Assembly (NCBI GenBank): GCA_018449595.1
Contig: JAAVUU010000002.1
Location: 620,001 to 684,000 of the forward strand
Direction of reading: 5' to 3'
Length of the DNA: 64,000 nt
Source of the DNA: Rhizobiales bacterium dw_265
GTDB taxonomy: Bacteria; Pseudomonadota; Alphaproteobacteria; Micropepsales; Micropepsaceae
Shown: positions 1 through 64,000 of the stretch, piece after piece
Numbering within the stretch: the first letter of the stretch is position 1
How the letters are laid out: each line of letters begins with the position of its first letter
Notes under the pieces: model-generated
Database searches by the model: none
Told to the model about the DNA's origin: nothing
The model's input: only the letters and a program-made list of their open reading frames with translations
Made by a program: the position numbers and the translations under genes

Positions 1-100
1 TGGTGTCCAGCGCCTGCATCAACACGCCCGCCATGCTGCCGATCAGGACCGCCCATTCGGCCACCTTGCTGTCATACCGGTGGGCGGCGTGCTCGCTCAT
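1..100 (-). CDS. emrB: DHA2-family MFS drug exporter, N-terminal fragment
   Basis: Only the first 33 codons lie in the window; the gene runs off the left edge. The ATG is at 98-100, six bases after the emrA stop, so it is the third gene of a marR-emrA-emrB operon. The peptide shows a short polar N-terminus, then the start of TM1 with the family hallmark QALDT, which in DHA2 proteins continues into the TTIANVALP signature. The family consists of 14-TM proton-driven inner-membrane exporters that work with an EmrA-type adaptor to expel hydrophobic compounds. Family assignment rests on the short motif plus the adjoining emrA; the substrate is unknown. Confidence 0.85.
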   Translation of the reverse strand, partial: MSEHAAHRYDSKVAEWAVLIGSMAGVLMQALDT

Positions 101-106
101 CGGCGA

Positions 107-1219
107 TCAGATGCCGTCCAGAAAACGCGCAAGGCGGCGCTTGCCGGTATCGATGGAGATTACCGTGCTCATGCCGGCGCGCAGCGGACGGTCGCATTCG
201 CTTTTGTCTATCGCGATGCGCACGGGAATGCGCTGCACCACCTTGACCCAGTTGCCGCTGGCATTTTCCGCCGGCAGGGCCGAGAAGCTGGAGTCGCTGC
301 CCGCCGAGACGCTGTCGACATGGCCCTTCCAGTCGCAGCCGGGATAGGTGTCCACCGTGATGGCGACCGGCTGGCCGGGACGCACATGGGTCAGGTCGGT
401 TTCCTTGAAATCCGACGACACCCAGATGTCCTTGCCGATCAGGCCGACGGCGCTGGTGGTGGTGAAGGCCGCCAGGGCCGAAATGACGAGCGTGCCCGGC
501 TGCAGGCTGTCCACCTCGCCCACCGTACCGGCAAACGGCGCGCGCACCGTGGCATGGTCGAGCTGGCGCTGGGCCTCGTCCACCGCCGCCTTGGCCTTCT
601 GCCAGTCGGGGGTCTGTTCGGCGGGAATATTGGGATTGCCCGCCAGCTTGGCCAGCGTCGTCGCCGCGGTCTGCTTGAGCGATGCCAGCGTCGCCTGGCT
701 GGACAGCACCGCGGCGCGCTGGGCGTCGATCTGCATGGCGGCAATGGCGTTCTGCTTCTCCAGCGCCAGGTAGCGATTGTAGGTCTGCTGGTTGACATTC
801 ACCTGGGCCTGCTGGGCCGTGACCTGGGCGACAGCCGCCTGATACTGGGCGCGGGTGGATTCCACGTCCAGCGCCGTGGAGGCGAGCGCCGCCCTGGCGT
901 TCTCCAGCGCGATCGCGAAGGGCTTGGGATCGAGGGTAAAGAGGATGTCGCCCGCCGCAACCTGCTGGCCTTCATGGACATTGACGGTCGCGACCAGCCC
1001 GGACACGTCGGTGGAAACCATCAGCTTGTTGGCATGGACATAGGAATCGTCGGAACCGACATAGCGGCCGCCCGACAGATAGACCGCCGCCGCGACCAGC
1101 AGAAAGGCGCCCACGCCCCAATACATCAGGATGCGGCGCAGGCGCGCCTTGTCGGCCCACAGCCCTGTCCGGCCCTTGGGCGCGGCCTGATAGGCCACCG
1201 CGTTGGGAACAGCCGACAT
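107..1219 (-). CDS. emrA: HlyD/EmrA-type membrane fusion protein
   Basis: Periplasmic adaptor of a tripartite drug exporter, linking the DHA2 pump to an outer-membrane channel. The 370-aa protein has a short cytoplasmic tail, one TM helix around residues 31-49, a first lipoyl half motif (GLVATVNVHEGQQV, about 74-87), a long Ala/Gln-rich helical hairpin (about 105-215), then the second lipoyl half (APFAGTVGEVDSLQPGT) and beta-barrel segments. This order and length are typical of EmrA. The ATG at 1217-1219 directly abuts the marR stop (1220-1222), and emrB begins six bases downstream, so the three are cotranscribed. The outer-membrane partner is not in the window. Confidence 0.93.
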   Translation of the reverse strand: MSAVPNAVAYQAAPKGRTGLWADKARLRRILMYWGVGAFLLVAAAVYLSGGRYVGSDDSYVHANKLMVSTDVSGLVATVNVHEGQQVAAGDILFTLDPKPFAIALENARAALASTALDVESTRAQYQAAVAQVTAQQAQVNVNQQTYNRYLALEKQNAIAAMQIDAQRAAVLSSQATLASLKQTAATTLAKLAGNPNIPAEQTPDWQKAKAAVDEAQRQLDHATVRAPFAGTVGEVDSLQPGTLVISALAAFTTTSAVGLIGKDIWVSSDFKETDLTHVRPGQPVAITVDTYPGCDWKGHVDSVSAGSDSSFSALPAENASGNWVKVVQRIPVRIAIDKSECDRPLRAGMSTVISIDTGKRRLARFLDGI

Positions 1220-1669
1220 CTATTCTCCCGCCGCCGCCATCTTGGCGTGCGTGTCTGTGGTCAGTTGGGTCTTCATCCTGAGAAGGGCGTTGGTGACGAG
1301 TTCCACCGTGGGCTCGTCCAGTCCTACGGTTATGTCGCGAAACAGTTCATCCTTGTAGCGCTGGATATCCGCCAGGATAGGCTCGGACGCCGGCAGCAGG
1401 TGCAGGCGGCGGATGCGGCGGTCGGCGGGGTCCAGCCGCCGCTCCAGCAGGCCGCGGGCCTCCAGCCGGTCCACAAGCCGTCCCACGGTGATCGGCTCGA
1501 CCTCGCAAAGGCCCGCCATTTCGTTCTGGGTCATGCCGGGCTGGCGCGCCAGGCGGGCCAGGATCACGCCCTGGGCGCGGGTCATGCCATATGTGCGGGC
1601 CCAGCGGTCAAAGCGCGTCCGCATCAGGCGGGCGACGTCGTACAATTCGGCAAGCATTTCGTGTTTCAT
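1220..1669 (-). CDS. MarR-family transcriptional regulator
   Basis: A 149-aa winged-helix repressor of the MarR/SlyA type, first gene of the efflux operon and probably its ligand-released repressor. The HTH spans about residues 45-77 (QNEMAGLCEVEPITVGRLVD), followed by the characteristic wing DPADRRIRR at 80-88; N- and C-terminal helices would form the dimer interface. No clear Shine-Dalgarno precedes the ATG at 1667-1669. An imperfect inverted repeat at 1681-1720 lies just upstream and is a candidate autoregulatory operator. Family assignment is firm; the ligand is unknown. Confidence 0.93.
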   Translation of the reverse strand: MKHEMLAELYDVARLMRTRFDRWARTYGMTRAQGVILARLARQPGMTQNEMAGLCEVEPITVGRLVDRLEARGLLERRLDPADRRIRRLHLLPASEPILADIQRYKDELFRDITVGLDEPTVELVTNALLRMKTQLTTDTHAKMAAAGE

Positions 1670-1680
1670 TAGGAAACAAT

Positions 1681-1720
1681 AAGCCGCGTTATGTTAACGG
1701 GCAATATCATAAGCTGGCTT
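1681..1720 (-). promoter_or_regulatory. candidate MarR operator (inverted repeat)
   Basis: AAGCCGCGTTATG (1681-1693) and CATAAGCTGGCTT (1708-1720) are inverted repeats matching at 10 of 13 positions across a 14-base AT-richer spacer. The site starts 12 bases upstream of the marR ATG, where MarR proteins usually bind to repress their own operon. The function is inferred from position and symmetry only. Confidence 0.4.
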
Positions 1721-1746
1721 TTTTCTGCAACCCTCCCATGCACAAA

Positions 1747-1775
1747 GAAAAAAGGGCGGCCCGAAGACCGCCCTT
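1747..1775 (-). terminator. Rho-independent terminator after pstS
   Basis: Read on the minus strand, AGGGCGG and CCGCCCT form a 7-bp GC-rich stem around the loop TCTTCGGG, followed by TTTTTTC. It lies 28 bases after the pstS stop and ends the porin-pstS operon before the marR promoter. Confidence 0.85.
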
Positions 1776-1802
1776 GTTCCATTCGGTTCCGAAAACCCGG
1801 AA

Positions 1803-2831
1803 TTACATGCCCGAGCCCTGGATATTGTGCCAGGAGGCTTCGATGGCCTTCACGGCATTTTCCGGCAGCGGCACATAGTCGAGGCTGATCGCCAGCGCGT
1901 CACCCTTTTCGAAGCCCCACTTGAAGAACTTCAGGGCCGAAGCGGTGGCGGCGGCGTCCGGGGGATTCTTGTAGACCAGCACGAAGGTGGTGGCCGAAAT
2001 CGGCCAGGAGGTCGCGCCGGGGGAGTCCAGGAAGAGGACGTAGAAGTCGTTCTTCGCGGCGCCCACCCAGTCGGCGGAAGCAGCGCCGGCCTTGAAGGAT
2101 TCCACGGTCGGCTCGACGGACTGGCCGGCCTTGTTGACCATCTTGGTGTAGGCGAGATGGTTCTGCTTGGCATAGGCATATTCGACATAGCCGATGGAGC
2201 CGGAGATCTGCGCCACATTGCCGGCAACGCCTTCATTGCCCTTGGCGCCGATGCCGGTCGGCCAGTCGATCGCGGTGTCCGCGCCGACATTGTTCTTCCA
2301 ATCGGCCGAAACGCGGCTCAGATAGGTCGAGAACTGGAAGGTGGTGCCCGAGCCGTCCGAACGATGCACGACGCTGATGGCGCGGCCCGGCAGGTTGATG
2401 CCGGGGTTCAGCTTCTTGATCGCCGGATCGTCCCAGCGCGCGATCTTGCCCTGGAAGATGCCCGCCAGGGTGTTGCCGTCCAGGGTGAGCTGGCCAGGCG
2501 CGACGCCGGGAACATTGACCACCGGCACGATGCCGCCGATCACCACCGGGAACTGCGTCAGACCGGCCGCATTCAGCTCCTTGCTGGTCAGCGGCTTGTC
2601 GGTGGCGCCGAAGGTCACGGTCTTGGCCTTGATCTGGGCGATGCCGCCGCCCGAACCGATGGACTGGTAGTTCAGGCCGTCACCCGACACGCCCTTGTAG
2701 GTCGCCGCCCACTTCGAGACCACCGGGAACACGAAGCTGGAACCAGCCCCCGTGATTTCCGCGGCATATGCGGAGGTGGCGAACGCCATGCCCGCCACTG
2801 CGCCCAGAAGGGCCTTGTAGTTGAGTTTCAT
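1803..2831 (-). CDS. pstS: Phosphate ABC transporter substrate-binding protein PstS
   Basis: Periplasmic phosphate-binding protein of the high-affinity Pst importer. The 342-aa protein has a Sec signal peptide (1-23, cut after TSAYA), then the phosphate-loop motifs [21 protein letters not shown] and [15 protein letters not shown], all PstS hallmarks; the length is normal. It lies 64 bases downstream of a phosphate-selective porin gene in the same direction, and the pair shares the Pho box at 4700-4717. A strong terminator follows. pstC, pstA, pstB and phoU are not in the window, so this is either an orphan copy or its operon is split. Confidence 0.96.
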
Positions 2832-2857
2832 TTTGTCTTCTCCAGGTTGGGAGCCCC

Positions 2858-2890
2858 ACGTTCCCGTTTAAAGGGGCCCGTTTAAAGGGA
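2858..2890. repeat. tandem 13-bp repeat between porin and pstS
   Basis: The 13-mer CCCGTTTAAAGGG occurs twice, joined by a short G/C run, in the 64-bp gap between oprP and pstS. Each unit has CCC/GGG ends around TTTAAA, so each could form a small hairpin. It could act as an mRNA-processing or attenuation element setting the porin:PstS ratio; this is inference. Confidence 0.5.
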
Positions 2891-2895
2891 AATGC

Positions 2896-4617
2896 TTAGT
2901 TCGCGTACTGCAGGCGGACGCCGATGACATTGAAGTCCTGGCTGTCCCGGTCGAAGTTGCCGACGACACCCTTGCTCACCTGGACGATATTGTCGTCCAG
3001 CATCAGGCGGATGTTGCGGTTCATATACCAGTTGAGGCCCAGGGCCAGGATGCGTTCCTCGCCGCCCAGGATGCCGGCCAGGTGACCGGCGCCCGCGGTC
3101 TGGTCGTCATGCCAGTTCAGGTCGGTGTCGCTGTAGCGCGCGACCAGTTCCCAGGCGCCCCAGCTGTTGCCATTGACCGAGAAGGGATGCGACGGGACTG
3201 GCGCCTGGTAGCCGGCGACTTCGTTGTTGATGGCGGACGGCGAATAGGTCTTGGTTTCGCCGGTGATGATCCAGGAACCTTCCAGCGTCCAGCCCGAGAA
3301 GGTCGGATGGTCGATGACGTTGGTGGAAGAGCTGCAGAGCGTGGCGTTGACAGTGGAACCGCACTGGCGGTCGGCGGTGAACTGGGCATATTCGAAGCCC
3401 GCATAGAAGTTCTGCCAGTTGCCTTCCATGTCCACGGCGAACATGTTGCCGGTCTTGGCGGCGATGCCGCCGGTCGAGATCAGGCGGGTGCCGTCGACGC
3501 GGATTTCCGGGCGGTCCTGGAAGTTCAGAACCTGCGCGGCGCCACCGGCGCCGGTGGCGGCGCCCCCTTGCGGACCCGCGCCGGTATACAACGCGCCGGC
3601 AGCGCTGGCGCCGATCTGCAGGTTGGAAATGCCGTCGCTCCAGATGCGGTCGGTGACGCGGCCCAGGATCTGGGTCTGTTCGTCGCCGCCATTGCCATGG
3701 CCGGCAGCGGTGCCGGTCCTGGCGCCGGTGAAGGCGCCGGTGGCGGTGATGTTGTCACCCGACCACAGCGCATCGGTCTTGGCCCAGCCGATTTCAATGC
3801 CGCGGCGCGAGTCCGAAGCGCCGAAGGAGTCAGCGGCGATATTGTCGATTTCCGGACGTTCCATGAACATCAGCGAGGCCGAGGAGGTCGTGCCCTCCAT
3901 CATGAGGGCCGGCTCGATGACGCCGACGTTGAAGTGCCAGTTCGGAATGCCGGTATAGGTGATGACCGCCTTGTTCAGCAGCGGATCGCCTTCACCGCCG
4001 GTGGCGATGCCGGGGATGGAGCAGGTCGGGGCTGCACCGCCGGCCACGGCGGGGGCAGCGCCCGAGACGACGCAGGGATTGGCGCCCAGGCCGCCATTGG
4101 CGCCACCAGCGTTCAAGCGGATTTCATACGAGAAATCGTTATAGGCCTTGCCTTCGATGCCGAAATAAGCGCGGCGGACGACGGCGCCCGAGGACAGGTC
4201 GGCCGGGCCGGCGAAGCCGGGGCGGTGAGAGGTGGGCGAGTCCTGCATGAAGCCGGCGAAGTCGCTCTGGAAGCGGGCGCGGATCGCCAGGGTGAAGCGG
4301 CCGTCGCCGGACGCGAAGGAGGCGCGGCCGTTGTCGAACGACCAGACCGCCGAATTGTAGCCCTGCTCAAGGGTGGAAAGGCGGGTGCGGTCGGCCATGG
4401 CGCGATCGTCGCGGGCGGCGAGCGCATCTTCCAGCGCCTGCACGCGGGCCGCGAGTTCGGCGTTGCTCATGCCGCTGGCGGCGGGGGTGTAGTTCTGCGC
4501 AACCTGAACCGGCTTCTGCGCGTCATTGGTGGTGGTGTCGGCAGCCTGCGCACCGGAAGCGGCGGCCATCGCGATGGCGGCAACGCCGGTCATCAGCGCC
4601 ATTTTCCCAATTCTCAT
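2896..4617 (-). CDS. Phosphate-selective porin (OprO/OprP family)
   Basis: Outer-membrane 16-strand porin, 573 aa, expected to pass phosphate or polyphosphate into the periplasm for the PstS protein encoded next to it. The start chosen is the ATG at 4615-4617: it has a GAGGG ribosome site and begins a signal peptide (MRIGKMALMTGVAAIAMAAA). A longer in-frame extension upstream is Arg-rich and lacks a signal. After the signal come a short trimer-forming coiled coil (SNAELAARVQALEDALAARD), then alternating aromatic beta-strands ending in VRLQYAN with the terminal aromatic/polar pattern of porins. The Pho box 83 bp upstream supports the phosphate role. Confidence 0.9.
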   Translation of the reverse strand: MRIGKMALMTGVAAIAMAAASGAQAADTTTNDAQKPVQVAQNYTPAASGMSNAELAARVQALEDALAARDDRAMADRTRLSTLEQGYNSAVWSFDNGRASFASGDGRFTLAIRARFQSDFAGFMQDSPTSHRPGFAGPADLSSGAVVRRAYFGIEGKAYNDFSYEIRLNAGGANGGLGANPCVVSGAAPAVAGGAAPTCSIPGIATGGEGDPLLNKAVITYTGIPNWHFNVGVIEPALMMEGTTSSASLMFMERPEIDNIAADSFGASDSRRGIEIGWAKTDALWSGDNITATGAFTGARTGTAAGHGNGGDEQTQILGRVTDRIWSDGISNLQIGASAAGALYTGAGPQGGAATGAGGAAQVLNFQDRPEIRVDGTRLISTGGIAAKTGNMFAVDMEGNWQNFYAGFEYAQFTADRQCGSTVNATLCSSSTNVIDHPTFSGWTLEGSWIITGETKTYSPSAINNEVAGYQAPVPSHPFSVNGNSWGAWELVARYSDTDLNWHDDQTAGAGHLAGILGGEERILALGLNWYMNRNIRLMLDDNIVQVSKGVVGNFDRDSQDFNVIGVRLQYAN

Positions 4618-4699
4618 ACCCTCAGTCCCTCTTTGAGCTCTGCGCAATTTCGCGCGCGGCTTCTGTCGCCGGGGCGCGCGACGAGACGATGAAGGTTCC

Positions 4700-4717
4700 A
4701 TGACGTTGATGTGACAG
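4700..4717 (-). promoter_or_regulatory. Pho box (PhoB site) upstream of porin-pstS
   Basis: On the minus strand the sequence CTGTCAC-ATCA-ACGTCAT matches the PhoB site layout: two direct 7-mers (consensus CTGTCAT) separated by four A/T-rich bases. The first matches at six of seven positions, the second at five. It lies 83 bp before the porin ATG, the right place for activation of both genes under phosphate starvation. Confidence 0.7.
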
Positions 4718-4860
4718 GCTTCGCGGATGCGGCAGAAACCGGGGCTTGTTCAAAATGTCACGCCTGCAATCTTGCCGAGCGTTGCTCGAAAGTCGCGGTT
4801 TTTGGCGCTTTTTGGACATGTTCCAAGGCAGGAAACTTTCCCGCCAACTGTCCCCGGACT

Positions 4861-5394
4861 CTAGTTTTCTGACTCGTCGGTAATCCGGCGGCCTGGTGTC
4901 CCCTCCGGCGGTTCGCCCTGCGCCAGGGCGCCATAGCGGCCCTGGAAATAGACCAGCGGCGCACCCGCGCCGTCATGACGGGCAAAGCGAAGGACACGGC
5001 CGATCAGGATGGCGTGGTCGCCCGCCTCCTGCACGCTTTCCAGCGCGCACTCGAACACCGCCAGGGAATCGGCCAGCGCCGGCGGCCCCAGTTCGGTGGG
5101 AGTGAGATCGATGCCGTCCAGGCTGTGTTCCCCGGCGCCCGCCAGCCGCGACGACACCGCCTTGTGACCGGACCCCAGGATGGAAACCGTGAAACCCGAT
5201 GCCTCGGCAAAGGCGGAATAGCGGCGCGAGCGGCGGTCGATGCACCACAGCACCAAAGGCGGGTCCAGCGATACCGAGGTGAAGGAGTTGACGGTGATCC
5301 CGATATGGGATTCCGGGCCCGCGGCGGTCATGACCGCGATCCCCGTGGGAAAACAGCCCAGCGCAGTCCTGAAGGCCCGGGAATCGAAGGTCAT
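4861..5394 (-). CDS. Flavin reductase-like domain protein
   Basis: A 177-aa FMN-binding split-barrel protein of the HpaC/flavin reductase family, which supplies reduced flavin to two-component monooxygenases. Recognisable segments are the N-terminal FPTGIAVMTA, the flavin-binding NSFTSVSLDPPLVLWCID and the C-terminal GRYGAL strand. The second in-frame ATG (5392-5394, MTFDSRAFR) is preferred because it fits the family N-terminus; an upstream ATG would add nine residues. No oxygenase gene is nearby, so the partner is unknown. It is read towards the porin gene, with about 240 bp of regulatory DNA between them. Confidence 0.85.
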   Translation of the reverse strand: MTFDSRAFRTALGCFPTGIAVMTAAGPESHIGITVNSFTSVSLDPPLVLWCIDRRSRRYSAFAEASGFTVSILGSGHKAVSSRLAGAGEHSLDGIDLTPTELGPPALADSLAVFECALESVQEAGDHAILIGRVLRFARHDGAGAPLVYFQGRYGALAQGEPPEGTPGRRITDESEN

Positions 5395-5522
5395 AAGCCA
5401 TCCTAAGCGCCCCCATTTCACACTCGGTTAAGAGGGGGTGTGCATGATGGCGCAAGGTTAGGCGACCCGGCGAAAAGACCGCAAGCCATAACCGGGTGAA
5501 TGGGTTTTGGGGTTATAAGGCC

Positions 5523-6413
5523 ATGGCCGGCGACAACGCGGTCGTTATCAAGAAGATCAAGAAGGGCGGACACGGCGGCCATCACGGCGGCGCCTGGAAA
5601 GTCGCCTATGCCGATTTCGTCACCGCGATGATGGCCTTCTTCCTGCTGATGTGGCTGATCAACACCACCACGCCGGAACAGAAGCGCGGCATCGCCGACT
5701 ATTTCGCGCCCCAGTCCATCGCCCAGACCGTGTCCGGCTCGGGCGGCGTCCTGGGCGGCAAGGTGATGGGCCAGGACGAGGCCCATGCCGGCGGCGCCCA
5801 GTCGGTGATGCAGAAACAGTCCCCCCCCGCGCCCGATTCCACGACCAAGGCGCTGGCCAACGGCTCCGGCCAGGGCGCCGGCCAGAACGCCAATGACGCC
5901 AGCGACCAGGCAGGCCAGAACGGCGAGTTCAACCATGCCGCCGAGGCGATCCACCAGGCGGTGCAGGACAATCCCGACATCGCCAACCTGTCCCATCAAG
6001 TGATCACCGAAAACACGCCCCAGGGCCTGCGTATCCAGCTGGTGGATGCCGACGGCCGCCCCATGTTCCAGCAGGGCTCCAACGAGCCGATGCCCTATGC
6101 CAAAAAGCTGCTGGAAGCGGTGGGCAAGATCGTCTCCACCCTGCCCAACCGGGTCTCCATTGCCGGCCATACCGGCGGCAACGACAATGCCGCAACCGAC
6201 GGAAGCTGGGAATTGTCGGCCGCCCGCGCCAACCAGGCCCGCGCCCTGCTGCAGTCGGGCGGGCTGGGCAGCGACCGCATCTACGAGGTGGCGGGCAAGG
6301 CGGGGTCCGAGCCGCTGTTGCCGGAAGACCCCAATGCCAGCGCCAACCGCCGGCTTTCGATCCTGTTGATGCGCGAAGCCCCGCCGGCGCCGGCAAACAC
6401 TGGGCTGAACTAA
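5523..6413 (+). CDS. motB: Flagellar motor stator protein MotB
   Basis: Stator subunit that anchors the MotA/MotB proton channel to peptidoglycan. The 296-aa protein has a basic N-tail (KIKKGGHGGHHGG), the plug/TM segment YADFVTAMMAFFLLMWLINT with the proton-accepting Asp at about residue 31, a Gln/Ala-rich linker, and an OmpA-like peptidoglycan-binding domain (about 160-290: SIAGHTGGND, ELSAARANQARALL). The ATG at 5523 follows an AAGG site; an upstream start would add nine residues of unlike composition. motA is not adjacent, so the stator operon is split here. It implies a flagellated organism. Confidence 0.95.
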   Translation: MAGDNAVVIKKIKKGGHGGHHGGAWKVAYADFVTAMMAFFLLMWLINTTTPEQKRGIADYFAPQSIAQTVSGSGGVLGGKVMGQDEAHAGGAQSVMQKQSPPAPDSTTKALANGSGQGAGQNANDASDQAGQNGEFNHAAEAIHQAVQDNPDIANLSHQVITENTPQGLRIQLVDADGRPMFQQGSNEPMPYAKKLLEAVGKIVSTLPNRVSIAGHTGGNDNAATDGSWELSAARANQARALLQSGGLGSDRIYEVAGKAGSEPLLPEDPNASANRRLSILLMREAPPAPANTGLN

Positions 6414-6513
6414 CCTTTTTTCCATAAAAATCCTGTTCGGCGGCGAATAATTCCCTTCACTCCGGGGCCTGCAGCGCCATACTTGAAGCGGGACCGGCAG
6501 GCTCTGTTTCAAA

Positions 6514-7236
6514 GTGACCGACCAGCGCAGTACACGCATTCCGCAGTTTTTCCTGACGCCGGGAGGGGCATGCCCCTACCTGCCGGGCAAGACCGAGCGC
6601 AAGGTGTTCGCGCGGCTGGGCGGCAACCTGGCCCAGCCCTTGTCCGAGGCCCTCACCCATTCCGGCTTTCGCCGCAGCCAGTCCATCGCCTATCGCCCGG
6701 CCTGCGAGGGCTGTTCGGCCTGTGTGTCGGTGCGCATCAAGGCGGACCTGTTCCAGCCCAGCCGCAACCACAAGCGCATCCTGCGCCGGGGCGGCGACCT
6801 GGCGCGCGGCGAGGTGAAGGCGGAAGCGACGCGCGAGCAGTTCGCGCTGCTGCGCACCTATCTGGATTCGCGCCATCCCGGCGGCGGCATGAGCGACATG
6901 GGCCTGTTCGACTATGTCGCCATGGTCGAGGAAACCCCGGTCGCCACCCATATCGTGGAATATCGCAGCCCCGAAGGCGTGCTGCTGGCCTGCGCCCTCA
7001 CCGACCGGCTGAAGGACGGGCTTTCAATGGTCTATTCCTTCTTCCATCCCGGCGAGGACGCGCGCAGCCTGGGCACCTACATGATCCTGGACCATGTGCG
7101 CAGCGCCCGCGCCGCCAACCTGCCTTTCGTCTATCTGGGCTATTGGGTGCGCGGCAGCGAGAAGATGGACTACAAGGTGCGCTTCCAGCCCCTGGAAGCC
7201 CTGGGACCGAACGGCTGGGAAGCGTTGACGGTCTGA
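6514..7236 (+). CDS. bpt: Aspartate/glutamate leucyltransferase (Bpt)
   Basis: N-end-rule enzyme that moves leucine from Leu-tRNA onto N-terminal Asp or Glu of proteins, marking them for ClpS/ClpAP. The 240-aa protein has the ATE-like N-terminal domain with the cysteine cluster [10 protein letters not shown] and the C-terminal acyltransferase fold ([35 protein letters not shown]). It starts with GTG at 6514-6516, because [15 protein letters not shown] matches the usual N-terminus. It stands alone between motB and a convergent kinase gene. Bacterial members are annotated as arginyltransferases in older databases, but the bacterial type uses leucine. Confidence 0.93.
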
Positions 7237-7282
7237 GCCTGCGGCAACGCCTTTTTTTCGACACGCCGGAAACCGGCGAATT

Positions 7283-8689
7283 CTAGGCGGCCAGCGGTTC
7301 CGCGCCACCCGCGGGAATCAGGAACAGCGGAAGACGAATCCGGATCGTCGTTCCGCCGCCTTCCGTCGCGGATCGGGTGAGGCCCCCGCCCAGTTGGCGG
7401 ACGAAGATCGCCACATAGTCGGAGCCGCGCTTCTCCGGAATTCCCATGACGGTCTTTTCCTTGATGCCGATCCCGTCATCGCAAACCATGAGTTCGATCT
7501 CGTCTCCGATCTGCTCGACGCCCAGAAGCACATGGCCGATGCCGCCATTGGGAAAGGCATGCTTGATGGAGTTGGTGGCCAGTTCATTGACGAGAAGCCC
7601 GAACGGGACGGCGCGATCCGGGTCGATCTTCAACGGTTCGGCTTTCACGTGAATTTCGATGCCGGACTTGTCGCCGATCAGGCTCGCCGACAGTTGCTTC
7701 GCAATCTCGCCGAGATAGGCATCTATGGCGATGCTTCCGCCGCGGCTGGACTGGGAGATCAGGTCATAAAGCTGGGCAATCGCCCCTATGCGGGCCTGCA
7801 TGGCCTTCAGGCCCGGAATGCTGGCGGCGCTGGTCGACCGGATCTCGAACGCGATCAGGCCCACCACGATCTGGAGATTGTTCTTGATCCGGTGCGAAAT
7901 TTCGTTGGTCAGTATCTGTGCGTCGCGCTCGCGCTGCTTGCGGTCGGTGACGTCTTCAAAGACCAGCAGCATGCGGTGACTGTGATTGCCGGGCTGCTTG
8001 ATCCTGCGGGCATTGAGGTTGAAGACCCGGCGGCCAAGGCCGGGAAAGTCATCCTCGATCTCGAAGCTTTCGATGGGCTTGTTCTCGGGAAGCACCTTTT
8101 CCATCAGGTTGCGCAGCGCCGGCACATCCCACTGATGCTGGCCCAGTTCGGAGACGCGCCGTCCATGCGCATCCGCCTGGGTGATCCCGAATATGGTGAG
8201 AAAGGCCTTGCTGGCCGTGACGATCGTCATGTCGTTTTCCAGCACGACCAGCGGATCGCGGATGGTGTCGACGATGCTTTGGGTCAGCTGCCAATTGCGG
8301 CTGCTTTCCTTGCGGGCCGCGCGCTCCTCGCTGACATCCTCGATGGCGAGCAGGATGAAGCCGTCATGATCCCCGGGCCGGAATATCTTGCGGGCGTTGA
8401 CCAGCATGGTGCGCCGCCCGATGGTCGGAAAATCATGCTCGACCTCGAAGCCTTCGACCGAGGCGCGGTGGGGGATGACGCTTTCCAGCAGCGTGCGCAG
8501 CGCCGGAATGTCCCACTGCCGGTTGCCCAGATCGTAGATCAGGCAGCCCTCGGTCTCCTCCGCGCTGGTGCGGAAGGTCTGGTAAAAGGCGCGGTTGGCC
8601 GACGAGATGTTCAGGTTGCGGTCGAGAATCAACAGCGCGCTGGGCACGGTCTCGACGATGTCGCTCGCGGCAATATCCGATACGGCCAT
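7283..8689 (-). CDS. PAS-PAS HisKA_2 sensor histidine kinase
   Basis: A soluble 468-aa histidine kinase with two PAS domains (about 11-120 and 133-240; the repeated segments LGNRQWDIPALR and LGQHQWDVPALR show they are internal duplicates), a HisKA_2 dimerisation helix with the phospho-accepting His near 256 (ISHRIKNNLQ), and a HATPase with NELATNSIKHAFPNGG and DDGIGIKEK. No TM segment is visible. The ATG at 8687-8689 has a GAGGAA site. It lies 32 bp after a single-domain receiver gene and shares its EcfG-like promoter, so a general-stress role (PhyK/LovK-like kinases use this dimerisation type) is a reasonable inference. Confidence 0.9.
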   Translation of the reverse strand: MAVSDIAASDIVETVPSALLILDRNLNISSANRAFYQTFRTSAEETEGCLIYDLGNRQWDIPALRTLLESVIPHRASVEGFEVEHDFPTIGRRTMLVNARKIFRPGDHDGFILLAIEDVSEERAARKESSRNWQLTQSIVDTIRDPLVVLENDMTIVTASKAFLTIFGITQADAHGRRVSELGQHQWDVPALRNLMEKVLPENKPIESFEIEDDFPGLGRRVFNLNARRIKQPGNHSHRMLLVFEDVTDRKQRERDAQILTNEISHRIKNNLQIVVGLIAFEIRSTSAASIPGLKAMQARIGAIAQLYDLISQSSRGGSIAIDAYLGEIAKQLSASLIGDKSGIEIHVKAEPLKIDPDRAVPFGLLVNELATNSIKHAFPNGGIGHVLLGVEQIGDEIELMVCDDGIGIKEKTVMGIPEKRGSDYVAIFVRQLGGGLTRSATEGGGTTIRIRLPLFLIPAGGAEPLAA

Positions 8690-8721
8690 TTTTCCTCTTC
8701 GATTCCGCGACAGATCGCGCG

Positions 8722-9087
8722 TTATGCCGCGAGCAGTTTTCCGACGGACACGCGCAGCTGATCTTCGGTATAGGGTTTGGGCAGGAAATGGGTGCCGGCC
8801 GCGAACAGGCCGTGCAACGCATCGGTAGCCCGGTTGCCGGTGGTGTAAAGAACCCGCAGCCCGGGCCGCATCAGGATCGCCTGCCGCGCCACGTCGCAAC
8901 CCCCATGAATCTCGGTCTTGAGATAGACGTCCGTGAAAAGCGCGTCGATGTGGCCGGCGGATCGAAGATGCACAAGCGCCTCGGAAACGTCGCAGGCCGA
9001 CAAAATCCCGTGACCCCAGTCCAGAATCATCGATTCGGCCATTTCACGAATGAAAACATCGTCCTCGACGACTAAGACCATGGCCAT
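8722..9087 (-). CDS. Single-domain response regulator
   Basis: A 121-aa stand-alone receiver. The acidic pocket (VVEDD, residues 7-10), phospho-acceptor Asp in FTDVY (about 53), Thr in YTTGN and Lys in LPKPY (about 104) are all present, so it should be phosphorylated. There is no output domain; such proteins act as phosphate shuttles or sinks. It precedes the HisKA_2 kinase gene and shares its promoter. Two in-frame ATGs (9085-9087 and 9079-9081) differ by two residues; neither has a strong ribosome site. Confidence 0.92.
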   Translation of the reverse strand: MAMVLVVEDDVFIREMAESMILDWGHGILSACDVSEALVHLRSAGHIDALFTDVYLKTEIHGGCDVARQAILMRPGLRVLYTTGNRATDALHGLFAAGTHFLPKPYTEDQLRVSVGKLLAA

Positions 9088-9177
9088 TTACCGGGTATGC
9101 CCTTTGAGCCAACTCGGCCTGTCCTTGAGGGGTGAAGCGCCTCAGGATCGCGTTTGCCACTATAAGGGCACCCCTGT

Positions 9178-9202
9178 AACGCCGCGGGGCGGTGTGGGTT
9201 CC
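9178..9202 (-). promoter_or_regulatory. EcfG-type general stress promoter
   Basis: On the minus strand GGAAC (9202-9198), a 16-base spacer and CGTT (9181-9178) match the promoter consensus of EcfG sigma factors of alphaproteobacteria (GGAAC-N16/17-CGTT). Transcription would start about 80 bases before the receiver gene. This is an exact match to both core elements, but found by eye. Confidence 0.65.
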
Positions 9203-9288
9203 AGGCCGCTTCGGTTATTTTTGCACAGTGCCCTTGGAGCCGGGGTCGCCGCGGAATGGGCCTGTTCCCTGCCGCAAGGGAAGAAAGC

Positions 9289-11013
9289 CTAGGCCGCCCC
9301 GCCGCCGAATTGCGCCTTCCATTCCGCGATCTGGTCTTCGCTGATCTTGGCCACCAGCACCTCGGGCGCCTTGATCGGCTGGCCGGGCGTCAGGTCGTTC
9401 AGCAGTTCCAGCATCGGCGCGCCGGGGAACGGGATGACGCCGCCGCGATAGCCCACCGGCTGGATACATTCGTGAATGGTCTTGGCGAAATCCGGCATCA
9501 CCGGCCACAACAGGTGCGCGAACTGGTGGATCAGGTTCAGCCCCATGCGCACGCCCACCGCCGCCCTGGCGCGGTCGGTCTTGATATGGGTCCAGGGCGC
9601 GGCGCGGGTCATGTATTCATTGCCGGCGACCCAGATGGCGCGCATCTCGCCCATCGCCTTGCGGAATTCCGCATTCTCCATGAACTCGGCATAGGCCGCG
9701 ACACGGCGGTCCATCTCGGCGACCAGCGCCTGTTCGTCCTCGCCATAATCGCCCTCGCCCGGCACCACGCCGTCGAAGCGCGCGACGCAGAATTTTGTGA
9801 CGCGGTTGACGAAGTTGCCCAGCACATCGGCCAGGTCCTTGTTGATGATGCCGGCGAACTGTTCCCAGGTGAAGTTGCTGTCGCTCGACTCCGGCGCATT
9901 GGCGATCAGGTAATAGCGCCAGTAATCGGCCGGCGCCACATCCAGCGCCTTGTCCATGAAGATGCCGCGCTTGCCCGAGGTCGAGAACTTGCCGCCGTCA
10001 TAGTTGAGATAGTTGAAGCCCTTCAGCCGGTCCACCAGATGCCAGGGCTCGCCCGTGCCCATCTCCATCGCCGGGAAGATGATGGTGTGGAAGGGCACAT
10101 TGTCCTTGCCCATGAATTCCCAATAAGTGACGTCCTTGGCGGCGTCGCCGAACCACCAGTCCTTCCAGGCATCGCCCTTGCCGTTCTTGTCGGCCCATTC
10201 CTTGGTGGCGGCGATATATTCGATGGGCGCATCGAACCAGACATAGAAGACCTTGCCCTTGAGCGCCCCGCCGGCAATGTCGTCGGGCACCGGGATGCCC
10301 CATTCCAGGTCGCGGGTGATGCCGCGATCGTGCAGGCCTTCATCCAGCCACTTGTAGGCGATCGACGTCACCAGCGGCGGCCAGTCGGTCTTGTGGCTGT
10401 CGATCCAGGCGCGCAACCGATCGGCGAACTGCGACTGTTTCAGGAACAGATGGGTGGCGTCGCGGATCTCGATGTCCTGCGCCCCCGACACCGCCGAACG
10501 CGGATGGATCAGGTCGACGGCGTCCAGCACCCGGGTACAATTCTCGCACTGGTCGCCGCGCGCCCGGTCATAGCCGCAATGCGGACAGGTGCCGATGACA
10601 TAGCGGTCGGGCAGGAAGCGGCCATCGGTGGCGCTATAGGCCTGCTTGGTGGTGCGCAGTTCCAGCAAGCCGTTCTTCCACAGCGCGCGGGCGAAATGCA
10701 GCGTCAGTTCATGGTTCTGGGCTGAGGAGGAGCGCCCGAAATTGTCCCAGCTGAGGCTGAAGCGGTCGCCCAGCGCCTTCTGCACCGCATGCCACTTGGC
10801 GGCATATTCCGCCACCGGCATGCCCTCTTCCAGCGCCGCCAGTTCGACCGGCGCGCCATGCTCGTCGGTGGCGCAGATCGCCAGGGTGTCATAGCCGCGC
10901 GAACGGCAATAGCGCGCGAAGATGTCGGCCGGCAGCATGGAGCCGACCAGGTTGCCCAGGTGCTTGACCCCGGCGACATAGGGGATGGCGGAGGTGATCA
11001 GGATGCGTTTCAT
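9289..11013 (-). CDS. metG: Methionyl-tRNA synthetase
   Basis: Cytoplasmic class I synthetase charging Met onto tRNA-Met. The 574-aa protein shows the HIGH-like motif HLGN (18-21) in the N-terminal Rossmann fold, a zinc knuckle CPHCGYDRARGDQCENC in the connective insert, and the KMSKS-loop variant KFSTSGKRG; the helical anticodon domain follows (NFVNRVTKFC). No C-terminal tRNA-binding extension is present, consistent with the shorter form. It stands alone, divergent from the mutarotase-like pair, with 77 bp between the starts. No riboswitch-like structure was recognised. Confidence 0.97.
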   Translation of the reverse strand: MKRILITSAIPYVAGVKHLGNLVGSMLPADIFARYCRSRGYDTLAICATDEHGAPVELAALEEGMPVAEYAAKWHAVQKALGDRFSLSWDNFGRSSSAQNHELTLHFARALWKNGLLELRTTKQAYSATDGRFLPDRYVIGTCPHCGYDRARGDQCENCTRVLDAVDLIHPRSAVSGAQDIEIRDATHLFLKQSQFADRLRAWIDSHKTDWPPLVTSIAYKWLDEGLHDRGITRDLEWGIPVPDDIAGGALKGKVFYVWFDAPIEYIAATKEWADKNGKGDAWKDWWFGDAAKDVTYWEFMGKDNVPFHTIIFPAMEMGTGEPWHLVDRLKGFNYLNYDGGKFSTSGKRGIFMDKALDVAPADYWRYYLIANAPESSDSNFTWEQFAGIINKDLADVLGNFVNRVTKFCVARFDGVVPGEGDYGEDEQALVAEMDRRVAAYAEFMENAEFRKAMGEMRAIWVAGNEYMTRAAPWTHIKTDRARAAVGVRMGLNLIHQFAHLLWPVMPDFAKTIHECIQPVGYRGGVIPFPGAPMLELLNDLTPGQPIKAPEVLVAKISEDQIAEWKAQFGGGAA

Positions 11014-11090
11014 TGTGCTATAAAATCAAAAAAGCCAGTCCCTCATACAAGGGGACGGCCAAGGAAGCAAAATGGGAAGCGAGGGGCCAA

Positions 11091-12182
11091 ATGAATAAAA
11101 TGGGCACTATCAGGAGCCTGAAATATGCCGTGGCCGCAATGGCTTGCGCCGCCATGCCGGCGGGCGCCCAGACCGCATCCCTGGACAGCGCGGTGATTCC
11201 GGCCACCACGCTGGCGGACCTGCCGCATGTCGGGATTTCCAACGGCATCGTCTCCGCCAAGGTCTATCTGCCCGGCGAGGACGGCTTCTATCGCGGCACC
11301 CGGTTCGACCGTACCGGCGTGGTGGCGCATGCCACCTACAAGGGCACGGATTATGGCCAGCCCTGGTTCTCCAGCTATTCGCCGCATGTGCGCGATTTCC
11401 AATGGCGGGACGGCCAGGTCACCGTCTCCACCGTCAGCGCGTCGGTGGGCCCGGCCGAGGATTTCCAGCCGGTCGGGTATGACGAAGCCGGTGCCTGCCC
11501 CGAAGGGGCGCAACAAACAAAATGCGGACGCTTCCTGAAGATCGGCGTCGGCATCATGAAGCGCGACGCCTCGGCCTATGATTTCGTCCATGCCTATCCG
11601 GTGGTGAATGAAGGCACCCGCACCGCCAGCCACACCAAATCCAGCCTGCGCCTGACCCACACCGTCGCCGACAAGGACAGCGGCTTCGGCTATTCCTATG
11701 TGAAGACGGTGCGGCTGACTCCCGGCAAGGCGCAGATGACGATAGAGCATGTGCTGAAGAACACCGGCAGGCGCGACATCGTCACCACGGTCTATTGCCA
11801 CAACTTCCTGACCCTCAGCCCCGGCAACGAGAACATCGCCATCACCGCGCCCTTCGATATCAAGACCGACAAACCCTTCGCGTCCGACGCCGCGGTGGTG
11901 GATGGCAAGACCATCCGCTATCTGCGCGCGGTGAAGGAAGGCGAAGCCGTCACCTCCCCCATCAGCGGCTTCGGCGACAAGGCCGGCGACTATGACTTCA
12001 CGGTGAAGAACACCGCCACCGGCTTCGGCCAGCGCATCCGCGCCGACCAGCCGCTGGCGCGGATCAATTTCTGGTCCATCCGCACCAACACAAGCTGGGA
12101 GCCCTATATCGCCATCGCGATCAAGCCCGGCGAGACCAAGCGCTGGACCTATACCTATGACTATTTCGGGCCCGGCGCGTGA
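11091..12182 (+). CDS. Secreted galactose-mutarotase-like protein, copy 1
   Basis: A 363-aa predicted exported protein. The start at 11091 is preferred because a GAGGGG site lies just upstream and it begins a signal peptide (cut near PAGAQT); a longer in-frame start would put the signal inside. The mature part resembles aldose 1-epimerase/mutarotase-fold proteins: ISNGIVSAKVYLP, GFYRGTRFDRTG, TIEHVLKNTGRRDIVTTVY and HNFLTLSPGN. It is paralogous to the next gene and overlaps it by four bases. The substrate is unknown; carbohydrate binding or isomerisation is inferred from the fold only. Confidence 0.7.
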   Translation: MNKMGTIRSLKYAVAAMACAAMPAGAQTASLDSAVIPATTLADLPHVGISNGIVSAKVYLPGEDGFYRGTRFDRTGVVAHATYKGTDYGQPWFSSYSPHVRDFQWRDGQVTVSTVSASVGPAEDFQPVGYDEAGACPEGAQQTKCGRFLKIGVGIMKRDASAYDFVHAYPVVNEGTRTASHTKSSLRLTHTVADKDSGFGYSYVKTVRLTPGKAQMTIEHVLKNTGRRDIVTTVYCHNFLTLSPGNENIAITAPFDIKTDKPFASDAAVVDGKTIRYLRAVKEGEAVTSPISGFGDKAGDYDFTVKNTATGFGQRIRADQPLARINFWSIRTNTSWEPYIAIAIKPGETKRWTYTYDYFGPGA

Positions 12183-13216
12183 AACAGATTGCCGTTGCAT
12201 TGTGTTTGCTGACAGGAAGCGCGCTGGCCCAGCCGGTGCAGCCCATGCCCACCGCCAGCGCGCCGGTGGACGAACTGCTGGCATCGTCGCCGCATGTCGA
12301 GATCGCAAACGGCCTGATCGCGGCGCGCATCACGCCGCCCGACCTGGACAACGGCTTCTATCGCGGCACGCGCTTTGACCAGGCCGGTATCGTCACCAGC
12401 CTGACCCTGAAAGGCCGGGAGTTCTATGGCCCCTATTTCGAGCGCACCGCGCCCGATGTGCTGGACTATACTTACGACGCCGAGGGCGCGGTGGTGGCGG
12501 GCCCCGACAGCGCCGTCAGCGGCCCGGTGGAGGAATTCGCGCCGCTGGGTTTCGACGACAAGGCCACGGCGCTGTTCGTCAAGATCGGCGTCGGCATCCT
12601 GTACCGGCCCGACGACGCGCCCTACGACCATTATCGTCACTATGACATCGTCAATATCGGCCGCCGCTCCACCCGGGTCACCAAGGACAGCATCAGCTTC
12701 CTGCAGACCCTGGACGGCGCGGGCTATGGCTATACCTATGAAAAGACCCTGCGCCTGGTGCCGGGCAAACCGCAGCTGGCGATCGAGCATGTGTTGAAGA
12801 ACAGCGGCGACAAGCCCATCCACACCACCGTCTATGACCATAATTTCCTGCGCCTGACGCCGGGCAATGACGGCATCCGGGTGACTTTCCCCTTTGCCGT
12901 GAAAGCCGCCACGCCGCCCGCCGCCGACCTGATGCGTATCGAGGCGGGCAGCCTGACCTATCTGCGGCCGATGAAAGACAAGGAACGCATTTCGTTCCCC
13001 AACACCGGCTATGGCGCTTCAGCGGGCGACTACGATATCGAGGTGCGCGACCTGAAAAGCGGCGCAAGCGTGCGGATCGTGGGCGACCAGCCCATCGTCA
13101 AGATCAATATCTTCTCGATAGACAGGACGCAGGCGGTCGAGCCTTATATTGCCATCGACCTGCCGCCGGGCGCGGAAAAACGCTGGACGTATACCTATAC
13201 CTACACGGCGCCGTGA
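12179..13216 (+). CDS. Secreted galactose-mutarotase-like protein, copy 2
   Basis: A 345-aa exported paralogue of the preceding gene, sharing blocks such as NGFYRGTRFDQAG, IEHVLKNSGDKPIHTTVYDHN and RWTYTYTY. It begins with GTG inside the GTGA overlap with copy 1, indicating translational coupling. The signal peptide is MKQIAVALCLLTGSALAQ. Conserved His and Asp residues in the HNF and YDHN segments could be catalytic but were not tested. The two proteins may act as a heterodimer or on related sugars; function unknown. Confidence 0.7.
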   Translation: MKQIAVALCLLTGSALAQPVQPMPTASAPVDELLASSPHVEIANGLIAARITPPDLDNGFYRGTRFDQAGIVTSLTLKGREFYGPYFERTAPDVLDYTYDAEGAVVAGPDSAVSGPVEEFAPLGFDDKATALFVKIGVGILYRPDDAPYDHYRHYDIVNIGRRSTRVTKDSISFLQTLDGAGYGYTYEKTLRLVPGKPQLAIEHVLKNSGDKPIHTTVYDHNFLRLTPGNDGIRVTFPFAVKAATPPAADLMRIEAGSLTYLRPMKDKERISFPNTGYGASAGDYDIEVRDLKSGASVRIVGDQPIVKINIFSIDRTQAVEPYIAIDLPPGAEKRWTYTYTYTAP

Positions 13217-13262
13217 CGAGGAACTTGCCATTAACGGCCGCTGTGGCTATTTCAGCGCGGAT

Positions 13263-13337
13263 GCCGGTTTAGCTCAGCGGTAGAGCAGCGGTTTTGTAAA
13301 CCGAAGGTCGGGAGTTCAATCCTCTCAACCGGCACCA
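13263..13337 (+). tRNA. tRNA-Thr (anticodon TGT)
   Basis: A 75-nt cloverleaf with acceptor GCCGGTT/AACCGGC, D arm GCTC/GAGC, anticodon loop TTTGTAA (anticodon TGT at 13295-13297), T arm GGGAG/CTCTC with loop TTCAATC, discriminator A and encoded CCA. It decodes ACA and related Thr codons. The lowest anticodon-stem pair is G-A (13288/13304), an unusual mismatch. The encoded CC of the CCA end is the start of a perfect hairpin (13335-13373). Confidence 0.95.
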
Positions 13338-13373
13338 TTCGATAACTGCCGCGTTGCGGCAGTTATCGAATGG
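13335..13373. repeat. perfect 18-bp hairpin overlapping tRNA 3' end
   Basis: CCATTCGATAACTGCCGC, loop GTT, then the exact reverse complement. The 5' arm starts in the CCA tail of tRNA-Thr. No T-run follows, so it is not a standard terminator. A second inverted repeat (GCCCGCC 13377-13383 / GGCGGGC 13401-13407) follows directly. It could be a processing or termination structure, or a remnant of an integration site. Confidence 0.85.
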
Positions 13374-13475
13374 CAAGCCCGCCGCGCGACAGCGCAGTGA
13401 GGCGGGCGCGCCAGGGGCACTGGCCTCATCCACCGAAAATGCTAGACTCCCGCAAAAGACAATGGGGAGAATTTC

Positions 13476-14333
13476 ATGAAGCGCCTGGCCGTCACCGCCC
13501 TGCTCTTGACCGCGACCGCCGCGCAGGCGCAACTCGCCTCCAGGATCACCCATTACGATATCAGGAAGACCGCGCTGCTGACCGCGGTGCATGACGGCGC
13601 CGGCACGATGAATTTCGGGCCGCTGATGACCGACAAGACCCTGTCCACCAACCTCTTGTTCCTGCATCGCGGCGTGATCCATCCCCATTCCGGCATCGGC
13701 CAGCATTTCCACAACCACTGCGAGGAAATGTTCGTGATCTTCGACGACACCGCCGAATTCACCATCAATGGCCGCACCTCGACCCTCAAGGGCACCTGGG
13801 GCGCGCCCGACCGCATGGGCTCGGCGCACGGAATCTACAATCCCACCGATCACGATATCGAGTGGATGAACATCAATGTCGGCACGTCGAAGGTCTATGA
13901 CGCCTTCAACCTGGGCGACGACCGTGTGGGCGCGGCCCAGGACAAGGTGCCGCAATTCGTCACCATGCATCTGGACCGGGCGCTACTGAAATCCGCCGCG
14001 CCGGGCGTGATGCGCCGCCGGGCGCTGGGCCCCAGCGTGTTCTACACCCCCTGGGCCTATGTGGATCATGTGCTGGTTCAGCCGGGCGCCACCCTGCCCG
14101 AGACGCGTTACGCCGACCTGACCGAAGCCTATTATGTCATGTCCGGCGACGGCGCGGTCACGGTCAATGGCGAAACCGTCGCCATCAAGAAGGGCGACGC
14201 CATTCCCGTCGAACTTGGCCAGGCCAAAGGCTTCAAGGGCGGCAGCGCACCGCTGGAACTGATGGTCATCGGCGTCGCCAGGGACATGCCCACCAAGCAG
14301 GCCTTCATGGCCGTGGCGGCGAACGCCAACTGA
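13476..14333 (+). CDS. Secreted bicupin protein
   Basis: A 285-aa protein with signal peptide (MKRLAVTALLLTATAAQA) and two cupin barrels. The first has the metal motif HPHSGIGQHFHNHCEEMFVI (about 66-85), with three His and a Glu; the second is degenerate (EAYYVMSGDGAVTVNGE). A ribosome site (GGGGAGAA) precedes the ATG. Periplasmic cupins of this type are often sugar isomerases, dioxygenases or binding proteins; the substrate cannot be read from sequence. Nearby exported mutarotase-like and SMP-30 genes hint at extracytoplasmic sugar or lactone metabolism. Confidence 0.75.
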   Translation: MKRLAVTALLLTATAAQAQLASRITHYDIRKTALLTAVHDGAGTMNFGPLMTDKTLSTNLLFLHRGVIHPHSGIGQHFHNHCEEMFVIFDDTAEFTINGRTSTLKGTWGAPDRMGSAHGIYNPTDHDIEWMNINVGTSKVYDAFNLGDDRVGAAQDKVPQFVTMHLDRALLKSAAPGVMRRRALGPSVFYTPWAYVDHVLVQPGATLPETRYADLTEAYYVMSGDGAVTVNGETVAIKKGDAIPVELGQAKGFKGGSAPLELMVIGVARDMPTKQAFMAVAANAN

Positions 14334-14344
14334 TCCATCATCTT

Positions 14345-14414
14345 GTCATGGCCGGGCTCGACCCGGCCATCCACGGCGCGCGCATGGATGGCCGCCTCAA
14401 GGGCGGCCATGACA
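14345..14414. repeat. short TGTCATGGCC...GGCCATGACA inverted repeat
   Basis: A 70-bp element bounded by TGTCATGGCC and GGCCATGACA, made of two small hairpins (GGCCGGGCTCGACCCGGCC and GGCCGCCTCAAGGGCGGCC). It sits between two converging genes and has the same ends as the larger family-1 elements at 25487, 54721 and 63357. It may act as a bidirectional terminator. Confidence 0.75.
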
Positions 14415-14423
14415 TGGGAGTGA

Positions 14424-15431
14424 TTACTTCCGGTAATACTTGGGAATCTCGCCCGCCACCCGGCTGTGCAGGCGGTAGAGGCTGGTCGAGCCGGTGAGAT
14501 AGACCGTCTTGCCGTCTTCGGCGAAAGCGATATTGGCGACGATCTCCGGGATCACGATCTGGCCCAGCACCTTGCCCTTGGGCGAGATAATGCGGAGGCC
14601 GCCCGGCCCGGTGGTCCAGACATTGCCGGCGGAATCCACCTTCATGCCGTCGGGCACATCATCGGCGCTGCCGGGATAGCTGATGAAGGTGCGCGGGTTC
14701 GACAGCTTGCCGTCCGCGCCCACGTCATAGGCGCGCACATACATATCGGGCATGGAATTGGACACATACAGCGTCTTGCCGTCCGGCGAAAAGGCGATGC
14801 CGTTGGGCTGGGGCATGTCGGTGATCGCGGGCGTCAGTTTGCCGCCCGCATAGCGCCACACCGCGTTGAACTTCAGTTGCTTTTTCGGGTCGGCATCCAT
14901 CTTGGGCAGGCCGAAGCTGGGATCGGTGAACCACAGCGCATCGTCGGGGCCATAGACCAGGTCATTGGGGCTGTTCAGCCGCTTGCCTTCATAGCGGGAC
15001 AGGAAGGGCGTCAGGTTGCCATGATCGTCCATGCGCTCGATGGTGCCGATCGCCATGCGGCAGATCAGGATCGAGCCATCCTTGTCGGTGACCATGGCGT
15101 TGGAGCCGGAATTGGCGGTGGGCGGCGCATTCCTGACGCCGCCGGAGTCGCTCAGGATCACCGTCACCTTGCCGCTTTTGGGATCGCCAATTTTCGGTTC
15201 AAAAGTGCGCACCTTGTCGCCGCGCACGTCGCTGAACCACAGCTTGCCGTCTTTCCACATCGGGCCTTCGGTGAAGATAAAGCCGGTGGCGACCTTCTCG
15301 ACCTTGGTGCCCGGCGCGATCACGGCATCCAGCGCCGGATCGAGCCTCTCGACATGCGGCGGCGCCTTCGCGCCTTGCGCCAGGGCCGGAACCGCCATCA
15401 GGCACAGCGCGAGTGTCAGAACAGTCTTCAT
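14424..15431 (-). CDS. SMP-30/gluconolactonase family protein, secreted
   Basis: A 335-aa exported beta-propeller lactonase. After the signal peptide (MKTVLTLALCLMAVPALA) come family landmarks: TEGPMWKDGKLWFSD with the metal-binding Glu, LNSPNDLVYGPDDALWFTDPSFG with Asn and Asp ligands, QPNGIAFSPDGKTLYVSN, and SADDVPDGMKVDSAGN. All expected calcium/zinc ligands appear present. It would hydrolyse a sugar acid lactone or similar ester in the periplasm. It converges on the bicupin gene across a repeat element. Confidence 0.88.
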   Translation of the reverse strand: MKTVLTLALCLMAVPALAQGAKAPPHVERLDPALDAVIAPGTKVEKVATGFIFTEGPMWKDGKLWFSDVRGDKVRTFEPKIGDPKSGKVTVILSDSGGVRNAPPTANSGSNAMVTDKDGSILICRMAIGTIERMDDHGNLTPFLSRYEGKRLNSPNDLVYGPDDALWFTDPSFGLPKMDADPKKQLKFNAVWRYAGGKLTPAITDMPQPNGIAFSPDGKTLYVSNSMPDMYVRAYDVGADGKLSNPRTFISYPGSADDVPDGMKVDSAGNVWTTGPGGLRIISPKGKVLGQIVIPEIVANIAFAEDGKTVYLTGSTSLYRLHSRVAGEIPKYYRK

Positions 15432-15458
15432 GGCATTCCCCCGTTGTTTTGGGGAAGT

Positions 15459-16142
15459 TTATGTCTCGAGAATATCGTTGGGCAACTGGTTCTTCGGCGC
15501 CCCCACCGGCGGAAAATGCCGCGCCAGCGCCGCGCCGCACAGCTCGATGGCCGCAACGAAGCCCTCGCCCGGCTTGCCCGCCGTCATGCCCTGGGTCACC
15601 GCCGCCACCGCCGCATTCCAGACCGTATCGCCAACCGCCCGGTGAATGGCCTCATGCGCCACCAGTTCGACCTGGCGGTCGTGCAGCGAGGCATAGATCA
15701 GCACATGCGGGGCGGCGTCGCCCAAGCGCGCGCCGGTGGCGGCGAAATGCTGCCGCGCCGCCTGGCGCACCCGGTGGCGCTTGAGGAAGCGCGGCGTCAC
15801 TTTGCGCCGCACCATGGGATGCGCCACGACCAGCCCGACAACCAGGAAGATGCCGGCCTGCAGCAGGGAATAGGCCGTCAGCACCCGCAGGATCAGCCCG
15901 CCCATGGCGCGCGCGGAGTCATCGGTCCAGCTGGTGAAGATGCTGGCCAGCGCCAGCCGGTGCAGCCCCGCCATCACCAGCAAGGGCGGCCCCAGCAAGG
16001 CCGCCGCCGCCGCCCAGGCCAGCGGCACTTCGCGATAGCGCGAGACTTCCTGGGTCAGCACGCAGAAGATTTCGCCTTCGGTCTTGCTTTCCGCGTCGGT
16101 GATCGCGGCGGCGATGCGGGTGTGGTCGTCCTGGCTCAGCAT
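15459..16142 (-). CDS. TPM-domain membrane protein
   Basis: A 227-aa protein with a TPM (TLP18.3/Psb32/MOLO-1) domain interrupted by two TM segments (about 43-65 and 83-108). The N-terminal KTEGEIFCVLTQEVSRYREVP and C-terminal HVLIYASLHDRQVELVAHEAI match the family halves. The ATG at 16140-16142 overlaps the preceding stop as TGATG, so translation is coupled; a TTG two codons earlier is possible. It is the third gene of lemA-tpm-tpm. The role is unknown; related operons affect envelope integrity. Confidence 0.78.
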   Translation of the reverse strand: MLSQDDHTRIAAAITDAESKTEGEIFCVLTQEVSRYREVPLAWAAAAALLGPPLLVMAGLHRLALASIFTSWTDDSARAMGGLILRVLTAYSLLQAGIFLVVGLVVAHPMVRRKVTPRFLKRHRVRQAARQHFAATGARLGDAAPHVLIYASLHDRQVELVAHEAIHRAVGDTVWNAAVAAVTQGMTAGKPGEGFVAAIELCGAALARHFPPVGAPKNQLPNDILET

Positions 16143-16885
16143 CACCAACTCCCCGACGAACCGCCGCCGCCAAAGCTGCCGCCGCCGCCACCGAAGCCGC
16201 CGCCTCCGCCGCCGCCACCGAAGCCGCCGCGCCCGCCACCGCCGCCCATGAACAGGAACGGCAGGATGCCCCAGCCGCCAAACACCCGCAGCAGGACAAA
16301 GACGATGATGATGAAGATGATCAGGGCGCTCAGCGGCGGCGAACTGTTGTCATCGCCGGCCTGTTGCAGCTGCTGTTCCGCGGCGGCGGCGCGTTTCTCG
16401 GCGTCAGACGTGTCCAGCGACAGTTGCTGGATCAGCGCGTCCACCCCGGCCTCGACGCCGCCGTTGAAATCGCCGCTGCGGAATTTCGGCAGCAACTGGG
16501 TCTGGATCACCACCGAGGAAAAAGCATCGGTCAGGATCGGCTCCAAGCCATAGCCGACCTCGATACGGGTCTTGTGTTCGGTGGGCGCGACGATCAGCAG
16601 CGCGCCATTGTTCAGCTTGCCCTGGCCGATGCCCCAGGCGCGGCCAAGCTGATAGCCATAATCGGAAATCTCATAGCCGCCCAGCGAGGGAATGGTGACG
16701 ACCACCAGCTGGCGCGAGGTCTTCTGTTCCAGCGCCGCCAGCTTGGACGTCAGGTCGGCTTTGGTGTCCGCCGACAGGATATTGGCGTCATCCACCACCC
16801 GCCCCGTCAGCACCGGAAATTTCGGCGCTGCCAGAGCGGGGGTCAGAAGACAGAAAAACGCGACAATGGCGGCGAGAAACCGCAT
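16142..16885 (-). CDS. TPM-domain protein with Gly-rich tail (YgcG-like)
   Basis: A 247-aa exported protein: signal peptide (MRFLAAIVAFFCLLTPALA), TPM domain about 20-165 (VDDANILSADTKADL, TSRQLVVVTIPSLGGYEISDYGYQLGR split by family landmarks, RIEVGYGLEP), one TM helix (about 187-205) and a C-terminal run of nearly pure glycine with Phe and Ser. This is the standard YgcG architecture and is usually encoded beside LemA, as here (6 bp gap). The Gly tail is thought to sit on the cytoplasmic side. The precise function is unknown. Confidence 0.88.
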   Translation of the reverse strand: MRFLAAIVAFFCLLTPALAAPKFPVLTGRVVDDANILSADTKADLTSKLAALEQKTSRQLVVVTIPSLGGYEISDYGYQLGRAWGIGQGKLNNGALLIVAPTEHKTRIEVGYGLEPILTDAFSSVVIQTQLLPKFRSGDFNGGVEAGVDALIQQLSLDTSDAEKRAAAAEQQLQQAGDDNSSPPLSALIIFIIIVFVLLRVFGGWGILPFLFMGGGGGRGGFGGGGGGGGFGGGGGSFGGGGSSGSW

Positions 16886-16891
16886 CCGCGT

Positions 16892-17584
16892 TTACGGCTT
16901 GGCCGGTTGCGTGCCCGGCTGGGCCGCGGCCGCGGATGGCGGCGGCGCGGTGCCGGTGGCGGCTCCGTTTCCGGGCGCTGTCGCGCCGGGGAAGCTCACC
17001 ACCGGAGCGCTCTGCGCCGCGGCGCTGGCCGCGAAGGGCGTCGCCTGCTTGTAGGACTTGTACATGGTGGAGGCCCAGAGCGAACCGGGGATGGTCACCA
17101 GCGTGGTGTTATAATCCTGTACCGCCGTGTTGTAGTCGCGGCGCGCGATCTCGATGCGGTTTTCCGTGCCTTCCAGTTGCGACTGCAAAGCCAGGAAGTT
17201 CTGGTTGGACTTCAGGTCGGGATAATTCTCGCTGATCGACATCAGCCGCCCCAGCACGCCCGACAGCTTGTCCTGCGCGTCCTGGAATTGCTGGAATTTT
17301 GCCGGATCGGTGATGGTGGAGGCGTCGACGCTGACATGGGTGGCGTTGGCGCGCGCCTGGGTCACTTCCACCAGCACCGACTTCTCCTGCGCCGCATAGC
17401 CGGCCACGGTGTTGGCCAGGTTGGGGATCAGGTCGCTGCGGCGCTGATAGGCCGCCTGCACATTGGCCCAGGCGGCCTTGACGGCCTGGTCCTTGGCGGG
17501 AATGTCGTTGACGCCGCAGCCGGCCAGCGCGATGGCGATGCCGAACGCGGCCAGCAATTTGGGCAACTGTCTGAAAATGGTCAT
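16892..17584 (-). CDS. lemA: LemA family lipoprotein
   Basis: A 230-aa protein with a lipobox (ALAGCG, Cys about residue 20), then the long antiparallel helices of LemA (QRRSDLIPNLANTVAGYA is the strongest signature) and a Pro/Ala-rich C-terminal tail. The start at 17582-17584 has an AAGGAG site; an upstream extension of 56 residues is Arg-rich and unlikely. It leads an operon with two TPM proteins. The family is widespread and possibly linked to envelope stress or protease activation; function not established. Confidence 0.9.
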   Translation of the reverse strand: MTIFRQLPKLLAAFGIAIALAGCGVNDIPAKDQAVKAAWANVQAAYQRRSDLIPNLANTVAGYAAQEKSVLVEVTQARANATHVSVDASTITDPAKFQQFQDAQDKLSGVLGRLMSISENYPDLKSNQNFLALQSQLEGTENRIEIARRDYNTAVQDYNTTLVTIPGSLWASTMYKSYKQATPFAASAAAQSAPVVSFPGATAPGNGAATGTAPPPSAAAAQPGTQPAKP

Positions 17585-17684
17585 AGGCGCTCCTTCGGGG
17601 CGAATACCCACGGCGAAATGTGGGGAATGCCATGACAACCGCAAGCGGGGGCGACGAAAATATTGGGCTTGATTTTCCCCCAAC

Positions 17685-17760
17685 CTACTTCCTTGCCGCC
17701 GGCGCGTTGGCGATGGCCGCCGCCTTGACCGGCGCACCCTTCGCCCTGGCATCGGCCAGC
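17685..17760 (-). pseudogene. duplicated asmA 3' tail
   Basis: On the minus strand this stretch encodes AKGAPVKAAAIANAPAARK followed by a stop, a near copy of the real AsmA C-terminus (AQGAPVKAAAINNAPAPRK, at 17845-17905) including the stop context. It is out of frame with asmA and lacks a start. Between the two copies lies a family-2 repeat. It is a diverged duplication of about 75 bp. Confidence 0.75.
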
Positions 17761-17833
17761 CCTCCCCCGCAGCGAAGCGGGCGCGGGGGAGGTGGCCGTA
17801 GCCGGCTCTTGAGCCGGCGAAGGCCGGAGGGGG
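17761..17833 (-). repeat. family-2 double-hairpin element, copy 1
   Basis: A 73-bp element containing one hairpin with CCTCCCCC/GGGGGAGG arms and a second with the palindrome CCGGCTCTTGAGCCGG, ending GAAGGCCGGAGGGG. The same layout occurs at 44815-44884 and 48357-48432. In each case the GGCCGGAGGGG end faces the stop codon of a minus-strand gene, here asmA 11 bp away. Confidence 0.85.
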
Positions 17834-17844
17834 AAAGATAAACG

Positions 17845-19869
17845 CTACTTGCGCGGGGCTGGCGCGTTATTGATAGCGGCAGCTTTGACGGGTGCCCCCT
17901 GCGCTTTTGCCGCCGCAAGTAGCGGCCCGCAATGAGCGTCCTTGGCCAGGCCCGGGTCCACGAAGGCCAGCAGCGCCGCCGGCGGAAACAGCAAGCCCAG
18001 GGCCGCGCCGACCGCGCCCTGCGCCACCAGCGGCCCCGCCTTCACCCCCAGGACAGGATGCGCCAGCGCGCCCGTGGCGGTGACGGGCACATGCAGCCGC
18101 ATGATCTGGAAATGCTTGGGCGCGCCCTGCAGCCGCATGTCCAGGGTCTCGTCCTTGAGGTTGATGCTGCCGCCGCCGTCGATCCGCACCGGCTCGGTAT
18201 CGATGACAAATTGCTGGGCGGTCAGCACGCCATCCCTGGCGGCGAAGCCCGCCACGGCGCAGCGCAACTGGGTGCTGGAATTGTCGCCGCTGAGATTGAG
18301 GCTGAGGGCGGACAGCACATTCACCCCGGCCCATTCCGCCAGGCTGTGGCGCATGCCGCCCTGCGGCACCACGGCGGTAAAGGTGCCGCTGGCGGTGGAG
18401 GCCACGGCATGGGCCGAATTGCCGCTGCCGGTCAGCACGGCGCGCGCTTCCAGCACGCCGGTGATGGGCTTGTCGCTGTCCTTTATGCCCCCTTTGATGA
18501 AAGCCTCGGCATGGATGTCGGTGATGCGCGCATCCAGCGACGTCACCGGCACCGCCTTGCGGGCGTCGATCCTGACCGAGCCCGCCAGCTTGCCCTGGGT
18601 GAAGCCGAAGGCCAGCGGCTTGAGGTTCAGCACCCCGCCTTGCAGGCCGATATGGGTGTCCAGGCTGCGCAGCGGAAAATCGCGCGACTGGATGGACTGG
18701 GCGCTGTAATCCACTTCCGCATTCATCTGGCGCAGCCGCTCGGTGTGCAGCACGGCATCGGGGATCAGGAATTTGCTCTGCCGCGCCGGCTGGCCGCCGC
18801 GGATCACCGCCCCCAGGTCCGCGAAGTTCAGCACCCGCGACGCGACCTTGCCGGCCAAAGCGGGAATTTTGCCGGAGGCATCCACCGTCAGGTTGCCGTG
18901 CAGGTCCGAACCGCCCAGCACGCCATTGAGGTCGTTGAGACGATATTGCGAACCTTCGCGCGCGACATTGACCGTCAGGTGATAAGGCGGCGTGCCCGGC
19001 AAGGTCAGGCCGGTCAGGTAATAGAGGTCCGACAGGTTGGGGCCCGTGACATTCAGGCCGGCGGTGACGCGGTCCAGATGAAAGGGCTGGGTGATCGCGC
19101 CATCGACCAGGATGTGGGTATCGCCGGAATGGATGTCGGCGGTGAAGTTGTAGGGCCGGCTCTGGTCCACATTCAGCAGCGGCCCGCCCACGACATTGGC
19201 GAGAAACCTGTTCCCGTTGAGGGTGCCGTCGCCCTTCAGCGTGAACGCGGCCTTCCCCTGCTCCTCGCTGGACGACACGCTGCCGGTGAAATGCAGCCTG
19301 CGCACCGCGTCGTCGATCACGACATGGCCGTCGTTGACCAGGAAGCGCCGGATCGGCGGCAGCTTGAACGCCTCGTTGGGATTTTGCCCGCTCTTGCTGT
19401 CCCAGTTGGTGCGGCCATCGGCATCGCGCACCACCAGCAGGTCGGGCTGGTCGATCTTCACCAGCGGCAGGATCAGTTCGCCAAAGAGCAGCGGCAGCAG
19501 CCGCAGTTCGACGCGCGCTTCCTTGACCTTGGCCGCCTGCGGTTTGCCCACCCATTGCGGGTTGCCGACATAGAGCCCGCCCAGGTCAATGCTGGGCTGC
19601 AGGGTGAACAGCCTGACCGCCAGGTTGCCGTCGATCCGCACTTCGCGGCCGGTCTTGTGCGACAGATAGCGTCCGATCGGCCCGCGCATCTGGTTCCAGT
19701 CGAGGAAATAGAGCGTGACGATGGCGGCGACCAGAACCGCCAGCAGGGTGATGCCGGTCCAGCGGAAAAATCCGCTCCAGGTGAAGCGGAAATCGCGGAA
19801 ATCCGCCAGAATGCGGTCCTCCCACACAGATCGCAGGCGGCTTTTAGCCGAATTCTCCGTAACAGACAT
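17845..19869 (-). CDS. AsmA family protein
   Basis: A 674-aa inner-membrane-anchored protein of the AsmA/bridge-like lipid transfer family, implicated in outer-membrane lipid and LPS homeostasis. One TM helix at about 37-55 (WTGITLLAVLVAAIVTLYFL) is followed by the AsmA N-terminal motif (SHKTGREVRIDGNLAVRLF, PSIDLGGLYVGNP) and a long beta-rich groove region, with C-terminal GGGSINLKDETLDMRLQG. The final Ala/Pro/Lys tail is duplicated downstream, out of frame, beyond a repeat element. It is divergent from yihY. Confidence 0.9.
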   Translation of the reverse strand: MSVTENSAKSRLRSVWEDRILADFRDFRFTWSGFFRWTGITLLAVLVAAIVTLYFLDWNQMRGPIGRYLSHKTGREVRIDGNLAVRLFTLQPSIDLGGLYVGNPQWVGKPQAAKVKEARVELRLLPLLFGELILPLVKIDQPDLLVVRDADGRTNWDSKSGQNPNEAFKLPPIRRFLVNDGHVVIDDAVRRLHFTGSVSSSEEQGKAAFTLKGDGTLNGNRFLANVVGGPLLNVDQSRPYNFTADIHSGDTHILVDGAITQPFHLDRVTAGLNVTGPNLSDLYYLTGLTLPGTPPYHLTVNVAREGSQYRLNDLNGVLGGSDLHGNLTVDASGKIPALAGKVASRVLNFADLGAVIRGGQPARQSKFLIPDAVLHTERLRQMNAEVDYSAQSIQSRDFPLRSLDTHIGLQGGVLNLKPLAFGFTQGKLAGSVRIDARKAVPVTSLDARITDIHAEAFIKGGIKDSDKPITGVLEARAVLTGSGNSAHAVASTASGTFTAVVPQGGMRHSLAEWAGVNVLSALSLNLSGDNSSTQLRCAVAGFAARDGVLTAQQFVIDTEPVRIDGGGSINLKDETLDMRLQGAPKHFQIMRLHVPVTATGALAHPVLGVKAGPLVAQGAVGAALGLLFPPAALLAFVDPGLAKDAHCGPLLAAAKAQGAPVKAAAINNAPAPRK

Positions 19870-19998
19870 GCCGAATCAACCACTTGGCTGTGACGCCCCC
19901 CGTTTTGAGAACGCCCAGACAGGGTAAGCGCTTCCCACAAAAGTGAAACTTTCCTGTGGCCTGCTAGGTTGGAACCTGGAACTTCCGAGTCCTGCGCC

Positions 19999-20904
19999 GT
20001 GAAACGCCGCCACTTCATCGCCTGGCGCCTGCTGAAGGAAGGCATCGCCGCCTTTGTCGACGACAGCGCGCTCACACGCGGCGCGGCCATCGCCTTTTAT
20101 GCCGTCACCGCCATCGCCCCGGTGCTGTTCATCGCCACCACCATCGCCGCCCTGGGCCTGGGCCAGGACGCCGCCAGCGGCGCGGTACATTACCAGTTGA
20201 CCCGCATCATGAGCGCGGAATCCGCCGACCTGGTGCAGCTGGCCATCCTGCATGTCCGCAACGGCGCGCACACGCTGGTGGGCAGCGTGATCGGGATCGT
20301 GGCGCTGGTGGTGACCGCCAGCGGCTTCTTCACCGAAATAGAAGACGCGCTGAACGTGATCTGGAAAGCGCCGCGCCATGAATCCTATTTCTACCAGTTG
20401 CTGCGCGGCCGGGTGATGAGCCTGATCCTGGTGATCGGGCTGGGCTTCCTGCTGCTGTTCTCCATGGTGATCGCCACCGGCGTGCGGGTGCTGGGACACC
20501 TGCTGGACCGCTTCACCGACCTCTCCGAAGTGGTGGTGGGCACCATCAATGTCTGGTTGAGCTTCATCGTGGTCTCGCTGCTGTTCGCGGCGATCTACAA
20601 GCTTCTGCCCAACAAGGCGCTGCAATGGCGCGACGTGCTGGTGGCCAGCTGCGGCACCGCCATCCTGTTCGAGGCCGGCCAGACCCTGATCGGCTATTAC
20701 CTGGCCAATTTCATCACCGCCAATATCTATGGCGCGGCGGGCGGCATCATCGTGCTGCTGATCTGGGTCTATTATTCGGCGCAGATATTCCTGCTGGGGG
20801 CGGAATTCACCAAGGTCTGGGCCGGCCATTACGGCAGCCTGGCCGCGAGAATGGCTAAAATGCCGGCAACAGATTCGCCCCCGCCGGCGCCGCCAGCGGC
20901 GTAA
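19999..20904 (+). CDS. yihY: YihY/BrkB family inner-membrane protein
   Basis: A 301-aa polytopic membrane protein (about six TM helices) of the YihY/BrkB (former RNase BN) family. Hallmarks: DDSALTRGAAIAFYAVTAIAP, ALNVIWKAP, and LIWVYYSAQIFLLGAEFTKVW. The start is uncertain: GTG at 19999 is chosen; a TTG at 19969 would add ten residues; no strong ribosome site supports either. The stop lies 50 bp inside the end of the convergent Sel1 gene. The function of the family is not established. Confidence 0.9.
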   Translation: MKRRHFIAWRLLKEGIAAFVDDSALTRGAAIAFYAVTAIAPVLFIATTIAALGLGQDAASGAVHYQLTRIMSAESADLVQLAILHVRNGAHTLVGSVIGIVALVVTASGFFTEIEDALNVIWKAPRHESYFYQLLRGRVMSLILVIGLGFLLLFSMVIATGVRVLGHLLDRFTDLSEVVVGTINVWLSFIVVSLLFAAIYKLLPNKALQWRDVLVASCGTAILFEAGQTLIGYYLANFITANIYGAAGGIIVLLIWVYYSAQIFLLGAEFTKVWAGHYGSLAARMAKMPATDSPPPAPPAA

Positions 20905-22309
20905 AGGCCTGGGCGGCATTGACGGCCATCCGCACATCGGCGGCCTTCAACTGGCCGCGCAGGAATTCCGCCCGCGCCCTCGACGGCGCATCGCCTTCCT
21001 GCGCCGCGATGCCATACCATTTCAGCGCCTGGGCCAGATCCTGCGGCACGCCCTCGCCGCGCTCATACAGCACCGCCAGGTCAAAGGCGGAATCCACATA
21101 GCCGCGTTCGGCGGCGCGGGTGAACCAGAGCGCGGCCCTGGCCTGGTCCCGCACCGTGCCCTGCCCCTGGGCATAGGCAATGGCGAGATTGTGCATCGCC
21201 TTGAGGTTGCCGCGCGAGGCCGCGACCGTGAACCAGGCAAAGGCCCGCACCGGATCGGGCGCCACGCCCGCGCCCTGGCTGTACTGGGCGCCCAGCAGGT
21301 ATTGCGCCATGGGTTCGCCGGCGTCTGCGGCCGCCGCGCTCCAGCGCGCCGCCGCCACCGGGTCGCCGGCCACGCCCTCGCCGCGCAGATAGGCCAGCGC
21401 CAGCCTGGCCTGGGCGCGGGAATCGCCGGCATCGGCCAGCGCGATGGTGCGGCCAAGGCTGGTGGCGGCGACATGGCGGGACGCCGTGCCGTTGCCCGTC
21501 AGTTCGGGCTGGGTCGCACGCGCCGGATCGCCCAGTGTGAGCCCGATGCCGATGAACAGGGCCACCAGCGACAGCCCGCCCAGCGCCAGCCAGCGCAGGC
21601 GACTGCCGGTCTTGCGCTTCGGCGGTTCTTCCGGCACCCGCGCCTTGTCGCGGGCGTTCTGCAGCACCCCGGCCATTTCCTCCTTGGAAATGACGGCGAC
21701 AGGCAAGGGCGGGATCACCAGCGACGGATCGGGTTTCTTTTCGCCTTCCGGCGGCGTGGCCGGTGGTTCGGATAACGGCTCCGGCAATGGCTCCGGCGGG
21801 ATCGCCAGCAGCGGATCGGCGAAAACCCGCTGTGCCGGCGCGGACTGCGACACCAGGGGCTGGCCCAGGGCCGCCAGCTTTTCCTCCATCTGGGCCAGGC
21901 GCATATCCAACTGGCGCTGCTTGGTCTCGGCCTTGGCTTCCAGCGCCGTCAGGGCGCGCTCGAACACCCGAAGCCGCCGCTCCAGCCAGGCATCGGCCAG
22001 CTTCTCCGTCTGGGGAGGCTCGGCGGCGGGAATTTCCGGCGCAGCGACAGGCGCGGTTTCGATGGCGGTGGCAAGATCGGGCCTGGGCGTATCCTGCTGC
22101 ATCAGCGCCGCCATCAGCGCGGTCTTGCCGGGAAAGTGCATGCGAAAAGCTGCACGCTCTATCCCCGCCTCGGCGCACAGGGCCCCGACCGAGAATTTGC
22201 CGTCGCCGCGCAGCACCAGCGCCCGCGCCGCCTCCAGCATCCGCGCCCTGTTGTCATCGCCAGGCGGTTCGGCGACCGGCCCGGCGGGCTGGGTTTCAAT
22301 CTGCCCCAT
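20855..22309 (-). CDS. TetR-like HTH / coiled coil / TM / Sel1-repeat fusion
   Basis: A 484-aa protein with an unusual layout. Residues about 20-70 resemble a TetR N-terminal HTH (RARMLEAARALVLRGDGKFS, GALCAEAGIERAAFRMHFPG, KTALMAALM). A coiled coil (about 98-138), a Pro-rich linker, and one TM helix (about 239-260, after KRKTGSRLR) follow. The C-terminal part has four Sel1 repeats (about 287-430; LAYLRGEGVAGDP, GAQYSQGAGVAPDP, AIAYAQGQGTVRD, AVLYERGEGVPQD). Positive-inside topology puts the HTH in the cytoplasm and Sel1 repeats in the periplasm. ATG at 22307-22309 is chosen; a GTG at 22348 is possible. It may be a membrane-tethered regulator or a PodJ-like organiser with a degenerate HTH. 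Confidence 0.82.
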   Translation of the reverse strand: MGQIETQPAGPVAEPPGDDNRARMLEAARALVLRGDGKFSVGALCAEAGIERAAFRMHFPGKTALMAALMQQDTPRPDLATAIETAPVAAPEIPAAEPPQTEKLADAWLERRLRVFERALTALEAKAETKQRQLDMRLAQMEEKLAALGQPLVSQSAPAQRVFADPLLAIPPEPLPEPLSEPPATPPEGEKKPDPSLVIPPLPVAVISKEEMAGVLQNARDKARVPEEPPKRKTGSRLRWLALGGLSLVALFIGIGLTLGDPARATQPELTGNGTASRHVAATSLGRTIALADAGDSRAQARLALAYLRGEGVAGDPVAAARWSAAAADAGEPMAQYLLGAQYSQGAGVAPDPVRAFAWFTVAASRGNLKAMHNLAIAYAQGQGTVRDQARAALWFTRAAERGYVDSAFDLAVLYERGEGVPQDLAQALKWYGIAAQEGDAPSRARAEFLRGQLKAADVRMAVNAAQAFTPLAAPAGANLLPAF

Positions 22310-22393
22310 GTCTGCACCGTTATTCACCGGACACAGGCTAACGGGCACGCCTTACCATCAGGATTTCAAAACCGGCGCAATTTGAGCGATTTC

Positions 22394-23233
22394 TCAGGCG
22401 TGCCCGACTTTGGGCGCGCGCGCCGCCTGGTGGCGATGGTTCACCATCCGCATCAGCAGGATGATGACAAGTATCGTTGTGCCATAAGCGATCAGCTGGG
22501 CGCCGTTCGGCGCCTCGCTATAGCCGACCAGGGTGTGCAGCAACCGGCCGGCGATGCTGTCTTCCTTGATAAGCCAGGACGTGTCCCAAACCGTGTCGGT
22601 GAAATAGAGCAGCCAGCCGCCATTCTGCAAAAAGATCACCGCCTGCGCCGCCATGCCCGCCGCCAGCAAGGTAATCAGCCCGCCGGTGACCTGGAACAGC
22701 CTGCCCGCCGGAATGGTGAGAAGGCCGAAATACATCAGCCCGGAAACCAAAGCGCCGCCAACAAGCCCCAGCGCGCCGCCAGCCACCATCGCGGAAGCAC
22801 TGGTGCCGCCCTGCGCCGCGATGCCATAGAGAAACAGCACCACTTCCGAACCTTCGCGCAGCACCGCCACGCCGACCACGATGGCCAGCGCCGTCAGGGT
22901 GCGCTCGCCGGTCTTGACCTGATGCCCCGCGGCCTTGAGTTCCAGCGCCATCTCGCGGCCATGGCTGGCCATCCAGACATTGTGCCAGGTCAGCATGCAG
23001 ACCGCGAGCAGCAGGATGGCGGCATTGAAGAACTCCTGCCCCGAGCCCTGGAACAGGTTGGCCAGTTCGCCGGCAAAAGCCGCGACCAGGCAGGCGCCCA
23101 GCACGCCCGCGCCGACGCCGATGGCGACCCAGCGGCCGCGGCTGGGCACGCCGGCGGTGGCCGCCAGCACGATGCCGACGATCAGCCCGGCCTCGATGAC
23201 TTCGCGAAAGACGATGATGAGGGCGGAGATCAT
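22394..23233 (-). CDS. ftrC: FTR1-family iron permease (FtrC)
   Basis: A 279-aa inner-membrane iron permease with about seven TM helices and both REXXE iron-ligand motifs: REVIEAG (10-16) and REGSEVV in the fourth helix region. It is the last gene of ftrA-ftrB-ftrC; its ATG overlaps the ftrB stop by four bases (ATGA). In Brucella and Bordetella the FtrABCD system takes up ferrous iron; there an FtrD ferredoxin-like protein follows, but none is encoded here. Regulation is probably by the Fur-like site at 24084. Confidence 0.92.
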   Translation of the reverse strand: MISALIIVFREVIEAGLIVGIVLAATAGVPSRGRWVAIGVGAGVLGACLVAAFAGELANLFQGSGQEFFNAAILLLAVCMLTWHNVWMASHGREMALELKAAGHQVKTGERTLTALAIVVGVAVLREGSEVVLFLYGIAAQGGTSASAMVAGGALGLVGGALVSGLMYFGLLTIPAGRLFQVTGGLITLLAAGMAAQAVIFLQNGGWLLYFTDTVWDTSWLIKEDSIAGRLLHTLVGYSEAPNGAQLIAYGTTILVIILLMRMVNHRHQAARAPKVGHA

Positions 23234-23544
23234 TCTGCGATCACCACGCCCTGGGCGGTAGCCGCATGGTATTCGCCCATGAAGGGGTATTTGCCGGGGG
23301 CAAGCGCGCGCAGGCGGATATTGCCCTTGGCATGGCCGGGCACCACCTTCTCGATCTTCAGCGCCGAGGAATCGAACTCGTCGGCGCTGTCGTCGTCATT
23401 GTAGAGCAGGATCATGCCGGGCTGGTTGGCCTTCACCTTGATGGTGGAGGGCGAGAATTTGTGGTCCTTGAGATGGACTTCCGTCACGGAGTCCGCCAGC
23501 GCCGGCGGCGCGATCATCAGGAGAGCCAACAGCAGTTTTTTCAT
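23230..23544 (-). CDS. ftrB: Periplasmic cupredoxin-like protein (FtrB)
   Basis: A 104-aa exported cupredoxin-fold protein (signal MKKLLLALLMIAPPALA) that accompanies P19 and FTR1 in ferrous uptake, probably as iron oxidase or electron partner. Conserved segments are HKFSPSTIKVKANQPG and the C-terminal FMGEYHAATAQGVV. No Cys occurs in the mature protein, so a classical type-1 copper site is absent. The ATG at 23542-23544 lies within the end of ftrA (ATGA overlap), supporting this start over one 17 codons earlier. Confidence 0.87.
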   Translation of the reverse strand: MKKLLLALLMIAPPALADSVTEVHLKDHKFSPSTIKVKANQPGMILLYNDDDSADEFDSSALKIEKVVPGHAKGNIRLRALAPGKYPFMGEYHAATAQGVVIAE

Positions 23545-24062
23545 GGGGTCTTGCTCGGATAGGTAAAGGTCCAGCTCGCGGTGACCGGCTTCCACCAGTC
23601 GGGCACGCCGCCGGCCTTGTCGGTGCGGCGCATCATCCCGTGGGCGCTGGGCGGCGAAACGATCAAGGTCAGGTGATAGGTGCCCGGCCCCGCCAACTCG
23701 GCGCCGGCGGCATAGTGCGGCCCGCTTTTGGCGGCGACGGGATACAGCAGGCCGGCTTTCCTGTAGGTCGGGGCGTCGTCCTTGGTCAGGGCATAGCTGA
23801 CCGAGAGATAGGGAATGAAGGCATGCTCGCCAAAGCCATGAACGTCATCGCTGGTGGCGTGGATGTCGGCGGCCAGGAACACCGAACTGGCGGTCAGCGG
23901 TACGGGGTTCCTGTCCCAGGTGGCGTCGGTCTGGAAACTGGGCGCGATCTCGATGCCGTCGCGCACCAGGGGTGCGCCGATCACAGCCGCCTTTGACTCA
24001 GCCATGGCCGCCCCGGCGAAGGCCAGGGTCAAAAGGGCAGCAAGGGGCAAGGCGGAACGCAT
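23541..24062 (-). CDS. ftrA: P19-type periplasmic iron-binding protein (FtrA)
   Basis: A 173-aa exported protein of the P19/Tp34 iron transporter family (signal MRSALPLAALLTLAFAGAAMA). Metal-site segments are visible: EIAPSF, FLAADIHATSDDVHGF, EHAFIPYLSVSY, SGPHYAAGAEL and PPSAHGMMRRTDKA, with the His and Met residues that bind Cu/Fe. It is the first gene of a tightly coupled operon delivering ferrous or ferric iron to FtrC. Confidence 0.92.
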   Translation of the reverse strand: MRSALPLAALLTLAFAGAAMAESKAAVIGAPLVRDGIEIAPSFQTDATWDRNPVPLTASSVFLAADIHATSDDVHGFGEHAFIPYLSVSYALTKDDAPTYRKAGLLYPVAAKSGPHYAAGAELAGPGTYHLTLIVSPPSAHGMMRRTDKAGGVPDWWKPVTASWTFTYPSKTP

Positions 24063-24083
24063 CGTTGTTCCCGCCTCTATAGA

Positions 24084-24098
24084 TGCAACTCATTCTCA
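24084..24098 (-). promoter_or_regulatory. Fur-like operator upstream of ftrABC
   Basis: On the minus strand TGAGAATGAGTTGCA is an imperfect 7-1-7 match to the Fur box TGATAATNATTATCA (10 of 14 arm positions), 22-36 bases before the ftrA ATG. It is consistent with iron-repressed expression. Irr or another iron regulator could use the site instead. Confidence 0.5.
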
Positions 24099-24184
24099 AG
24101 TACAGGCCCTTCTATGGGCTCTGGCCGTGAAATAGGCGTCATGCCTATGCTGCGCCCCGACAAACCAAAAAACGGGGAAGCGCA

Positions 24185-24694
24185 ATGCAAATGCTGGTCG
24201 AAAAGATGGTTTCGGATTTCGAGCGCGGGCGGCTGTCGCGCCGCCAGCTGGTAGCGACGGTGGCAGGCCTCGCCGCCGGAGCCGCCACCATGGCCCCTGC
24301 CTTGGCCGCGCCCAGCCTGAAGGCCATCAGCCTTAACCATGTCACGGTGCGGGTGCCCGACCTGCAGAAGACCTCGAAATTCTACCAGGAGTTCTTCGGC
24401 CTCAAGCTGGCGCAGCAGTCCGAGACCATCCACATCCTGTCGGTGGGCGAGCAGTTCTTCGGCATCGAGCAGAAGCCCGACGTGGCGGCGCTGGATCATT
24501 TCGACTTCGGCATCGAGGCCTGGGACGCCGGCGCCATGCGCGCCAAGGTCAAGGCGGCGGGGCTCAAGCCCACCGCCGGATCGCGCGGCGACGATGAGAG
24601 CTTCAAGTTCAACGATCCCGACGGCTTCGTGATCCAGGTCAACGGCCCCAGATATACCGGCCATGTCGGCCCCGTCACCAATCCCGCGAAATAG
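24185..24694 (+). CDS. VOC-family (glyoxalase-like) protein with Tat-like signal
   Basis: A 169-aa protein with an N-terminal twin-arginine-like export signal (LSRRQLVATVAGLAAG, 18-33) followed by one VOC domain (about 49-155): LNHVTVRVPDLQKTSKFYQE, FFGIEQ, and GFVIQVNG with the usual His/Glu metal positions. VOC proteins include glyoxalases, dioxygenases and resistance proteins. Export by Tat suggests a cofactor or metal loaded in the cytoplasm. It is followed nine bases later by a metallo-hydrolase and probably forms an operon with it. Confidence 0.82.
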   Translation: MQMLVEKMVSDFERGRLSRRQLVATVAGLAAGAATMAPALAAPSLKAISLNHVTVRVPDLQKTSKFYQEFFGLKLAQQSETIHILSVGEQFFGIEQKPDVAALDHFDFGIEAWDAGAMRAKVKAAGLKPTAGSRGDDESFKFNDPDGFVIQVNGPRYTGHVGPVTNPAK

Positions 24695-24703
24695 GAACAC
24701 GTC

Positions 24704-25438
24704 ATGAAAATCGCGATTGCCTTGCTGTTCGGCGCCCTCACCCTGCCCGCCCTTATCCCGTCGGTAGAGGCGGCCGACCAGACCCAGACCTTCGCCACCG
24801 CCACCCAGGCGGTGCGGATCACCCCGATCTATCACGCCGCCGCCAGGATCACGGCGGGCCGCGACACCATCGTGATCGATCCCGCCAAGCCGGCGAAGAT
24901 CGACGGCATTACCGCCGACCTGATCCTGATCACCGACATCCATGGCGACCATATGGACGCCGCCGATGTGACCGCGCTCAGCAAGGCCGGCACCACCGTC
25001 ATCGCCCCCGCCGCCGTGCAGGCGACCATCACCCAGGCCAAGGTGCTGGCCAATGGCGAAAGCACGCGCTGGCGCGACTGGAAGATCACCGCCGTGCCCA
25101 TGTACAACATCAGCCACAACCAGCCGAACGGCCAACCGTACCACGACAAGGGCCGCGGCAACGGCTATGTGCTGAATTTCGGCGGCAAGAATTTCTATTT
25201 CGCGGGCGATACCGAAGGCACACCGGAGATGCGGGCGCTCAAGAATATCGATGTCGCCTTCATCCCGATGAACCTGCCCTACACCATGACGCCGGTCGAA
25301 GCCGCCGACGCCGTGAAGGCTTTCCATCCCAAGGTCGCGATCCCCTACCACTACAAGGGCCAGGACATCGCCCAGTTCCAGAAGGCGCTGGCAGGCACCG
25401 GCATCGAAGTGCGGCTGCTGGACTGGTATCCGCAATAG
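24704..25438 (+). CDS. Secreted metallo-beta-lactamase-fold hydrolase
   Basis: A 244-aa exported MBL-fold protein (signal MKIAIALLFGALTLPALIPSVEA) of the UlaG/YtkL-like group. The metal motif reads TDIHGDHMD, where the first His of the usual HxHxDH is Asp; the later GDTE and PYHYKG supply further ligands. This motif form occurs in a known subgroup, so activity is not excluded. It lies just downstream of the VOC gene. Substrate unknown. Confidence 0.85.
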   Translation: MKIAIALLFGALTLPALIPSVEAADQTQTFATATQAVRITPIYHAAARITAGRDTIVIDPAKPAKIDGITADLILITDIHGDHMDAADVTALSKAGTTVIAPAAVQATITQAKVLANGESTRWRDWKITAVPMYNISHNQPNGQPYHDKGRGNGYVLNFGGKNFYFAGDTEGTPEMRALKNIDVAFIPMNLPYTMTPVEAADAVKAFHPKVAIPYHYKGQDIAQFQKALAGTGIEVRLLDWYPQ

Positions 25439-25486
25439 GCTCGCAATTCGGAACCAGGATCTGCACGCAATTGGGATTCAAAAATA

Positions 25487-25606
25487 ATTGTCATGGCCCG
25501 CAACAGCGGGCCACCCAGTTGGTTCGCATACGATGTCAGCATGGGTGTCTGTGTCACCTGGGTGGCCCGGCCCTCTTTTAATGGAAAGAGGGCGGGCCAT
25601 GACAAT
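25487..25606. repeat. family-1 inverted-repeat element, copy 1
   Basis: A 120-bp non-coding element with ends TTGTCATGGCCCGC and GCGGGCCATGACAA-like, subterminal CCACCCAG/CTGGGTGG arms, and small hairpins in each arm. It lies between converging genes. The same structure recurs at 54721-54850 and 63357-63487. Confidence 0.85.
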
Positions 25607-25642
25607 CTGGGTTGGGGTTGCTCCAACTGAAAACAACCGGCT

Positions 25643-26446
25643 CTAAAAACTGCTCCACACCGCCAGCACCACCCCGCGCTCGACCAGGGCGTTCTGCCCG
25701 GCGGGCGAGACGAACGCGCCCGTCTGCAGCGAGAAGCGCGGCGCGAACCGCCACACCGCCGACAGTTCCAGCTTGTGGCTACGGAAATAGCTGTAGGGCG
25801 CAGCCGCCGAACTGCTGACCAGGTTGAAGCTCTGCAGCATCGCCATCCAGTCCGGGGCCAGCCACAGCCCGGCGGTCAGGTCTATCGGGGTCTGGTCGGG
25901 GCGCGGCGCCGACACCCAGCGTTCGCCGGCTTCCACATCCAGGAAGCCCGGCATGCCCTGCCATTCAAAGCCCGCGCCATAGAGCAGCCGGAAGCCCGCA
26001 TCGCGGCCGGCGGAATTGGCATTGGCCGAGACCGCGAAGTTGAAGGCGCCGGCGGTGCGCGCCGACACTTCCAGCGACAGGACATCGTCATCGGCAAGAA
26101 GACCCAGGCCCCGCAGCAGCGCATACCGCGCGCCGCCCTCGAAGGCATTGTCCTGCTGGGCGCTGACCGGCGGCGTGCCCGGATCATGGTCATAGGCATA
26201 GGCGCTCTCGGTGCGCAGGAACACCGTCAGCCGGTCGCTCCAGCCATATTCGGTGTCGGTCTGCAGCAGCGCGCGCTGGAACAGCTTGGGCGTCGCGGGA
26301 TCGCCGCGCGAATTATAGCTGCGGTCGGCATTGCTGTAGATCAGCGTGCCGATCATCTGCCAGTCATCCTGCGGCAAGGTCCAGGCCGCCGCATGCGCCG
26401 CCGCCGGCAGACACAGCAGGGTGCAAAGCAGGGGTGCTGTTTTCAT
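25643..26446 (-). CDS. Outer-membrane beta-barrel protein, XagA-like
   Basis: A 267-aa exported protein (signal ending AAAHA) with alternating amphipathic strands and a terminal aromatic (WSSF), typical of a small outer-membrane barrel. It is encoded three bases after a processive GT2 gene; in xanthomonads such pairs (XagA/XagB) make or export an extracellular polysaccharide. The motifs WTLPQDDWQMIGTL and SYNSRGD near the N-terminus are reminiscent of that family. The XagA name rests mainly on context. Confidence 0.6.
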   Translation of the reverse strand: MKTAPLLCTLLCLPAAAHAAAWTLPQDDWQMIGTLIYSNADRSYNSRGDPATPKLFQRALLQTDTEYGWSDRLTVFLRTESAYAYDHDPGTPPVSAQQDNAFEGGARYALLRGLGLLADDDVLSLEVSARTAGAFNFAVSANANSAGRDAGFRLLYGAGFEWQGMPGFLDVEAGERWVSAPRPDQTPIDLTAGLWLAPDWMAMLQSFNLVSSSAAAPYSYFRSHKLELSAVWRFAPRFSLQTGAFVSPAGQNALVERGVVLAVWSSF

Positions 26447-26449
26447 GCG

Positions 26450-28048
26450 CTATTTGGCGACACCATGCACCGTCTTCTCCCAGAAGAACGGCCGGGTGAT
26501 CAGTTGCCAGATGCCGCGATAGCCCGCCGCCGACACCAGGCCCCAATAGGCGATCACCGTCAGGCCATAGGGCGCCAGTTCGTCCCAGCCGCGCCGTTTC
26601 GGCGCCAGCACCGCCAGCCAGGTCAGCAGCACATTGCAGGCAAGAAGCCCCGCGCCGGGAATGATCGCGCCGGGTCCGCTCGCGCCTTGCGTCCGGTGCA
26701 GCAGCAGCGCCGCCAGGAAGGCGATCCACAGGGGCGGATTGGCCAGGGCGAACACCACGCCGCCGCCGATGAAAAGCTGGAAGGCCAGGAAGCCGCTCAA
26801 GCCCGTGCGCCGCATCAGCGCCGCCGGATCGCGCATATGCACCAGCCAGGTCTGCATATAGCCCTTGAGCCAGCGCGAACGCTGTTTCAGCCAGGCGCCG
26901 ACAGTGACGGGCGCTTCCTCGAAGGTGGTGGAATCCAGCATCGAGACGCGGTAGCCCAGTTGGGACAGGCGAATGCCGATATCGGCATCCTCGGTGACAT
27001 TGAAGGCGTCCCAGCCGCCGATGGCGCGCAGCACCGCGGTGCGGAAATGGTTGGAGGTGCCCCCCAGCGGGATGGGCACGCCGATACGGTCCAGCCCCGG
27101 CAGCAGCGCCTCGAACCACAGGGCATAGTCCAGGGCGAACATCCTGGTCAGCCAGTTCTGGTGGGCGTTGAAAAAGTTGAGCCGCGCCTGCAGGCAGGCG
27201 GTGCGGCGCGGACTGGCGCGGAAGGTCGCCACCGCCTTGCGCAACTGGTCCGGTTCGGGCCGGTCCTCGGCGTCATAGACCACCAGATATTCGCCGCGCG
27301 CGAAGGCCAGCGCATAATTGGCGGCCTTGGGCTTGGTGCGCGGCCCGCCCGCCGGGACTTCCACGATTTCGAACGGAACGCCAAGCGCCCGCGCCGCGGC
27401 GATGGTTTCGCCGTCATCGGCTTCCATCACCAGCTTGATGTCCAGCAGGTGCGGCGGGTAGTCGAGTGCCTGCAGGCTGCGCGTCAGTTGGGGCAGGACC
27501 GCCGCCTCGCGATAAAGCGGCACCAGGATGGTGTAGGTCGGCAGCGCCCGCCCGCCGGCAAATGCCGGCGACGGCCGCCGCTGCGTCGCCAGGATGGCAA
27601 GCACGGCGCGGAATATGCCGGCGGCGGCGAAGGCCAGCGACAGCAGCGCCGCGATCGCGCGAAAGGCCGGCACCGGCGCCAACGCCAGCGCCGCCATGCC
27701 CAGACCCGCGAACAATCCCAGGAAGATCATCTGCGGCCGGGTAATCACGGTCTGGGCCGACAATTGCGGGAAGCGACGCGCCAGGCCGAACACCGCCTCG
27801 TCCAGCAACGCGTCCCCATGGCGTGCCGTCAGTCGCGCCAGCAGCGCGTCCCTGTCCAGGATGGTGAGCGCATGCGGCCCCAGATGCGCCGTCAGCCAGG
27901 CGCGGTTTTCGGATGAAGCATCGGCGGTCAGCACGCCATCGCCCTGGCGCAGAAACAGCCGCGTGAGACAAAGCGACAGATCCTCGTCCCGCGACGCGCC
28001 TTGCCCCATGGGCGCGCGACCGCATGGCGGCAAAGCCCCCATCTTCAT
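26450..28048 (-). CDS. Processive GT2 glycosyltransferase, XagB-like
   Basis: A 532-aa inner-membrane polysaccharide synthase. The N-terminal part resembles the GSPII_E_N-like domain found in this group (about 15-105), followed by two TM helices, a GT2 catalytic domain with the acidic triads (MEADD, VYDAED), the acceptor-site FNVTEDADIG and processivity motif QRSRW, then C-terminal TM helices. The start at 28046-28048 is chosen for its GGGG site; upstream extension lacks homology. It forms an operon with the barrel gene. The product is an unknown polymer, perhaps biofilm-related. Confidence 0.82.
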   Translation of the reverse strand: MKMGALPPCGRAPMGQGASRDEDLSLCLTRLFLRQGDGVLTADASSENRAWLTAHLGPHALTILDRDALLARLTARHGDALLDEAVFGLARRFPQLSAQTVITRPQMIFLGLFAGLGMAALALAPVPAFRAIAALLSLAFAAAGIFRAVLAILATQRRPSPAFAGGRALPTYTILVPLYREAAVLPQLTRSLQALDYPPHLLDIKLVMEADDGETIAAARALGVPFEIVEVPAGGPRTKPKAANYALAFARGEYLVVYDAEDRPEPDQLRKAVATFRASPRRTACLQARLNFFNAHQNWLTRMFALDYALWFEALLPGLDRIGVPIPLGGTSNHFRTAVLRAIGGWDAFNVTEDADIGIRLSQLGYRVSMLDSTTFEEAPVTVGAWLKQRSRWLKGYMQTWLVHMRDPAALMRRTGLSGFLAFQLFIGGGVVFALANPPLWIAFLAALLLHRTQGASGPGAIIPGAGLLACNVLLTWLAVLAPKRRGWDELAPYGLTVIAYWGLVSAAGYRGIWQLITRPFFWEKTVHGVAK

Positions 28049-28464
28049 GATGACACCCCGGCAACAACCATCCTTCACGCAAAACAGGTCTTGCGCGTGG
28101 ACTTTCATATGATTGAAAAAAATCAGAGGGACGCGGTTACGCCAGCTTGGGCGGCAGACGGCTGCAAGCTGCGTATAAACTATGTTATGTTCCGTATACC
28201 GCGGCAACCGGGAACAAACGTCGCGACGAAATTATTTTTATCTGGCGCTGCCATTGGCCGCGCTGCGGCGGCACGGCTTTGCGTTGTTGCCGATGCCGCG
28301 CCCGCTGGGATGACGTCATGAGCCAATCTCCGCAACGCGGCTGCGCCATATATGACAACCGCCCTGCGACGTGCAGGGTCTTTCTGTGCGGCTGGCGTCA
28401 AGGAGCTGAAGCATCGGGCGCGGAGCCCGAGCCCGTGGGCAACGCTTACCGGCCATTTTCCTGA
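28049..28464. other. 416-bp spacer upstream of the GT2 gene
   Basis: It holds an AT-richer segment (about 28105-28240) with a possible minus-strand promoter (TTGCCG 28207-28202, 17-base spacer, CATAGT 28184-28179) reading to the GT2 gene, and a plus-strand remnant of a cysteine-cluster protein at 28318-28464. Nothing else was recognised. Confidence 0.4.
28318..28464 (+). pseudogene. YkgJ-like cysteine-cluster protein remnant
   Basis: A 48-codon reading frame contains RGCAIYDNRPATCRVFLCGW, which matches the core of YkgJ-family zinc/iron-chelating cysteine-cluster proteins (GC-IY-RP-C-F-C-W). The upstream Cys pair region that should precede it is missing or scrambled (a CGG-LRCC string lies just upstream in frame), and the C-terminus is replaced by unrelated sequence. 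It is probably a decayed gene, ending two bases before the TetR gene's stop on the other strand. Confidence 0.5.
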
Positions 28465-29076
28465 TCAATCCGGCTTCAGCGCCTGGGTGAGGAAACAGGT
28501 GAGGTTCTGCACCAGTTCGTCGCGGCAGCGTTGCGAGCGGTGGCACTCGCGGCTGGCCTGGTGCAACGCGCCCACGATGGCCTGGCCGATGATGTCGGCG
28601 CAATAACTGGAACGGGCGCTGCCGTCGCGCACCGCTTCGCGCACCAGGTCGGCCCATTCATCGCCCCATTGCATCAACAGCGGGCGCGCTTCCACGCCTT
28701 CCGCGTCGATCATCCGCTCGTCGGTCAGCGCCGCGCGCAGCACGCCGGGATGGCTGTCGGCATATTCATACATCGCGGTCAGGTTGGCGGCGATGCGCTG
28801 GTCCAGGCTCTGGCCCGGCTGGCGGCGCGCGCGCACATGCGCGTCCAGTTCCTGGCGCGCATCCTCGACAAAGGCCAGGAAGCAGGCGCGCTTGTCGGGA
28901 TAATGCAGATAGAAGGTGCCATGCCCCAGTCCCGCCTCGCGCGCGATGTCCTGCGGCCGCGTGGCGTCGTAGCCGCGCTCCACGAACAGCTTGCGCGCCG
29001 CCTGTTTCAGCCGGGCCAGGCTTTCCGGCTTGCGCCGCCCGCGCAACGGCTCCAGGGATGTGACATGTTCAGACAT
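28465..29076 (-). CDS. TetR-family transcriptional regulator
   Basis: A 203-aa repressor. The N-terminal HTH (about 20-66: LKQAARKLFVERGYDATRPQ, IAREAGLGHGTFYLHYPDKR) is canonical; the C-terminal ligand domain is divergent. The ATG at 29074-29076 is preferred to longer in-frame starts, whose extra residues are low-complexity and overlap glpK. It lies 71 bp downstream of glpK in the same direction and may regulate glpK or the neighbouring polysaccharide genes; the ligand is unknown. Confidence 0.92.
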   Translation of the reverse strand: MSEHVTSLEPLRGRRKPESLARLKQAARKLFVERGYDATRPQDIAREAGLGHGTFYLHYPDKRACFLAFVEDARQELDAHVRARRQPGQSLDQRIAANLTAMYEYADSHPGVLRAALTDERMIDAEGVEARPLLMQWGDEWADLVREAVRDGSARSSYCADIIGQAIVGALHQASRECHRSQRCRDELVQNLTCFLTQALKPD

Positions 29077-29147
29077 GAACCGCCGACTTTCACGACGCGC
29101 GGCGGCGGTGTCAACCGCCATGGTTGCATATCGAAAGCGGCGGCGCG

Positions 29148-30626
<1,479 letters not shown>

Positions 30627-30749
30627 GAAAAGGAGCGATTTTGCTCCGCGCGCGCAAGAGACTTAATCCTGTATTAAGGGTCGAGCTGATAGAAAATCAG
30701 GCAAAAGGGCCATTGCGGTCCTGTGCAGAAAGCATTTTGGGGTACCAAC

Positions 30750-31844
30750 GTGGGGCTTACCGCACACGATATGAGCGACATGGGCCGGCTTGCCCAGTTG
30801 GCCATGAATCCGCAGTCCGGCGCCAGCCGCGAGGAAATCTATCTCGCCGTGGCATCGCTTTACCGCATCCAGGGCGCCGGCCTGAATACCCGCGAACGCG
30901 AACTGATGCGCGAAATCCTGCGCCGCCTGACCCGCGACGTGGAAATGGCGATCCGCATCGCGCTGGCCCAGCGCCTGGCCGAGGACACCACCGCCCCGGC
31001 CGACCTGATCCTGCTGCTGGTGGACGATTCCATCGAAGTGGCGCGCCCCCTGATCATCAATTCCCCGCTGCTCACCGAGTCCGATGTGCTGCGGCTGATC
31101 GCCGAGGCCGGCGTCAGCCATCATGAAGCGGTCGCCAACCGCCCCCATATCGGTTTTCCGGTTACCGCCGCGCTGGCCAATTCCGAACATGAATCGGTGC
31201 TGCTGGCGCTGGTGCGCAACGCCACCGCCAAGATTTCCAGCGCCACCTACGAGACCCTGGTCCACAAGTCGCGCGCCCTGTCGGGGCTGCAGGAGCCCCT
31301 GGTGCGCCGGCCCGACCTGCCGCCCCAGCTTGCCAGCAACATGTGCGAATGGGTTTCCGACGCGCTGAAGACCTACATCAGGACCAACTATCATATGGCG
31401 ACCACCGCCGTGGACGCCGCCCTCAGCGACGCCCGGGGAGTGCTGCGCAGCGAGCCGTCCGGCCCCAAGGACCCGCCCGCCGACAGCGCCCAGAAGCTGA
31501 TCGAAAAACTGGCCGCCAGCGGCCAGCTCAAGGCCGGCTTCCTGATGCGCGTCCTCAGCCAGGGCCAGGTGGACCTGTTCGACCTCGCCTTTGCGCGCCT
31601 GCTGGACATGGACCTGCAGCTTTTCCGCGAGACCTTCTATGAGCGCGGCGCCCGCCAGGTGGCGCTGGCCTGCCGCGCCGCCGGCATCGACCGTTCGGTC
31701 TTCCCCACCGTCTTCAACCTGTCACGCCAGGGCCGCGGCCTGTCGGTGGCGCTGACCGGGCCCGATACGGCGGCGGTGGACCAGGTCTTCGTCACCTTCA
31801 CCCGCCAGACCGCCCAGGACGAATTGCGCGGCCCGCAAGTCTGA
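30750..31844 (+). CDS. DUF2336 domain-containing protein
   Basis: A 364-aa helical-repeat protein with the DUF2336 layout found in alphaproteobacteria: an N-terminal LTAHDMSDMGRLAQLA, repeated helical pairs (SHHEAVANRPHIGFPVTAAL, ATYETLVHKSRALSG) and a C-terminal DUF domain (LFDLAFARLLDMDLQLFRET). GTG at 30750 is preferred because a GGGG site precedes it and the family motif starts there; GTG 30723 and ATG 30771 are alternatives. Function unknown; it is near receiver and Hpt genes. Confidence 0.85.
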   Translation: MGLTAHDMSDMGRLAQLAMNPQSGASREEIYLAVASLYRIQGAGLNTRERELMREILRRLTRDVEMAIRIALAQRLAEDTTAPADLILLLVDDSIEVARPLIINSPLLTESDVLRLIAEAGVSHHEAVANRPHIGFPVTAALANSEHESVLLALVRNATAKISSATYETLVHKSRALSGLQEPLVRRPDLPPQLASNMCEWVSDALKTYIRTNYHMATTAVDAALSDARGVLRSEPSGPKDPPADSAQKLIEKLAASGQLKAGFLMRVLSQGQVDLFDLAFARLLDMDLQLFRETFYERGARQVALACRAAGIDRSVFPTVFNLSRQGRGLSVALTGPDTAAVDQVFVTFTRQTAQDELRGPQV

Positions 31845-31927
31845 GCTTTGACCAGGCTTGGGGCCTGATCGCGATTCTTCCGCGCCCGTGCTAGGCTTTG
31901 GCCAGCACCCAGCCGGACCCGATTTTC

Positions 31928-32677
31928 ATGAAACTGCATTTCACCGCCGTTCCGAACGCGGCCGAGTCCCTTGCTGCCCTGCAGGCGCTTTACGGCGATG
32001 CCGGCCCGGAAGACGCCGATGTGGTGGTGGCGCTGGGCGGCGACGGCTTCATGCTGCAGGCCCTGCACAAATTCACCACCGCCGGAAAGCCGATCTACGG
32101 CATGAACCGCGGCACGGTGGGTTTCCTGATGAACGAATACAGCCAGGATGACCTGCCGGCCCGCCTGGCCGCCGCCGAAAAGGCGGTGATCCATCCCCTC
32201 AAGATGACGGCCCACACCATGTCGCGGGTGATCGAGGCCCGCGCCTTCAACGAAGTCTCGCTGCTGCGCGAAACCCGCCAGGCCGCCAAGATCCGCATCC
32301 TGGTGGACGGCAGGCCGCGCATCTCCGAACTGATCTGCGATGGCGTGCTGGTCTCCACCCCGGCCGGCTCCACCGCCTACAATCTGTCGGCGCACGGCCC
32401 GATCCTGCCGATCGACGCCGACCTGCTGGCGCTGACCCCCATTTCGGCCTTCCGCCCCCGCCGCTGGCGGGGCGCGCTGCTGCCGCATCGCGCCGTGGTG
32501 CGGTTCGAGATGCTGGAAAGCCAGAAGCGCCCGGTCAGCGCCGTGGCCGACGATTTCGAAGTGCGCGACGTCACCGCCGTGGACGTGGCCGAGGACCGCA
32601 GCGTCCGCATGACCATGCTGTACGATGCCGGCCACAATCTGGACGAGCGCATCCTGGCGGAACAATTCACCGATTAG
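31928..32677 (+). CDS. nadK: NAD kinase
   Basis: A 249-aa cytoplasmic kinase making NADP from NAD and ATP (or polyphosphate). Motifs: [14 protein letters not shown] (GGDG nucleotide site), [22 protein letters not shown] (NE/D motif) and [18 protein letters not shown]. The ATG at 31928 is preferred over one ten codons earlier, since MKLHFTAV begins the fold. It is followed by receiver and Hpt genes in the same direction. Confidence 0.96.
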
Positions 32678-32756
32678 CGGACTTCACGAAGGTTTAATGC
32701 CCGTTAAGCTAGGCTGGGACCGAAGCCCCTCCGACGGGGCTGCTGGGGCATGGGCA

Positions 32757-33269
32757 ATGAGCGGCTATCGTTTTGACCGGCTGAAGATTCTGGCAGTGGA
32801 CGACAATGTCCATATGCGCAAGCTCGTGGTCACCATCCTGCAGGCCTTCGGCGTCAGCCAGATCCATGAAGCCGAAAACGGCGAGCGCGCCTGGGCGGTC
32901 CTGCGCGAAGCCAATCCCGATGTGGTGGTGCTGGACTGGATGATGCCCGGCATGTCGGGCGTGGATTTGATCCGCATGGTCCGCACCAATCCCCAGGCCC
33001 CCAATCCCTTTGTGCCGGTAATCATGCTGACCGGCCATACCTCGATGGACCATGTGCGCCTGGCGCGCGACGCCGGCGTCAACGAATTCATCGCCAAGCC
33101 GGTTGCGGTCAAGACCATGATGTCGCGGCTGGTGTCGGTGATCGAGCATCCCCGCCCCTTTGTGCGCACCAGCGCCTATTTCGGCCCCTGCCGCAGGCGG
33201 CGCGGCGTCGAGGAATATCGCGGGCCGGAACGGCGCGCCGAAGCCAAGCATCCCCAGGCCGCGGAGTGA
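32757..33269 (+). CDS. CheY-like response regulator with basic tail
   Basis: A 170-aa receiver (about 7-130): LAVDDN acidic pocket, phospho-acceptor Asp in VLDWMMPGM, Thr in MLTGHT, Lys in AKPV. It continues into a basic tail with two YxGPxRR-like repeats (YFGPCRRRR and YRGPERRAE). This tail occurs in alphaproteobacterial receivers of unknown output. The ATG at 32757 has a GGGGCATGGG site. The Hpt gene follows four bases later, so the pair probably forms a phosphorelay unit. Confidence 0.92.
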   Translation: MSGYRFDRLKILAVDDNVHMRKLVVTILQAFGVSQIHEAENGERAWAVLREANPDVVVLDWMMPGMSGVDLIRMVRTNPQAPNPFVPVIMLTGHTSMDHVRLARDAGVNEFIAKPVAVKTMMSRLVSVIEHPRPFVRTSAYFGPCRRRRGVEEYRGPERRAEAKHPQAAE

Positions 33270-33273
33270 CCTC

Positions 33274-33762
33274 ATGAAACGCCAGCAGCCGATCGAACTG
33301 TTCATGCCGCCCAACATGCTCAAGGCCAAGGTCGGCGGCGGGCTGGGCGGGTTGGACATGGCGGCAATGAAGCGCGCCGAGGCCGCGATAGACGGCCTGA
33401 AGTCCGAATTCGCCGGCTGGATCGCCGACGATGTCCACGCCCTGGTCGCGGCCCGCGCCCAGTATGCCAAGGCGCCGGATGCCGGCAGCCGCGCCGCCCT
33501 GCTGCGCGCCGCCCATGACATCAAGGGCCAGGCCGCGACCTTCAACTTTCCGCTGATCGCGCGGGTGGCGGCGTCGCTGTCGCGCCTGATCGGGGAGCTG
33601 CCGCCGGCCGCCGCCCTGCCCGCCGGGCTGCTGGACGCCCATGCCGGGGCCATCCAGGTGATCCATCGCCAGGGACTGCAGACCAGCGACGACAAGACCG
33701 CCCTGGCGCTGTGCGCCGAGCTGGACGCCCGCGTAGACGAGATGCTCGCGCCTAGGAAGTAG
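33274..33762 (+). CDS. Hpt phosphotransfer protein
   Basis: A 162-aa histidine phosphotransfer protein. The Hpt helix bundle (about 33-120) contains LLRAAHDIKGQAATF with the phospho-accepting His (about 84), the canonical HDIKG motif. It is encoded directly after a CheY-like receiver and is likely its partner. Its stop lies 11 bp inside the convergent lytic transglycosylase gene. Confidence 0.92.
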   Translation: MKRQQPIELFMPPNMLKAKVGGGLGGLDMAAMKRAEAAIDGLKSEFAGWIADDVHALVAARAQYAKAPDAGSRAALLRAAHDIKGQAATFNFPLIARVAASLSRLIGELPPAAALPAGLLDAHAGAIQVIHRQGLQTSDDKTALALCAELDARVDEMLAPRK

Positions 33763-34618
33763 AGTCGTCGCTGCGGGCGTCCGACAACAGGCCGAGCAGC
33801 CCCGGCCCAAAGCTCATCGCCGAACTGGGCGTGGCATTGTTGTTCAGGCCGAACAGGCTGCCGAACATGCTGTGGCTGGGCTGCCAGTTCATCACACTCG
33901 CCAGCAAGGTCCGCATCTCGGCGTCATGCGCCGTCGCCGTCGCGGCGCGGGCGCTGTTCAGCGAGGGCGTGATGTCGGGAAGCCCGGCCACCCGCACCGC
34001 GCCGTCGCCGCCGGGCTGGCGCAGGGCCCAGTCATAGACCTCGCGCACCGATTTGGCCTGGCCGTCGGCATGGAAGAACACGCTTTTGTTGGCGGAAGCG
34101 GCTTGCGGGAACTGCGCCGCGGCGCTGGCGCCGGGGCTGTTTTCGGACAGCCGGATCAGCTTGCAGGCCGCGTCCGGCCCCAGGAAATGGGCGGCATAGA
34201 GTTCGCCGCCGCAGACGCCGCGTCCCAGGTTCGCCTGCATCGCGCCCTGGGTGGACCGGGCATATTCCCCCGCCATCAGGGCAGAGACGCCGGCATCCTT
34301 GCGCAGCGCCAGGATGGCCTGCCGGGCGGCCGGATCGGCATGATAGCGGCCATCGCCATCCTTGCTGATCTGGGCGGCATAATTGCCCAACCCGTGCTGG
34401 CCGCCATAATCCTTCACCAGTCCCAGCCAGGTCTGGTCGATGAACTGGAACAGCCCCGCCGCCGATGACGTCGCGGACTGGGCCGTGGGCTTGAGGCTGG
34501 ATTCCCGCATCGCGGTCCCCAGCAGGTAATGGAAATCCGACCCCGTGGCAGCGGCGGCGTTTTTCAACGCCGCGACGACGGAGGTGCGTTCTGCCCCTGA
34601 TGCGGCTTCTGCCTGCAT
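33752..34618 (-). CDS. Lytic transglycosylase SLT-domain protein
   Basis: A 288-aa protein with an SLT-like muramidase domain (about 15-125): LLGTAMRESSLKPTAQS with catalytic Glu, SAAGLFQFIDQTWL, and AGEYARST. The C-terminal half is low-complexity and Ser/Asn-rich. No signal peptide is obvious, so export might be by a flagellar or other route; its place beside receiver/Hpt genes and a motB elsewhere in the window makes a flagellar role possible. ATG at 34616-34618 is used; longer frames upstream overlap the HIT gene. Confidence 0.82.
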   Translation of the reverse strand: MQAEAASGAERTSVVAALKNAAAATGSDFHYLLGTAMRESSLKPTAQSATSSAAGLFQFIDQTWLGLVKDYGGQHGLGNYAAQISKDGDGRYHADPAARQAILALRKDAGVSALMAGEYARSTQGAMQANLGRGVCGGELYAAHFLGPDAACKLIRLSENSPGASAAAQFPQAASANKSVFFHADGQAKSVREVYDWALRQPGGDGAVRVAGLPDITPSLNSARAATATAHDAEMRTLLASVMNWQPSHSMFGSLFGLNNNATPSSAMSFGPGLLGLLSDARSDDSTS

Positions 34619-34641
34619 GGGCCTGTTGTGCGGCTTTATGG

Positions 34642-35043
34642 TTAACTTTTGCTTACCACCTGCGCGAGAGGCGCGGCCGCGGGATCGGTCCAGCGCACCG
34701 GATCGCTGTGGCCCCAGACCGGCCCCGGCCAGGCCGGATCGCCCTTGTAGCGGCCGATCACATGGACATGCAGTTGGGGCACCATGTTGCCCAGGTTGCC
34801 GACATTCAGCTTCCCGACCCCCGGCAAGGGCCGGATCAGGCCGGACAGTTTGACGATCTCGGCCATCAGCTGCTGCTGGTCGGCGGCGGCGAGGTCGCAC
34901 ATCTCGATGGCGCCGGGACGGCGCGGCACCAGGAGGCCCCATGGGTAACGGGAGTCGTCATAGAGAAAGACCCGGCACAGCGGCCAGTCGGCCAGCTTGT
35001 GGGTCAGCCCGGCAATGACGGGGTCCACGGCGAAATCGGTCAT
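34642..35043 (-). CDS. HIT-family protein
   Basis: A 133-aa histidine-triad nucleotide hydrolase-like protein. The C-terminal motif reads QLHVHVIGR: two His of the triad are present, but the third position is Arg instead of His, as in a known HIT subgroup. Other landmarks: LLVPRRPGAIEMCDL and GNLGNMVPQ. The start at 35041-35043 overlaps the stop of the upstream membrane-protein gene by four bases (ATGA). The substrate is unknown. Confidence 0.9.
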   Translation of the reverse strand: MTDFAVDPVIAGLTHKLADWPLCRVFLYDDSRYPWGLLVPRRPGAIEMCDLAAADQQQLMAEIVKLSGLIRPLPGVGKLNVGNLGNMVPQLHVHVIGRYKGDPAWPGPVWGHSDPVRWTDPAAAPLAQVVSKS

Positions 35044-35516
35044 GGGGCAATTCTCCCTTGCAGGCGTCTGGCGACCCCCTGCCCTGCCGCGACAAAGCAT
35101 GTGATACCAACAAGATAGGCCAAGAGGCTAAAGCGATCTGGCAGGATGCAGGCGATCAGGAGCCCGACCGCGACAAGCCAAATGACAGGCGAAACATTGG
35201 GTCTGCGGCCCCGCAGGACCGTGTAAACAGACAGCGAAAACATCAGGAACATGGCCGCCGGCGCCCGCGCCGGATCGTCCAGGCCAAAACCGAAGGGCAG
35301 CGCCAGCAAGCCCAGGGACAGCACCGTCGCCGCCTGCCCCAGGCCGCCCGCCAGCAGCGCCAGCAGCAGCAGCCCGCCGCCGATCCAGCCATGGTGGGCG
35401 GCAACCGCCGCCACGGCCGCCGCAAACCCCGCCCCCGCCACGACCGGCAGCAGCCAGGCCGGATGCGGCGGCAACCTGGACGCCAGCCAGGTGAATTGCG
35501 GATCGGGAAAGCCCAT
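35040..35516 (-). CDS. Small polytopic membrane protein, unknown
   Basis: A 158-aa protein with about five hydrophobic segments (VVAGAGFAAAVAAVA, LLLLALLAGGLGQAA, LGLLALPFGFG, AMFLMFSLSVYTVL, VIWLVAVGLLIACIL) and a short basic C-terminus. I do not recognise a family. It overlaps the HIT gene start (ATGA), so the two are translated together, suggesting a shared but unknown role. Confidence 0.75.
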   Translation of the reverse strand: MGFPDPQFTWLASRLPPHPAWLLPVVAGAGFAAAVAAVAAHHGWIGGGLLLLALLAGGLGQAATVLSLGLLALPFGFGLDDPARAPAAMFLMFSLSVYTVLRGRRPNVSPVIWLVAVGLLIACILPDRFSLLAYLVGITCFVAAGQGVARRLQGRIAP

Positions 35517-35600
35517 ATGCCTCTATAGCCGGGTTCGCGGGGCCTGTAACGGACATGCGCCCCGCGCGTATTATGTGATGTGAAAATTGGAGATCGGATC

Positions 35601-36122
35601 ATGGAAAAGGCACTCTTCGGCGCGGGCTGCTTCTGGGGCGTGGAGGATTTCTTCCGCCAGGTGCCCGGCGTCAGCGACGCGGTCAGCGGCTATGCCGGCG
35701 GCACCACCGATGCCCCGTCCTACAAGCAGGTCTGCAAGGGCGACACCTATCACGCCGAAGTGGTCGAAGTGAGTTTCGACCCGGCCAAGGTGTCCTATGC
35801 CACCCTGGTGGAGCTGTTCTTCCGCATGCACAACCCCACCCAGCGCGACCGCCAGGGGCCGGATTTCGGCACCCAGTACCGCAGCGTGATCTTCACCCAT
35901 GGCCCGGACCAGGCGCGCATCGCCGCCGAGGAAAAGGCCAAGGTCGCGGCGTCGGGCAAGTGGAAGCAGCCGGTCGTCACCCAGATCGAGCCCGCCCCCG
36001 CCTTCTGGAAGGCCGAGGAAAGCCACCAACGCTATTTCCAGAAGCATGGCGGCTCCTGCCATGTGTCCTTCGCGGAACTGCGGGCGGAATCGGCCTCAAG
36101 CAGCGAAGCGGTAGGCCATTAA
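35601..36122 (+). CDS. msrA: Peptide methionine-S-sulfoxide reductase MsrA
   Basis: A 173-aa repair enzyme reducing methionine-S-sulfoxide in proteins. The active-site motif GAGCFWG (9-15), AEVVEVSFDP, and FRMHNPTQRDRQGPDFGTQYRS are typical; the C-terminal region carries QKHGGSCHVSF, with a Cys likely used for resolving. The ATG at 35601 (GGAG site) is used rather than a GTG seven codons earlier. The last nine codons lie inside a 28-bp repeat also found at 62925, so the C-terminus has been replaced or extended by repeat DNA. Confidence 0.95.
   Translation: MEKALFGAGCFWGVEDFFRQVPGVSDAVSGYAGGTTDAPSYKQVCKGDTYHAEVVEVSFDPAKVSYATLVELFFRMHNPTQRDRQGPDFGTQYRSVIFTHGPDQARIAAEEKAKVAASGKWKQPVVTQIEPAPAFWKAEESHQRYFQKHGGSCHVSFAELRAESASSSEAVGH
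36092..36119 (+). repeat. 28-bp coding repeat, copy 1
   Basis: GGCCTCAAGCAGCGAAGCGG-TAGGCCAT forms the end of the msrA reading frame. It differs at two positions from 62925-62952, which is read in frame on the other strand inside the polysaccharide deacetylase gene. The ends GGCCT/AGGCC are inverted. Confidence 0.75.
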
Positions 36123-36144
36123 AAAAGGCGCGGCCCACTAAGGG

Positions 36145-36579
36145 CTATTTGCCGGTGGCGCCCCGTACCGTGAAGGCCACGGCCACGGCGCTGCCGTCTG
36201 ACAGGTCCAGCAGCACCGGCACCCGGGCGCCGATCTTCATCCTGGGGTCGCTGCACATCAGGTGATAGCCGCCGGGCGCGAAGGCGACCTGGCCGCCCGG
36301 CGGCACCATCACCTGGTTCACCATGTCCATGCTGCTCATGCCGCCCTTGTTGGCCGACTGGTGCATCATCAGCATGCCGCAGGCATCCGAGCGCGCGCCG
36401 ACGATGGCGATCTCGCGGGCCGTGCTGTTCTGGGCGTTGAAATAGCCCGCCGCCGGCAGCTTGCCCGGCAGGCTGCGAAACCAGCCGTCGCTGATCTCGA
36501 ACGGCGCGGCACCAGCTGCGCAGGTCATGGCAAGCAGGGCAATCAGGCTAGGCAGCTTCACGTTCTTGTCTTTCTTCAT
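36145..36579 (-). CDS. Periplasmic copper chaperone PCu(A)C
   Basis: A 144-aa exported copper chaperone (signal MKKDKNVKLPSLIALLAMTCAAG split near AGA) that loads the CuA or CuB site of cytochrome oxidase with Sco. Copper ligands are visible: CGMLMMHQSANKGGMSSMDM and the later GGYHLMCSD (HxM). It overlaps the ctaG 3' end by 32 bp; a GTG six codons in is an alternative start. It belongs to a copper/oxidase assembly group with ctaG and sco. Confidence 0.9.
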   Translation of the reverse strand: MKKDKNVKLPSLIALLAMTCAAGAAPFEISDGWFRSLPGKLPAAGYFNAQNSTAREIAIVGARSDACGMLMMHQSANKGGMSSMDMVNQVMVPPGGQVAFAPGGYHLMCSDPRMKIGARVPVLLDLSDGSAVAVAFTVRGATGK

Positions 36580-37429
36580 TCAGGCGCATGGTCACCAGCA
36601 CCACGATCATGGCGGCAAAGCTGGTCAGGGTTCCCGGCAGCCAGATGATCAGCCCGCCATAATGCTGGTCATTCAGCGCCGTCATGTCCAGCACCCGGCC
36701 GCAGATGGTATAGACCGGATAGATGTCATGCTCGGTCAGCGACAGGATCGCACCCAGCACCATCTGCGGCAGTTCGATCACCAGGATCAGGGCGGCGCGC
36801 ATCAGGTGGCTGAGGCGGGCGGGCGGTTTGGCCCGCGAATCCAGGATCAGCGACCAGAACATCACGCCATTGACGGCCATGGTCCAGTTCATCAGCTCGT
36901 ACAGATTGGCGTCCAGCATCACCCGGGTATGGATCTGCGGGATCAGCCAGAAATAGAGCAGCCCGACAAACAGGAACGGCGCCAGCACCGGGTTTTGCAG
37001 GAAAGACAGCGTGGCCTGCACCGGCCGCGACAGGACCAGCGGTTTCAGGAAATCCGGCATGCCGGCGAAGACCACCGGCCCGCTCATGCCCAGCGCGATC
37101 AGGAAGGCGCCCAGGTGGTGCAGCACGAAATGGGCGGCGCGGTGCACGAAGAACATGTGCTGGGCGTAATAGTCGATGCGGGTCTGCAGCACGATCCAGA
37201 AGCTGGCAATGCCGGCGACAAAACAGACCTGCCGCCACAGCGGGGGATGCTCCGTGGGCGGAAGGATCGTCAACCCGCGCCCGAACCAAAACAGGGTCAG
37301 GCTGGCCACCAGATATTCCGGCCAGGAAAATTCCCAGGGCAGCCACACCGGCAGGTCGGCCGGAAAGAAGCGGCAGAGCAGATACAGCACCGCGCCCAGC
37401 GCCAGCAGCGCGGCATACCACAGGCGCAT
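36548..37429 (-). CDS. ctaG: CtaG-type cytochrome c oxidase assembly protein
   Basis: A 293-aa inner-membrane protein of the caa3-type CtaG family, with about seven TM helices and the His-rich loop motifs FFVHRAAHFVLHHLG and IPQIHTRVMLD, probable copper ligands. It precedes the PCu(A)C gene and starts one base into the paiB stop (TGATG), so all three minus-strand genes are coupled. The role is copper insertion into terminal oxidases. The caa3_CtaG identification is by motif and topology. Confidence 0.85.
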   Translation of the reverse strand: MRLWYAALLALGAVLYLLCRFFPADLPVWLPWEFSWPEYLVASLTLFWFGRGLTILPPTEHPPLWRQVCFVAGIASFWIVLQTRIDYYAQHMFFVHRAAHFVLHHLGAFLIALGMSGPVVFAGMPDFLKPLVLSRPVQATLSFLQNPVLAPFLFVGLLYFWLIPQIHTRVMLDANLYELMNWTMAVNGVMFWSLILDSRAKPPARLSHLMRAALILVIELPQMVLGAILSLTEHDIYPVYTICGRVLDMTALNDQHYGGLIIWLPGTLTSFAAMIVVLVTMRLNEERQEREAA

Positions 37430-38019
37430 CAGGGCTTGTCCATCCGCCGGGCCATGTCGGCACGGTCCTCGCGCAGGTATGCTTCGCGCACGCCGTCACG
37501 GTCGGCGGCATCACGGTTCTGGCTGAGTTTCCACTTGCCTTCCAGCGTTTCGACGGTCAGTTCGAAGCCGACAATGCCGCGCAGCATGGCGGCCAGATAG
37601 CTTTCGGGCGCATCGCCGATCCCCCAGGGCTGCTCCCGGCCTGCTTCATGCGCATCGCTCAGGGCGCCGGCATGGGCGCGCAGCCAGTCCGCATCCTGGA
37701 TCCAGCGGATGCGCCCGCGCGCATGCACCGTGATGTAGTTCCAGGTCGGCACCGCCTTGCCGGTCTCAGCCTTGCTGGGATACCAGCCCGGCGAGACATA
37801 GGCATGCGGCCCCAGGAAGATCGCCAGGGCCTCGCCCTCGCCCTGCTTCCACACCGGATTGGCGCGCGCGACATGGCCCCGCAAGGTATCGCCTTCCAGC
37901 AGCATGGGCAGGTGATTGGCGTCCAGATCGCGCGTAATCAGCGTGGCAAAAGCGATCTGCCGCATGGCGTCGCGCAGGACCTCAGGCCGGTCTTCGCGGA
38001 AATGGTCAGGGGTGTACAT
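37429..38019 (-). CDS. PaiB-like FMN-binding negative transcriptional regulator
   Basis: A 196-aa split-barrel FMN-binding protein matching PaiB: N-terminal MYTPDHFREDRPEVLRDAM, flavin-barrel segments FATLITRDLDANHLPMLL and HAYVSPGWYPSK, and WNYITVHARG. In Bacillus the PaiB group represses sporulation and degradative genes; in proteobacteria it is probably a flavoenzyme. It starts a tight operon with ctaG and the copper chaperone. Confidence 0.9.
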   Translation of the reverse strand: MYTPDHFREDRPEVLRDAMRQIAFATLITRDLDANHLPMLLEGDTLRGHVARANPVWKQGEGEALAIFLGPHAYVSPGWYPSKAETGKAVPTWNYITVHARGRIRWIQDADWLRAHAGALSDAHEAGREQPWGIGDAPESYLAAMLRGIVGFELTVETLEGKWKLSQNRDAADRDGVREAYLREDRADMARRMDKP

Positions 38020-38075
38020 AGCCGCGATAATAAGCGCCTGTGCGGCCCGCGCCCAGCGTGATAAAGACGCGGCCC

Positions 38076-38639
38076 ATGCGCCAGACTTCCGTCAAGATCG
38101 CTGCCCTGTTTCTCGCGCTGCTGCTGGCCGGATGCTCGAAACCGGCGTGGCACATGACCGACATTTCAGGGTCGATGCCCCGGCTGGATTTCCACATGGC
38201 GGCGGCGGGCAAGCCGGTCACGGCGGCGGATTTCCGCGGCAAGGTGGTGGCGCTGTATTTCGGTTACAGCCACTGCCCCGATGTCTGCCCCACCACTTTG
38301 GCCAATCTCACCGACATGCTGGGCAAGGTGGCGAGCCCCGACGTGCGGGTGCTGTTCGTGACGGTGGACCCCGACCGCGACACCGACGCCGTGCTGGCGG
38401 ATTATGCCAAGGCGTTTTCGCCCCAGGTGGTGGGGCTGCGCGGCAGCGCCAACCAGCTTGCGGCGCTGGCGCGCACCTATCGCGTCGCCTACACCGTCAA
38501 ACAGGGCCCGCCCTATGCGGTGATGCACTCCAACGCGGTGTTCTTCTTTGACCGCGACGGCAAGGCGCGGCTGGTCACCACCGACACCGGCGATGCGGCG
38601 GCGATGGCGCAAGACGTGAAGCGGTTGCTGAAGGAATAG
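38076..38639 (+). CDS. Sco1/SenC copper chaperone lipoprotein
   Basis: A 187-aa thioredoxin-fold protein. The N-terminus has a lipoprotein signal with lipobox LLLAGCS; the copper motif is CPDVCPTT and the distal ligand His lies in VMHSNAVFFFD. It helps assemble the CuA site of cytochrome oxidase, matching the nearby PCu(A)C and CtaG genes, and is divergent from them. The ATG at 38076 is chosen because the signal begins there. Its stop abuts the stop of the hypothetical gene on the other strand. Confidence 0.93.
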   Translation: MRQTSVKIAALFLALLLAGCSKPAWHMTDISGSMPRLDFHMAAAGKPVTAADFRGKVVALYFGYSHCPDVCPTTLANLTDMLGKVASPDVRVLFVTVDPDRDTDAVLADYAKAFSPQVVGLRGSANQLAALARTYRVAYTVKQGPPYAVMHSNAVFFFDRDGKARLVTTDTGDAAAMAQDVKRLLKE

Positions 38640-39491
38640 CTATCGTACCCAGACGATATTCCTTGTATTGGGCATGGTCCGCGAGCGGTTAAACGAGCCA
38701 CCCCAGCGTATGCCATCAAAGGTCCGTTCTTTTCCGGGATCGGCCCAAATGTCGGATACCGAGGCCCCGTTTTCGTTGCCGCCGAAAAAATATGAGGCGC
38801 CTCGAAAGCCAAAGAAATCCAGAATTCGAAGGTTATCAAATTTATCGGAAAGCCGCCTGGGATAGGAATCCAATGCCGGCTCCGCGTTCAGATCGAGGCG
38901 AACGCCAAACTGCGGGAAATGCCCCGCAGAATCGCAAGTGCGGACATGCCAAACAAAATCCTTACCTGCACGGACAGGATCGACAGCGGAAATGCGATAG
39001 AGCATTTCTGGCTTCCCATCGCTGTCAACGTCAAAGTCCGCCGTCTGATATCTGGCGCTTTCGGCCTTAAACAGGGCCAGAATCGCCAGGCCATAGCGAT
39101 CCCAAATTCTCTTCCGCAGGGCATCTATGTTTTCAGATGGATACTGACGATGCAATGTCCGGGTCAGATCCTCGTTGCCGAAAAAACCGCTGATGACGAA
39201 AGATTTGATCCGGTCGACGTGGGCTCGATAATTCTGAGTCTGCCAAGCAGGGTAGGAAAAATCGGGGTCAGGCGTGAAAAGCGTGCACAGGCTTGGGTGC
39301 TGTGTCTTTTGCGCCATTACCTTGCTGGTAAGCACCTGGCAAATGGCACGACTGCATGTCGGCTGATCACGGAAGAAACTCCAGTCCAGCTGCGGGTCGG
39401 ACGGAGCGATATTGACACCACCTCCGGCTCTTGCCGGCAGCATCAGCAACAGGAGTAGACAGACAACCTTGCGCGACGGATTGCCGGTCAT
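38640..39491 (-). CDS. Secreted hypothetical protein after lpd
   Basis: A 283-aa protein with a signal peptide (VVCLLLLLMLPARAGG) and no domain I recognise. It has several Cys (CSRAICQV, TLCTLF-like) and FDVDSDGKPEMLYRIS, which resembles repeat/integrin-type VCBS-like metal loops. Its base composition is visibly lower in GC (roughly 50%) than its neighbours, suggesting transfer. It starts eight bases after lpdA with an AAGGG site and is read with it. Confidence 0.75.
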   Translation of the reverse strand: MTGNPSRKVVCLLLLLMLPARAGGGVNIAPSDPQLDWSFFRDQPTCSRAICQVLTSKVMAQKTQHPSLCTLFTPDPDFSYPAWQTQNYRAHVDRIKSFVISGFFGNEDLTRTLHRQYPSENIDALRKRIWDRYGLAILALFKAESARYQTADFDVDSDGKPEMLYRISAVDPVRAGKDFVWHVRTCDSAGHFPQFGVRLDLNAEPALDSYPRRLSDKFDNLRILDFFGFRGASYFFGGNENGASVSDIWADPGKERTFDGIRWGGSFNRSRTMPNTRNIVWVR

Positions 39492-39499
39492 CAAACCCT

Positions 39500-40897
39500 T
39501 TAAATATGCAGCGCCGCGCCGTCCGCCGCCAGCACCGCTTCGTGCATCATTTCCGACAATGTCGGATGCGGGAAGATGGTGTGGGCCAGCTCCTGGTCGG
39601 TCAGTTCGCCGGTCTTGGCGATGACATAGCCCTGGATCAGTTCGGTGACTTCCGCGCCGACCATATGCGCGCCCAGCAGTTCGCCGGTCTCGGCATCGAA
39701 CACGGTCTTGACCATGCCCTCGGCCTCGCCCAGGGCAATCGCCTTGCCGTTGCCGATGAAGGGGAACTTGCCGACCTTGATCTTTCTTCCCGTGGCCTTC
39801 GCCGCAGCCTCGGTAAGTCCCACCGACGCCACCTGCGGCCAGCAATAGGTGCAGCCCGGGACGTTCGACGTGTTGAGCGGATGCACGCCCTTCACGCCCG
39901 CGATCTTCTCGGCCACGATCACGCCTTCGTGCATCGCCTTGTGCGCCAGCCAGGGCGCGCCGACCAGGTCGCCGATCGCCCACACGCCGTCGACGCCGGT
40001 CTCGCCATATTTCCCGGCGACAACATGGGTGCGGTCAACCTTGATGCCCGCTTCTTCCAGGCCGATATTCTCGACATTGCCGACAATGCCCATCGCCAGG
40101 ATGACGCGGTCCACGGTGATTTCTTCGGTCTTGCCCGCCTTGTCTTTCAGGGTGCAGGTGACGCTGTCGGCGCCCTTTTTCAGTTCGGTGACCTGGGTGC
40201 CGGTCTTGAGCTTCATGCCCTGCTTGGTGAAGGCCTTGGCGGCGAAGGCCGAGATTTCCTCATCCTCCACCGGCAGCACGCGGTCGAGGATTTCCACCAC
40301 CGTCACCTCCGCGCCCAGGGTGCGGTAGAAGCTGGCGAACTCGATGCCGATGGCGCCCGAACCCACGACCAGCAGCGACTTGGGGAAGCTTTCCGGCACC
40401 ATCGCCTCGCGATAGGTCCAGACCAGCTTGCCGTCAGGCTCCAGCCCCGGGAAGGTGCGGGCGCGCGCGCCGGTCGCCAGCACGATATTCTTGGCGGTGA
40501 CGTCGCTGGTCTTGCCGTCTTTCGTCACCGTCAGCTTGCCTTTGCCCGCCAGCTTGGCTTCGCCGGGGATGACCGTGATCTTGTGCTTCTTCATCAGGAA
40601 GCTGACACCGTCGGACAATTGCTTGGCGACGGCGCGGCTGCGCTTGACGATGGCTTCGATGTCGAACTTGAAATTGTCGGCGCTGAAGCCGAATTCCTTC
40701 AGCCGGTGCATCAGGTGCCAGATCTCGCTGGAGCGCAGCAGCGCCTTGGTCGGGATGCAGCCCCAGTTCAGGCAGATGCCGCCCATGCGGTCGCGCTCGA
40801 CCACGGCGGTCTTCAGGCCCAGTTGCGCCGCGCGGATGGCGCAGACATAGCCGCCCGGGCCGCCGCCCACCACGATCACGTCATAGGAGTCAGCCAT
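39500..40897 (-). CDS. lpdA: Dihydrolipoamide dehydrogenase (E3)
   Basis: A 465-aa FAD flavoprotein reoxidising dihydrolipoyl groups with NAD. FAD motif GGGPGGYVCAIRAAQLG (11-27), redox disulfide GGICLNWGCIPTKALL, NAD motif VVGSGAIGIEFASFY, and the dimer-interface HPTLSEMMHEA with catalytic His. It is the fourth gene after pdhA, pdhB and pdhC; spacing to pdhC is nine bases. It also serves 2-oxoglutarate dehydrogenase in many bacteria. Confidence 0.97.
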   Translation of the reverse strand: MADSYDVIVVGGGPGGYVCAIRAAQLGLKTAVVERDRMGGICLNWGCIPTKALLRSSEIWHLMHRLKEFGFSADNFKFDIEAIVKRSRAVAKQLSDGVSFLMKKHKITVIPGEAKLAGKGKLTVTKDGKTSDVTAKNIVLATGARARTFPGLEPDGKLVWTYREAMVPESFPKSLLVVGSGAIGIEFASFYRTLGAEVTVVEILDRVLPVEDEEISAFAAKAFTKQGMKLKTGTQVTELKKGADSVTCTLKDKAGKTEEITVDRVILAMGIVGNVENIGLEEAGIKVDRTHVVAGKYGETGVDGVWAIGDLVGAPWLAHKAMHEGVIVAEKIAGVKGVHPLNTSNVPGCTYCWPQVASVGLTEAAAKATGRKIKVGKFPFIGNGKAIALGEAEGMVKTVFDAETGELLGAHMVGAEVTELIQGYVIAKTGELTDQELAHTIFPHPTLSEMMHEAVLAADGAALHI

Positions 40898-40906
40898 GAT
40901 CCGCTC

Positions 40907-42235
40907 CTACAACAGCATCGAAGCAGGTTCTTCGATGAACTGCTTCAGGGTTTGGAGGAACCTGGCGCCGGTCGCGCCATCCACCACCCGGTGATCGGCC
41001 GACATGGTAACGGTCATGATGGTGGCGATCTCGATCTTGCCGTCCTTCACGATGGGACGCTCCTCGCCCGCGCCGACCGCGATGATGCAGCTTTGCGGCG
41101 GGTTGATGATGGAGGTGAAGCTCTTGATCCCGAACATGCCCAGGTTGGAGACCGAGAAGCCGCCGCCCTCATACTGGTTGGGCTTGAGCTTCCTGTCCTT
41201 GGCCAGCGCGGCCAGCGTCTTGACCTCGTTGCTGATCTCCACCAGCCCCTTGGTCTGGGCCTTGAAGATGATCGGCGTGATCAGGCCGAAATCCAGCGCC
41301 ACCGCGACGCCGACATCGGCATCCTTGTGGCGCAGGATGGCGGTGTCGGTCCAGGAGGCGTTGACATCGGGATGCCGGATCAGCGCCATGGCCGACGCCT
41401 TCATGATGAAGTCGTTGACCGACAGCTTGTAGGCCGGAACCTTGTCTTTGCCTTTCGGCGCGGCGGCGTTCATCTTTTCGCGCACCGCCATCAGGGCATC
41501 GAGATTGCAGTCGACGGTCAGGTAGTAGTGCGGGATCAGCGTCTTGGCCGAAGTCAGGCGCTTGGCGATGGCCTTGCGCATGGAGTCGTGCGGCGTCTCT
41601 TCATAGGAACCCGCCGGATACAGCAGGCGCGCATCGGGCAGCGGCGCGACGCCGGGGATGCCCGCGCCGCCGGAAGCGGCGGGCGCTGCCGCGACGGCAG
41701 GCTTGGCGGCCGCAGGCTTGGCGTTCTCGACATCCGACTTGACGATGCGGCCGCGCGGGCCGGTGCCGGCGATGCCCGACAGGTCCAGGCCCTTCTGGGC
41801 GGCGATACGCCTGGCCAGCGGCGAGGCGAAGATGCGCTTGCCATCGGCTGCCGGAGCGGGCGCGGCAGGCACAGGAGCCGCGGCAGGCGTGGCGGCCTTC
41901 ACCGCATCGCCAATGTCCTTCATCGCGGCGGGAATGTCGGCCTTCACCTCCGCCTTCGGTGCGGCGGCAGCGGGTGTGGCGTCGGCCTTCTCGCCCTCGC
42001 CCAGCAGCACGGCGATGGGCGCGTTGACCTTCACGCCTTCGCTGCCTTCGGGCACCAGTATCTTGCCGATCTTGCCTTCGTCCACGGCCTCGAATTCCAT
42101 CGTGGCCTTGTCGGTCTCGATCTCGGCCAGGATGTCGCCGGACTTGACGGTATCGCCTTCCTTCACCAGCCACTTGGCCAGCTTGCCCTCCTCCATGGTG
42201 GGCGAAAGCGCGGGCATCAGAATGTTGGTCGCCAT
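40907..42235 (-). CDS. pdhC: Dihydrolipoamide acetyltransferase (E2)
   Basis: A 442-aa core subunit of pyruvate dehydrogenase. One lipoyl domain (about 1-80; [13 protein letters not shown] with the lipoylated Lys), Ala/Pro-rich linker, E1/E3-binding domain (about 130-170: [20 protein letters not shown]) and catalytic domain with [15 protein letters not shown] (active-site His). It lies three bases after pdhB. Its lipoyl coding region shares a 53-base identical run with that of pdhB. Confidence 0.97.
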
Positions 42236-42238
42236 CGG

Positions 42239-43618
42239 TTACGCCTTGTAGGTGACGGCTTTGACGGCCTCGATCAGATCTTCGACCGTGGGCAAAGCAA
42301 GCTTTTCCAGGTTGGCGGCATAAGGCATGGGCACGTCCTTGCCCGTCACCTTGGTCGGCGGCGCGTCGAGATAATCGAACGCCTCCAGCGCCACGCGCGA
42401 ACAGACTTCCGAACCGATGGAGCAGACCGGCCAGGCCTGTTCCATGGTGACGATGCGGTTGGTCTTCCTGACGCTCTCCAGCACCGTGTCCATGTCCAGC
42501 GGGCGCAGGGTGCGCAGGTCGATCACCTCGGCGTCGATGCCCTCCTCCGCCAGCTTTTCGGCGGCTTCCAGCGCCTGGCCGACGGTGATCGAATAGGCGA
42601 CGATGGTGACGTCCTTGCCGGGGCGCACAATCCGCGCCTTGCCGATGGGCAATACGAAATCGTCCAGCTTGGGCACCGGGAAACTGCGGCCATAGACGAT
42701 CTCGTTTTCCAGGAAGATCACCGGATTGGGATCGCGGATCGCGGCTTTCAACAGCCCCTTGGCGTCGGCGGCGAAATAGGGCGCGACCACCTTCATGCCC
42801 GGCACGCTGGCATACCAGGCGCTGTAGTCCTGGCTGTGCTGGGCCGCGACGCGGGCGGCGGCGCCGTTGGGGCCGCGGAACACGATGGGGCAGCTCATCT
42901 GGCCGCCCGACATATAGCGGGTCTTGGCGGCGGAGTTGATGATCTGGTCCATCGCCTGCATGGCGAAATTCCAGGTCATGAATTCCACGATGGGCTTGAG
43001 GCCCGCAAAGGCCGCGCCCACGCCCAGGCCGGTAAAGCCGTGTTCGGTGATCGGGGTGTCGATGACGCGGCGGTCGGTGAATTCCTGCAGCAGGCCCTGG
43101 CTGATCTTGTAGGCGCCCTGGTATTCGGCGACTTCCTCGCCCATCAGGAACACCAGTTCGTCGCGGCGCATTTCCTCGGCCATGGCGTCGCGCAGCGCGT
43201 CGCGCACCGTGGTCATCACCATTTCGGTGCCTTCGGGCACTTCGGGATCGGCGGCGACTTCAACCTTGGGGGCCTGCGATTTTTCCGTGCCCTTGTCGGC
43301 AACGGCCTTATGGTCTTCACCCGCGGGCGCGGCTGGCGCTTCCGCCTTCTTGGCCGGAGCGGCGCCTGCTGTTTCGCCATCGGCCAGCAGCGTGGCGATG
43401 GGCGAATTGACCTTCACGCCCTCGGTGCCTTCGGCGACCAGTATCTCGCCGATCTTGCCTTCATCGACGGCCTCGAATTCCATCGTCGCCTTGTCGGTCT
43501 CGATCTCGGCCAGGATGTCGCCGGACTTGACGGTATCGCCCGCCTTGACCAGCCATTTGGACAGCTTTCCTTCCTCCATGGTGGGAGAAAGCGCAGGCAT
43601 CAGGATCTCGGTGCTCAT
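42239..43618 (-). CDS. pdhB: Pyruvate dehydrogenase E1 beta with lipoyl domain
   Basis: A 459-aa E1 beta subunit with an added N-terminal lipoyl domain (about 1-80), typical of alphaproteobacteria. After a charged linker the transketolase-like domain begins ([20 protein letters not shown]) and shows [36 protein letters not shown]-like and the C-terminal domain [13 protein letters not shown]-like sequences. Together with pdhA it decarboxylates pyruvate. Its start overlaps the pdhA stop (TGATG). Confidence 0.96.
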
Positions 43619-44592
43619 CAGGCGTAAATATCCGTGTAAAGCTCGGCCAGGCCGGGCTCGGGGCTTTCGGTGGCGAATTCGGCGGCGGCGACGACCTGGG
43701 CCTTCACCTGCGCATCCATCTGCTTGAGGTCATCCTCATTCACCACGCCGCGCTCGATCAGCTTCTTGCCGAAGTGATCGATGGGGTCGCGCTTCTCGCG
43801 CACCTCGGTCACTTCCTCGCGGGTGCGGTACTTGGCCGGGTCCGACATGGAATGGCCCCGGTAGCGGTAGGTCTTCATCTCCAGGATGATCGGGCCCTTG
43901 CCGGCGCGGCACCAGGCCATCGCCTCCTCGCCCGCCGCCTGCACCGCCTCCACATCCATGCCGTCCACCTGCATGCCGGGGATGTTGAAGCTGAGGCCGC
44001 GCTTGGAGAAATCGGTTTCCGCGCTGGAGCGGGCAACGCTGGTGCCCATGGCGTACTGGTTGTTCTCGATCACATAGATGACCGGCAGCTTCCACAGCTC
44101 GGCCATGTTGAAGCTTTCATAGACCTGGCCCTGGTTGGCGGCGCCGTCGCCAAAATAGGTCAGGGTCACCGCATCGCTGCCGCGATACTTGTTGGCAAAG
44201 GCCAGGCCGGTGCCGATCGGCACCTGGGCGCCGACGATGCCGTGGCCGCCGTAGAATTTCTTCTCGGCGCTGAACATGTGCATCGAGCCGCCCTTGCCGC
44301 GCGACAGCCCGGTGGAGCGGCCGGTGAGTTCCGCCATCACCGACTTGGGATCGATGCCCTGGGCCAGCATGTGGCCATGGTCGCGATAGGCGGTGATCTG
44401 CTGGTCGCCTTCCTTGGCGGCGCCCATCAGGCCGACCACCACGGCCTCCTGTCCGATATAGAGATGGCAGAAGCCGCCGATCAGGCCCATGCCGTAAAGC
44501 TGTCCCGCGCGCTCCTCGAAGCGGCGTATCAACAGCATGTCGTGATAGAGTTTTTTCTGGGATTCGGAGTTGCTTTTGGCGGCTTCTGGCAT
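43618..44592 (-). CDS. pdhA: Pyruvate dehydrogenase E1 alpha
   Basis: A 324-aa thiamine-diphosphate subunit. TPP motif [20 protein letters not shown] with the NQYAMG strand, [15 protein letters not shown] and phospho-loop [15 protein letters not shown] are visible. It is the first gene of pdhA-pdhB-pdhC-lpdA, downstream of two palindromes (44697-44759) that are candidate operator sites. Confidence 0.97.
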
Positions 44593-44696
44593 GGTTTGGT
44601 GTTGCCGTTTTTGCGGTTTTTGGAAGCTGGGAACAGCGTTGTTGCAAGCTACGCGCGGCTTGGCAAGAACATTGTTATTTTATTGCGCCGCAACCG

Positions 44697-44711
44697 CCGA
44701 ACAGTGTTCGG
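44697..44711 (-). promoter_or_regulatory. palindrome CCGAAC-AGT-GTTCGG before pdhA
   Basis: A perfect 6-3-6 inverted repeat just upstream of the presumed -10 region, a typical place for a repressor or activator of the pdh operon. The regulator is not known; inferred from symmetry and position. Confidence 0.45.
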
Positions 44712-44717
44712 CCCACG

Positions 44718-44759
44718 GCAATCTTGCTACTGGCAGGCAGCTTATGTGCGCAAGATTGC
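44718..44759. promoter_or_regulatory. inverted repeat GCAATCTTGC/GCAAGATTGC
   Basis: Perfect 10-bp arms (44718-44727 and 44750-44759) separated by 22 bases, upstream of the first palindrome. It could be a second operator pair for the pdh operon or part of a hairpin in an upstream transcript. Confidence 0.4.
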
Positions 44760-44814
44760 GTTAGTGCGACGCGCCCTGCGACGATCAGCGCGCGGCGCTG
44801 GAGACGGCGACTTG

Positions 44815-44884
44815 CCCTCCCCTTGCGCGAAGCGCCTTCAAGGGGAGGTGGCCGTAGCACCGTCCGGTGCGAAGGCCGGAGGGG
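44815..44884 (-). repeat. family-2 double-hairpin element, copy 2
   Basis: The element has CCTCCCCTT/AAGGGGAGG arms and a second hairpin GCACCGTCCGGTGC, then GAAGGCCGGAGGGG. The terminal segment ends 14 bp from the ftsB stop on the minus strand. Confidence 0.85.
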
Positions 44885-44898
44885 CTAGAATAAACGGC

Positions 44899-45216
44899 CT
44901 AGTGACCGGCCCTTGGGACGGCCACTTGGCCGGGAGCACCATCCATCAACTGGCCACGCGCCAGCTCTTCGACAAGGTCGGGGTCGGCGCCATTCTTTTC
45001 CATCAGGGCGATGCGATGCTCCAGCCGCTGGCGGCTGTCCTGCAGCTGGGCCAGCTGCTCCTGCTGGATGCCCAGCTTGGCCTGGGTGTCTTCCAGCATC
45101 AGGATGCCGCGATTGCCCCAGATGGCATAGGTCCCGAAATAGCCGACCACGGCCAAAGTCAGGGCCGGAACGACCAGGGTGGTGAAGAAACGGGAGACCG
45201 AACGCTTGATTCGCAT
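44899..45216 (-). CDS. ftsB: FtsB/DivIC septum formation initiator
   Basis: A 105-aa bitopic division protein: short basic cytoplasmic tail, one TM helix (about 10-28), then a periplasmic coiled coil (MLEDTQAKLGIQQEQLAQLQ and following) that pairs with FtsL in the FtsQLB complex. The length and layout are typical. It sits between eno and pdhA, the usual alphaproteobacterial position. Confidence 0.92.
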   Translation of the reverse strand: MRIKRSVSRFFTTLVVPALTLAVVGYFGTYAIWGNRGILMLEDTQAKLGIQQEQLAQLQDSRQRLEHRIALMEKNGADPDLVEELARGQLMDGAPGQVAVPRAGH

Positions 45217-45303
45217 TCACACAACGAATCACACACTGATTCGCGGTGTCAACAGGAATTAAGTTAAGGAATCCAGGAACTTGGCGACGACCCCGTTAAC
45301 GGA

Positions 45304-45525
45304 TCAGGCGGCTTGCGCCTGCGGCTGGCGGTCCCGCCGCGCCTGCGGGCGTTCGGCCCGCTTCAGCATGGCGCGGGGGCACCACAGCTTCAGCGGCATG
45401 TTCAGGTCCAGCGAGACACAGAACATATCCTCGCCGGTGGCGGCGGCCACCACCATCGCGGGACCATCCCCCGATTGTTGCACCACGATGCTTCCCAGAC
45501 CGATTTCTGTAAGGCCGATCTCCAT
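45304..45525 (-). CDS. Small protein, DUF2158/YodC-like
   Basis: A 73-aa protein between eno and ftsB. The start at 45523-45525 is chosen for its GGAGG site at good spacing; an ATG four codons earlier is less likely. The core LGSIVVQQSGDGPAMVVAAA with a later FCVSLDL resembles the small-barrel DUF2158/YodC pattern, but the match is weak. The C-terminus is Arg/Gln/Ala-rich. Function unknown; probably expressed with enolase. Confidence 0.65.
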   Translation of the reverse strand: MEIGLTEIGLGSIVVQQSGDGPAMVVAAATGEDMFCVSLDLNMPLKLWCPRAMLKRAERPQARRDRQPQAQAA

Positions 45526-45570
45526 TACGTCCTCCATGCGATTCACATGAGAACATAATAGGAACAAAAG

Positions 45571-46863
<1,293 letters not shown>

Positions 46864-46970
46864 CTACGGGGTTCTAGGCGAGTGTAACCCGCCAGACAAG
46901 ACAGGGCCGCCGGCACCGCGCAATCGTCGCACGAACCGGCTATGCTGCGTCCTCAATACCGGGAGACAAC

Positions 46971-47393
46971 ATGCTTTCCACACCTGCCGCGATCCTGAGC
47001 GCCGCCGTCACCATCCTGGCGGTGCTGGTGATCGTCTATACCCTGGTGCTGGTCGGGCGAACACGCGGCCGCCACGGCATCCAGCCGCCGGCGATGAGCG
47101 GCCATCCCGAAGTGGAACGCGCCCTCAGGGTGCAGGGCAACACCCTGGAACAGGTGGTGATCTTCCTGCCGCTGCTGTGGGTGGCGACGCTTTACTTCCA
47201 TGCGGTCGGCTGGCTGGCGCCGCTGCTGGGGCTGGTATGGTGCGTGGGCCGGCTCGTCTATGCGCAAGGATACATGATCGCGCCGGAGAAGCGCGAACTG
47301 GGTTTCATCATTACGGCGATTGGCTCGGTCGGGCTCCTGATCCTGTCGATCTGGGGCCTGATCGCAAGCTGGATCGCCGTTACGGCCGTTTGA
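46971..47393 (+). CDS. MAPEG-family membrane protein
   Basis: A 140-aa protein with four hydrophobic helices and the MAPEG signature (HPEVERALRVQGNTLEQ). Eukaryotic relatives are leukotriene and glutathione-transferase enzymes; bacterial members are small integral-membrane proteins of unclear role. It has its own promoter region and diverges from eno. Confidence 0.9.
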   Translation: MLSTPAAILSAAVTILAVLVIVYTLVLVGRTRGRHGIQPPAMSGHPEVERALRVQGNTLEQVVIFLPLLWVATLYFHAVGWLAPLLGLVWCVGRLVYAQGYMIAPEKRELGFIITAIGSVGLLILSIWGLIASWIAVTAV

Positions 47394-47451
47394 CGAGGAG
47401 CATCGGGCAGCCCGGAGGCGAAAGCCGAGGAGCGTCGCCCGTGCGACCAAA

Positions 47452-48315
47452 TTAAACGGGTCGTTTCACGACCCGGTCTATCGCGACCAGCTGTTCCAGC
47501 AGCGACGGGAAATCCTTCAGCTTGACCATGTTGGGCCCGTCGCTGGGGGCATGGTCCGGGTCCTGATGCACTTCCATGAAGACGCAGGCCACGCCCGCCG
47601 CCACCGCCGCCCGCGCCAGGTATGGCACCATGGTACGGTCGCCGCCCGACTTGTCGCCACCGGCTCCGGGCTGCTGCACCGAATGGGTGGCGTCGAACAC
47701 CACCGGCGCACCGAACTGCGCCATGATCGGCAAGGCACGCATGTCGCTGACCAGGGTGTTGTAGCCGAAACTGACGCCGCGCTCGGTCACCAGCACATTG
47801 GCATTGCCGGCGCCGGTGATCTTGGCGATCACATTCTTCATGTCCCAGGGCGAGAGGAACTGGCCCTTCTTCACATTGACCGCCTTGCCGGTATGGGCAG
47901 CGGCCACCAGCAGGTCGGTCTGGCGCGAGAGAAATGCCGGTATCTGCAGGATGTCCACGGCCTGCGCCACCGCGGCGCACTGGTCGCGCTCATGCACATC
48001 GGTCAGCACCGGCAGGCCGAAGGTCTTGCGGATATCGGCAAAGATCGGCAGGGCGTTTTCCAGCCCGATGCCGCGCGCGGTGCTGGCGCTGGTGCGGTTG
48101 GCCTTGTCGAAACTGGTCTTGTAGACCAGCCCCACGCCCAGCTTGCCGCACGCCTCCTTCAGCGCGCCCGCCATGTCGAAGGCATGGCCGCGGCTTTCCA
48201 GCTGGCAGGGCCCGGCGATGATCGAGAGTTTCTCGGCATTGCCGATACGGACTTTGCCGGAGTCGGGGCCCACGGCAACGACAGGATTGGGATGGAGCAC
48301 GGTGCGGCTGTTCAT
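47452..48315 (-). CDS. kdsA: 3-deoxy-8-phosphooctulonate synthase
   Basis: A 287-aa enzyme of LPS synthesis condensing arabinose 5-phosphate with PEP to Kdo 8-phosphate. Motifs: IIAGPCQLESRGHAFDMAG, YKTSFDKANRTS, PVLTDVHERDQ, NVKKGQFLSPWDMKNV and VFDATHSVQQPG. It lies in the pyrG-kdsA-eno order usual for the class, though separated from pyrG by a Wza-like gene. Confidence 0.98.
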   Translation of the reverse strand: MNSRTVLHPNPVVAVGPDSGKVRIGNAEKLSIIAGPCQLESRGHAFDMAGALKEACGKLGVGLVYKTSFDKANRTSASTARGIGLENALPIFADIRKTFGLPVLTDVHERDQCAAVAQAVDILQIPAFLSRQTDLLVAAAHTGKAVNVKKGQFLSPWDMKNVIAKITGAGNANVLVTERGVSFGYNTLVSDMRALPIMAQFGAPVVFDATHSVQQPGAGGDKSGGDRTMVPYLARAAVAAGVACVFMEVHQDPDHAPSDGPNMVKLKDFPSLLEQLVAIDRVVKRPV

Positions 48316-48356
48316 GCCGCGAGTTTAACTGTCGGCCCTGCAAGTCGCAAATCATA

Positions 48357-48432
48357 CCTCCCCGGCGCGCGCAGCGCGCTTGCATGGGGAGGTGGTCGTA
48401 GCCGGCTCTCGAGCCAGCGAAGGCCGGAGGGG
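48357..48432 (-). repeat. family-2 double-hairpin element, copy 3
   Basis: The element has CCTCCCC/GGGGAGG arms around GCGCGC-rich sequence, then CCGGCTCTCGAGCC and GAAGGCCGGAGGGG. The end lies two bases from the stop codon of the Wza-like gene. Confidence 0.85.
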
Positions 48433-48433
48433 C

Positions 48434-49465
48434 CTACTGCACAATTGCGGCGGTGGCGGCGCTGGCGGCAACGCCGGACAGCGGCGAGATCCAGCCGGTA
48501 ATGTCGGAGAAGATCGTGTTGTGTACCTTCACCACATCGCCGGGCTGGATCGTGGTGGTGCGGTCCACCGGCACTTCCACTTCCTCGTTGCTGCCTTCGC
48601 GGCGCACGAAGATCATGCTTTCGACCGCCGTGGGCGTGAAGCCTCCCGCCAGGGCAATGGCGTTCAGCGCGTTCATGTGATCGACATAGGCATACTGGCC
48701 GGGCCGGTTGACGGCGCCGATGATGTAGAAGGGCCGGTAGGTCACCACCTCCACCGAGATGCGCGGCGACTTGAGATAGCCCTGGGCCAGCGCGCTGCCG
48801 ATGGCGGCTTCCAGCTGCGGCTGGGTGTAACCGGCGGCGCGCACCTGCCCGACCAGCGGCAGGCGGACAAAGCCGGAGCCATCCACCACGAAATCGCCGC
48901 TGAGGTCGGTCTCGCCGAACACGGTCAGGTGCAGCTTGTCGCCGGTGCCCAGCACATAATCGGTATTGGCGCGCATGCCCGGATAGCTGGGATAAGGATC
49001 GGCGGCGGCAAATCGCTGCATCGGCGGCCCGCCGACATCGGGCTTGTAGCCATAGGGCGTGGTTTCGGCCACCGGCGGCGGGGTGTAGATCTGCGTCGGC
49101 GGCGCGCCCGAAACCGGCGCTGCGGGCTGGAAGCCCTGGGACTGTGGCGAAGCGGGCTGATAGGCGGGCGGCGAGACCGTCACTTCCGGAGCGGGACCAG
49201 GCGGCGTGGGGCCAGGATTGAGGCTGGAATAATAACCGGCAGGCGCTGCGGTCGAACCGGGGGCGGGCGCATAACCAGCGGGCGCGGGCGGCGGCGGGAT
49301 ACCAGCGCCAGGCGGCACGCTGTCGTAATTGTCGCCATTGAAACGCTTGAGGCCGTAATTTTCGCTGCTTTGCGCGTGGGCGGGCGCGAAGATCGCGAAC
49401 AGCAGCATCCCCGCCAGCAACAGACCGGCGGCGCGCACAAGCAAAAGGGAGACGGACTGGCCCAT
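48434..49465 (-). CDS. Polysaccharide export outer-membrane protein (Wza/GumB-like)
   Basis: A 343-aa exported protein (signal AGLLLAGMLLFAIFAPAHA) with a Pro/Gly/Tyr-rich N-terminal region (about 50-160), a polysaccharide export domain (YVLGTGDKLHLTVFGE, FVRLPLVGQVRAAGYT) and an SLBB domain (FYIIGAVNRPGQYAYV, NALNAIALAGGFTP). Wza-like proteins form the outer-membrane exit channel. The Pro-rich region is longer than usual. The ATG at 49463-49465 with an AGGA site is used. It interrupts the usual pyrG-kdsA neighbourhood. Confidence 0.88.
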   Translation of the reverse strand: MGQSVSLLLVRAAGLLLAGMLLFAIFAPAHAQSSENYGLKRFNGDNYDSVPPGAGIPPPPAPAGYAPAPGSTAAPAGYYSSLNPGPTPPGPAPEVTVSPPAYQPASPQSQGFQPAAPVSGAPPTQIYTPPPVAETTPYGYKPDVGGPPMQRFAAADPYPSYPGMRANTDYVLGTGDKLHLTVFGETDLSGDFVVDGSGFVRLPLVGQVRAAGYTQPQLEAAIGSALAQGYLKSPRISVEVVTYRPFYIIGAVNRPGQYAYVDHMNALNAIALAGGFTPTAVESMIFVRREGSNEEVEVPVDRTTTIQPGDVVKVHNTIFSDITGWISPLSGVAASAATAAIVQ

Positions 49466-49543
49466 AGCCAGCGATCCTATCGCGCCCCGCCTTAACGATT
49501 TCCTGCGCAATGGCGCAGCGCGGTAAAGGAAGCGTTAAGCCCC

Positions 49544-49600
49544 ACTGTCATTCCCGGCGAGGCCCGCGCAAAGCGCGAGCCGAGGGAAGGGAACCCAGGC
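49544..49600. repeat. GTCATTCCC...GGGAACCCAGG repeat
   Basis: A 57-bp element starting ACTGTCATTCCCGGCGAGGC and ending GGGAACCCAGGC, with an internal GCGC hairpin. Similar intergenic repeats in alphaproteobacteria adjoin GIY-YIG nuclease genes; here it abuts the stop of such a remnant. Confidence 0.7.
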
Positions 49601-49602
49601 TC

Positions 49603-51457
<1,855 letters not shown>

Positions 51458-51525
51458 TCATGAAAAGGCATGGGCCACGCAAGCGCAAAAATGGATAAAT
51501 TTTTACGCGCTAACAGGTATGGGAA

Positions 51526-51864
51526 TTACTGAGGTTTCGGCACCGATGGCCCGACCGGCAGCGGCGCGGGCAGCGCCGGCTTGGGCGCGCTTGTCGCAGG
51601 CGCGGCCGAATCAAGGATCGAGGTCTCGTTGCGGCCGTGCAGCGCCAGCAGGTTCAGCCCGATGCAGGTGGCGAAGAACAGGAAGGCCAGGATCGCGGTG
51701 GTGCGCGTCAGGGTGTCGGCCGCGCCGCGCGGGCTGAACAAGCCGCCCATGCCGCCGCCACCGCCGCCCATGCCCAGCGCGCCGCCTTCGGAGCGCTGCA
51801 ACAGGACAAAGATGATAAGCGCGGCCGCGATGAGCAGTTCGGCAACAAGCAACAGGGTCTGCAT
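51526..51864 (-). CDS. secG: Preprotein translocase subunit SecG
   Basis: A 112-aa inner-membrane protein with two TM helices (about 3-20 and 55-75) joined by the Gly-rich loop RSEGGALGMGGGGGGMGGLF, the classic SecG signature, and a Pro/Ala-rich tail. It assists SecYEG insertion cycles. It lies upstream of pyrG, separated by 80 bp, as in related genomes. Confidence 0.95.
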   Translation of the reverse strand: MQTLLLVAELLIAAALIIFVLLQRSEGGALGMGGGGGGMGGLFSPRGAADTLTRTTAILAFLFFATCIGLNLLALHGRNETSILDSAAPATSAPKPALPAPLPVGPSVPKPQ

Positions 51865-52013
51865 GGCAAAAAGTCCTAACTTCCGGCGGGGTCTTTAGAC
51901 CATTCGCCCGGATTTGGGAAGTTCCACCAAATGGACGATATTTCACTGCTTGAACCCGGCCAAATCGCCGATCCTGGCGGGGCCGGAGGGGCCGATCCGG
52001 CGTTGGACTCCGT

Positions 52014-53537
52014 ATGAAGTTCCGATTTCCCCTTTTGGCCGGGCTGGCGGTGTTCGCCGCCTCCCCTGCCTTTGCCGTCTCCGACCTGGCGCTGGTGAAT
52101 CGCATCGGCTGGGGCGAAACCGCGGGCGGCACGCCCCTGGCCGGCCAGGGCGCCTGGCTGCGGCAGCAACTCCATCCCGCCGCCGATGACGGCTTGCCGC
52201 CGCAGGTCCAGGCCCAGATCGAGGCCATGGACATCAGCCGGGAAAGCCTGGCGCAGCTGATCGGCGATGTCCGCGACCTGCAGCAGAAGGCGCAAAAGCG
52301 CAAAGGCACACCGGACTATGACGCCGCCCAGAAGACCTATCAGCAGAGGCTGAACGAGCTGTACCGCCAGGCCCAGACCCGTTCGCTGCTGCGCGACATT
52401 TACTCGAAGAACCAGTTGCAAGAGCAACTCACCTGGTTCTGGTTCAACCACTTCAATGTCCATGCCCAGAAAGGCGAAATCCGCGCCATGGTCGGCGACT
52501 ATGAAGACAAGGCCATTCGCGCCCATGCCCTGGGCAAGTTCGGCGACCTGCTGGCGGCGACGGTGATCCATCCCGCCATGCTGCAATATCTCGACAATGC
52601 CCAGAACGCGGCGGGCCATATCAACGAGAATTACGCCCGCGAGATCATGGAACTTCATACCCTGGGCGTCGGCTCCGGCTACAGCCAGCGCGATGTGCAG
52701 GAACTGGCGCGCATCCTGACCGGGCTGGGCCTCAACCTGTCCGGCAAGCCGCCCGGCGGCAGTCAGAGCGGCGGTTTTCGTCTCGACTTCCAGGACGATC
52801 CGCGCAATCAGAACCTGACCCTGTTCAATGCCAAACGCCACGACTTCGGCGACAAGCAATTCCTGGGCACCACCATCAAGGGCGATGGCGTCAACGAAAT
52901 CGCCACCGCCGTCGCCATCCTGGCGGTTGAGCCGCCCACGGCGCATTTCGTCTCCCGCCAGCTGGCGCAATATTTCTGTTGCGACGCGCCGCCGGAGCGG
53001 CTGGTCAACGCCATGGCGGCGACCTGGAAGCGCGGCAACGGCGACATCGCCCAGGTGCTCGCGACCCTGTTCGCATCGCCGGAGTTCGGCGCCTCATTGG
53101 GACGCAAATTCAAGGACCCGATGCAGTATGCGGTGTCGGCGGTGCGCGCCGTTTATGGCGGCCAGCCCATCGCCAATACCCAGCCCATCATCAACTGGCT
53201 GAACCGCATGGGCGAGCCGCTGTTCGGCCATGAAACCCCGGATGGCTATCCCCTCACCGCCGCCACCTGGTCGGGCCCCGGCGAGATGGCGACCCGTTTC
53301 GAGATCGCCCAGCAGATCGGCGGCGGCGCCAAGGCGCTGTTCAAGCCGCCCTCTTCTGATCCTAATGATGCCACGCCGCCGCCGGCCACGCCGCTGCCGG
53401 TGCTGCAGCAGACCGCCTATTACACCGAACTGACGCCGTCGCTTTCGCCGGCCACCGCCAGCGCCATTGCGCAAGGCAACACCCAGTCCGATCGCAACAT
53501 GCTGTTCCTGTCGTCACCTGAGTTCATGAGGCGCTAG
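52014..53537 (+). CDS. DUF1800 family protein
   Basis: A 507-aa exported protein (signal MKFRFPLLAGLAVFAASPAFA) with the DUF1800 layout: WLRQQLHP, LTWFWFNHFNVHA, NENYAREIMELHTLGV, YSQRDVQELARILTG, DFGDKQFLG and HFVSRQLAQYF. It is followed immediately by a DUF1501 gene; such pairs are widespread in proteobacteria and planctomycetes. Function not known; perhaps a secreted hydrolase with an anchoring partner. Confidence 0.92.
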   Translation: MKFRFPLLAGLAVFAASPAFAVSDLALVNRIGWGETAGGTPLAGQGAWLRQQLHPAADDGLPPQVQAQIEAMDISRESLAQLIGDVRDLQQKAQKRKGTPDYDAAQKTYQQRLNELYRQAQTRSLLRDIYSKNQLQEQLTWFWFNHFNVHAQKGEIRAMVGDYEDKAIRAHALGKFGDLLAATVIHPAMLQYLDNAQNAAGHINENYAREIMELHTLGVGSGYSQRDVQELARILTGLGLNLSGKPPGGSQSGGFRLDFQDDPRNQNLTLFNAKRHDFGDKQFLGTTIKGDGVNEIATAVAILAVEPPTAHFVSRQLAQYFCCDAPPERLVNAMAATWKRGNGDIAQVLATLFASPEFGASLGRKFKDPMQYAVSAVRAVYGGQPIANTQPIINWLNRMGEPLFGHETPDGYPLTAATWSGPGEMATRFEIAQQIGGGAKALFKPPSSDPNDATPPPATPLPVLQQTAYYTELTPSLSPATASAIAQGNTQSDRNMLFLSSPEFMRR

Positions 53538-54707
53538 ATGAAACGCAGAGACGTTCTGAAATCCGCCCTTTATGCCGCGCCGCTGTTCACCGCCGGCCGC
53601 CTCTATGCCGCGCCGGCTTCGGGCCCGCGCTTGCTGGTGGTGTTCCTGCGCGGCGCCTATGACGCCGCCAATATCGTGATCCCCACCGGCAGCGACTTCT
53701 ATTATGCCGCGCGGCCCAACCTCGCCATCGCCAGGGACGCGGCCCTGCCGCTTGACAGCGACTGGGGCCTGCACCCCGCCTTGAAGGACACCATCCTACC
53801 CCTGTGGCGGCAGAAGCAGATCGCCTTCATCCCCTTCGCCGGCACCGACGACACCTCGCGCTCGCATTTCGAGACCCAGGACACCATCGAACTGGGCCAG
53901 CCGGTGGCGGGCCATCGCGACTATCAATCCGGCTTCATGAGCCGCACGGCGCAGGTGCTGTCGGGCACAAGGCCGATCTCCTTCACCACCCAATTGCCGC
54001 TGACCTTTCGCGGCGGCGCGGCCATCCCCAATATCGCGCTGAACTTCACCGCCAAGCCCGGCGTGGGCGAGCGCAATGCGGCGCTGATCCAGGCCATGTA
54101 CCAGGGCCAGGATCTTGCCCCCGCCGTGGCGCAGGGCTTCCAGGTGCAGAGCGAGGTCTATCAGGCCATCTCCGGCGAGATGATGGCGGCCAACCGCAAC
54201 GCCGTTACCGCCAAGGGCTTTGAACTGTCGGCCCAGCGCATCGGACTGTTGATGCAGGACAAGTTCAACCTGGGCTTTGTCGATGTCGGCGGCTGGGACA
54301 CCCATGTGAACCAGGGCGGCGCCGACGGTTATCTCGCGGGCCGCATCGGCGAGTTGGGGCGCGGGCTGGCGGCGCTTCAGGTGGCGCTGGGCGACAAGTG
54401 GAACGACACGGTGGTGATCGTGGTCAGCGAGTTCGGCCGCACCTTCCGCGAGAATGGCGACCGCGGCACCGATCATGGCCATGGCAGCGTCTATTGGGTG
54501 CTGGGCGGCGCGGTGAAAGGCGGGCGCATCGCCGGTCCCCAGGTCAAGGTCGAACAGGCGACCCTGTTCCAGGACCGCGACTGGCCGGTGCTGACCGATT
54601 ACCGCGCCCTGATCGGCGGGGTGCTGCAAAAGGGCTATGGCCTGTCGCAGGCCCAGATGCTGCAGATTTTCCCACAGGCCGCGCCGGCGGATCTGGCGCT
54701 GGTTTAG
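53538..54707 (+). CDS. DUF1501 family protein
   Basis: A 389-aa exported protein with a Tat-like N-terminus (MKRRDVLKSALYAAPL). Sulfatase/phosphatase-fold-like features of DUF1501: VVFLRGAYDAAN, FIPFAGTDDTSRSHFETQD, DVGGWDTHVNQGG, and VVSEFGRTFRENGDRGTDHG with the HGHGS continuation, containing the likely metal ligands. Its ATG abuts the DUF1800 stop, so they form an operon. Confidence 0.92.
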   Translation: MKRRDVLKSALYAAPLFTAGRLYAAPASGPRLLVVFLRGAYDAANIVIPTGSDFYYAARPNLAIARDAALPLDSDWGLHPALKDTILPLWRQKQIAFIPFAGTDDTSRSHFETQDTIELGQPVAGHRDYQSGFMSRTAQVLSGTRPISFTTQLPLTFRGGAAIPNIALNFTAKPGVGERNAALIQAMYQGQDLAPAVAQGFQVQSEVYQAISGEMMAANRNAVTAKGFELSAQRIGLLMQDKFNLGFVDVGGWDTHVNQGGADGYLAGRIGELGRGLAALQVALGDKWNDTVVIVVSEFGRTFRENGDRGTDHGHGSVYWVLGGAVKGGRIAGPQVKVEQATLFQDRDWPVLTDYRALIGGVLQKGYGLSQAQMLQIFPQAAPADLALV

Positions 54708-54720
54708 AACACACACCTAC

Positions 54721-54850
54721 TGTCATGGCCCGCCGGAGAGCGGGCCACCCAGGTGGGCGAAAAATTCCGTATTGAAGAATAAGATATCGACAGAACTGCG
54801 GACACCTTCGCGGTGTCACCTGGGTGGCCCGCTGTTGCGGGCCATGACAA
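54721..54850. repeat. family-1 inverted-repeat element, copy 2
   Basis: A 130-bp element with TGTCATGGCCCGC / GCGGGCCATGACA ends and CCACCCAGGTGGG / CACCTGGGTGG arms. It lies between the convergent DUF1501 and pseudo-receiver genes. Confidence 0.88.
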
Positions 54851-54859
54851 TCGGGGCGG

Positions 54860-55813
54860 TCAGGACGCCAGCGCTTCCGCCTGGTGCCGCGCGCGAATGA
54901 TCGCGACGGTCGCGTCAATCTCCGACAACTGATCCGCCGCCGATTTTTCCGGGTGAAAGACCTGGTGCAGGCTCAGGGCGCCATGCCCCAAGAGGTGCAT
55001 GGAGGCATTGCGGTCCACCCCCAGGCTCAGGCCCTCCGCCGCCGCCAGCACCGCCTCGCACCATTCCACCGCCGGTTCGAACTCGGTGTCCCGGCAACGG
55101 TTTTCCATGGACTGGGTCAGGGTCTGCAGCTTGAGCAGGTCGGGCGACACCTGCCCCGCCATCAGGGTCTGCTCCTGCATCAGCCGCCACAGGATGCAGA
55201 CCTGGAAGGAATCGCGGCGCAGCTTTTCGCTGGTCAGCTTCTCCCGCGCCGCCTTCAGTTCGGTGTCCAGCTTGCGGGCGATGGCCTCGCTCGACAGCTT
55301 GTCCTTGGCCTTCATCTTGAGCGAATTGGGCGGCTCGAAAATTTCGGTGTTGGAGGGGCGGCCGGTGTCCTTGCGGCGGTCGGGGCCGACATAGTCGGTG
55401 GTGATGACAAAACCCTTGCGGCGCTCGATATGGGTTTCGATGCGGCTGCCCAGCAGCGCGGTCGAGAAGGGCCGCAGCAGCAGGTCGTCGGCGCCGCTGG
55501 AGACCACCTTGGTGATCAGGCTGTTGTTCTTTTCCCAAGCGGTGACGATGATGACGATGAAGGGATTGTAGCCCGCGCCGCCCTGGCGCATCTGCTGGAT
55601 GGCGGCGCAAAGCTCCTCCGGCGCGCCCTGCGCCTCGCACAGCGCGATGTCGGGCGGGTTCTTCTGCATGGATTCGATGAAGGCATCCAGGGTCGAGACG
55701 GTTTCGGTGCGCCTGAAACCCAGCGCATACAAAGCCGCGCGCGTCGCGGTGCGGTTCGCCGCCACCGGATCGTAGATCAGCACATCCACACTGTCATAGG
55801 ACAGCTTGCTCAT
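54860..55813 (-). CDS. Degenerate (pseudo) receiver with helical C-terminus
   Basis: A 317-aa protein. The N-terminal domain (about 8-130) has the receiver pattern, but the phospho-acceptor segment reads ALCEAQG (Glu in place of Asp) and the acidic pocket is LIYDP. The YVGPDRRKD motif links to a helical region (about 160-310). It is probably a phosphorylation-independent signalling protein. The YxGPxRR motif also occurs in the receiver at 32757-33269. Confidence 0.8.
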   Translation of the reverse strand: MSKLSYDSVDVLIYDPVAANRTATRAALYALGFRRTETVSTLDAFIESMQKNPPDIALCEAQGAPEELCAAIQQMRQGGAGYNPFIVIIVTAWEKNNSLITKVVSSGADDLLLRPFSTALLGSRIETHIERRKGFVITTDYVGPDRRKDTGRPSNTEIFEPPNSLKMKAKDKLSSEAIARKLDTELKAAREKLTSEKLRRDSFQVCILWRLMQEQTLMAGQVSPDLLKLQTLTQSMENRCRDTEFEPAVEWCEAVLAAAEGLSLGVDRNASMHLLGHGALSLHQVFHPEKSAADQLSEIDATVAIIRARHQAEALAS

Positions 55814-55889
55814 TACCCACCCAGACGCATTCGTCTCCTGTGCGCCCAGAATGCGGGCGGGCGTCTTAAGAATTGGTCGCGCGACATGG

Positions 55890-56651
55890 TTAAGAGGGGT
55901 TTACAGCACCGATAACATTGAGAAAATCGGCGCTTTTCAGGCTGGCGCCGCCCACCAGGGCCCCGCCCACTTCCGGCAGGTTAAGAATTTCGCGCGCATT
56001 GTCCGGTTTCACCGAGCCGCCATAGAGGATCGCGATGCCCCGCGCGCCCTCGCCCAGCCGCCGCACCAGGCAGCCCCGGATATGGGCATGCATGGCGGCG
56101 ATGTCTTCGCCGGTCGGCGTCTTGCCGGTGCCGATGGCCCAGACCGGCTCATAGGCGATGACGGTATTCTCAGGCGTCGCGCCTTCGGGCACGCTGCCCT
56201 CCAGTTGGCTGCTGCAGATATGATGGTGCGCGCCGTCATCGCGCTGGGCGTCGGTCTCGCCCAGGCAGATGATGGCCCTCAACCCGGCGCGCCAGGCCGC
56301 CCGCGCCTTGGCCGCGACATCGCCGTCGCTTTCGCCGTGATACTGGCGGCGCTCGGAATGCCCCACGATGACATAGGACGCCCCCGCATCCTTCAGCATC
56401 TCGGCGGACAAGTCGCCGGTGAAGGCGCCGCTGGGCTGGGCATGGCAATCCTGTCCGCCCAGCGCAAAGGCATCCTTCACGTGCCCCTCTTCCAGGAGCA
56501 GGGCGGCCTGGGCGATCAGGGTCGCCGGCGGGCAGACCAGCACGTCACAGGCGGCAGGGGTTTTCGCCAGCGCCTGTTTCAGCGCCCCGAGTTCGGCCAG
56601 GCTGGCCGCAAGCCCGTTCATCTTCCAGTTTCCGGCCACCAGCGCGCGCAT
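55890..56651 (-). CDS. tpiA: Triosephosphate isomerase
   Basis: A 253-aa TIM-barrel enzyme interconverting DHAP and GAP. Motifs: GNWKMNG (catalytic Lys), VIVGHSERRQYHGESD (catalytic His), AYEPVWAIGTGKTP (catalytic Glu and hinged loop) and YGGSVKPDN. The ATG at 56649-56651 is chosen over an upstream start that would add 16 residues. It is divergent from ppiD. Confidence 0.97.
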   Translation of the reverse strand: MRALVAGNWKMNGLAASLAELGALKQALAKTPAACDVLVCPPATLIAQAALLLEEGHVKDAFALGGQDCHAQPSGAFTGDLSAEMLKDAGASYVIVGHSERRQYHGESDGDVAAKARAAWRAGLRAIICLGETDAQRDDGAHHHICSSQLEGSVPEGATPENTVIAYEPVWAIGTGKTPTGEDIAAMHAHIRGCLVRRLGEGARGIAILYGGSVKPDNAREILNLPEVGGALVGGASLKSADFLNVIGAVNPS

Positions 56652-56793
56652 CGCAACCCCCAATACTAAGTGCTTGTAAAACCCCGATTTCACCGGCAAA
56701 AGCGGCCAGGATTCGCGGCTTGCCGGGAAGGTCCCCCCTCCCTATCATCCGCCACCTTTCACCGCCAAGCACTTAAGTCACGGAATTGCCGTC

Positions 56794-58686
56794 ATGATTC
56801 AATGGATGCATGCCCTCTCCAAGTCCTGGGTCGCCACCCTGCTGATGGGCGGCCTGACCCTGAGCTTCGTGGTCTGGGGCATCGCCGACGTTTTTTCCGG
56901 CGCCTCCACCGGGGCGGTGGCGACGGTGGGCTCCACCGACATCGGCCAGGACGCGTTCCAGCGCGCCTATCGCAACTTCCTGCACAACCAGAGCCAGCAG
57001 ATGGGCGCCGAGATCACCCCGGAAATGGCCCAGCGCATGGGCCTGGGCCAGGTGGCGCTGCAGCAGATGGTCAGCCGCGAGGCCCTGAACAACGAGGCGG
57101 TGCGGCTGGGCCTGACCACCGCCGACGCCGCGGTGGCGCAGAATGTGAAGGCGATGACGCCGTTCCGCGGGCCGCTGGGCCAGTTCGACCGCCCCACCTT
57201 CCTGCAGGCGGTGCAGAATGCCGGCTATACCGAGGACCAGTTCATCGAGGAAGTGCGCCAGGACATGACGCGCGACCAGCTGACCCAGGCGGTGGAATCC
57301 AACTTCGTGATCCCGCCCACCTATGCCCAGGCGCTGTTCCAGTTCATCAACGAACGCCGCGCCGCCGACTATGTGATCCTGGCCCCGGAAAATGCCGGCG
57401 ATGTGGCCGCGCCCAGCGACGCGGTGCTGAACGCCTATATCAAGGCGCATGCCGAGCGCTTCTCGACCCCGGAATATCGCGATGCCGATTATGCCGCCAT
57501 CACGCCGGACGATGTGATGGGCTCCATCACCGTGACGGATGCCCAGATCCAGCAGGATTATGACGCCCACAAGGCGAGCTATGTCGTGCCGGAAAAGCGC
57601 GATGTGCAGCAGATCGAGTTCAAGACCCAGGCCGAGGCCGCCGCCGCCCGCGCCAAGATCCAGTCCGGCACCACCTTCGACGCCCTGGCGGCGCAGATGA
57701 AGCTGTCGCCGGCCCAGCTCAACCTGGGCACGCTGGCTGAGAGCGACCTGCCCGACGCCGACCGCGCCAAGGCGATCTTCGCCCTGGCGGTCAGCGAAGT
57801 CAGCCAGCCCTTGAAGACGGCTTTTGGCGGCTTTGTGCTGGCGCGGGTCACCAAACTCACGCCCGGTTCGAGCAAGACCCTGGCCGACGTCAAGGACACC
57901 ATCCGCAAGAACCTGCAGACCCAGCTGGCCGCCAACAAGCTGGTGGACATCGCCAATGCCTTCACCGATGCCCGCAGCGGCGGCAGCGATCTTATCCAGG
58001 CCGCCAAGAAGGCCGGCATGAAGACCGGCCATCTGACGGCGGTGGATGCCACCGGCCTCAAGCCCGATGGCACCAAGGCCGACGCGCCCGCCGATCCGGA
58101 ATTCCTGCCGGCCCTGTTCAAGGGCGAAGTGGGCGAGGATGCCGATCCCTTCCCCACCAAGGCGGGCGCCTATTTCGCGCTGCATGTGAATGGCGCCACG
58201 CCGCCCAAACTGAAGCCGCTGGAGCAGGTGCGCGCCCAGGCGCTGGCGGACTGGACCAATGAACAGCGCGCCAGCCTGCTGGCGACGCGCGCGGCGGCGC
58301 TGGCGGCGCAGGCGGTGAAGGACAAGTCGCTGGACAGTGTCGCGCGCGCCCTGAAAGTCAGCGTGCAGCACAGCCCGGCCCTGACGCGCGAGACCAATGA
58401 CACCATGTTCGGCGCCCCCATCACCACCAAGCTGTTCGCCGCCGCCCCCGGCGGGGTGGAGTTCGGCCCGACAGGCGCGTCGGGCAACTGGATCATCGCG
58501 CGGGTCACCGGCATTTCGCATCCGCGCCTCAACCCCGCCGATCCGGGCTTCCAGGGCGGGATACAGCGCCTGTCGCAGGCCGTGGCCAGCGACTTCTCCA
58601 TCGCCATGGCCAATGCCGCGCGCGCCAGGCAAGGCGTGAAGGTCAACCAGAAGCTGGTCGCGGGCATTGTCGGCGGCGGAAGCTGA
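56794..58686 (+). CDS. ppiD: PpiD-type periplasmic peptidyl-prolyl isomerase
   Basis: A 630-aa membrane-anchored chaperone: one N-terminal TM helix (about 12-32), SurA-like N-terminal helical region (QDAFQRAYRNFLHNQSQQ and following), and a parvulin-like domain about 255-360 (SYVVPEKRDVQQIEF, TTFDALAAQMK, FGGFVLARVTKL). It helps folding of outer-membrane and secreted proteins. It is encoded divergently from tpiA and overlaps trpE by one base (TGATG). Confidence 0.92.
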   Translation: MIQWMHALSKSWVATLLMGGLTLSFVVWGIADVFSGASTGAVATVGSTDIGQDAFQRAYRNFLHNQSQQMGAEITPEMAQRMGLGQVALQQMVSREALNNEAVRLGLTTADAAVAQNVKAMTPFRGPLGQFDRPTFLQAVQNAGYTEDQFIEEVRQDMTRDQLTQAVESNFVIPPTYAQALFQFINERRAADYVILAPENAGDVAAPSDAVLNAYIKAHAERFSTPEYRDADYAAITPDDVMGSITVTDAQIQQDYDAHKASYVVPEKRDVQQIEFKTQAEAAAARAKIQSGTTFDALAAQMKLSPAQLNLGTLAESDLPDADRAKAIFALAVSEVSQPLKTAFGGFVLARVTKLTPGSSKTLADVKDTIRKNLQTQLAANKLVDIANAFTDARSGGSDLIQAAKKAGMKTGHLTAVDATGLKPDGTKADAPADPEFLPALFKGEVGEDADPFPTKAGAYFALHVNGATPPKLKPLEQVRAQALADWTNEQRASLLATRAAALAAQAVKDKSLDSVARALKVSVQHSPALTRETNDTMFGAPITTKLFAAAPGGVEFGPTGASGNWIIARVTGISHPRLNPADPGFQGGIQRLSQAVASDFSIAMANAARARQGVKVNQKLVAGIVGGGS

Positions 58687-60194
58687 TGATCGCGCCGGGC
58701 TTTGAGGCTTTTGCATCCGGTCATGGCCGCGCCCAACTGCTCTATACGCGGCTGGTCGCCGACATGGAGACGCCGGTTTCCGCCTTCCTGAAACTGGCCG
58801 AGGGCAAGGACAATGCCTTCCTGCTGGAAAGCGTCCAGGGCGGCGAGACACGCGGGCGCTATTCCATCATCGGCCTGAAGCCCGACCTGATCTGGCGCTG
58901 CCGGGACGGCAAGGCCGAGATCAACCGCAATGCCCTGAACGGCGACAGCTTCATGGCCGAGAGCGCCAGGCCGCTGGACAGTTTGCGCGCCCTGACGCTG
59001 GAAGCGCGCGTCGCCCTGCCCGCCGGGCTGCCGCCGATGGCGACCGGGCTGTTCGGCTATCTGGGCTATGACATGGCGCGCCAGGTGGAAGACCTGCCCA
59101 ATCCGCCGCCCGATACCCTGGGCCTGCCCGACGCCATCTTGCTGCGCCCCACCATCACCGCCATCTTCGACAGCGTGCGCGACGAGATCATCCTGGTCAC
59201 GCCGGTCTGGCCCGATGCGGCAGTGGATGCCAAGGCCGCCTATGCCCGCGGCGTGGCGCGGCTGGAAGAAGCGGTGGCGGCGCTGGAAGCGCCCGCGCCG
59301 CCGTCCGCGCCGGTGCCCACCGACTTGCCGGCGGGCGTGGCGGTCGAATCCAACATGACCAAGGCCGAGTATTTCGACGTGGTGGCGCGCGCCAAGGCGT
59401 ACATCGCCGCTGGCGATGTGTTCCAGGTGGTGCCCAGCCAGCGATTTCGCCGGCCCTTCGCGCTGCCGCCCTTTTCGCTGTACCGCGCGCTGCGGCGGCT
59501 GAACCCCTCGCCCTATCTCTATTACCTGGCGATGCCGGGATTCCAGATCGTCGGCTCGTCGCCGGAAGTCCTGGTGCGGTTGCGCGACGGCAAGGTCACA
59601 ATCCGCCCCATCGCCGGCACCCGCCCGCGCGGCAAGACGCCGGAGGAAGACAAGGCGTTGGCCGACGACCTGATGGCCGATCCCAAGGAGCGGGCCGAGC
59701 ATCTGATGCTGGTGGACCTGGGTCGCAACGATGTCGGCCGGGTGTCGAAGACCGGCGCGGTGAAGGTGACCGACAGTTTCTTCATCGAACGCTACAGCCA
59801 TGTGATGCATCTGGTGTCGAATGTCGAAGGCGATATCCGCGACGGGCTGGATGCGGTGGATGCGCTGGCGGCGGGGCTTCCGGCGGGCACGCTGACCGGC
59901 GCGCCGAAAATTCGCGCCATGGAGATCATCGACGAGTTCGAAAAGGAAAAGCGCGGCGCGGCCTATGCCGGCGCGGTGGGCTATTTCGCCGCCGATGGCT
60001 CGATGGACACCTGCATCGTGCTGCGCACCGCCCTGGTCAAGGACGGCACCATGTATGTCCAGGCCGGCGGCGGCGTGGTCGCCGACAGCGTGCCCGAGGC
60101 CGAGTATCAGGAGACGATCAACAAGTCCAAGGCCCTCCTTGCCGCGGCGGAAGAAGCCGTGCGGTTCGCCAGCGCCGCAAAGAAGGGGCAGTAA
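58686..60194 (+). CDS. trpE: Anthranilate synthase component I
   Basis: A 502-aa chorismate-using enzyme for tryptophan synthesis. The N-terminal Trp-binding motif LLESV is present, so feedback inhibition is expected; the catalytic domain shows VPSQRF, GSSPEVLVRL, RPIAGTRPRGKTPEED, LMLVDLGRNDVGRV and GTLTGAPKIRAMEII. It is coupled to ppiD. The usual next gene trpG is absent here; a glycosyltransferase follows instead. Confidence 0.97.
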   Translation: MIAPGFEAFASGHGRAQLLYTRLVADMETPVSAFLKLAEGKDNAFLLESVQGGETRGRYSIIGLKPDLIWRCRDGKAEINRNALNGDSFMAESARPLDSLRALTLEARVALPAGLPPMATGLFGYLGYDMARQVEDLPNPPPDTLGLPDAILLRPTITAIFDSVRDEIILVTPVWPDAAVDAKAAYARGVARLEEAVAALEAPAPPSAPVPTDLPAGVAVESNMTKAEYFDVVARAKAYIAAGDVFQVVPSQRFRRPFALPPFSLYRALRRLNPSPYLYYLAMPGFQIVGSSPEVLVRLRDGKVTIRPIAGTRPRGKTPEEDKALADDLMADPKERAEHLMLVDLGRNDVGRVSKTGAVKVTDSFFIERYSHVMHLVSNVEGDIRDGLDAVDALAAGLPAGTLTGAPKIRAMEIIDEFEKEKRGAAYAGAVGYFAADGSMDTCIVLRTALVKDGTMYVQAGGGVVADSVPEAEYQETINKSKALLAAAEEAVRFASAAKKGQ

Positions 60195-60208
60195 TTGCCG
60201 CGCCAGCC

Positions 60209-62248
60209 GTGAGCCAGCCCGACCTTGCCGGCTTGTTCACCCAGGCGCGTTTTCGTCATCAGCAGGGCGACCTTGAAGGCGCGGCGGCGCTTTACGACCG
60301 CATCCTGCAATACCAGCCCGCCAGCATCGCCGTCCTCGTCAACCTGGGCGGGGTCCGGTACGAGCAGCGGAAATTCGCGCAAGCCCTGGCGCATTACGAC
60401 AAGGCCGCCCTCCTGGCGCCGCAAGATCCGGGCCTTGCGCTCAATCGCGGCCATGCCCTGCGCGAACTGAACCGGCCCGACGCGGCGCTGGCAGCTTTCG
60501 ACGACGTGCTGGCCCGCGCGCCGCAGATGGCGCAAGCCTGGACGGCGCGCGGCGGCATTCTGCAGCGGCAGCGCCGTCTGCGCGATGCCCTGGCAAGTTA
60601 TGACAAGGCGCTCCTGCTGGCGCCGCAGGATGGCGAGGCTCTCAACAACAGCGGCGTGATCCTTTCCGAACTGGGCGACCCCGTTCGCGCGCTGGAATAT
60701 CTGGATGCCGCCCTGGCGCTGGCGCCGGCGAGCTGGCAGGCACACAACAACCGGGGCAATGCGCTGCGCGATCTGGGACGGCCCCAGGCGGCGTTGATGG
60801 AATATGACGCGGCGCTGGCGCGCAATCCCGGCTATGCCGAGGCGCATTACAATCGCGGCGACCTGCTGATGACATTGCGCCGGCACGACGAGGCGCTTGC
60901 TTCCTATCTGCGCGCCGCCGAGGCCGAGCCCGACCTGCCCAACCTGGAAGGGGCCTTGCTCCATGCCCGCATGCAGTTGTGCGACTGGACGGATTTCGCC
61001 GGCCGTTGCGCCGCACTGCTGGACAAGATCGACCGCGGCCAGCCCGCCTCCGCGCCTTTCCCGCTTCTGTCGGTGCCCTGCACAGCCGCGCAGCAGCGCC
61101 GCGCAGCAGCGGCACACATGGCCCTGACATTCGCGACATCACCGGGCGCTCCCGCGCAGGCGCGTAAGAACGGGCGCGTCCGCATCGGCTATGTCTCGGC
61201 CGATTTCCGCCACCATCCCTCCATGCAGCTTGCGGTGCAGCATTTCGAAAACCACGACCGCACGCGGTTCGAAACCTTCGCCTTTTCTCTTTCTCCCGGC
61301 GATGGCAGCGCGATGCGGGCACGCGCGGAGAAGGCCTTCGATCACTTCCTGGATTGTGCCTCGTTCAGTGACTCTGCGGTGGCGCGGCTGTTGCGCGATC
61401 ACAGTATCGACATCGCCATCGACCTGGATGGCCTCACCCAGGGCGGACGGCCCGGAGTGCTGCTGGAGCGCCCCGCCCCCTTGCAATTGGGATGGCTGGG
61501 CTATCCCGGCACGCTGGGATCGGCGCATCTGGATTATATCGTCGCCGATGGCGTCGTGGTGCCGTCCGGCGCGGAAGCCGGTTATCGCGAACGCATCTTG
61601 CGCCTGCCGCATTGCTATCAGCCCAACAGCCGCAGGCCGTCAATCGCGCCGGCTTCGCGCGACGAAGCGGGCCTGCCGGATGAGGGTGTCGTTTTCTGCG
61701 CCTTCAACAACCCGGTCAAGATCACGCCCGACATCTTTGCCGCCTGGATGAATATCCTGGCCCAAGTGCCACTGAGCGTGCTGTGGCTGCGCGTCGACGA
61801 TGAAACGGCGCTGTGCAATCTGAAACGCGCTGCCACGAATGCCGGTATCGCGCCTTCACGGCTGATTTTCGCGCCACATGCCGACCACCCTGCCCATTTC
61901 GCCCGGCTGGCGGCCGCGGATATCTTTCTGGATACCTCGCCCTACAACGCCCACACCACCGCCAGCGACGCATTGTGGGCGGGCGTGCCGGTCGTCACGT
62001 TGCGCGGCGAGACCTTCGCCAGCCGGGTGGCAGCCAGCTTGTTGCATACGGTGGGCTTGCCGGAACTGATCACCGACAGGCTGGAGGATTACGAGGCGCT
62101 TGCCCTGCATCTGGCGCGCACACCCACCCTGCTGCGGGAAATCCGCGACAGGCTTGCGCGCAATCGCACCGGCACGCCGCTGTTCGATATTGACCTTTTC
62201 ACCCGCGACTTCGAGGCGGCGCTATTGTCCCTGCTGGACAGGGCCTAG
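60209..62248 (+). CDS. TPR/GT41 O-GlcNAc transferase-like protein
   Basis: A 679-aa soluble glycosyltransferase. About six TPR repeats fill residues 8-255 (e.g. ALAHYDKAALLAPQDP, NNSGVILSELGDPVRALEYL, YNRGDLLMTLRRHDEAL), followed by the SPINDLY/OGT catalytic domain: RIGYVSADFRHHPSMQL, SIDIAIDLDGLTQGGRPGV, LGWLGYPGTLGS, SPYNAHTTASDALWAG and VVTLRGETFASR. It starts with GTG at 60209. Bacterial members often glycosylate flagellin or other proteins. It tail-overlaps the deacetylase gene by 27 bp. Confidence 0.92.
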   Translation: MSQPDLAGLFTQARFRHQQGDLEGAAALYDRILQYQPASIAVLVNLGGVRYEQRKFAQALAHYDKAALLAPQDPGLALNRGHALRELNRPDAALAAFDDVLARAPQMAQAWTARGGILQRQRRLRDALASYDKALLLAPQDGEALNNSGVILSELGDPVRALEYLDAALALAPASWQAHNNRGNALRDLGRPQAALMEYDAALARNPGYAEAHYNRGDLLMTLRRHDEALASYLRAAEAEPDLPNLEGALLHARMQLCDWTDFAGRCAALLDKIDRGQPASAPFPLLSVPCTAAQQRRAAAAHMALTFATSPGAPAQARKNGRVRIGYVSADFRHHPSMQLAVQHFENHDRTRFETFAFSLSPGDGSAMRARAEKAFDHFLDCASFSDSAVARLLRDHSIDIAIDLDGLTQGGRPGVLLERPAPLQLGWLGYPGTLGSAHLDYIVADGVVVPSGAEAGYRERILRLPHCYQPNSRRPSIAPASRDEAGLPDEGVVFCAFNNPVKITPDIFAAWMNILAQVPLSVLWLRVDDETALCNLKRAATNAGIAPSRLIFAPHADHPAHFARLAAADIFLDTSPYNAHTTASDALWAGVPVVTLRGETFASRVAASLLHTVGLPELITDRLEDYEALALHLARTPTLLREIRDRLARNRTGTPLFDIDLFTRDFEAALLSLLDRA

Positions 62249-63316
62249 CGCCGCGACCGCCGTCTCGCGGCCGCTCTTCAGCTTGATCGCCTCGTCCAGC
62301 GGCACCAGGGTCACGCCATGGTCCTTCGCCAGCCACGCCGCCAGCAGCCGCAGCGTCGTATCGTGCGGATGGCCTATGGCGATGGCGACGCCGCTGCGTC
62401 TGGCTTCGCGCGCCAGCATCTCCAACTGGGCGCTGACCGACACCGCGCTCTGGTCGTCATCCAGGAAGACATCGCGCTGCGCCGTCATCACGCCATAGCG
62501 GGCGGCCACCGCGCCGACCTTGCTGTCTGTGCCGGTGCGGGAATCGAAGAAGAACAGATGCCGCGCCCGCAGCGTCGCCATCACCGGCGCAAGCCCCGCC
62601 GCATCGGCGGTGAAGCGGCTGCCTTCGTGATTGTTGATGCCCACGATTCCGGGCACGCGCGACAAGTCCCAGCCGAAGCGGCGCGCGATTTCGTCCGCGG
62701 GCATGCCGACTTTCAGGGTCATGGGGCCGGGATTCTGCGGTCCCACCGCCTGCATCGGCACATGCGCCAGCACGGGATGGCCCTTGCGCCCGGCTTCCTG
62801 CGCCAGGAAGGGCGTCGCCTCGGCATAAGGCAGGAAAGACATCGCCACCTCTTTCGGCAGCGCCATGGCGCGGTCGGTGCCGGCGATGTCCTCGCCCAGA
62901 TCGTCGATGCAGATGGCGATGACCGGCCTCAAGTAGCGAAGCGGTAGGCCACTATTAGAAGCCCGCGCGCCGCGCAACGCGGGCGCGGGGCCGGTCCTGG
63001 CCGCCATCACCGCCTGGTTCAGCCAGTCGGGGAATGAATTGGTGACGACGGGATACAGCACCTGCGGCGCATAGCGGCTTTCGCCAAAACCGTCCGGCAC
63101 CGCGAACCGCGCCACGCCATGGGCAAAGCCGTCATCGGCGCTTGCCAAAGAAGTATCAGCCCTTGCCGCCATGCCGGGCATCGCCGCATCCAGGAAGCGC
63201 GGCAGCCCGGCCAGCACCGCAGCCCCGCCGGTCGCCAGCCCGCCCGCGAACAACAGCGCGAACACCGCTTCCGGTGCAAAACGCCGCACAAGTCGAATCA
63301 AAGACCCGCTGCCCAT
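62222..63316 (-). CDS. Divergent polysaccharide deacetylase (YibQ-like)
   Basis: A 364-aa protein with an N-terminal hydrophobic anchor (about 13-38) and a divergent NodB-type fold (about 132-355): VIAICIDDLGED, MSFLPYAEATP, LAHVPMQAVGPQNPGP, INNHEGSRFTAD and AIAIGHPHDTT. A 28-bp repeat is translated just before the catalytic core (GLPLRYLRP), in frame. The substrate is unknown. Confidence 0.88.
   Translation of the reverse strand: MGSGSLIRLVRRFAPEAVFALLFAGGLATGGAAVLAGLPRFLDAAMPGMAARADTSLASADDGFAHGVARFAVPDGFGESRYAPQVLYPVVTNSFPDWLNQAVMAARTGPAPALRGARASNSGLPLRYLRPVIAICIDDLGEDIAGTDRAMALPKEVAMSFLPYAEATPFLAQEAGRKGHPVLAHVPMQAVGPQNPGPMTLKVGMPADEIARRFGWDLSRVPGIVGINNHEGSRFTADAAGLAPVMATLRARHLFFFDSRTGTDSKVGAVAARYGVMTAQRDVFLDDDQSAVSVSAQLEMLAREARRSGVAIAIGHPHDTTLRLLAAWLAKDHGVTLVPLDEAIKLKSGRETAVAALGPVQQGQ
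62925..62952 (-). repeat. 28-bp coding repeat, copy 2
   Basis: GGCCTCAAGTAGCGAAGCGG-TAGGCCAC on the plus strand, read on the minus strand within the deacetylase frame as GLPLRYLR. It differs from the copy at 36092-36119 at two bases. The frame stays open through the insert. Confidence 0.75.
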
Positions 63317-63356
63317 GCCTCACCTTGAGGCAGGCAGGATAGGTGTCAAATCCCAA

Positions 63357-63487
63357 TTGTCATGGCCCGCAAAAGCGGGCCACCCAGGTGACGCTGGACT
63401 GATCATTGCACTGCGGTTGATATTTTATCCTGTATCCGCGCTGCTTCACGCCCAACTGGGTGGCCCGCACTCCGGCGGGCCATGACA
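63357..63487. repeat. family-1 inverted-repeat element, copy 3
   Basis: A 131-bp element with TTGTCATGGCCCGC / GCGGGCCATGACA ends and CCACCCAGG / CTGGGTGG arms. It lies upstream of the deacetylase gene and just after the DHA2 fragment's stop. Confidence 0.88.
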
Positions 63488-63494
63488 CTTTTGT

Positions 63495-64000
63495 TCAATC
63501 CGCAGCAACCGGCGCGCCGCCGCCCGACACCGCGCGCTTGCACAGCCAGACCATGCCGATCATCAGCAGGCAGAGCCAGCCCGAGGCCCAGAAGATGTCA
63601 TCCGCCGACAGCAGATAGGCCTGGGCCGTGATAGTCCGCGCCAGCGACGCCTGGGCGGACAGCCCCGGCAGCCCCAGGTGATGCAGCCCGTTCACGGCAT
63701 TGTTCATCACCGGGTTGAAGATCGAGGTGCCATCGGTCAGCCGGCTCTGGTGCAGCGCCTCGCGCCGGTCCCAGATGGTGGTGACGATGGAGGCCGCGAA
63801 GCCGCCCGCGGTGATGCGCACGAAGTTCGACAGGCCAGAAGCCAGCGGGATGCGATGCGGCGGGATGCCGTCCAGCAGGATGGTAATCATCGAGAGGAAG
63901 AAGGTCGCCATGGCGACGCCCTGCACCAGCAGCGGCAGCATGAAATCCACGAAGCTGGCGTCCTGGGTGAAATTGGACCGCATCAGGAACGAGACGCCGA
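63495..64000 (-). CDS. DHA2-family MFS exporter, C-terminal part
   Basis: The last 168 residues of a 14-TM exporter, open to the right edge. Visible segments: VSFLMRSNFTQDASFVDFML, LLVQGVAMATFFLSMITILL, IPPHRIPLASGLSNFVRITA (family loop), FAASIVTTIWDRREALHQSR, and the last TM (FWASGWLCLLMIGMVWLC). The N-terminal part lies beyond 64000. It has the same family and strand as the gene at the left edge. Confidence 0.9.
   Translation of the reverse strand, partial: GVSFLMRSNFTQDASFVDFMLPLLVQGVAMATFFLSMITILLDGIPPHRIPLASGLSNFVRITAGGFAASIVTTIWDRREALHQSRLTDGTSIFNPVMNNAVNGLHHLGLPGLSAQASLARTITAQAYLLSADDIFWASGWLCLLMIGMVWLCKRAVSGGGAPVAAD

Follow-up and report, generated by a model that had tools for sequence, protein, structure and literature searches.

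TetR-type regulators are normally soluble proteins. Can a TetR-type head nevertheless be part of a membrane protein and, if so, where does such a protein come from and what might it do? The question is raised by a reading frame of 484 aa on the minus strand (20855..22309) of a 64,000-nucleotide window from the genome of Rhizobiales bacterium dw_265 (contig JAAVUU010000002.1). A sequence-only reading of this DNA had described a TetR-like helix-turn-helix (HTH), a transmembrane (TM) helix and Sel1 repeats in a single polypeptide. As a whole this is confirmed by open reading frame, Pfam and AlphaFold2. The frame starts with an ATG at 22309; with the in-frame GTG at 22348 as an alternative start it would be 13 aa longer. 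The same arrangement is found repeatedly in one group of uncultured alphaproteobacteria and defines a real protein family. These cells may act on their DNA from the membrane.

Sequence sets

The first search covered 36 genomes of the genus besides that of the window and 24 others of the class, and 31 regions were taken. Set A1 consists of the window protein and 26 of these regions (n = 27); five regions were excluded, of which L050 is PodJ-like, L060 is truncated where its contig ends, and L061-L063 encode other Sel1 proteins. A first scan of named contigs gave no match. From named contigs of uncultured genomes the best 80 of 265 relatives were kept, and an HTH profile built from A1 detected the HTH in 35 of the 80. 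Set A2 is the window protein plus 32 of these 35 (n = 33); L075, L129 and L138 have uncertain starts and were left out. Set A3 is A2 minus L072, L074 and L090. A1 and A2 are not independent because A2 was picked by the A1 profile and many contigs are common to both. The Pfam TetR_N model is independent of either selection.

The TetR-type head

The head comprises residues 19-72 (22094..22255, minus strand), close to where the sequence-only reading had placed it (about residues 20-70). Pfam TetR_N matches residues 26-69 of the window protein with E = 4.6e-05 and 23.6 bits, i.e., 0.4 bits below the gathering score of 24. A PDB sequence search returned TetR-family chains against stretches within residues 11-110 (E 0.0013-0.0065). 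TetR_N was matched in 31 of the 33 proteins of A2 (E <= 0.05) and was reported in 22 of the 27 of A1. By eye the HTH is present in 24 of the 27, and it is missing in L037, L038 and L052. None of the NCBIfam models reached its cut-off in the seven family members scanned.

AlphaFold2, supplied with 33 sequences, modelled the full protein with a mean pLDDT of 79.9 and a pTM of 0.49, the domains being joined by low-confidence linkers. Helices are predicted at residues 17-34, 41-48, 52-58, 62-71, 101-149, 209-223 and 235-259, followed by the Sel1 helices from 284 on. The first four build a TetR-like head, with block-mean pLDDT values of 87-96 over residues 21-70. Folded by itself the head was predicted with lower confidence (mean pLDDT 70.7, pTM 0.52). 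The best 50 of 715 Foldseek matches of this lone head are TetR-type regulators, some by their label and others by what we take to be their family; many fit at 1.5-2.5 Å over about 57 columns. None of these 50 reached E <= 0.001, which we attribute to the shortness of the domain. The best 50 Foldseek matches of the full model, which include eEF2 kinase entries, are chiefly Sel1 proteins; a TetR structure is not found in these 50. A frame artefact or a chance weak match is ruled out by the HTH in relatives, the TetR_N matches across A2, the AlphaFold2 head and Foldseek.

The recognition helix has fixed and variable positions. F59, part of its frame, is kept in every one of the 30 rows of A3; position 62 is Lys or Arg in 28 of them. 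Position 56, which we take to be that of the phosphate-contacting Tyr of TetR, is Arg in the window protein; in A3 it is Arg in 12, Tyr in 11 and Phe in 5 of the 30 rows. The head carries a net positive charge (8 K+R versus 5 D+E). The HTH evolves under constraint. In comparisons with seven relatives its dN is 0.23-0.41, its dS 0.47-1.02 and its dN/dS 0.25-0.53; for the Sel1 domain dN is 0.20-0.34 and dN/dS 0.27-0.47, and in the linker of residues 150-205 dN reaches 0.68-1.40. The dN of the HTH exceeds that of Sel1 in six of the seven comparisons; thus, the constraint on the head is similar to that on the Sel1 domain, not stronger.

The long helix, the membrane helix and the Sel1 domain

The head is followed by a long helix, residues 101-149 (21863..22009, minus strand), a putative dimerisation stalk. 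Its DAWLERRLRVFERAL block is common to many members of A1. The sequence-only reading had assigned a coiled coil. What stands is one helix of 49 residues in the AlphaFold2 model; a crude test for heptad periodicity was not significant (moment 0.34 versus a shuffle mean of 0.41, p = 0.59). Coiled-coil families gave weak Pfam matches in single relatives.

A single TM helix is predicted at residues 235-259 (21533..21607, minus strand) by AlphaFold2, with block-mean pLDDT values of 60-84 over this stretch, and by hydropathy, with a Kyte-Doolittle maximum of 2.27 at 241-259. The N-terminal flank carries five Lys and Arg, the C-terminal flank two, a distribution that fits a cytoplasmic N-terminus. 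The part beyond the membrane, predicted to be periplasmic, consists of a Sel1 domain and a PodJ-like tail (residues 284-470; 20900..21460, minus strand). Pfam Sel1 matches with E = 7.7e-31 in four stretches, in line with the four repeats counted earlier. Block-mean pLDDT is 86-98 in this domain, and the PDB sequence search returned many Sel1 chains over the C-terminal half. The notion of a membrane-tethered TetR-type head has thus held: a head of TetR-like sequence and predicted fold shares one chain with a Sel1 domain and a predicted TM helix, a combination that is conserved in many relatives.

Distribution

The sequence-only reading had pointed to the alphaproteobacteria at large as the place to look for this architecture. 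In an order-wide search (96 genomes, one family) the HTH plus Sel1 layout was found in two of seven genera. In the genus, 44 of the 69 genomes gave matches running from HTH to Sel1, those in G457 and G008 ending at model positions 351 and 449, respectively; in the sister genus g277 two of seven genomes did. By eye the HTH is present in four more of the 69: G034, G026, G002 and G024 (contig ends before Sel1). The other five genera of the order (20 genomes) gave a match in 17 genomes, always within model positions 229-506. These absences are soft because many of the genomes are incomplete.

A shallow class-wide search with A2 (385 genomes, three candidates scored per genome) showed, among the matches listed, the HTH-to-Sel1 span only in this genus. 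With the N-terminal 156 aa as query 7 of the 385 genomes matched. Three belong to the same genus; in the other four the frames are 213-254 aa long, as is usual for TetR proteins. The query is insensitive because two of five same-genus genomes with the layout were missed (G061, G354). Of 624 matching plasmid records 12 were listed, and among these none had one place covering 80% of the query; the class and plasmid searches could miss an unrelated TetR-Sel1 fusion. Among the papers listed from the open-access literature none describes a membrane-bound TetR-type or a TetR-Sel1 protein.

Kinship with PodJ

The sequence-only reading had set PodJ apart as an organiser that has no HTH. By sequence and tree, the Sel1 half is nevertheless a PodJ paralogue. 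The same genome encodes a separate PodJ-like protein with 44% identity over query residues 276-480, and the nearest proteins without an HTH are PodJ-like. Among the best 80 relatives 45 are without HTH; 35 of these are PodJ-like, with frames of 741-1036 aa, and the remaining 10 are truncated or smaller. In the same contig set the HTH family mostly has 450-790 aa.

A tree of the C-terminal part was calculated for 124 of 135 distinct proteins over 209 columns, after three short-match rows and eight distant outside rows had been dropped; it is rooted at the midpoint and its bootstrap had not settled. In this tree a clade of 106 rows is set off (support 100/99) from L143 and 17 outside rows. Within the clade a PodJ-like branch of 46 rows (92/85) stands beside a branch of 60 rows, which is weak (84/47). 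All 50 of the 50 HTH-bearing rows fall into the 60-row branch.

The remainder of the 60-row branch bears on the possibility, considered by the sequence-only reading, that homologues might lack the HTH. Such homologues exist: eight short rows and two contig-end rows are without HTH, and after reassignment of L201 as a frameshift at least seven HTH-less members are left, a call that rests on uncultured genomes in which assembly errors are possible. They are nested inside the HTH-bearing branch, and two of them, L037 and L038, occupy the same FTR1-yihY locus as their HTH-bearing sister L210. Therefore we read them as cases of HTH loss. It follows that the HTH is dispensable in some species. A separate HTH gene was searched for at eight HTH-less loci, and at seven of the eight no nearby same-strand HTH reading frame was seen. 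L202 shows only two TetR-like frames on the opposite strand. For these seven loci splitting-off of the HTH as a separate gene is rejected. In the most economical history podJ was duplicated, and the HTH was acquired once and lost several times. More than one gain is possible because the branch is weak and PodJ rows of five genera are absent from the tree.

Some single loci deserve description. In L201 (3851-5541) HTH and Sel1 lie in two overlapping frames, i.e., an assembly frameshift or a broken gene; it was left out of the loss count because the HTH frame overlaps in another frame. L202 (3864-5090) is a TM-Sel1 protein of the 60-row branch with an N-terminal DUF6538 (Pfam), presumably a domain of phage integrases, instead of the HTH. 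Judged by its domains this is a second exchange of the cytoplasmic part. L215 (3619-6747) carries two HTH-bearing Sel1 genes near each other on one strand, and a third copy is located elsewhere in the same genome (G458). The N-terminus of a PodJ-like protein in L107 (2885-4600) reads PWNVAGIPPETREAVRAAARREGLSLGEWM, which to our eye resembles ribbon-helix-helix proteins; Pfam gave no ribbon-helix-helix match there at E <= 0.5.

The locus

The gene closes a same-strand run that encodes a P19-type Fe2+ transport protein (23541..24062, Pfam Iron_transport), a cupredoxin-like protein (23230..23595) and, directly upstream of the gene, an FTR1 iron permease (22394..23233), all on the minus strand and assigned by Pfam. 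At its 3' end it meets the convergent gene of a yihY/BrkB membrane protein (19969..20904, plus strand; reading frame and Pfam), and the tail-to-tail overlap of 50 bp reported earlier is exact. Of the 53 other branch members that have at least 1.5 kb of upstream sequence, 23 have a same-strand FTR1 gene upstream; in 30 of the 53 it was not seen within 3.5 kb, as far as contigs allow. A convergent yihY within about 100 bp is present in 14 of 60 branch members, the window included, some contigs ending earlier. In L054, L058 and L198 the gene adjoins yihY and FTR1 was not seen; L198 has only 1.5 kb upstream. No constant partner gene was seen at 14 loci, where genes were called by a codon score of our own; this score found none at all at L044 and overlooked known genes at L113.

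Upstream of the gene a non-coding motif, AATTG-N20-TGGTAA (22352..22382, minus strand), is conserved, which could be a promoter or operator. The genome of 4.2 Mb contains one exact match, with 0.25 expected at the window GC of 65%. Among the 60 branch members 9 carry the motif exactly and 3 carry it with a single mismatch, all of them in the sub-branch of the window protein; 8 of these 12 carriers formed the discovery set, and the independent cases are L075, L198, L058 and L208. A different block, CTGTACTTGAGAATGAGTTGCATCTATAGA (24076-24105, minus strand), precedes the P19-cupredoxin-FTR1 genes and is similar in nine of nine aligned sequences. We take it to resemble an iron box of the Fur type over a promoter.

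Possible functions

We favour, with about an even chance of being right, a transmembrane transcription regulator derived from a podJ duplicate. This reading starts from the HTH, the TM helix, the Sel1 domain, the PodJ kinship, the conservation and the constraint as they stand in sequence and prediction. The duplicate would have kept the TM helix and the periplasmic Sel1 domain of PodJ, and a TetR-type HTH would have taken the place of its long cytoplasmic coiled-coil part. With the N-terminus presumably in the cytoplasm, two heads may pair via the 101-149 helix because the protein lacks the domain by which TetR proteins usually dimerise and bind ligands. The Sel1 domain might bind a periplasmic protein or a cell-wall partner; such binding would cluster or place the protein and thereby alter its grip on DNA. 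The first candidate for a target of the head is the promoter region of its own gene.

Known systems provide parallels. Transmembrane transcription regulators (TTRs) such as ToxR and TcpP are widespread and combine a DNA-binding domain and a TM segment in one polypeptide, according to the sections of the TTR survey drawn on here (PMC10269533); the window protein has both, the TM helix by prediction. It differs from them by its TetR-type head and its PodJ-type Sel1 domain on the periplasmic side. The main text of the survey, in these sections, mentions neither TetR nor Sel1, while more than 100 kinds of DNA-binding domain are tabulated there (PMC10269533). According to excerpts of one report (PMC11856585), an engineered fusion of ChiS and TetR in Vibrio cholerae brought back part of the promoter induction by way of tetO, an effect that was lost with anhydrotetracycline. 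Thus, on these excerpts, a tethered TetR can bind DNA. HigX of Caulobacter crescentus is likewise an alphaproteobacterial membrane-bound transcription factor, yet in the portion of its description used here it has a LytTR head, four predicted TM helices and no apparent periplasmic domain (PMC13384398).

With the TetR family the window protein shares the N-terminal HTH in sequence and predicted fold; unlike that family it has no C-terminal ligand-binding or dimerisation domain that Pfam or AlphaFold2 would find, and it is predicted to be membrane anchored. With PodJ it shares a TM helix followed by periplasmic Sel1 repeats, for the window protein a predicted topology, but instead of the long cytoplasmic region with multiple coiled coils it has the 49-residue helix and the HTH. 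PG_binding_1, the peptidoglycan-binding domain at the C-terminus of PodJ, is absent from the window protein according to Pfam. Both PodJ-like proteins of the clade that were scanned lack it as well; L148, the only outside protein scanned, has it. The periplasmic Sel1 domain of PodJ may itself bind peptidoglycan, as indicated in part of one report (PMC9926476).

Other readings have to be weighed against a membrane-bound regulator. TetR-type heads are normally site-specific regulators, which counts against a chromosome tether, i.e., a protein held at a pole by its PodJ-type periplasmic domain with the HTH pinning DNA there. The paralogy of the Sel1 half with PodJ would suit such a tether, as would the failure to see a constant gene neighbour, and for Caulobacter PodJ the periplasmic domain is by itself able to gather at poles (Lawler et al., cited in the part of PMC8980812 used here). 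However, from the same part, PodJ in E. coli is still found at the poles when its periplasmic domains are missing, and its polar placement there needs coiled coils 1-3 (PMC8980812), which are absent from the window protein. On balance we regard a tether as rather unlikely. We also think it improbable that the protein is a small PodJ-like organiser in which the HTH fold has turned into a part for dimerisation or protein binding that makes no DNA contact. The HTH-less members, two of them at the same conserved locus, the divergence of the recognition helix at residue 56 and the different N-terminal module of L202 would agree with a scaffold of this kind, but the constraint on the HTH, the basic residue at position 62 and the net positive head speak against it.

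The neighbouring genes suggest yet another role, that of a dedicated regulator of the FTR1-cupredoxin-P19 iron-uptake genes which senses periplasmic iron transport. The same-strand FTR1 upstream in the window and in the 23 other members would speak for it; the larger number of members in which FTR1 was not seen, the three loci that keep yihY beside the gene but show no FTR1, and an operon promoter with a conserved block other than AATTG-N20-TGGTAA, iron-box-like in appearance, make it very improbable.

Implications

For the membrane-bound regulator a more specific version can be envisaged, albeit a doubtful one on present sequence evidence: the PodJ-type periplasmic domain would place the TetR-type head at one pole, where it would hold and control a promoter or chromosome site. 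If true, a single polypeptide would directly link cell polarity with gene expression or with the position of the chromosome. With a conserved membrane-tethered version of TetR that is based on a polarity protein, the range of transmembrane regulators would become wider, and the route of origin of this version would be duplication plus exchange of the cytoplasmic part. The family would thus be a natural model for a possible coupling of polarity with DNA binding.
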